Positions 1 to 20,717 of a DNA stretch of 20,717 nucleotides are shown piece after piece. Numbering within the stretch: the first letter of the stretch is position 1; the number at the start of each line of letters is the position of its first letter. The DNA is from a virus: positions 1 through 20,717 of the IMG/VR virus record IMGVR_UViG_3300022927_000152; one strand, written 5' to 3'. Below the pieces are notes generated by a model. That model had not been told where the DNA came from and made no database searches. It worked only from the letters and a program-made list of their open reading frames with translations. A program made the translations under genes and the position numbers.

Positions 1-681
1 CCTACTGTAAATGAACTTCAGTCTTATGCAGGAAGTTTTTCTAGTACAGTAATTCGTGGTAAAGCACAGTACCGTATGTTTGGTTATGTGAATGGTGAAA
101 AAGTTGGCATTGCTAAGGGTGTACTAGCTACTAAGTTTATTGACCAAGGTGGTACAGGTTTTCAGTGGGCTGAAACAAAGGGCTACAAAGTTTATATTGC
201 TGACTCACAATACATTGGTGACAACGAATATGTAATCTTTTCAAACAATGACGGTTATGTGTATCGTATGGAAAGTGGCACATCCCGTGATGGTGACAAT
301 GTTGTAGCTATATATGAATCACCATTTATGCCAGTTACCGATCCACAGAAACGTAAAACATTTTATAAACTTGATCTATATATTAAACCATTTGGTGCAA
401 TTAATATTGACTGTAATCTTAGATATAATCAAAATGATAAAAACAAAATACAACCTGCAACAATATCAATTGTGTCAGACGCAGGTGGCGGTGGTTTCTT
501 CGGTAATAACTTAGCAGTATATGGTACAACTGCATACGGAGAACCTCGTACACAATCATTTAACAATAACATTGTAGGTTCAGGTAATACAGTGGCACTA
601 AGAATAGAAGATGACAGTTCTAATTCAGCATTTTTGTTAGATACAGCAATACTTGAATTTGCTGAAAACAATAGGAAGTAA
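1..681 (+). CDS. Tail hub / stabilisation-type protein, C-terminal part (5' truncated)
   Basis: The reading frame is open from base 1, so only the last 226 residues of a longer protein are present; the ATG at 76 is internal. The segment has alternating beta-strand character, with phrases such as YVIFSNNDGYVYRMESG, and it ends with an LDTAILEF strand. This resembles the C-terminal part of P22 gp10 / T7 gp12-like tail tube or hub proteins of marine podoviruses, which link the portal vertex to the fibres. Position supports this: it lies immediately upstream of a tail fibre gene, with only 9 bases between its TAA and the next ATG. A role in the tail nozzle is inferred from family resemblance and synteny, with no catalytic motif visible. 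Another beta-rich tail protein cannot be excluded. Confidence 0.6.
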   Translation, partial: PTVNELQSYAGSFSSTVIRGKAQYRMFGYVNGEKVGIAKGVLATKFIDQGGTGFQWAETKGYKVYIADSQYIGDNEYVIFSNNDGYVYRMESGTSRDGDNVVAIYESPFMPVTDPQKRKTFYKLDLYIKPFGAINIDCNLRYNQNDKNKIQPATISIVSDAGGGGFFGNNLAVYGTTAYGEPRTQSFNNNIVGSGNTVALRIEDDSSNSAFLLDTAILEFAENNRK

Positions 682-690
682 GGAAAGCTT

Positions 691-2067
691 ATGGGTACAG
701 GTTACGTAAGAGCAGATACAGGTAATAATATTGCTAACGGTAATGTTATTGATGCCGATGATCTTGACAACGAGTTCAATGCTATTGAAACAGCATTTAA
801 TGCTAGTACGGGCCATACTCACGATGGCACTACATCAGAAGGTGCGCCTATTGAAGTCATTGGACCAACACAGGATGTTGTAGCTACAGCCTCTGTACTA
901 CGCCCTAAAACTACAAACACTGTAGACCTTGGTACATCTAGCCTGAAATATAAAGATGCTTATCTAGCAGGTGATCTTAACTTAGATGGTTCTATTACAT
1001 CTACAGGTGCAGTTAGTTTAGGTTCAACTGCAATCACAGGTACACTATCTGTATCAACAAACACAACACTTACAGGTACTCTTGCAGTTAACGGTAACAC
1101 AACACTTGGTGATGCAGCTTCAGATACGGTGACAGTAAATGCGGATATTGCTTCAAGTCTTATTCCTTCTGTTGATGACTCTTACGATCTTGGTGCCGTT
1201 GGTTCTGAGTGGCGTAACGCCTATATTGATGGCACTGCTTACATTGATACTGGCTCTATTGATACTGCAAATGTGGGAACTTTAGCTGTATCAGGTAATG
1301 GTACAATTACGGGTAATCTTACAGTTGATGGTACTCTAACAGGTTCAGGTTCTATTGTTGCAAATACGGCAGATACACTTACAACTGCACGTACCATCAC
1401 TATTGCAGGTGTAACATCAGGTGCAGCTAACTTTGACGGTTCTTCTAACATAACTATTACTACTACAGGTCTTACTCTTGATAGCACAGAAGTAACTGCA
1501 ACAGGTACGGAGTTAAACATCCTTGATGGTGCAACTTTAACAACTGCAGAACTAAACACTCTTGATGGTATTACTGCGAGTACTACAGAACTTAACTATG
1601 TAGACGGTGTAACGTCAAACATCCAGACACAACTTGATAGTAAACTTACTGACTTCGCACTAGAAAGTTACACAGGTGATGTTGACATTGATGGCGAACT
1701 TGTGGTAACATCTTACAATGAAACATTTGCTGCTGTAACATCATCAAGTAATGCAACTACGATTGACTGTGAAGCAGGTAACGTATTCAGCCATACACTA
1801 ACGGAGAACACCACATTTACAATCAGCAACCCACCTGCAAGTGGTACAGCTTATGGTTTCTCACTGAAGATTGTACAAGATGCAAGTGCTAGTGGTTATA
1901 CTGTAACATGGCCTAGTGCTATTATTTGGCCTAATGCAGATCAGTATGCAGCCTCTGGTGTACCTCAACTTACAAGCACTGCCTCTGCAGTAGATCAGTT
2001 TGTGTTCTACACACATGATGGTGGTACTACATGGTATGGCTTTACAGCAGGTTTAGACTTAGGATAA
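691..2067 (+). CDS. Tail fibre protein
   Basis: This 458-residue protein is very rich in Thr, Ser, Gly, Asn and Asp. Residues 1-60 (MGTGYVRADTGNNIANGN, then a GHTHDGTTSEGAPI stretch at 41-54) look like the virion-attachment head seen on many marine phage fibres. Residues 75-265 are short beta repeats with two 'DLG...WRNAYIDG'-type units (80-100 and 166-183), probably a trimeric beta-solenoid shaft. Residues 271-306 hold three T-x-x-E-L-N-x-[LV]-D-G repeats, a common phage fibre element. The C-terminal 100 residues form a beta domain (TFTISNPPASGTAYGF, DQFVFYTHDGGTTWYGF) found at the ends of such fibres. It would bind the host surface. The start has an AGGAAAG ribosome site, and the next gene follows after 6 bases. 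Confidence 0.8.
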   Translation: MGTGYVRADTGNNIANGNVIDADDLDNEFNAIETAFNASTGHTHDGTTSEGAPIEVIGPTQDVVATASVLRPKTTNTVDLGTSSLKYKDAYLAGDLNLDGSITSTGAVSLGSTAITGTLSVSTNTTLTGTLAVNGNTTLGDAASDTVTVNADIASSLIPSVDDSYDLGAVGSEWRNAYIDGTAYIDTGSIDTANVGTLAVSGNGTITGNLTVDGTLTGSGSIVANTADTLTTARTITIAGVTSGAANFDGSSNITITTTGLTLDSTEVTATGTELNILDGATLTTAELNTLDGITASTTELNYVDGVTSNIQTQLDSKLTDFALESYTGDVDIDGELVVTSYNETFAAVTSSSNATTIDCEAGNVFSHTLTENTTFTISNPPASGTAYGFSLKIVQDASASGYTVTWPSAIIWPNADQYAASGVPQLTSTASAVDQFVFYTHDGGTTWYGFTAGLDLG

Positions 2068-2073
2068 CATAGA

Positions 2074-4065
2074 ATGAGTAACATTAAAAAGTTAATGATG
2101 TCTGCAGCAGGTGGTGGTGGTACAAACGTAGAAGAATTATTCAGCAGCTATTTATATCACGGAACAGGCTCCTCATTAACAATAACTAACAATATTGATT
2201 TGAGTACCGAAGGCGGTCTGGTTTGGCTGAAAGGTAGAGATTTTTCTGACAACCATGCACTTTACGACACGACTAGGGGTGTGAGAAATTACATTCACAG
2301 CAATACCACAGGTGGGCAAGCTACGGCAGGTGGTGGTCAGGGTTTAACCAATTTCACGACTAGCGGATTTACCGTTGGAAGCAATGTTACGTCAGAGAAT
2401 AATAGTGGCAAGGATCATGTGGCTTTCACATTTAGAAAAACCCCCAAGTTTTTTGACATTGTTACTTGGAACGGCGACAGCACTGGCGACAGAACGATTT
2501 CACATAACCTAGATCATACTGTCGGCATGATGCTCGTTAAGCAGACTAACGGTACGAATGATTGGAACGTGTATCACCGCAGAATGAACAATGGTACGAA
2601 TGATGCAAACTATGTTGCTATGCTTCATAGCACTACATCCGCTTTTACTAGCGACTATTGGACATATACACATCCTACAACGTCATCCTTCACTGTAAGA
2701 AGTAACCTAAATATCTCTGGTAGAACTTATATAGCCTACCTATTCGCCCACAACGATGGTGACGGTAATTTCGGCCCTACAGGGGATCAGGACATTATCA
2801 AGTGTGGGAGTTATTCAGGAACAGGAAGTGAAGCTGAAATTAATGTAGGTTTTGAGCCGCAATGGTTATTGTTTAAGAAAACTTCAGGTAATGGAAACTG
2901 GGTTATTTTTAACAGTATGAGCGGTTTCACCTCAAGGTTTGACAATCGTTTGTTCCCCAACACCACTTCTTTTGAAAATAGCACAGAAAATTGGCTAGAC
3001 CCAACGGCGACAGGGTTTAGAACAGAAATAAGTGATACATGGAACAGCGGTACATATATTTATGTTGCCATACGCCGTGGGACTGCCATACCAGAAAGTG
3101 CATCTGATGTATTTGATGTAAGTCAAAATTTATCTGCATCTGGTAGCACAAGATGGCAACCAAATAATATCTCAAACAATACCACAACTAACAGCAATGC
3201 TGGTTTTGGCTTTTCTCCTGATATGTGCATTATCAAGCCATCTGGAAGTTCAAAGGATCATTATGTAGCCACAAGAGCGCTTGGCAGTGGAACATTCGCA
3301 ACCAATAGCAATACAGCGTATAGTTACAATGATGCCGTGCATTTTAATGAGGCTCAAAATCATGTCCAAGTGGGGGCCGCAACAGATATTAATAGTCAAG
3401 TTGACTTAATTGGATACCAAGCATGGAAACGTGCGCCTCATTTTTTTGATGTCGTTCCTTACATCGGGAACGGAGCAAACCCCCATATTATATCTCATAG
3501 TCTTGGTGTTGCCCCTGAATTAATTTGGATTAAAAGTCGTGATAATGCACGGTCTTGGACATCTTCTTTACCCACGGGATCGGGTAATACCTCTACAACG
3601 CAACGACTACTATTAAATAGTACTACTGGTGCGGTAAGTCAAGCATATTTTCCATCGCAACCGACAGATACAACTTTTTCTATTATTGCCGATCCAGATA
3701 TAAATGCGAATAATGAAAATTATGTTGCATATCTTTTTGCCACACTTGCTGGTGTCTCTAAGGTGGGTATTTACACGGGTACTGGTTCTGACATCAATGT
3801 TGATTGCGGGTTTTCCAATGGCGCAAGCTGGGTAATGGTCAAGTGTTCTTCTCATGCGGGGTCGTGGCAAATGTATAATACAGCTTTTGGCAATGGCATT
3901 GCATCTGGAAATGATAGCTTTACTGAAATGGAAAGTGCTGGTGGAATAAGTAGCTCACAAGATAGAATAGATCCATATTCTGCGGGATTTAGCGTGCCAG
4001 CAGGTGCTGGTGGTGATATGAACCTAAGCGGCAGAACTTATATTTTCTATGCAATCGCAGCATAA
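2074..4065 (+). CDS. Repeat-built tail fibre / adhesin-like virion protein
   Basis: This 663-residue protein starts MSNIKKLMMSAAGGGG, a leader I know from marine phage tail proteins. The rest is made of about six related units of roughly 100 residues (26-122, 126-225, 241-335, a degenerate one at 346-452, 457-556, 563-661). Clear units begin with [YVG]-x-[GW]-x-G-[ST/N]-like strands, continue to a 'W[LIV]-x-[VI]K' strand, then a W-x-x-[YF] strand, and close with 'GRTYI-AYLFA'-like strands. From memory this resembles the repeated domain labelled DUF7483 in phages; I cannot confirm it here. Its location after the fibre gene suggests a receptor-binding or fibre-tip role. Serine AGC and codons such as GCG, GGG and CCC are visibly more common than in flanking genes, hinting at separate ancestry. 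Confidence 0.6.
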   Translation: MSNIKKLMMSAAGGGGTNVEELFSSYLYHGTGSSLTITNNIDLSTEGGLVWLKGRDFSDNHALYDTTRGVRNYIHSNTTGGQATAGGGQGLTNFTTSGFTVGSNVTSENNSGKDHVAFTFRKTPKFFDIVTWNGDSTGDRTISHNLDHTVGMMLVKQTNGTNDWNVYHRRMNNGTNDANYVAMLHSTTSAFTSDYWTYTHPTTSSFTVRSNLNISGRTYIAYLFAHNDGDGNFGPTGDQDIIKCGSYSGTGSEAEINVGFEPQWLLFKKTSGNGNWVIFNSMSGFTSRFDNRLFPNTTSFENSTENWLDPTATGFRTEISDTWNSGTYIYVAIRRGTAIPESASDVFDVSQNLSASGSTRWQPNNISNNTTTNSNAGFGFSPDMCIIKPSGSSKDHYVATRALGSGTFATNSNTAYSYNDAVHFNEAQNHVQVGAATDINSQVDLIGYQAWKRAPHFFDVVPYIGNGANPHIISHSLGVAPELIWIKSRDNARSWTSSLPTGSGNTSTTQRLLLNSTTGAVSQAYFPSQPTDTTFSIIADPDINANNENYVAYLFATLAGVSKVGIYTGTGSDINVDCGFSNGASWVMVKCSSHAGSWQMYNTAFGNGIASGNDSFTEMESAGGISSSQDRIDPYSAGFSVPAGAGGDMNLSGRTYIFYAIAA

Positions 4066-4093
4066 CTCAAGGTCATAAAAGGAGTATCAACTA

Positions 4094-4597
4094 ATGACTG
4101 AATATCGTGATCGCACAACAGGCGAACTTAAATCACAGGGGCAACTCCGCAAGGAAAACCCTAACATGTCTATGCCTAAAGTGTGGAGCACTAACGTGTT
4201 TGACGCACTTAATGTAGACCCTGTGCTACGTGCACCTCAACCTACAGAAGGTATTGGTGCATATCAATCAGTACGCCGCAATGGTGTCGTACAGGACAGC
4301 TTAGGCAACTGGGTTGAGGCTTGGGAAATAGCTGATATGTTCAGTGACACCACAGAAGATGGTGTTACAACTACTAAAGCAGAACATGAAGCAGCATATC
4401 AAGCACGTCTTGACAGTGATGCAGCAGAAAGTAATCGCAATGAACGTGATCGCTTGATTGCTGAAACTGATTGGTGGGCATCATCTGACTTGACTATGAC
4501 TGCTGAACAAACAGCTTACCGTCAAGCACTACGTGACATCACTACCCATGCTAACTGGCCTCACCTAGAAGCTGCCGATTGGCCTACTAAACCATAA
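4094..4597 (+). CDS. Tail-assembly chaperone-like protein
   Basis: The 167-residue product ends with a segment (residues 117-167) of the form NERDRLIAETDWWASSD, then YRQALRDIT and WPTKP. This matches the C-terminal motif of the Phage_tail_APC family (R-x-x-L-L-x-x-[ST]-D-W, then YRQ-x-LRD, then WP-x-P), which occurs in small proteins beside tail fibre genes. Those proteins are thought to help fibres fold or attach. The N-terminal 100 residues are not recognisable and may contact this phage's own fibre. A good ribosome site (AAAGGAG, 9 bases before the ATG) precedes it, and the holin candidate follows after 10 bases. Motif match is strong; function is inferred from family and position. Confidence 0.68.
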   Translation: MTEYRDRTTGELKSQGQLRKENPNMSMPKVWSTNVFDALNVDPVLRAPQPTEGIGAYQSVRRNGVVQDSLGNWVEAWEIADMFSDTTEDGVTTTKAEHEAAYQARLDSDAAESNRNERDRLIAETDWWASSDLTMTAEQTAYRQALRDITTHANWPHLEAADWPTKP

Positions 4598-4607
4598 GAG
4601 TTAGGCC

Positions 4608-4859
4608 ATGTCGGACATTAAGCTAACATCTGATGAACTAGAAGCTATGCTAGATCGTGCAGCAAGACGTGGGGCAAAGGAAGCTTTACGTTCTATTGGA
4701 CTGCTAGATGATGACGCACACAAAGATATAACTGAGATGCGTAGCTTACTAGAAGCATGGCGTGATACTCGTAAAGGTATATGGAATACCATTGTAAAAA
4801 TAGCAACAGTAGGCGTACTGACTTTTATAGCAGGTGCAGTCTGGATGACATTAAAATAG
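4608..4859 (+). CDS. Small one-TM membrane protein, holin candidate
   Basis: This 83-residue protein has a charged helical N-terminal part (1-57), including an RRGAKEAL segment and GLLDDDAHKDITEMRSLLEAW, followed by a single hydrophobic stretch (about 61-81, TIVKIATVGVLTFIAGAVWM) and a terminal Lys. The pattern recalls small proteins of alphaproteobacterial phages labelled DUF6127, from memory. Placement between the tail chaperone and ejection-protein genes, and its size and topology, fit a class III-like holin or another membrane component of lysis or DNA entry. No endolysin is seen next to it, so the lysis role is only a possibility. The ribosome site is weak (TTAGGCC). Confidence 0.6.
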   Translation: MSDIKLTSDELEAMLDRAARRGAKEALRSIGLLDDDAHKDITEMRSLLEAWRDTRKGIWNTIVKIATVGVLTFIAGAVWMTLK

Positions 4860-4871
4860 TAAGGCATAGAT

Positions 4872-7589
4872 ATGATTAATCAAATTAAAAATCCTACATT
4901 CGGTGGTTTTAAACCAAATGCCATGCAACGAATTGCAGGTACACTGGGTTATACTGGTGACATGTCTGGCTTTCAAGAATACCTTAATCAAAATCCTGAC
5001 AAACAAGCACAGATGGATCAGTTTAAACAAGCAGCTATGACTATGGCACGTGGTGGTGCAGTACAAAAGTTTCAGGTAGGCGGTTTTCCAACTATTAATC
5101 AACAACAAAAACCTGAAGATCAAGTGCAACAACCACAACCTCAGACTATGCAGCTTGGTCCAAATGTAACTACACCACAAGTGTCAACACAACAACCTCT
5201 GTACACTACACAAAAGACAGACACAGGTTTTCAGGTACTTGATCAAACAGGTAAAGCTGTAAAGACTAACCTTGACACAATGCAGCAAGCACAACAGTAT
5301 GCTCAACAGCAGGGTGTACAGATAGGTACTGGTCCTAGTGATGGTGGTCCTGCACCAGTTACTATGCCTGAACCATTAGGTGAAGATGTAATTAAAAAAT
5401 ACACTGCTAATGTACCTAGTCATTTTGGTCCTCAACTTAAAGATATGTTTAAGTCTGGTAAACTTCCTGCCGATCCTAATAAGTATACTATTTCAGGTGG
5501 ACCACGTAACTGGACTATTACGTATGCAGATGGAACAACTATTAAGAATACTGCAAAAAATCGTTCTAGTGTAGAAAACGATGCCGCTAACATTATTCCT
5601 ACTTACATTAATAACTTTAAGGGTAGTGAAGAATATACACAAAATAAAGCACAACAAGATGCTTACCGTAACTATTTATCTAGTAGTGTAACTGGTGGTG
5701 TAACTGGTGATATTCAAAACATTGAACAAGAGTATACCAATGCACAGTCAAACTACACACAACAAAACTTAGAACTACAACGTCTGCAACAACAAGCTGC
5801 AGCCAATCCTAATGATCCATACCTAAAAGAACTTGTAGAAGCTAAGGGCAAAGAAGTGTCAGACACATATTCACGTCTGCAACAGCTTCAGCCACTCTAT
5901 CAATCCACACAGAAAACAATTAAAGATGTAATGACTGAACGTGCAACTGATCCTACGTTGCCTGAAGGTGCTCGTGTTGATCCTACTATGATTAAACAAG
6001 AAGCAGGTCAGTTTATTCCTCAAGGTAGTGGTCAGGTGTCTGGTGAGTTTGGTGTAAGTGAAGTTGCACTAGCTAATACATATTTATCTGCAAATGTAGA
6101 TCAGCCTGATACAGCTAAGTATGAAGCAGACGTACAAGCAGATCAAGTGGCTGCACAGACACAGGCACTAAACGCAGCACAGACCAATGAAGACGATGCT
6201 CGTGCTAAAGTGTCTGCAGCTATGGCTACAGCAAGTATGGTAGGTGATCTGAATGCTGCACAAGGTACTGCAACTCTCATGGAGAATGAAGTACAACGTG
6301 AGATACAAGACGGCGAGATAGTATCTGGTGCTTCTGCAGATGCAACTAAAGCAGCTAAGTTTACTGAACAGATTGATGCAGCAACTGCTACACCTTCAGA
6401 GAAAGCCACAGTACAAGGTCAGCTTGTAGGCTTGATGGAACAGTTTGAGGGTACTGCACCACCCCCGTGGGCTGCAGGGGCTGTACGTCTAGCTAACCAA
6501 CAGATGGCTGCTCGTGGTCTTAGTGCTTCGTCAATGGCAGGACAAGCCATTATGCAAGCAGCTATGGAAAGTGCACTACCAATTGCACAAGCTGATGCAG
6601 CTACACAAGCACAATTTGAAGCACAGAACTTGTCAAATCGTCAAGCACGTGCTATGCTTGCGGCAGAACAACGTGCTAAGTTCTTGGGTCAAGAGTTTGA
6701 TCAAGACTTCCAAACTCGTGTATTAAAAGCAAGTACAATTAGTGACATTGCTAATATGAACTTTACTGCTGACCAACAGATTCAGTTAGAGAATGCTCGT
6801 TCAGTACAAACAATGAACTTAGAGAACTTGTCTAACCGTCAAGCTATGGTTCTTGCAGAGGCATCTGCACTAGCTAACCTAGACATGGGTAACCTGAACA
6901 ACCGTCAACAGACTGCAGTACAGAATGCTCAAAACTTCTTACAGCTAGACATGGCTAACTTGTCCAACGAACAACAAACAGAACTGTTTAAGTCACAACA
7001 GGTTATTAACTCTATGTTGACTGACCAAGCTGCTGTAAATGCTTCACGTCAGTTTAATGCACAATCAGAGAACCAAGCTAATCAGTTCTACGACAACTTG
7101 AACTCAACCATTAACATGTTCAATTCAGAACAACAGAATGCACAAGAACGTTTTAATGCAGGTCAAGTTAATGCAGCTAACCAGTTTAATGCTGAGATGA
7201 AGAACCAACGTGAACAGTTCAATGCACAGAACCAGTTGGTAGTTGATCAGTCAAATGCTCAGTGGCGTAGAGAGATTGCTACAGCAGATACTGCTGCTAT
7301 TAACCGTGCAAACGAATTGAATGCTATCAATACACTGGACATCTCTAACACTGCTTACAATAACATGTGGCAGTTATACGGTGATCAGATGGAATGGGCA
7401 TGGACAAGTGCAGAGAACCAACAAGATCGCTTGAATGAACTTGCACAAGAACAATTGTCACTTGAAGAACGTAAAATGATGATTGATGCAAACTCTTCTG
7501 CTTCGTTTGGTAAGCTTGTAAGTAGCGTACTGTTTACTGATATGTCTACACTTGGCAAAACGTTTGGTGGAAGTCTTTTAGGATTTTAA
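4872..7589 (+). CDS. Large Gln/Asn-rich internal virion protein with hendecad repeats
   Basis: The 905-residue protein has three regions. Residues 1-72 resemble the N-terminus of marine podovirus internal proteins (NPTFGGFKPNAMQRIAGTLG, then ARGGAVQKFQVGGF at 59-72). Residues 73-560 are Gln-rich with predicted helical segments, including a conserved-looking stretch around 547-575 (AARGLSASSMAGQAIMQAAM). Residues 586-827 form a strict 11/22-residue repeat: NL[SN]N[RE]Q at 586, 652, 674 and 696, and Phe exactly every 11 residues at 728, 739, 750, 761, 772 and 783. Such a period favours long straight helices, as expected of a periplasm-spanning ejection conduit like T7 gp14-16. That role is inference from size, position and helicity. 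It is followed 12 bases later by a 71-residue gene with a good AGGA site. Confidence 0.65.
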   Translation: MINQIKNPTFGGFKPNAMQRIAGTLGYTGDMSGFQEYLNQNPDKQAQMDQFKQAAMTMARGGAVQKFQVGGFPTINQQQKPEDQVQQPQPQTMQLGPNVTTPQVSTQQPLYTTQKTDTGFQVLDQTGKAVKTNLDTMQQAQQYAQQQGVQIGTGPSDGGPAPVTMPEPLGEDVIKKYTANVPSHFGPQLKDMFKSGKLPADPNKYTISGGPRNWTITYADGTTIKNTAKNRSSVENDAANIIPTYINNFKGSEEYTQNKAQQDAYRNYLSSSVTGGVTGDIQNIEQEYTNAQSNYTQQNLELQRLQQQAAANPNDPYLKELVEAKGKEVSDTYSRLQQLQPLYQSTQKTIKDVMTERATDPTLPEGARVDPTMIKQEAGQFIPQGSGQVSGEFGVSEVALANTYLSANVDQPDTAKYEADVQADQVAAQTQALNAAQTNEDDARAKVSAAMATASMVGDLNAAQGTATLMENEVQREIQDGEIVSGASADATKAAKFTEQIDAATATPSEKATVQGQLVGLMEQFEGTAPPPWAAGAVRLANQQMAARGLSASSMAGQAIMQAAMESALPIAQADAATQAQFEAQNLSNRQARAMLAAEQRAKFLGQEFDQDFQTRVLKASTISDIANMNFTADQQIQLENARSVQTMNLENLSNRQAMVLAEASALANLDMGNLNNRQQTAVQNAQNFLQLDMANLSNEQQTELFKSQQVINSMLTDQAAVNASRQFNAQSENQANQFYDNLNSTINMFNSEQQNAQERFNAGQVNAANQFNAEMKNQREQFNAQNQLVVDQSNAQWRREIATADTAAINRANELNAINTLDISNTAYNNMWQLYGDQMEWAWTSAENQQDRLNELAQEQLSLEERKMMIDANSSASFGKLVSSVLFTDMSTLGKTFGGSLLGF

Positions 7590-7601
7590 AGGAATAGTAT
7601 T

Positions 7602-7817
7602 ATGAATTTATATACTGCTGCAGCAAAAGGTTATGCAAAGGCTGTACGTGATTTAAGTAAACGTAGCAAGCCAACAATGGAACCACAGAAAACTGGTGGT
7701 TTACTTGCACGTGATATGACACGTAAGCCTAAGCAAGATGCCCCTAAAGATAAACAACCATATGACATGGTGCTTGATGCAATGCAACAAATTCGTGAGT
7801 ATAGGAATAAATTATAA
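7602..7817 (+). CDS. Small basic protein with GLLAR motif in the internal virion block
   Basis: This 71-residue, Lys/Arg-rich protein has an N-terminal helix (about 3-20, YTAAAKGYAKAVRDLSK), a linker with TGGLLARDM at 31-39, and a C-terminal helix (about 54-71). I do not recognise a family. The GLLAR motif echoes the C-terminal ends of the 176- and 1269-residue neighbours, suggesting a shared partner in the virion. An AAAGGA ribosome site lies 8 bases before the ATG. Its TAA shares one base with the next ATG (TAATG at 7815-7819), so the two genes are probably co-translated. Its length and clean coupling argue for a real gene. Confidence 0.6.
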   Translation: MNLYTAAAKGYAKAVRDLSKRSKPTMEPQKTGGLLARDMTRKPKQDAPKDKQPYDMVLDAMQQIREYRNKL

Positions 7818-8347
7818 TGGCACAGAATTATCGTAAGAGTTTTAATGCTCCTATCCCTGGACAAAGCTTAACTGCTGAACTGGGTGCACGTCCTTGGCAA
7901 CACCCACCCCAGTACAATACAGTGGAAGAAGCTATGGACTTTTATGCTCCACGTATTCTTGAGCCACAGTTTCGTGATCAGATGGTAGAGGTAATGGAAC
8001 TTGGTATTCCCCTTACCACAATCGCAAACTCTTTACAGTCTGGTGGTGTCATGCAAGGTAAGCACAGTATTGATGTGGGTATCCTTATCATGCCAGTGCT
8101 GATTGAAATGTTATCTTACGTTGGTGATGAAGAAGGTGTTGACTATGTGATTGGTACAGAGATGGAAGAACCTGAGCAAGGTAAATTCCGTGACTCAACA
8201 ATTGCTAAAGCAATGCGTGATGTAAAGAAACGTATGGAAGAAACTGGTGGTATTGCTGAAGAGCAAACACCAGAAGAACCAACTGAAGAACCTATGATGG
8301 AAACAGAAGAGCCTGAAGCTACAGGTCTAATGGCACGGAGGCAGTAA
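7817..8347 (+). CDS. Internal virion block protein, unknown function
   Basis: The 176-residue product has an N-terminal part with SLTAELGARPWQHPPQYNTVEEAMDFY phrasing (about 18-44), a helical middle (about 45-110, with PLTTIANSLQSGGVMQGKHS), and an acidic, Glu/Pro-rich tail (about 145-170) ending GLMARRQ. Proteins with this layout occur beside the ejection-protein genes in pelagiphage-type podoviruses, but none has a function I can name. A structural or assembly (scaffold-like) role is suggested by position and by the acidic disordered tail. It is coupled on both sides by one-base TAATG overlaps (7817 and 8347). The C-terminal GLMAR motif parallels GLLAR in the 71-residue protein and GLMSR at the end of the 1269-residue protein. 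Confidence 0.6.
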   Translation: MAQNYRKSFNAPIPGQSLTAELGARPWQHPPQYNTVEEAMDFYAPRILEPQFRDQMVEVMELGIPLTTIANSLQSGGVMQGKHSIDVGILIMPVLIEMLSYVGDEEGVDYVIGTEMEEPEQGKFRDSTIAKAMRDVKKRMEETGGIAEEQTPEEPTEEPMMETEEPEATGLMARRQ

Positions 8348-9441
8348 TGGCATTTAACTTTGGAGCATTTATCGGTGGCGCATCTGATAACTTGGTTGAA
8401 ATGATCAAGACTAAAGAAGCACAGTTGTATAAAGAAGAACAAGATGAAAAAGAACGTGTCCGTAAAGCTCGTGTAGCTGCAGCCAATCAACGTAGGGCAG
8501 ATGAAAATGCTGCTAAAGAACGAATAGGTGCATTAACTTTTCAAGGATACACACCAGAAAGTGCTGCTCAAATTGTACAGATGGGTGAGGGTGCATATAA
8601 CCAAGCTCTGTCTGTAGGTGAGCAAGCCTTTGTAAAAGGTGTTAATGTAAACAGTTTGTTTACACAAACTGGATCACTAGAAAAAACAGGTGAGACACTA
8701 AACACTGCCACAGATAAACCCGTTGGTCCAATAGGCATTCAATGGGATAATGCCGCAATTAAAACATTGTACGGTGAATCCACTATGCCTGACATTGACA
8801 CTATGCTTAACGCCAATGCTGTAAGTCAGATGAAATTGTTGTCTGTAGGTACACTTACTGAGGAACAACAGAAAGAGTTAGACGCTTTACAAAAACAAGA
8901 AACTGAATTGCTTACTAAGATTAACAAAAGAGCAGTTGCAGAAAAGGTTGAAAGTAGCGGCAATGGTTTTCAGGGCATAACAAAAGTGTCTGATGCAACT
9001 GCGTTTGAAAACTCTCTTGTAAAAACTAAAGGTCAAGCTCTACAGCTTAAAGGTTTTAAGGTAGACTTTAATGAAGAACTTATACAACAGTTTGAAGGTA
9101 GAGTAGGTGAAGGTTTAGCTGCACTTTATCAGGGTGTTATGAATGCTTCTAGTAGTTGGCAATTTGCACAGGATATTGGTGATCCTTATATTACTAACCG
9201 AATAACTTCTGAAAAAGCTATGGTAGAAAATGAATTACGTAATTATGCTACAAGAAGTGCGGCAGAAACTACACCACTAGAAATTCCTAATGCCGCAAGT
9301 GCGGGTGCTTTTGATAATGTTAAAACAGGTACAGTATTTACCACATACCAAACTGATGAAGCTACGGGTGTGTCTATCCCTATCCTTGGCGTATATATAA
9401 ACGTACCAGAAATGCCAATATTTGTTGCTAAAGTAGGTTAA
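8347..9441 (+). CDS. Internal virion protein (ejection protein candidate)
   Basis: The 364-residue protein begins MAFNFGAFIGGASDNLVEMI, a Gly-containing amphipathic leader that I associate with internal virion proteins of marine T7-like phages. Residues 20-62 form a charged coiled-coil-like helix rich in Lys/Glu/Arg (QLYKEEQDEKERVRKAR), and residues 64-105 hold a short repeat-rich helical segment. The C-terminal third (about 320-364) is beta-like (GTVFTTYQTDEATG, ILGVYINVP). I see no lytic transglycosylase Glu motif. The leader, the charged helix and the position before a 1269-residue partner suggest a T7 gp15-like component that enters the cell envelope at infection. The start overlaps the previous stop by one base. 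Confidence 0.58.
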   Translation: MAFNFGAFIGGASDNLVEMIKTKEAQLYKEEQDEKERVRKARVAAANQRRADENAAKERIGALTFQGYTPESAAQIVQMGEGAYNQALSVGEQAFVKGVNVNSLFTQTGSLEKTGETLNTATDKPVGPIGIQWDNAAIKTLYGESTMPDIDTMLNANAVSQMKLLSVGTLTEEQQKELDALQKQETELLTKINKRAVAEKVESSGNGFQGITKVSDATAFENSLVKTKGQALQLKGFKVDFNEELIQQFEGRVGEGLAALYQGVMNASSSWQFAQDIGDPYITNRITSEKAMVENELRNYATRSAAETTPLEIPNAASAGAFDNVKTGTVFTTYQTDEATGVSIPILGVYINVPEMPIFVAKVG

Positions 9442-9446
9442 AATTT

Positions 9447-12400
9447 ATGGCCACTATTGAAGAACTGTTAAGTAAAGCTGTAAAAGGCTATCAGACAGGC
9501 GAAGAAGAGGATGAACCACAACAAGTTCAACCTCAACAACCTGTTATGTCACCAGAACAGTCACAAAAGCAAAGCAGTTCTATAAGTGACATGCTAAAAA
9601 ATGCAGTAAAAGACTACGATCCTGCAGAGAATGCAAGTAATAAAGTAGTAGAGGACGAAAATAAAGTAGTTGACACGTCAGGTGAGCCTTTAGTTGTGGC
9701 ACCTGAAGATAATCCCGTATATGCAGAGTACTATAATAAACGTATGTTACCCGTTAGTGATACATATAACGGTGTGGCAGTAAAACCATTCGTACAAAGT
9801 GTAGAAGAGCAGACTGAAGAAAACTTTTCTCGTACTAAAACTACACTAAGAGATATAGATTCATCAAATAAACAGATGCAATCTGACATTAAAGAGCTTG
9901 GTTATATAGAACAAATACTTCAAGACAAAAAACTTCCTGTTGACTTTATGACTAGATCAAAGGAAGACCTAAGTAAGTTACGTGCCGATGAATTATTAGA
10001 ATACATAGATCAGAAGAATGCAATTCAGACTGAAGCTGAACGCATGTACTATGAAGAGTATGTCAAACCTGCCATTGAAGAAGGATTAAACCCCAAAAAA
10101 GCAGAAGATCAACTAATAAAAGACTACTTAGACCTTACAGGTTTTAAAGGCTTTAATATACTACAAGCTTTGGGAACAGGTGTACAGCTTACTACTGATG
10201 CATACACAGATACAATACAAGAAGCACTAGAGATAGCCGAACAAAAAGGCATAGGCTTTGAAACAGTCAAAAATGTCCTGTCGTTTGGTGGTAAGTTTGA
10301 CGTAGGTGACACGCCTGAAGAAATGGCAGAGGATGTTGCAGATAAAACTGGTGCATTCATGGAGTTCATGGAAACCAACGCATTTATCGGTGGTCTTACA
10401 AAAGTTAAACCTACGTGGGTAAAAGATTATCAAAGGGCTATTAAGCTAGACAAAGAACTTGAGGTTGCTAGACGTAATAACTATGGCGGTGCTATGCTTG
10501 CCACATTACAGTCTAAAGAAGATGCACGTATTGCTGCCGATGCAATGGCGGGTAAGAACAAAGAGTTAATGGATAAGCTTATCATTGAGCACGAGATAAA
10601 CACAGGTGCTCGTGATGCAAATGGCACTATCATTGACGAAAATAAACTTATATCCATACAAAAAGAAGATGGTTCACTAGAAGTAGACTATGACCTAGCA
10701 CGTAAAGCTAGTGAAAGTACTAGACGAGATTTGTTTGACGTTCAAGTAGACGATGATGGAAGGGAAATTGTCGTTGCAGATCAGATGGCAATGCTTGTTG
10801 GTGCTGAAGAGGGCTTGATCTCTCCTGTACTAAACCCTGATAAGGCAAAGGCACTTGTTGCGGTTGTTGCTGACTTCAAGGAAAGATACCCTAACAGTAC
10901 AGTATTTAAAAACAAAGACAAAGGTGTCATAGAAACACTACTAGACCTTACCCTACAGAAAGAACTTGTAGGTACAGAGGAACTGATTACTGTTCTAAAT
11001 AAATACGGTCTGTCATTTGAAGAATACGTGTCTGCAAGTATTGGTTCTTTCAGTGACGCAGGTAAGCTTCTTAACATAGCAAGTCAGATTAAACGTGTAC
11101 GTCCTATTGGTGAAGTAAATGATATACAAACACGTAAGCTTCAGGAAGTACAGGATCGCATGTCACAGGCAGGTCAACGCCTTGAGAATGTTCGTCGTGG
11201 TGCAATGGTTAGCCAGATTGCTACAGCCATGCGTAACTTTGAAAGTGCCGCACTGCGTCTTCCTATGGATTCGCTTGGCAACATGATAGATACAGTCCTA
11301 GTTGAGTTTGGTAAGCCTATAACAGGCGGTGTAATAGACGGTAAAGGTGGATTTGTAGGCGCAGCTAAAGCTGTAGTAAACAAAGACCTGTGGAAAGATG
11401 CGTTCTCTTCACACAAATATGTGTTCTCTCGCCCTGATGTAGCCAAAGGTTTCTCTGATCTTATACTAGACAACCCTCAGTTTCAAACACAATCAAAACG
11501 TATGTATGATAACCTGAACGAAATCAGGAAGGCTACTGGACGTGGCGAAGGTGGATTAAACGATAAACTTCTTAACCCACTAGAAGACGTTGTTGAAATG
11601 ATGAACACTACTAACCAATGGCAAGAACACTTGGTTCGTCGTGGTGCATTTCTTGGTGAGCTACGTAGGCTTACTAAAAACGAATATGGTATTGACCTGA
11701 TTGATACTATGATTGAAGGTAAACTGCCTGACCTACTTAACGATGCAAGCACAGTACGCCCTGATAAGGCACGTTCTTTTGTTGCACTAGTCAATGACGC
11801 TGTTGAGTCTGCTTTGTCTGTTACCTACGCAAAACAACCTGACAATAAATTCTTCCAAGACTTAACTAACATGATCACTGGACGTAGAGTCTTTGGTATA
11901 CCACTAACTACCGTGGTAGAGTTCCCTAGATTTATGTTCAACAGTATGGAAATCATGGCGCAGTATGCTGCAGGTGGTGCTATCCCCCTGACTAAAAAGG
12001 TCATGGACATAGTTAATCCAAGTAAGAAAGAATTAACCAAGATGTCTCCAAAAGATAGGCTTGGTATTCAACGTAACTTGGTTGGACTTGCTGCTATCGG
12101 TGCTGCCTATCAGTACAGAACCAGTGAAAATGCACCTGAAGATTATAAGATGTTTGGTGCAGGTGAAAATGCAGTAGACACATCTCCTATGTTTCCAATG
12201 CGACAAATCTTGTACATTGGTGAATCTCTAAAGCACCTTAAAGAAGGTACATTTGGATCGCTGTGGTGGGATGGTAAAGAGTTTGCAGAAACTTTCATAG
12301 GTACTACGTTCAGAACGGGTACAGGTAATCTTATTATTGAAGAGATTGCGTCACTAGCAGATGGCATGGACATTTCTGGTAGTCAGGCTGCTGCAGAGGC

Positions 12401-13256
12401 GGCGGGTAAAGCTGTAGGTAATTACTTTACATCTTATCTAACAGGCTTTGGACAGTTCATTGATGCACAAAGAATGTATGGTCCTGTAGATGTGGATGTA
12501 GGTGGACAAGAGCTAACATTTGGACGTGAGAATACGTACAAGCAAGACCTAAAACCTGCACCTAAAGATGCAGTTGATGCTGTTAAACGTGGTTTGATGG
12601 ATAGTTACAACAGACGTTTCCGTGATGCTGAAGCTGAAAGAAAGATGGATGAAAAGGTAACTGTGTTCCCAGAGGACGTAGAACGTCCAGATGCTGCATG
12701 GAAGGTTACATTAGGTATCAACCTAAGTCCACGTGACTCCGACACTGGTGAGTACTTCATAGCGCACGGTACACCTAAGTGGAAGGTAGGTAGTAACTCT
12801 GACATTGATGCAGTTGCTGCACGTGAGAATGAAGAGATTGCTAAGTTCGTGCCTATGTTACACGATGCTATGCTTGCACTAGAGGATAGAGTGTTCAGAA
12901 AGAACTATGAAGCACTAAGACCTGAAGTAAAAGAAAAGTATAGTGAAGATGCATATGTCAAGCTTCAGATAAAACCAATCTTAGAACGCAAGCTTAGTGA
13001 GTTTAAGTCTGGACTAAGAGAAAAAGGTACAGAGGCTCTTGCCGATCCATTCTCTAGGGCGTTGTCAGAGTATAACAGCATACCAAAAGACTACAGACGT
13101 ATAGCTGTAATAGAATATATGAATGATCCTAAGAATGAAAATGCAGATGATCCAGATTTAACAAGCCCAGAAGTATTGAGGGAACTTATTAAACGGTCAA
13201 AGACAATACAGAAAACATATACCAGTAGTGGTAGAAGTGGATTGATGTCAAGATAG
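9447..13256 (+). CDS. Very large internal virion / ejection protein
   Basis: At 1269 residues this is the largest gene and the last of the virion arm, where T7 gp16-like ejection proteins lie. Residues 1-60 are disordered and hold two copies of I-x-x-[LM]-L-x-x-A-V-K-x-Y (4-15 and 46-57). The middle is helical and charged. Residues about 587-625 contain a conserved-looking phrase (SQIATAMRNFESAALRLPMD) that I know from giant internal proteins of marine podo- and cyanophages. Weakly hydrophobic stretches lie near 871-890 and 983-1005 and could contact membranes. The protein ends SGRSGLMSR. No peptidoglycan hydrolase or protease motif is evident. The role in DNA ejection is inferred from size, position and these phrases. 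Its stop lies 9 bases before the terminator hairpin. Confidence 0.62.
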   Translation: MATIEELLSKAVKGYQTGEEEDEPQQVQPQQPVMSPEQSQKQSSSISDMLKNAVKDYDPAENASNKVVEDENKVVDTSGEPLVVAPEDNPVYAEYYNKRMLPVSDTYNGVAVKPFVQSVEEQTEENFSRTKTTLRDIDSSNKQMQSDIKELGYIEQILQDKKLPVDFMTRSKEDLSKLRADELLEYIDQKNAIQTEAERMYYEEYVKPAIEEGLNPKKAEDQLIKDYLDLTGFKGFNILQALGTGVQLTTDAYTDTIQEALEIAEQKGIGFETVKNVLSFGGKFDVGDTPEEMAEDVADKTGAFMEFMETNAFIGGLTKVKPTWVKDYQRAIKLDKELEVARRNNYGGAMLATLQSKEDARIAADAMAGKNKELMDKLIIEHEINTGARDANGTIIDENKLISIQKEDGSLEVDYDLARKASESTRRDLFDVQVDDDGREIVVADQMAMLVGAEEGLISPVLNPDKAKALVAVVADFKERYPNSTVFKNKDKGVIETLLDLTLQKELVGTEELITVLNKYGLSFEEYVSASIGSFSDAGKLLNIASQIKRVRPIGEVNDIQTRKLQEVQDRMSQAGQRLENVRRGAMVSQIATAMRNFESAALRLPMDSLGNMIDTVLVEFGKPITGGVIDGKGGFVGAAKAVVNKDLWKDAFSSHKYVFSRPDVAKGFSDLILDNPQFQTQSKRMYDNLNEIRKATGRGEGGLNDKLLNPLEDVVEMMNTTNQWQEHLVRRGAFLGELRRLTKNEYGIDLIDTMIEGKLPDLLNDASTVRPDKARSFVALVNDAVESALSVTYAKQPDNKFFQDLTNMITGRRVFGIPLTTVVEFPRFMFNSMEIMAQYAAGGAIPLTKKVMDIVNPSKKELTKMSPKDRLGIQRNLVGLAAIGAAYQYRTSENAPEDYKMFGAGENAVDTSPMFPMRQILYIGESLKHLKEGTFGSLWWDGKEFAETFIGTTFRTGTGNLIIEEIASLADGMDISGSQAAAEAAGKAVGNYFTSYLTGFGQFIDAQRMYGPVDVDVGGQELTFGRENTYKQDLKPAPKDAVDAVKRGLMDSYNRRFRDAEAERKMDEKVTVFPEDVERPDAAWKVTLGINLSPRDSDTGEYFIAHGTPKWKVGSNSDIDAVAARENEEIAKFVPMLHDAMLALEDRVFRKNYEALRPEVKEKYSEDAYVKLQIKPILERKLSEFKSGLREKGTEALADPFSRALSEYNSIPKDYRRIAVIEYMNDPKNENADDPDLTSPEVLRELIKRSKTIQKTYTSSGRSGLMSR

Positions 13257-13265
13257 ATAAAACAA

Positions 13266-13297
13266 AGGGGGCCATTACAGCCCCCTAATTTTTTTTT
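13266..13297. terminator. Intrinsic terminator between convergent arms
   Basis: A perfect 7-bp stem, AGGGGGC (13266-13272) with GCCCCCT (13280-13286), encloses a CATTACA loop and is followed by AA and nine T (13289-13297). This is a strong rho-independent terminator for the rightward virion arm. Read leftward, the stem is followed by TTTGTTTTA, a weaker U-tract, so it may also stop the leftward arm. The last two T are part of the leftward MazG-like stop codon (13296-13298). Confidence 0.9.
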
Positions 13298-13661
13298 ACC
13301 GCTTGTCTCCACTCCCAGAGAGGACACCCCTTACCTTGCGGTCATGTAGCTTACGTAAGTTATTCTTCGCAAGCTCCGTCATGTCTACATTTAGATCACG
13401 ACATAGTGCAGCAATGTACCACAGACAATCTCCCACCTCGTCTGCAATTGCTTCACGATCAAACTTCCCATCACGTAAAATCTTTTTGACTTTGTTAGCA
13501 ACCTCACCTGCCTCTGCCGCCAGACCTAGTGCAGGATAGATTACCTGATGTTCATGTTTATATATCGCAGTCTCCGATGCCATATCTTGATATGACTTGA
13601 AGTTTAGGTTCTCGTATTTACTTTCCATAAATGCTCTAGCCTCGTCCTGTAGCTTGTTCAT
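13296..13661 (-). CDS. mazG: MazG-like nucleotide pyrophosphohydrolase
   Basis: The 121-residue protein has the MazG fold signature: YPALGLAAEAGEVANKVKK (about 42-60) with the metal ligands E50 and E53, then ADEVGDCLWYIAALC (about 73-87) with E75 and D78. This E-x-x-E ... E-x-x-D pattern binds Mg2+ and hydrolyses NTPs or dNTPs to the monophosphate. In phages such enzymes may clean nucleotide pools or lower alarmone levels; which one applies here is unknown. It is the last gene of the leftward arm. It overlaps the upstream small gene by 26 bases. The GGAG before the ATG at 13661 is only one base away, so a start at the later in-frame ATG (residue 12) is possible; either leaves the domain intact. 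Confidence 0.88.
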   Translation of the reverse strand: MNKLQDEARAFMESKYENLNFKSYQDMASETAIYKHEHQVIYPALGLAAEAGEVANKVKKILRDGKFDREAIADEVGDCLWYIAALCRDLNVDMTELAKNNLRKLHDRKVRGVLSGSGDKR

Positions 13662-13860
13662 ACTCCTTCACCCGTTTTAACTGCTCAAAGTAGGCTTTGT
13701 TAAACCCACGTTCCCATTCCCTGTGCTGCATTGTATCATCAGGAAATGGATTAACGACACGCCCCTGCCGAAAATCCTTGTAGCCTTTCTCGTGTTGAAA
13801 TTTTAACGGTGCATCATATTTGCCAAGGCCACGTTGTTTGCGAGTTAGTTGTTTGTTCAT
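13636..13860 (-). CDS. RMF-like small protein (ribosome modulation factor pattern)
   Basis: This gene encodes 74 residues from the ATG at 13860. An in-frame ATG two codons earlier (13866) sits only one base from the AAGGAG site (13868-13873), while 13860 has the normal 7-base spacing. The core reads EKGYKDFRQGR, then NPF, then a Gln, then W-x-x-GF-x-x-A. This follows the pattern of bacterial ribosome modulation factor: [KR]GY-x5-GR, [CN]P[YF], Q-x-[RS/H]-x-x-W-x-x-G[WF]-x-x-A. RMF binds the 30S anti-Shine-Dalgarno region and dimerises ribosomes into inactive 100S particles. A role in reshaping host translation is inference. The C-terminal codons overlap the MazG-like start by 26 bases. The protein is basic, which fits RNA binding. 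Confidence 0.6.
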   Translation of the reverse strand: MNKQLTRKQRGLGKYDAPLKFQHEKGYKDFRQGRVVNPFPDDTMQHREWERGFNKAYFEQLKRVKEYEQATGRG

Positions 13861-13867
13861 ATGCATT

Positions 13868-13873
13868 CTCCTT
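13868..13873 (-). promoter_or_regulatory. Shine-Dalgarno site that selects the 13860 start
   Basis: AAGGAG on the leftward strand lies 7 bases before the ATG at 13860 but only one base before the in-frame ATG at 13866. The spacing favours the shorter 74-residue form of the RMF-like protein. Confidence 0.7.
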
Positions 13874-14318
13874 ATGCTACGTTAATTAGTTCTGCTTCAG
13901 TGTATGGTATGTGATAAAACAGTTCACCCTTTAAGATGTTACGTCCATATGCCTCACGTAGACGATCCTTCGTCAGGCTTGTATCCTTGATACGCCAAGC
14001 TTGCTTCATATCTTTACGGAAGATGTAGAAGTTAAGCACTCCATTCTCCCCCTCATATTTTTCAAGCAATCTTCCTTTACGTTCAGGTATACGAATGTCC
14101 TTCCAATCGGTAGGCCAATCACCTTTCCATGCAAGTTTTACTTCAGCTTCATTAAAGTATGTATAATCTTTTTTCGTTGATACAATATCCACATTGTAAT
14201 TCTCCTTCATGTCTGTTATCTCATGCCCTGCACCCGTTAGATACTCTGCAAGTTTTTCTTTTGCAGGTGCATCATATGCTTCGTATAGTGCACGGCTAAA
14301 TTGTTTACGTGTTCCCAT
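13872..14318 (-). CDS. Candidate PD-(D/E)XK nuclease
   Basis: The 148-residue protein has the order expected of a minimal PD-(D/E)XK nuclease: a helix with E21 (DAPAKEKLAEYLTGAG, 16-31), a strand with D44 (YNVDIVS), and a strand with E59-V-K61 (FNEAEVKLAW). The 14 residues between D44 and E59 form the hairpin DYTYF region. A following IPERKGRLLEKY segment (77-88) resembles the post-catalytic helix of this superfamily. It may degrade host DNA or trim ends, but the substrate is unknown. A GGAGG site sits 7 bases upstream inside the end of the DUF1289 gene, which overlaps it by 14 bases. The call rests on motif order only, so confidence is moderate. Confidence 0.5.
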   Translation of the reverse strand: MGTRKQFSRALYEAYDAPAKEKLAEYLTGAGHEITDMKENYNVDIVSTKKDYTYFNEAEVKLAWKGDWPTDWKDIRIPERKGRLLEKYEGENGVLNFYIFRKDMKQAWRIKDTSLTKDRLREAYGRNILKGELFYHIPYTEAELINVA

Positions 14319-14499
14319 TGTCGGCCCTCCACATTAGTTCAAATAAAAGTTTTTGTTGTTCGTACTCTGACATTATACACCAATCACGTATCTCGTCAAT
14401 AGTTCTTTTGCACCCCACGCAAAAGCCATCGTTATCTATACGACAGACCTTTACGCAGGGTGATGGAATAGTACCTAGCTGCTTACGGTTTCTACTCAC
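14305..14499 (-). CDS. DUF1289 four-cysteine protein
   Basis: The core is SPCVKVC, then ID-x-DGFCVGC, then RTIDEIRDW (C-x3-C-x7-C-x2-C), the signature of DUF1289, a small putative metal or Fe-S-binding family common in Proteobacteria. I chose the GTG at 14499, giving 64 residues, because it overlaps the RNR stop (GTGAGTAG) and leaves an N-terminus typical of the family. An in-frame ATG at 14547 would add 16 residues, including the hydrophobic MKVVLVTLILLLAYV, which would look like a membrane anchor but is coded inside the RNR tail. Neither start has a clear Shine-Dalgarno site. Its function is unknown; lying next to RNR, a redox role is conceivable. Confidence 0.75.
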   Translation of the reverse strand: MSRNRKQLGTIPSPCVKVCRIDNDGFCVGCKRTIDEIRDWCIMSEYEQQKLLFELMWRADNGNT

Positions 14500-16231
14500 A
14501 CTGACGTAAGCCAGTAGCAGGATCAAAGTAACAAGCACCACCTTCATCTACATAGTCTTGTGTTTCCTCTACCTGTGGCTCCTCTACAATGTCCTCAGAG
14601 CTAGATGCATTCAGGATACCGTAACGTTTACCTGCCGCACGGAATGTTGTACATCCTGATGCACCGCCATCGTATGCATCCATGTACACCTGTTTGAACT
14701 CTTCCCATGTTACATCGTCACCTGTGTTACATGTCTTTGAACATGCTGAGTCAACGTAACGTGATGCTACATTCAACACCTTGACATGATCAAACACAGA
14801 CAGTTCATCAGCAGTCTTACCTTTCACACCAAACACACGATAGCCGTAGTCTTCTACTCGTTCAACCTTGGGTCCATCAAAGGTTTGGATAGTTCTATCG
14901 TAGTAATGTGAGAAGACGGGTTCAATTCCAGAGGATACGTTGTCGGCTGACAAGCTGATAGTTCCTGTTGGAGCAACCGAAAGAAGATGACTGTTGCGAA
15001 TACCGTAAGTGCTGATGAGATCACGAATATTATCAGGCAAAGACTTAGCAAAATCAGAACCAAGGTATGCTTGACTAAAGAGAGGAAACGGACCTTTTTC
15101 AATAGCAAGTTCAACTGACGTAGTATACGCAACATCTCTAATCACTCCCATAATTTCTTCTAGTGTTTGTAGGAAACGATCACTGCCATACTCAAACCCT
15201 AATGCCTCAATAGCATTGGCTACACCTGTAACACCAAGACCCATGCGGCGTTTACTAATTGCCTCTGCTTTCTGTTCAATCAATGGATAGGTTGCACGAT
15301 CAACAACGTTGTCCATAGCACGTACTACATGAGGAATGTCATTACGTAGTTGGTTCATGTTGAATACGTACTTACCTTCATGCTCTAGTACATACTTTGT
15401 CAGGTTAAATGAACCTAGTAGACATGCACCGTTAGGTGGCAGTGGCTGCTCACCACATGGATTTGTGGCTGCAATAGTTTCTACATAGTGTAGATTGTTT
15501 TTCTTATTGATACGATCAATGAATAGAATCCCAGGTTCTGCCCAATCCCATGTACTACGTAGTATCTGATCCCATAGTGCACGAGCACTAACAGTTTTGT
15601 ATACACGTCCATCAAACTTTAGATCAAAGTCTTTGTCATCTTTTACCGCAGTCATAAACTCATCAGTCACACCTACAGAGATGTTGAACTGTGTCAGTGT
15701 ATCGCTGTTATTCTTAGCTGTAATAAACTCTTCAATGTCTGGGTGATCAACACGCAGCACACCCATCTGTGCACCACGACGATGCCCTGCAGATGCAATG
15801 GTACGACATACCGCATCAAAGATACCCATGAATGACACAGGACCAGACGACTTACTGTCTAGTGACTTGATCAGTGTACCACGTGGACGTAGTGTACTGA
15901 AGTCATAGCCAATGCCACCGCCAAGGCGCATTGTCTCTGCTGCACGACGAGCAGCTTCCATGATACCGTCCATGCTATCTTCAATTGTCATTGACACAAA
16001 GCAGTTGTACGGTGTTACACGACGAGGTGCGCCCATTGCTGACTGCACACGTCCTGCAGGTAGAAAGCGTTGTTCGTACAGGATTGTACGGAAGTTATTA
16101 AAATGTGTTTCATTATCTTTTAGTGCTTCAGCTACACGTGTCATTGCTTCTTTGAATGACTCGCCTTTGCTGCGATATTTCATTGCGTGAATCTCTTCTG
16201 AGATTGCTAGTGTTGGTCCATAAGTTTCCAT
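14492..16231 (-). CDS. nrdJ: Class II (adenosylcobalamin-dependent) ribonucleoside reductase
   Basis: The 579-residue enzyme reduces ribonucleotides to deoxyribonucleotides. Catalytic residues are visible: C77 (YNCF), the active-site loop NPCGEQ with N257, C259 and E261, and C270 in the ACLLGSFNL phrase typical of class II enzymes. PTGTISL follows in the C-terminal half. The end carries C567 and C578 (CYFDPATGLRQCE), the swinging redox pair. No radical-transfer Tyr pair or NrdB gene is seen nearby, in keeping with class II, which uses B12. I chose the ATG at 16231 because GGAG lies 8 bases upstream; the ATG at 16237 (two codons earlier) overlaps the previous stop. Supply of dNTPs for phage replication is the evident role. 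The host must provide cobalamin. Confidence 0.93.
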   Translation of the reverse strand: METYGPTLAISEEIHAMKYRSKGESFKEAMTRVAEALKDNETHFNNFRTILYEQRFLPAGRVQSAMGAPRRVTPYNCFVSMTIEDSMDGIMEAARRAAETMRLGGGIGYDFSTLRPRGTLIKSLDSKSSGPVSFMGIFDAVCRTIASAGHRRGAQMGVLRVDHPDIEEFITAKNNSDTLTQFNISVGVTDEFMTAVKDDKDFDLKFDGRVYKTVSARALWDQILRSTWDWAEPGILFIDRINKKNNLHYVETIAATNPCGEQPLPPNGACLLGSFNLTKYVLEHEGKYVFNMNQLRNDIPHVVRAMDNVVDRATYPLIEQKAEAISKRRMGLGVTGVANAIEALGFEYGSDRFLQTLEEIMGVIRDVAYTTSVELAIEKGPFPLFSQAYLGSDFAKSLPDNIRDLISTYGIRNSHLLSVAPTGTISLSADNVSSGIEPVFSHYYDRTIQTFDGPKVERVEDYGYRVFGVKGKTADELSVFDHVKVLNVASRYVDSACSKTCNTGDDVTWEEFKQVYMDAYDGGASGCTTFRAAGKRYGILNASSSEDIVEEPQVEETQDYVDEGGACYFDPATGLRQCE

Positions 16232-16236
16232 AAGCA

Positions 16237-16395
16237 TTACTCCGTTATTATTTTTATTGCTTTAATTGACATACCATCAATGTCATAAATAAATTCCTGC
16301 AGACATTGGTCAATTTCTTCATCAACTTCTCCGTCTACAGGAACTGGGTATTCATCTTCATCTATGTTCAGGGTTAAGAATACTTTAACTATCAT
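16237..16395 (-). CDS. Small acidic conserved-type phage protein (52 residues)
   Basis: This short frame fills what would otherwise be a 150-base gap. It reads MIVKVFLTLNIDEDEYPVPV at the start, followed by DGEVDEEIDQCLQEF and ending GMSIKAIKIITE. The pattern (beta strand, D-x-x-EYP-x-P-x-DG, acidic helix, 'DIDG-x-x-I' strand) recurs in small phage proteins I have seen, but no function is known to me. The start overlaps the DUF3310 end by 11 bases. Its TAA shares one base with the longer RNR ATG (TAATG), and the RNR ribosome site lies inside it. Length, composition and tight coupling on both sides support a real gene. A link to nucleotide metabolism is only suggested by neighbours. Confidence 0.75.
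   Translation of the reverse strand: MIVKVFLTLNIDEDEYPVPVDGEVDEEIDQCLQEFIYDIDGMSIKAIKIITE
16240..16243 (-). promoter_or_regulatory. Shine-Dalgarno site for RNR
   Basis: GGAG on the leftward strand, within the last codons of the 52-residue gene, lies 8 bases before the ATG at 16231 and only 2 bases before the ATG at 16237. This favours the shorter RNR start. Confidence 0.65.
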
Positions 16396-16624
16396 CTACA
16401 TCCTCAATAAGTTTGGTCAAATACCACTGTGCCTTCTTTAGGTCTTCTGCGCCATTCTTATATCGGTATCGCCATAGGTATTTCATTATATTACCTTGTA
16501 AATAATATTGATACCCATCACCAGTGGCGGCACGAATGGCATCAATGCATTCAATACCTGCCTGATTATAGTGTTTAGGACTATTTACAGGGTCATCAAA
16601 AGATACTGTAATTGTTTCTGCCAT
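16385..16624 (-). CDS. DUF3310 protein
   Basis: The 79-residue protein has the DUF3310 signature: VNSPKHYNQAGIECIDAI (13-30), then GNIMKYLWRYRYKNGAEDLK (44-63) and a final AQWYL helix. DUF3310 occurs in T7 gp1.7, which acts as a phage nucleotide kinase, and as a stand-alone domain in many phages. The stand-alone form may share a nucleotide-related role, but this is not proven. A strong AAAGGAG site precedes the ATG by 7 bases or fewer. Its position between endonuclease I and RNR fits a nucleotide-metabolism group. The final codons overlap the 52-residue gene. Confidence 0.85.
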   Translation of the reverse strand: MAETITVSFDDPVNSPKHYNQAGIECIDAIRAATGDGYQYYLQGNIMKYLWRYRYKNGAEDLKKAQWYLTKLIEDVDDS

Positions 16625-16637
16625 TCGTTTCTCCTTT

Positions 16638-16958
16638 CTAAAAGTTTACTTTAACTACGTTACCGTCACGTTCTTCTACTAACGGTTTCTCTTCTGCCAT
16701 TCCATCAGCATCAATCTGATCAACTAACTTGAACAGCTTACGCCTTACATCATGATCCTGTTCCATTAAAGGTATAGCAGCAATCAACATGTCAGTCAAC
16801 ACTTTCAGATGTGCAAAGTCATCTTCTTTCATTGTGTTGTCATCTGTTGTCAGCATACCTACTGTAAGGTCACCTGTCCAATCTCCATTGTCATCCACTT
16901 CTGGTGAGATACGGATAACGAAATCGTTAGGGTTAAAGTTTATTAGTGAATTTAGCAT
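16638..16958 (-). CDS. Small acidic protein, unknown function
   Basis: The 106-residue acidic protein has an N-terminal beta part (FVIRISPEVDDNGDWTGDLT, about 13-32), a helical middle (about 43-85, with FAHLKVLTDMLIAAIPLME) and a C-terminal DGNVVKVNF strand. I do not recognise a named family, though proteins of this shape occur in the replication arm of marine podoviruses. The AAAAAGGAG ribosome site, 9 bases before the ATG, lies inside the last codons of the endonuclease I gene. It sits between endonuclease I and DUF3310 with no promoter of its own visible, so it is probably expressed with them. Confidence 0.7.
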   Translation of the reverse strand: MLNSLINFNPNDFVIRISPEVDDNGDWTGDLTVGMLTTDDNTMKEDDFAHLKVLTDMLIAAIPLMEQDHDVRRKLFKLVDQIDADGMAEEKPLVEERDGNVVKVNF

Positions 16959-16962
16959 ATGT

Positions 16963-17415
16963 TTAGCTCCTTTTTATTTTGTCATAAGGAAATACTACTA
17001 AGTCTGGATGATTGTCAACACCTTTCTCTTTCAACCATTCTTCTGGAATAACCCTATCTGCATATAAGAATTTATTTCTTTCACACCATGTGGCGTATGT
17101 TGTCTTTGCTCCTTTACTCAACTTACGTTTACTGTTTTCAAATACAAATCGTATGTCAAGATCAGGATGCTGTTTCTTTACTGCTACGTGTTTGCGTCTA
17201 TCATCTGATGTGAACCTTCCTTTCACCTCTACAATGATACCGTTCGCAAGTATAAAGTCAGGGGTATAGGTGCGGTACATCAAGTCTTCCCATTCTATTT
17301 TAATGGCTTCGTACTTGAACTTTACTTTGTGTTCATTCAAGTAGTCTTTGACTTTGATCTCTAGCCCACTCCTATACCCATGCTTTAGTGCAGCCCTGAA
17401 CTGCTTACCGTTCAT
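16963..17415 (-). CDS. T7 endonuclease I-like Holliday junction resolvase
   Basis: At 150 residues it matches the length of T7 gp3 (149). The PD-(D/E)XK catalytic set is E19 (RSGLEIKV), D53 (YTPDFIL), and E63-V-K65 (IIVEVKG). Its spacing is almost identical to T7 E20, D55, E65, K67. T7 gp3 cleaves four-way junctions and branched DNA, clearing them before packaging and degrading host DNA together with an exonuclease. The same role is expected here, and a RecB-like nuclease is encoded two genes upstream. The start is coupled to the coiled-coil gene by a TAATG overlap at 17415. Confidence is high because all four residues and the flanking phrases agree. Confidence 0.92.
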   Translation of the reverse strand: MNGKQFRAALKHGYRSGLEIKVKDYLNEHKVKFKYEAIKIEWEDLMYRTYTPDFILANGIIVEVKGRFTSDDRRKHVAVKKQHPDLDIRFVFENSKRKLSKGAKTTYATWCERNKFLYADRVIPEEWLKEKGVDNHPDLVVFPYDKIKRS

Positions 17416-17621
17416 TAGATAAACGGATGCCAGTTCACACGGCGTACACCTAATGCCTTGAGTTCTTCACTCAATAGCTGATCTGCTTCCTTACGTGCTT
17501 CCATTGCTGCACGTAAACCTGCATATCGTTTCTCACTGAGTTCACGTTTACGCTCACGCAGTTGTTCTTCAAGCATTTTGATTTCATCTTGAAGTTCTTT
17601 AATTTCATCATCACCTAACAT
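17415..17621 (-). CDS. Short coiled-coil protein
   Basis: The 68-residue protein is dominated by a charged helix (about 4-55) with heptad-like spacing of Leu, Ile and Met (EIKELQDEIKMLEEQLRERK). It ends in a small RRVNWHPFI tail. This is a probable dimeric coiled coil of unknown function. It lies between two nuclease genes, 2 bases downstream of the Cas4/RecB-like gene and overlapping endonuclease I by one base (TAATG). It could be an adaptor or regulator of either nuclease, but this is only context. Small coiled-coil genes like this are common in phage replication arms. Confidence 0.65.
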   Translation of the reverse strand: MLGDDEIKELQDEIKMLEEQLRERKRELSEKRYAGLRAAMEARKEADQLLSEELKALGVRRVNWHPFI

Positions 17622-17623
17622 AA

Positions 17624-18475
17624 CTAATCCTCTATGTATGCCACCGTCTTGGGGTCTTTTGCTTTACTCATACGTGATGGTTCTTCAACCATCGTAGGCC
17701 AACACTCGTATCTGAAATCACAGAAACGACAGTTGTCATTTAGTACCTTATTCCCTGTGGGTTTACCACGAAAGAACTCAGGCACTGGACTGAAGCAACG
17801 TTTGAACTCGTTGTTGTTTACCGTTTCAACAGTTGTCTTGATTTTATCAAGTTCTTGGTCAAGGTCAAGACCATCAGCAGGTACGTATTTAAACTCACCA
17901 TTGCCTTTGTTCACGACCCACCATCCACCTACACGTTTGCCAGAAGCTTTGGCATAACCTGCAAGCTGCCCTACGTAACCGAACCCGTCACCCTTAGCTA
18001 GTGTAGCAAATGAATCAAACTTGTTCTGGTAGGACCAAGGTGATGCTGACTTCACGTCATCAACAGCACCGTCTAGGACAAGATCATAAGAGCCAGAAAC
18101 CCTAGTATCATTACTATCTCCCACTGTAAGGCTAACTTTATCAGTGTCTTCAAACTCCACACTAGCAGCTTTAAGCAGACCTTTAAAAACAGCCTCAACA
18201 ATATCTCCTATCATCATGTTCATTACAAATGTAGTCGGCTTTGGTAGAGCCTTATCGGGATGGTTCTTTTGAAACCACAGTTGACAAGTAGGACGCCCAA
18301 TGTTGGACATCCTAAGTGTAAACTCATCCCGTGACTTACCACTGCCGAACTGACGAAGTACTGCATCAGCAACCTCTGCACCAATATCTTTAGCTTGTTT
18401 CTCAGTGAACGTGCTCTTTCCATTGGCAGCATCAGTCATGAACTGGTGCAGCTTTAGTTCAGCAGGGTGGTTCAT
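17624..18475 (-). CDS. Cas4/RecB-like PD-(D/E)XK nuclease with Fe-S cysteines
   Basis: This is a 283-residue nuclease of the RecB/Cas4 type. Visible motifs are E94 (MIGDIVEAV), D131 (GSYDLVLDG), D140-V-K142 (DDVKSA) and Q170-x3-Y174 (GQLAGYA), the standard order for this superfamily. Four cysteines, C64 (RPTCQLW) and C249, C252, C258 (C-x2-C-x5-C near the end), match the Fe-S staple of AddB and Cas4 nucleases. Such enzymes are DNA exonucleases; in T7-like phages an exonuclease (gp6 in T7) works with endonuclease I in host DNA breakdown and primer removal. I infer the same division of labour here. It is coupled to the SSB gene upstream by a TAATG overlap at 18475. No cas genes are nearby, so a CRISPR role is unlikely. 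Confidence 0.82.
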   Translation of the reverse strand: MNHPAELKLHQFMTDAANGKSTFTEKQAKDIGAEVADAVLRQFGSGKSRDEFTLRMSNIGRPTCQLWFQKNHPDKALPKPTTFVMNMMIGDIVEAVFKGLLKAASVEFEDTDKVSLTVGDSNDTRVSGSYDLVLDGAVDDVKSASPWSYQNKFDSFATLAKGDGFGYVGQLAGYAKASGKRVGGWWVVNKGNGEFKYVPADGLDLDQELDKIKTTVETVNNNEFKRCFSPVPEFFRGKPTGNKVLNDNCRFCDFRYECWPTMVEEPSRMSKAKDPKTVAYIED

Positions 18476-19365
18476 TACACGAAATCCTCTGCGTCAATAT
18501 CCACGAATGACTCAACAGTATCTGTGTCTGTGTCATCATTCTTGTACGCATTGTCATCCCAAGCACCCTTGATGTACTGGTTGTAATTCTCCACCCATGC
18601 TAGAAAGTTGGCAAATGTTTCCTGCTCTGCGTCTGACACATCAAGTGTCTCGTTCAGATCAAGAGCCAACGTAGGCAGGTAGAACTTACTACCGTTAGGC
18701 AATGAACGTTCTTCAGTTGCAGCTTTGATGTTGTGCTGCACTGGCAAACGGCGCATCTTGCCTAGCTTGTTGAACAGTGTTCCTGCAGTTTTAAATGCAT
18801 CACGGTTTTCAATCTCCCAGATGAATGCCTGTTCATCTAGTTCAACTGGATTACCCTGTGCATCAGTAACGTCATGCAGTTGCACTGTACCGAACATAAC
18901 ACGAACACGTTTGATCTGACGGATCAACTCTTGTGTTTTCTCAGGTAATGCTGCGAAGTCTTCAATATAACCTGCAGGTTTACCACAGTTGAAGCCACCA
19001 TCATTATCCTTCATGTCATTGTTCAGATCGTTAGCCATCAGAGTTTTGACATAACGGTTAGGTGTTGTGTCGTTACCCTTGATAAAACGCTTGTACATGA
19101 AGCGTTGTAGGTATGGACGAATAGTCGCAGTAGATGCATAGTACGTTGGCCCATCTGGGATTTCCAACTTGTATGTACCACCTGATACAACTTCCATCTT
19201 TACCTTCTTGCCGTTCACTGTTTCCTCACCCATGATAGCTGAGTGATTGATACGTAAACGTGCAAGTGTACTTGCTTGTGACTTCTGATTGTTGTCAACA
19301 GACATGCCCATTGCTTCAGCCATTGCGTTGAAGTTACTAGTGTTAATTGTTGCTACTTGATTCAT
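18475..19365 (-). CDS. Single-stranded DNA-binding protein candidate
   Basis: The 296-residue protein has an N-terminal region resembling phage ssDNA-binding folds (STLARLRINHSAIMGEETV, then beta strands up to about 85), an aromatic/basic middle (YLQRFMYKRFI) and a strongly acidic tail over the last 30 residues ending DIDAEDFV. Acidic C-terminal tails with an aromatic residue near the end are typical of T7 gp2.5 and other SSBs, which use them to bind polymerase and helicase. Its place directly after DNA polymerase and before the recombination nucleases fits. Sequence similarity to a named SSB family cannot be shown by eye, so the call rests on architecture and synteny. It has a strong AAAAGGAG site 7 bases before the ATG and a sigma70-like promoter just upstream. 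Confidence 0.68.
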   Translation of the reverse strand: MNQVATINTSNFNAMAEAMGMSVDNNQKSQASTLARLRINHSAIMGEETVNGKKVKMEVVSGGTYKLEIPDGPTYYASTATIRPYLQRFMYKRFIKGNDTTPNRYVKTLMANDLNNDMKDNDGGFNCGKPAGYIEDFAALPEKTQELIRQIKRVRVMFGTVQLHDVTDAQGNPVELDEQAFIWEIENRDAFKTAGTLFNKLGKMRRLPVQHNIKAATEERSLPNGSKFYLPTLALDLNETLDVSDAEQETFANFLAWVENYNQYIKGAWDDNAYKNDDTDTDTVESFVDIDAEDFV

Positions 19366-19372
19366 ATATAAT

Positions 19373-19380
19373 CTCCTTTT
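19373..19380 (-). promoter_or_regulatory. Strong Shine-Dalgarno site of the SSB gene
   Basis: AAAAGGAG lies 7 bases before the SSB ATG (19365). It is among the strongest ribosome sites in the window, in keeping with the high amounts of protein an SSB needs. Confidence 0.8.
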
Positions 19381-19397
19381 CTGTTTGCGAGTCTATA

Positions 19398-19426
19398 GTT
19401 ATATCACGACACATCTTTTGTGTCAA
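19398..19426 (-). promoter_or_regulatory. Near-consensus sigma70 promoter for the SSB operon
   Basis: On the leftward strand TTGACA (19421-19426) is separated by exactly 17 bases from TATAAC (19398-19403), and TGA directly precedes the -10, making it an extended -10 promoter. The -35 is a perfect consensus and the -10 matches 5 of 6. The -35 lies inside the last codons of the polymerase gene and the -10 immediately follows its stop (19404-19406). Transcription would start near 19391, about 25 bases before the SSB start codon. It implies that host RNA polymerase reads this operon. Confidence 0.72.
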
Positions 19427-20717
19427 GCCAATTTGGACCGATCTTTGCCTCTAATAAAAGTGGTACATTGAAATCCAGTTTCCACTTCTTATTAACGATG
19501 GCAAGCAGTCGGTCATTGGCTGCATGAATAATCCGTAATACTTTGTCCTTCTCGTTGGGATGCACATCAATCACGATGGAGTCGTGTACGGTATTGACGA
19601 TGCATGATTGCATTTGGTTAGCCCCTAATAACTTGTCAATGTATATCAGGGATATAGGTACAATGTCAGCAGTGGCAAACGATTGTACAGGAAAGTTTTT
19701 AATCTGTGTGAAAAATGTCACAGTACCATTTGCACGGCGAGTAACATCAGGGAAAGAGAACTCACGACCAGATGGTGTTTTGATCTTACCCGTAGCTAGT
19801 GCCTCACGTGCTAGGTCTTTGTGCCACTTGCCAATGCCAGAGTATTTCTTAGTAAACTGCTCGTAGTACGCAGCCTCTGCAGGTGTACGACCAAATCCAC
19901 TGGCACCATATAACGGAGCAAATGTATGTGCCTTGGCCTCTTGGCGTGACATGTTCTGTCCTGCATCAGTAATGACCTGTGCAGTGTATGAGTGTACATC
20001 AAAGCCTGTGGTCACCTCATCAATGGCGGTCTTGTCCTGTGATAGGAACGCAGCCACACGAAACTCTAACTGTGCAAAGTCGGCTTCCATGATCTCACCG
20101 CCATCCCAACGTGACTTGAACACACGTTTCACAGGGAACGTACCACCACGTGGCATGTTCTGCATGTTAGGATCGGCACCAGACAAACGTCCAGTAGCGG
20201 TGCGGTGTTGAAGTAACCTGACGTGCAGCTTACCATCTTGCTTTACATGTGTTGAGATACCTTCCACAAAGCTTGAGAGATATGTGTCAACGGCAGACAA
20301 ACGGCGTACTCGTTGTAAGAACAACACTGCGTCTTGCATATTACGTTCTCTAGCGACACCTTCAAGGTATTCAAGCTTATCTTTACTTGTTGCGAAACCG
20401 TTGGCTGAAGCCCATTTTGAAGTTGGAGCATTGAACTTTAACCCCGCAACTGTGCTACGTATATCCATGAAAATATATCCTGTAGCATTACATGTTGTAC
20501 ATTTGTTTGGTCTTGCATATCGTGTACCATCCTTTCTTGTTTTGTATGTGTGTCCTGTGCCATTGCAAGTACTGCACTGTTTAGCCTTTTGTTTGTACAA
20601 CATCACACTGTTCTGACGTACCGTGCTACGATACTCTGTGTCAGACATACGAAAGTCATCAAACAAATCTGCCCACACTTTCTTGTCCTTGGGTTTCTTG
20701 CTGTAGATAACCCATGA
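19404..20717 (-). CDS. polA: DNA polymerase A with DnaJ-type zinc finger (5' truncated)
   Basis: The frame is open through the window edge (SWVIYSKKPKDKK precedes the GTG at 20678), so the N-terminal exonuclease part lies outside. Counting from that codon: two CxxCxGxG-type motifs, CSTCNGTG (35-42) and CTTCNATG (60-67), form a DnaJ-like zinc finger. The polymerase domain follows with motif A EADFAQLEFRVAAFLS (D200), motif B RQEAKAHTFAPLYGASGFG (R245, K249, F253, Y257) and motif C VHDSIVID (H365, D366). This finger-plus-PolA layout is known from HMO-2011-type phages. F253 matches E. coli Pol I F762. Motif C has HDS where the usual family form is HDE. It replicates the phage genome and heads the leftward arm visible here. 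Confidence 0.95.
   Translation of the reverse strand, partial: SWVIYSKKPKDKKVWADLFDDFRMSDTEYRSTVRQNSVMLYKQKAKQCSTCNGTGHTYKTRKDGTRYARPNKCTTCNATGYIFMDIRSTVAGLKFNAPTSKWASANGFATSKDKLEYLEGVARERNMQDAVLFLQRVRRLSAVDTYLSSFVEGISTHVKQDGKLHVRLLQHRTATGRLSGADPNMQNMPRGGTFPVKRVFKSRWDGGEIMEADFAQLEFRVAAFLSQDKTAIDEVTTGFDVHSYTAQVITDAGQNMSRQEAKAHTFAPLYGASGFGRTPAEAAYYEQFTKKYSGIGKWHKDLAREALATGKIKTPSGREFSFPDVTRRANGTVTFFTQIKNFPVQSFATADIVPISLIYIDKLLGANQMQSCIVNTVHDSIVIDVHPNEKDKVLRIIHAANDRLLAIVNKKWKLDFNVPLLLEAKIGPNWLDTKDVS
19408..19424. repeat. Inverted repeat in the promoter spacer (operator-like dyad)
   Basis: GACACA and TGTGTC form a perfect 6-bp dyad around a 5-base centre. It overlaps the -35 and fills most of the spacer of the SSB promoter, the position of a repressor operator. 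It is also the coding sequence for the polymerase C-terminus (DTKDV), and there is no T-run, so it is not an intrinsic terminator. Confidence 0.55.

Follow-up and report, generated by a model that had tools for sequence, protein, structure and literature searches.

The 905-residue protein described here, encoded at positions 4872..7589 on the plus strand of the window (the whole analysed stretch of 20,717 nucleotides), carries what is almost certainly a helical rod of quantised length, in which relatives differ by whole units of 11 residues (hendecads). The window comes from a relative of Puniceispirillum phage HMO-2011, and the protein was assigned to the family of HMO-2011 gp25 (ADW08438) on the basis of its ORF, tblastn (56% identity over 70% of the query) and synteny. 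The distance between the two conserved segments flanking the repeat was 10 modulo 11 in 269 of 270 ORFs. A testable rule follows: rod length has changed at least 27 times, with whole hendecads gained and lost and part-hendecad changes almost never seen. The best single reading of the rod, with a probability somewhat short of even, is a multi-helix tube that carries DNA.

The repeat in the window protein

The rod gene begins with an N-terminal region of highly variable length among homologues (residues 1-498; 4872..6365). It is followed by a conserved N anchor domain (residues 499-576; 6366..6599; PPPWAAGA...RGLSASSMAGQA...LPIAQADA), which AlphaFold2 modelled with a pLDDT of about 75-87 in its best part. 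The hendecad rod itself comprises residues 577-795 (6600..7256), the anchor distance of 219 being 20 x 11 - 1, and includes a stretch in which Phe occurs at every eleventh residue (residues 728-783; 7053..7220). A conserved C anchor domain completes the arrangement (residues 782-858; 7215..7445; SNAQWRREIATADTAAINRANELNA...W), all of these features lying on the plus strand.

The preliminary description had singled out positions 6627-7352, exactly residues 586-827 of the protein, as a strict 11/22-residue repeat. Its motif NL[SN]N[RE]Q is correctly placed at 586, 652, 674 and 696, as are the Phe residues at 728, 739, 750, 761, 772 and 783, and Asn does occupy 14 of the 22 phase-zero positions between 586 and 817. 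When all periods from 5 to 30 were scanned in all phases over residues 586-827, the best Asn signal was found at period 11, phase 0 (z 6.1), and was reached by none of 1000 shuffles. Phe also gave its best signal at period 11 (z 5.8), which 25 of the 1000 shuffles reached, so that Phe alone is the weaker marker. No comparable Asn period was present in residues 1-575 (best z 3.6, period 27). The best self-match offsets in homologues are nearly all multiples of 11, and since changes in length by single 11s occur, the unit is 11; the 22-residue spacing is retained as a sub-pattern only. A solenoid of 22-residue hairpins was considered and is ruled out by length classes one hendecad apart (142/153/164/175), by the absence of proline and by a glycine content of 1.3%.

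Variation of rod length in whole hendecads

Profiles (HMM) were made of the two conserved segments flanking the repeat, and the spacing between residues 576 and 795 of the window protein, or their equivalents, was measured in all ORFs of 292 loci and the window. The relatives had been collected as the best 80 of 517, 80 of 563 and 80 of 557. The N anchor was found in 277 ORFs, the C anchor in 282 and both in 270, the rest being cut by contig ends or having one anchor only. The spacings were 142, 153, 164, 175, 208, 219, 230, 263, 274, 307, 329, 340, 439, 549, 657 and 659, thus 16 lengths from 142 to 659 residues or 13 to 60 hendecads, and 15 of these 16 classes are 10 modulo 11. The sole exception, L269 with a spacing of 657, lacks two residues, which were apparently deleted close to the Phe stretch. 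Loci in bacterial genomes with both anchors are also in register (219 in L298 and L299-L302; 230 in L303). Redundancy leaves 242 distinct repeat sequences, which form 175 clusters at 90% identity and 46 at 60%. The proposal that homologues vary in steps of 11 has accordingly held, and the register is real and far stronger than could be seen when it was first pointed out.

Distances outside the rod behave differently. Those from the start of the protein to the N anchor took 178 distinct values in 227 proteins, with every remainder modulo 11, and those from the C anchor to the end took 57 values, again with every remainder. A motif upstream of the N anchor stood at 7 distances with 6 different remainders.

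Rod lengths were placed on a tree built from the two anchor segments only (quick search, LG+G4; 161 rows out of 266 after removal of near-identical rows of the same length, 4 of the 270 having been left out as too near the ORF ends). At least 27 changes are required. In one most-parsimonious reconstruction 26 of 27 changes are multiples of 11 and 13 of 27 multiples of 110, counts that hold for that reconstruction, the ancestral states not being unique. A second length quantum of 110 residues, or ten hendecads, can also be observed in the classes 219, 329, 439, 549 and 659 and in 230 and 340 (L264 and L261, for example, belong to the 659 class). The long members contain a 110-residue super-repeat with a mean identity of 29-40% in the 439-659 classes. 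Block recombination, the sole explanation offered for this quantum, may account for it.

One may ask whether such lengths call for structural selection at all, or are the neutral product of recombination between 33-bp and 330-bp repeats. The share of 110-residue multiples among the inferred changes and the super-repeat of the long members are what unequal recombination between similar blocks gives. This explanation is nevertheless highly unlikely, as it leaves unexplained the complete lack of proline, the phase pattern conserved in far-diverged units and the fact that hardly any of the 27 changes breaks the register. If the rod instead consists of helices packed against each other, the gain or loss of part of a hendecad would rotate one end of every helix relative to its neighbours and would be selected against. 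With rods of 13 to 60 units, the family offers natural variants in which to study whether conduits or fibres of phages are made to a set length.

Helical character and probable packing seams

Proline is absent from all 57,972 repeat residues of 240 distinct domains, compared to 4.7% in the remainder of the proteins, and glycine amounts to 1.3% in the repeat domains and 8.2% outside them. An AlphaFold2 model of residues 462-905 built from 41 sequences was all-helical and of low confidence (pLDDT 60.6, pTM 0.29), with breaks in the rod, where the longest helices had 65 and 56 residues. Such a model is compatible with long helices and is no proof of one single helix. The long, nearly straight helices that were initially proposed are thereby favoured by the proline count and by the all-helical model, low in confidence as this is. 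A fold search with the rod model returned only chance matches to long helices (best E 2.6), as expected at this pLDDT.

With 43 clusters given equal weight, the phases of the hendecad are occupied by Asn (69%) at 0, Ala/Leu at 1, Gln/Ser at 2, Asn/Ala at 3, Glu/Arg/Lys at 4, Gln/Asn at 5, Gln at 6, Ala/Met/Val/Ile at 7, Ala/Asp/Glu at 8, Leu/Gln/Met at 9 and Phe/Ala at 10. At 3/11 turn per residue the hydrophobic positions fall into two groups, phases 9/1/5 and 10/3/7. Phases 2 and 6, which lie between these seams, are rich in Gln, Ser and Asn and only 2% and 0% hydrophobic, and the other side of the helix carries Asn together with charged residues. Asn had been thought to occupy the core phase. 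Phase 0, however, belongs to neither hydrophobic seam but falls in the gap separating the charged face from one of them, and is therefore not core. In a tube of such helices this Asn would lie on the outer edge of a seam and could bond the neighbouring helix.

The second harmonic of hydrophobicity exceeds the first in 42 of 43 clusters, hence the body of the rod is two-faced. Over the 88 residues that precede the C anchor (the Phe stretch), the harmonics class just 49 of 240 domains as two-faced, and most are single-faced. The segments upstream of these residues are two-faced in 162/240, 153/179, 135/172, 49/58 and 19/19 domains, and this segment-wise check shows the two-faced pattern to be in part an average over different segments. 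The angle between the seams of the body is 166 degrees, or 186 when the second seam is taken to include phases 0 and 4, and as it depends on this choice it fixes neither the curvature nor the side of the lumen. A pooled angle of 160 degrees was rejected as a measure of the number of helices in a ring because it mixes the Phe stretch with the body, and to read the pattern as a barrel would on the same ground go too far.

The rod helices are likely to pack through these two seams. Judged by residue pattern, an angle near 180 degrees would fit helices standing side by side in a wall. Two seams of this kind are better suited to packing in a wall or tube than to a coiled coil of two or three strands. 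Helices with an 11/3 repeat also exist as single amphipathic helices of the alpha-synuclein and apolipoprotein style, and the rod could in principle lie on membrane or DNA in this manner, its helices not packed together. The face opposite the charged one is amide-rich rather than hydrophobic, however, and the hydrophobic residues are divided between separate seams, making this the least probable of the alternatives considered here.

Gene neighbourhood

Upstream of the rod gene are tail-fibre genes, a tail-assembly chaperone and a DUF6127 gene. The window also encodes, at 2074-4065, a 663-residue protein with DUF7483 in two matched stretches and matches to tail-fibre and virion PHROGs. Four ORFs follow the rod gene on the same plus strand. 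The first (7602..7817; 71 residues) fills the interval between the rod gene and its partner, and a gene of 65-74 aa is found in the equivalent place in 5 other records examined. The second (7817..8347) is the conserved partner of 176 residues, p176, which follows the rod gene in 194 of the 195 loci whose sequence extends more than 3 kb downstream. AlphaFold2 predicts a helical fold for it (pLDDT 85.6); the p176 family model had no PDB match at E<=0.001 and a single viral match, A0A346HW51 (E 8.6e-9). The third (8347..9441; 364 residues) is placed like a T7 gp15/P22 gp20-type gene, and the fourth (9447..13256; 1269 residues) is placed and sized like a T7 gp16-type gene, judged by position and size only. 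In several relatives the rod gene is placed after lysis genes.

The window protein had no Pfam match at E<=0.1 and, together with a second query, no match to PDB sequences at E<=5. Its one weak PHROG match (phrog_6956, E 0.013) was not used as evidence. At the far end of the window, an ORF on the minus strand (19404-20717) has two CXXCXGXG-like zinc motifs followed by polymerase-like sequence, in agreement with the partial DnaJ domain described for the HMO-2011 DNA polymerase (PMC6918029).

Distribution and domain variants of the family

The rod family belongs to abundant ocean phages. With tblastn, family matches were found in 27 of 50,697 phage records, and the hosts of the matching phages include Puniceispirillum, roseobacters, Pelagibacter, Vibrio, Aeromonas, Pseudoalteromonas, Rhizobium and Sinorhizobium. 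The window protein carries the family signature, with the N anchor (LPIAQ.DA), hendecad rod and C anchor (SNA.WRR) in one ORF and p176 downstream. Both anchors, the rod and the partner genes of the window are common to HMO-2011, CRP-1/2/3, HTVC103P/104P/115P/033P, CHOED, phiM6, RHph_N3_19, Slicky01 and MQM1. Among the named phages fetched the rod has 13-28 hendecads (13 in phiM6 and 28 in HTVC104P), in the metagenomic phage record ctYwJ313 it has 30 and in other metagenomic contigs up to 60. The ctYwJ313 homologue (L042 7149-9740) is annotated 'huntingtin', probably on account of its Gln-rich repeat.

More distant relatives (L305-L310) share the N anchor domain without the C anchor, in most of them with a shorter N/Q-rich stretch next to it. 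They are found in genomes or MAGs labelled Hahella, Luteibacter, Burkholderiales, Planctomycetota, Zixibacteriota and Thermodesulfobacteriota. The Hahella relative, used as query, retrieved Vibrio phages that match only its C-terminal part. Identical phage contigs of equal lengths (MHASMcontig_807657 and 84293; L299-L302) were binned in both Flavobacteriales and Neomarinimicrobiota MAGs, so these bins are no guide to the host.

Family members differ at the N terminus and in the C-terminal tail. Domains were surveyed in 59 non-redundant homologues, obtained from 65 chosen among 146 complete ORFs. Peptidase_S74 ends 11 of the 59, the other 48 having no Pfam S74 match, and LysM, a peptidoglycan-binding domain, is present in 2. 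S74-ending homologues occur in the Roseobacter phages CRP-235 (L046 1630-4161), CRP-3 (L048 2185-4041) and CRP-212 (L054 2317-4098), that of CRP-235 having in addition a LysM domain at its start. The window protein lacks an extra C-terminal stretch (CWVAREVYG...) that ends both HMO-2011 gp25 (L001 12007-14127) and a contig protein (L027 3050-5887), and that is covered by no Pfam match at E<=0.5. PHROG 4287 ('DNA ejection protein') was matched by 9 of the 59 homologues and PHROG 6121 ('virion structural protein') by 11. In several members checked singly the PHROG 6121 match spans the N anchor, rod and S74 (L048 258-618), and in most members with coordinates checked the PHROG 4287 match rests on the S74 end.

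Proteins ending in S74 are homotrimers. Their presence in the family raises the alternative of an external trimeric fibre or needle, in which the rod would form the three-stranded hendecad coiled-coil stalk of a tail appendage, assembled by the C-terminal chaperone and with a length that tracks receptor reach. The rod gene does come after tail-fibre and fibre-assembly genes, lengths of up to 99 nm would be suitable, and the mostly one-faced last 88 residues agree with such a stalk. Against this, a trimer needs one face and the body has two in nearly all clusters, most homologues lack an S74 match, and the rod gene is grouped with p176 and large downstream genes, beyond the lysis genes in several relatives. 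Furthermore, Vibrio phage 1.275.O has an S74-ending protein at the P22 ejection-gene position, flanked by a head-closure protein and two coil-containing genes that precede the tailspike gene; S74 is therefore no proof of a fibre. A trimeric fibre is fairly unlikely on this balance.

Proposed role in DNA ejection

The DNA-carrying tube remains the preferred reading of the rod. In the window protein, 20 hendecads of three turns apiece would form a long, straight alpha-helical rod, whose length at 1.5 Å per residue comes to about 33 nm. Conserved domains flank it at both ends, and the protein as a whole would be a virion protein of HMO-2011-type short-tailed phages. Several copies would stand side by side, packed through the two seams. 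The most likely product would be a multi-helix tube that, together with p176 and the 364- and 1269-residue proteins, conducts DNA out of the short tail and across the cell envelope, with a lining of Gln, Ser and Asn as in the phiX174 H tube.

Three lines of evidence suggest a part in DNA ejection, none of them decisive: the gene order, in which the rod gene is followed by a conserved small partner, a mid-size protein and then a very large, T7-gp16-sized one; the matches to PHROG 4287 and 6121; and the LysM and S74 domains. The tube reading is weakened by the lack of homology to T7/P22 ejection proteins and of a PDB relative, and by the low-confidence, broken monomer model. It is weakened further since the PHROG 4287 matches mostly rest on S74, which in 11 of 59 homologues points to trimers, since the last 88 residues are mostly one-faced, and since 659 residues (99 nm) exceed any normal periplasm.

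One may speculate further, in what is a doubtful proposal, that short-tailed phages possess an adjustable DNA conduit, a tube of hendecad helices lined by Gln, Ser and Asn. Its length, about 21 nm at the shortest and 99 nm at the longest, would evolve in steps of one hendecad (1.6 nm) or ten (16 nm) and so match envelope thickness. Were this true, related phages could fit cell envelopes of different thickness without a redesigned assembly.

Comparison with known systems

A search of the open-licence literature on hendecads or 11-residue repeats in phages and on HMO-2011-type phage proteins found no description of this repeat, nor any virion proteomics of the group. Relatives such as the HMO-2011-type CRP phages are described as podoviruses (PMC6918029), and the gene neighbourhood and downstream gene sizes of the rod locus resemble those of T7 gp14/gp15/gp16 and P22 gp7/gp20/gp16. 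T7 gp15 with gp16 and DEV gp72 are described as channels of six and nine subunits, respectively (PMC8954989, PMC10925440). Comparison of the rod anchors and neighbour families with proteins of T7, P22 and Vibrio phage 1.275.O by hhalign gave nothing above 10% probability, at the limited sensitivity of single-sequence templates, and the 1269-residue ORF reached E 0.73 against T7 gp16. The rod protein is additional to the T7/P22 ejection sets, in which no equivalent of it was identified.

In phiX174 the H protein assembles ten helices into a DNA tube of 170 Å, in which hendecads lie at one end and Asn, Gln or Arg occupy 18 of the 23 inward positions described (PMC7354561). It resembles the rod in its partial hendecads, amide-rich face and long helices, and its role is to convey DNA through the cell wall. 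The body of the rod, unlike its last 88 residues, shares with H a pair of packing seams that enclose an amide-rich face. In contrast to the rod, H combines 3 hendecads with heptads, belongs to an ssDNA phage and has a known oligomer (10), the likeness being one of residue patterns only. Trimeric Peptidase_S74 fibres share their C-terminal domain with the 11 homologues mentioned above, whereas the window protein has no S74 match and a two-faced body.

The closest precedent for length change by whole 11-residue units is the tape-measure protein. Such proteins are described as carrying an 11-residue repeat, marked by Phe/Trp, in varying copy number, with a 44-residue length difference (PMC3271669; Belcaid et al. 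2011). The rod family shares the 11-residue repeat, the F/W marker and the variable copy number, and [FW]-[NT] recurs every 11 residues in both the window protein and the tape measure. These features would accord with a podoviral counterpart, a rod kept in few copies in or along the portal or tail and setting the length of another structure. This is improbable, as short-tailed phages have no long tail tube to measure, tape-measure proteins being those of long-tailed phages. The only tape-measure protein tested, from Staphylococcus phage 69, is moreover over its 15 hendecads a one-faced, hydrophobic Thr/Ile helix (first harmonic 0.48, second 0.11), in contrast to the two-faced, Asn/Gln-rich rod. 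Length units of 11 residues, familiar from tape-measure proteins, are thus now found in a family of short-tailed phages and in a helix with two faces.

Follow-up and report, generated by a model that had tools for sequence, protein, structure and literature searches.

HMO-2011-type phages, reported as one of the dominant groups of marine phages (PMC9038755), have as their published hallmark a "partial DnaJ central domain" between the exonuclease and polymerase domains of their DNA polymerase (PMC6918029, PMC9038755), and this domain has been reported in 207 metagenomic genomes (PMC9038755). With respect to its function, the authors report the domain and only mention the role of DnaJ in lambda replication (PMC9038755), and we found no functional study or biochemistry of this finger in the literature searched, in line with a first-pass annotation of the DNA described here, which had called its job not established. 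Additions to the thumb are described in two other systems. In phage T7, basic residues of the thioredoxin-binding domain (TBD) of gp5 contact the DNA backbone (PMC5984650), thioredoxin stimulates the binding of gp5 to gp2.5 and gp4, and the acidic tails of gp4 bind basic patches of gp5, one of them near the TBD (PMC12593628); a contact between SSB and the TBD is also stated for T7 (PMC7699545). In plant organellar DNA polymerases, insertion 1 of the thumb is proposed to contribute to clamping of the primer-template (PMC7699545).

The window polymerase and its DnaJ-like finger

The window, i.e., the whole stretch of DNA that was analyzed, is a virus record of 20,717 bases, both ends of which fall inside genes. 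Its last gene encodes a family A DNA polymerase (DNA_pol_A, PF00476, E = 6.8e-51 in Pfam) whose 5' end is cut off by the window edge, with the N-terminal ~246 aa (the 3'-5' exonuclease and the start of the thumb) lying beyond the window end. The polymerase and its main sequence features are as follows.

19404..20717, minus strand: family A DNA polymerase, of which 437 aa (thumb, palm and fingers) are encoded in the window, frame open at the window end
20478..20576, minus strand: DnaJ-type zinc finger with two CxxCx(G/A)xG motifs, window residues 48-80
20079..20081, minus strand: palm motif A aspartate (ADFAQLEFR), corresponding to the invariant D459 of A2
19578..19586, minus strand: palm motif C (HDS), corresponding to the invariant H624-D625-S626 of A2

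Among isolates, Roseobacter phage CRP-1 is the closest, with a polymerase that is 94.5% identical over 437 aa, followed in order by CRP-345, HMO-2011, CRP-2, HTVC033P, CRP-3 and CRP-738. With CRP-1 and HMO-2011 among the nearest relatives and the domain already published, the earlier attribution of the finger to HMO-2011-type phages is well founded. The polymerases of HMO-2011, CRP-1, CRP-738 and HTVC033P carry, in the same gene as in the window, a two-motif finger between exonuclease and palm, whereas the window copy differs in its CxxCxAxG second motif and in an N terminus truncated at the window edge. This domain architecture had been described before, and the window adds one further close relative. 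HMO-2011-type capsid and large terminase genes were not found inside the 20.7-kb window.

Full-length relatives of the window polymerase have 678 to 716 aa; the nearest full-length viral-contig copy that we used (L016, 683 aa) matches the window residues with a gapless offset of 246. The full-length relatives contain the exonuclease domain PF01612 (E = 1e-10 for L016), and its residues D7, E9, D80, Y153 and D157 are invariant in them, as are the palm catalytic residues, so that in the relatives the enzyme is a complete proofreading polymerase. The N-terminal 3'-5' exonuclease that had been expected is therefore retained in the full-length relatives, and the finger lies between it and the polymerase domain, although in the window itself the exonuclease falls off the end.

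In the window frame the finger reads CSTCNGTGHTYKTRKDGTRYARPNKCTTCNATG, that is, CSTCNGTG, 17 aa and then CTTCNATG, with the first cysteines of the two motifs 25 residues apart, the inner cysteines separated by 21 residues and the full motifs by 17. The first-pass annotation had described this motif pair, with its 25-residue spacing, as a DnaJ-type finger joined to a family A DNA polymerase; the pair is present at exactly 20478-20576, and the joining is upheld by the DNA_pol_A match together with the four-cysteine pattern in relatives. The match to DnaJ_CXXCXGXG (PF00684; E = 4.7e-5, 24.0 bits) falls under the Pfam gathering score of 32.7. The second motif of the window, CxxCxAxG, is a slight variant of CxxCxGxG that is common in the family: among 231 relatives tallied, the residue at the variant position is G in 160, A in 48 (as in the window), S in 14, T in 5 and K in 3, and one of the 231 has A at two positions of the second motif.

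These relatives were drawn from 240 loci recovered in three viral-contig scans and five phage records (245 in all). Automatic frame choice found the four-cysteine pattern in 231 of the 245; for the other 14, frame picking failed or the locus ends, and once all frames were read the finger appeared in 13, the remaining locus (L241) beginning after the finger site. All 244 relatives covering the site keep the four cysteines. Since the search patterns in two of the three scans lay mostly or wholly outside the finger, this conservation is no product of the search, and the four-cysteine pattern is not due to chance. Furthermore, we observe that none of the 31 representatives departs from the four cysteines or from three of the four motif glycines, and that (in L016 numbering) the hairpin columns K305 and R/K307 are basic in 100% and K318 in 90% of them, with the flanking columns K288 and K340 basic in 97% and 100%, respectively. 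The conserved K/R columns of the hairpin agree with the earlier description of the loop between the motifs as basic, and at the median the finger charge ranks in the top ~5% of same-length windows in its own protein.

The finger profile aligns with motifs 2 and 3 of E. coli DnaJ (C161, C183; E = 5.2e-6), and at the level of sequence the finger is a match to DnaJ zinc site II. It shares with the cysteine-rich domain of DnaJ (Hsp40) the motif sequence of this site and a near-equal spacing, but differs in having two motifs rather than four (motifs 1 and 4 are missing, so that the two zinc sites of DnaJ are not both represented), in standing in a polymerase thumb and in its basic hairpin. A Pfam scan of three full-length polymerases found no J domain; of the HPD triplets inspected, each belongs either to the palm, close to motif C, or to the exonuclease region at the N terminus. 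Cellular PolA was said to lack the finger, and indeed, in 78 cellular PolA sequences, the 260 residues preceding TGRLS contain no paired CxxC. An insert-only search of the GenBank phage collection returned 12 records, all of the HMO-2011 group, and outside this group two weak matches to one Aeromonas phage (E = 0.8). Prophage or cellular copies were considered as well and rejected, as among the matches listed by a genome-contig scan the best 80 are only ~27 to 33% identical and look like cellular PolA.

Thumb position and related insertions

The finger had been placed just ahead of the palm; the order is right, and the thumb is the more precise location, with ~130 residues separating the finger from the palm aspartate. 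The elements around it, assigned from profile alignments and from a structure model, are listed here.

20448..20699, minus strand: thumb insertion carrying the finger, between helices H1 and H2, window residues 7-90
20700..20717, minus strand: end of thumb helix H1 (SWVIYS), cut at the window end, aligned with E. coli PolA FNLSSTKQLQTILFEK
20577..20597, minus strand: predicted stalk strand 1 (YKQKAKQ, residues 41-47), L016 model strand 287-293 by offset
20448..20477, minus strand: predicted stalk strand 2 (YIFMDIRSTV, residues 81-90), L016 model strand 327-336 by offset
20346..20384, minus strand: thumb helix H2 (KDKLEYLEGVARE), model helix 358-370, aligned with E. coli STSEEVLEEL

An AlphaFold2 model of the 683-aa L016 polymerase, built from 52 sequences without DNA and without zinc, has a mean pLDDT of 89.9 (84 to 93 for the finger blocks) and is similar in fold to Bst and Klenow PolI (lowest Foldseek E about 1e-28). 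Its thumb consists of helix H (204-233), a short H1 (243-251), H2 (358-370) and a long helix I (374-403); between H1 and H2 the model has a pair of small helices and a stalk of two strands (287-293, 327-336), which bears the finger. When, independently of the model, HMO-type and cellular PolA profiles are compared (E = 1.4e-18), INLNSPEQL pairs with E. coli FNLSSTKQL and the whole insert is left unpaired before the STSEEVL helix; comparison with zinc-less phage polymerases gives the same H1-H2 place (E = 8.5e-16). Across 28 representatives the insert measures 82 to 109 aa and has a net charge of +4 to +18. By these alignments and in the predicted structure, the finger sits in a basic thumb insertion between H1 and H2, on a two-strand stalk.

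With respect to T7, a comparison of T7-type and cellular PolA profiles (E = 3.9e-11) puts the extra T7 domain just before FNPSS. The T7 insertion precedes H1 and the HMO-type insertion follows it, so that the two are separate insertions flanking H1 on opposite sides; as judged from the aligned sequences, the finger and the TBD are different insertions that share one end of the thumb. Both are basic and near the thumb tip of a phage family A polymerase, whereas the T7 domain stands on the other side of H1, between helices H and H1, and is without the zinc motif. The suggestion of a thioredoxin-like processivity site needs correcting as to position: the finger does not occupy the T7 thioredoxin-binding loop. 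A first direct alignment of HMO-type and T7 polymerases had hinted that it does, and this placement was given up when the PolA comparisons put the two on opposite sides of H1. Insertion 1 of the plant organellar polymerases is, like the finger insert, in the thumb and lysine-rich (PMC7699545), but no zinc motif is described for it and the enzyme is a cellular, organellar one.

H1-H2 insertions without cysteine pairs are found in Zobellviridae (ICP2, MEP401), in QDWS535 and in Autographiviridae (Aristophanes, PPWS2, Scott, SWcelC56), and many of them show a basic stretch, [YF]K-x-G-x-x-x-G-E-[PV]-[KR]. These insertions share with the finger insert the site and a basic stretch such as YKSGKRMGEPRY, but differ from it in their lack of cysteine pairs. 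A homologous hairpin in the zinc-less sisters was considered and dropped: MAFFT aligned it, but hhalign left the finger unpaired (in the compact class), and we therefore claim only a shared insertion site. StenR_269 and Vibrio phages VpV262, 1.070.O and 1.209.O have polymerases without an insertion at this site, and cellular PolA has none either.

In a full-length tree with the insert masked, in which CRP-1 stands for the window, the finger-bearing polymerases form one clade (support 95/94); in a palm tree the window polymerase itself groups with CRP-1 and HMO-2011. The palm-only tree places an insertion-less group among the finger-bearing polymerases, which hinted that these are not one clade, but its branches are long and we regard it as less trustworthy than the masked full-length tree. 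One origin of the finger-bearing polymerases is the simplest reading. Further finger-bearing polymerases (L445-L451; CTTCKGRGSVFKIRKDGSRYKKPTKCKDC) came up in a search with a query from a different phage family, and the two of them that were placed on the tree both join the HMO-2011 clade. A separate observation concerns split family A polymerases (L419, 756-2849; L421, 783-2698; L506-L546), whose frame breaks between TGRLS and palm motif A. Such a break is seen in ICP2, in QDWS535 and in all 38 MEP401-type loci that include both parts. For MEP401 the split is already published (PMC10580990); in ICP2 an in-frame stop, followed by a restart, lies at almost the same position.

In the papers that we reached, we found no description of the exact thumb position, the contrast with T7, the match to DnaJ site II or the insertions of the zinc-less sisters. 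Exact placement in the thumb, opposite the T7 thioredoxin site, makes the question of function easier to test, with zinc-less sisters such as MEP401 and the insertion-less StenR_269 as control enzymes, and it raises the question of whether two additions to the thumb tip arose separately in phages to serve one purpose.

Candidate roles of the finger

Starting from the sequence, conservation, thumb position, basic charge and single-clade distribution observed here, we infer a zinc-stiffened grip of the thumb tip on the primer-template duplex that raises processivity, a reading to which we give slightly less than an even chance. The finger would bind one zinc ion, which would give rigidity to the basic hairpin of the thumb tip; when the thumb closes over the primer-template, the conserved Lys/Arg residues would contact the new duplex at its backbone or minor groove and slow dissociation of the polymerase, so that the finger would be a built-in processivity or DNA-grip element. 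It would work like the T7 TBD or the lysine-rich thumb insertion of plants, with a separate origin. The thumb is the part of the polymerase that holds the duplex behind the active site, and the deleted Klenow residues 590-613 of the Minnick truncation reportedly cover the H1-H2 loop. Thumb truncation is cited as lowering the processivity of Pol I (Minnick 1996, as cited in PMC10061031). Two points count against a grip on DNA: the basic surface also fits the binding of acidic protein tails, and the best-known ligands of DnaJ-type fingers are proteins rather than DNA.

A candidate partner for such binding is encoded next to the polymerase.

18475..19365, minus strand: gene just downstream of the polymerase, adjacent across the HMO-2011-type group, candidate replisome partner

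The model of this protein has a confident mixed alpha/beta core (pLDDT ~90) and an acidic, disordered C-terminal tail. In the subgroup of the window the tails have a net charge of about -9 to -11 over 30 residues and end in ...DIDAEDFV or ...EEDFA, with a near-terminal Phe, and they are reminiscent of SSB-type tails, which in T7 dock at the thumb domain. The protein has no Pfam or NCBIfam match, an SSB family match included; 10 of 48 relatives have one weak match to an uncharacterized PHROG, and a search with the fold gave no solved-structure match at E <= 0.001. An assignment as SSB was not retained, for want of a family or fold match, and the gene is a candidate for a new ssDNA-binding or replisome protein.

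The main rival to the DNA grip is that the finger docks the acidic C-terminal tails of replisome partners, foremost that of the downstream protein, on the model of the T7 TBD, which recruits gp2.5 and gp4; both could hold together, and we consider docking possible, if somewhat doubtful. It is favored by the basic finger, by an adjacent gene that is conserved in synteny and has an acidic tail, by the predicted disorder of that tail and by the gp4 tails that bind basic gp5 patches in T7. HMO-type helicases have no acidic tail, so that the docking partner would have to be another protein, and the downstream protein is without SSB family or fold match. In the HTVC033P subgroup, moreover, its tail is much less acidic (-1 to -6) though the finger is equally basic. 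Short zinc sites often just hold the shape of a loop, and the finger may likewise be a mere structural staple, its zinc shaping the thumb-tip loop and adding stability with no distinct job. Sister polymerases with zinc-less insertions at the same site are consistent with this, but a pure staple needs no lysines, and those of the hairpin are conserved besides the cysteines and glycines, which makes the staple unlikely.

The remaining alternatives borrow from other systems. Insertions in the thumb of plant organellar polymerases and those of polymerase theta are the models for a finger that tunes lesion bypass, end handling or strand displacement, and AtPolI depends on its lysine-rich insertion 1 for both lesion bypass and end joining (PMC7699545). 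The finger insert has no known sequence relation to these insertions, however, and a proofreading replicative phage enzyme, with its exonuclease residues invariant, has less need of such a role, which we judge improbable. Recruitment of the host Hsp70 system, as by DnaJ in lambda replication, would fit the likeness to DnaJ zinc site II and a precedent raised by the authors who reported the domain (PMC9038755), but with two of the four DnaJ motifs only and no J domain in the three polymerases scanned, recruitment of DnaK was set aside as very improbable. Slimmer still is the chance that the finger binds a host or phage thioredoxin or glutaredoxin, or is a redox switch: T7 offers the precedent and some HMO-2011-type phages have a glutaredoxin gene, but the finger is in a different thumb loop from the T7 TBD, and the family searches run saw no glutaredoxin gene in the window.

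A broader and rather unlikely reading joins the grip on DNA with docking: the H1-H2 loop may be a second general replisome add-on site, distinct from the H-H1 site of T7, at which the finger would both clamp DNA and dock the acidic tail of the neighboring gene's product. Several phage lineages would then carry a basic hairpin there, which HMO-2011-type phages would have turned into, or replaced with, a DnaJ-like finger. If true, the clamp for processivity would be self-contained, so that host thioredoxin would not be needed.

Other genes of the window

Three further genes of the window were noted.

9447-13256, plus strand: 1269-aa protein, unmatched to any family of Pfam, PHROGs or NCBIfam
14305-14547, minus strand: DUF1289 protein, a small cysteine-rich domain (Pfam, E = 1.4e-16) in a phage metabolic module
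14492-16237, minus strand: ribonucleotide reductase, NrdJ-type (TIGR02504, 519 bits)

The ribonucleotide reductase of CRP-1 is RTPR-type and has almost no similarity to the NrdJ-type enzyme of the window, an apparent swap of this gene between near relatives whose polymerases are as close as those of the window and CRP-1.
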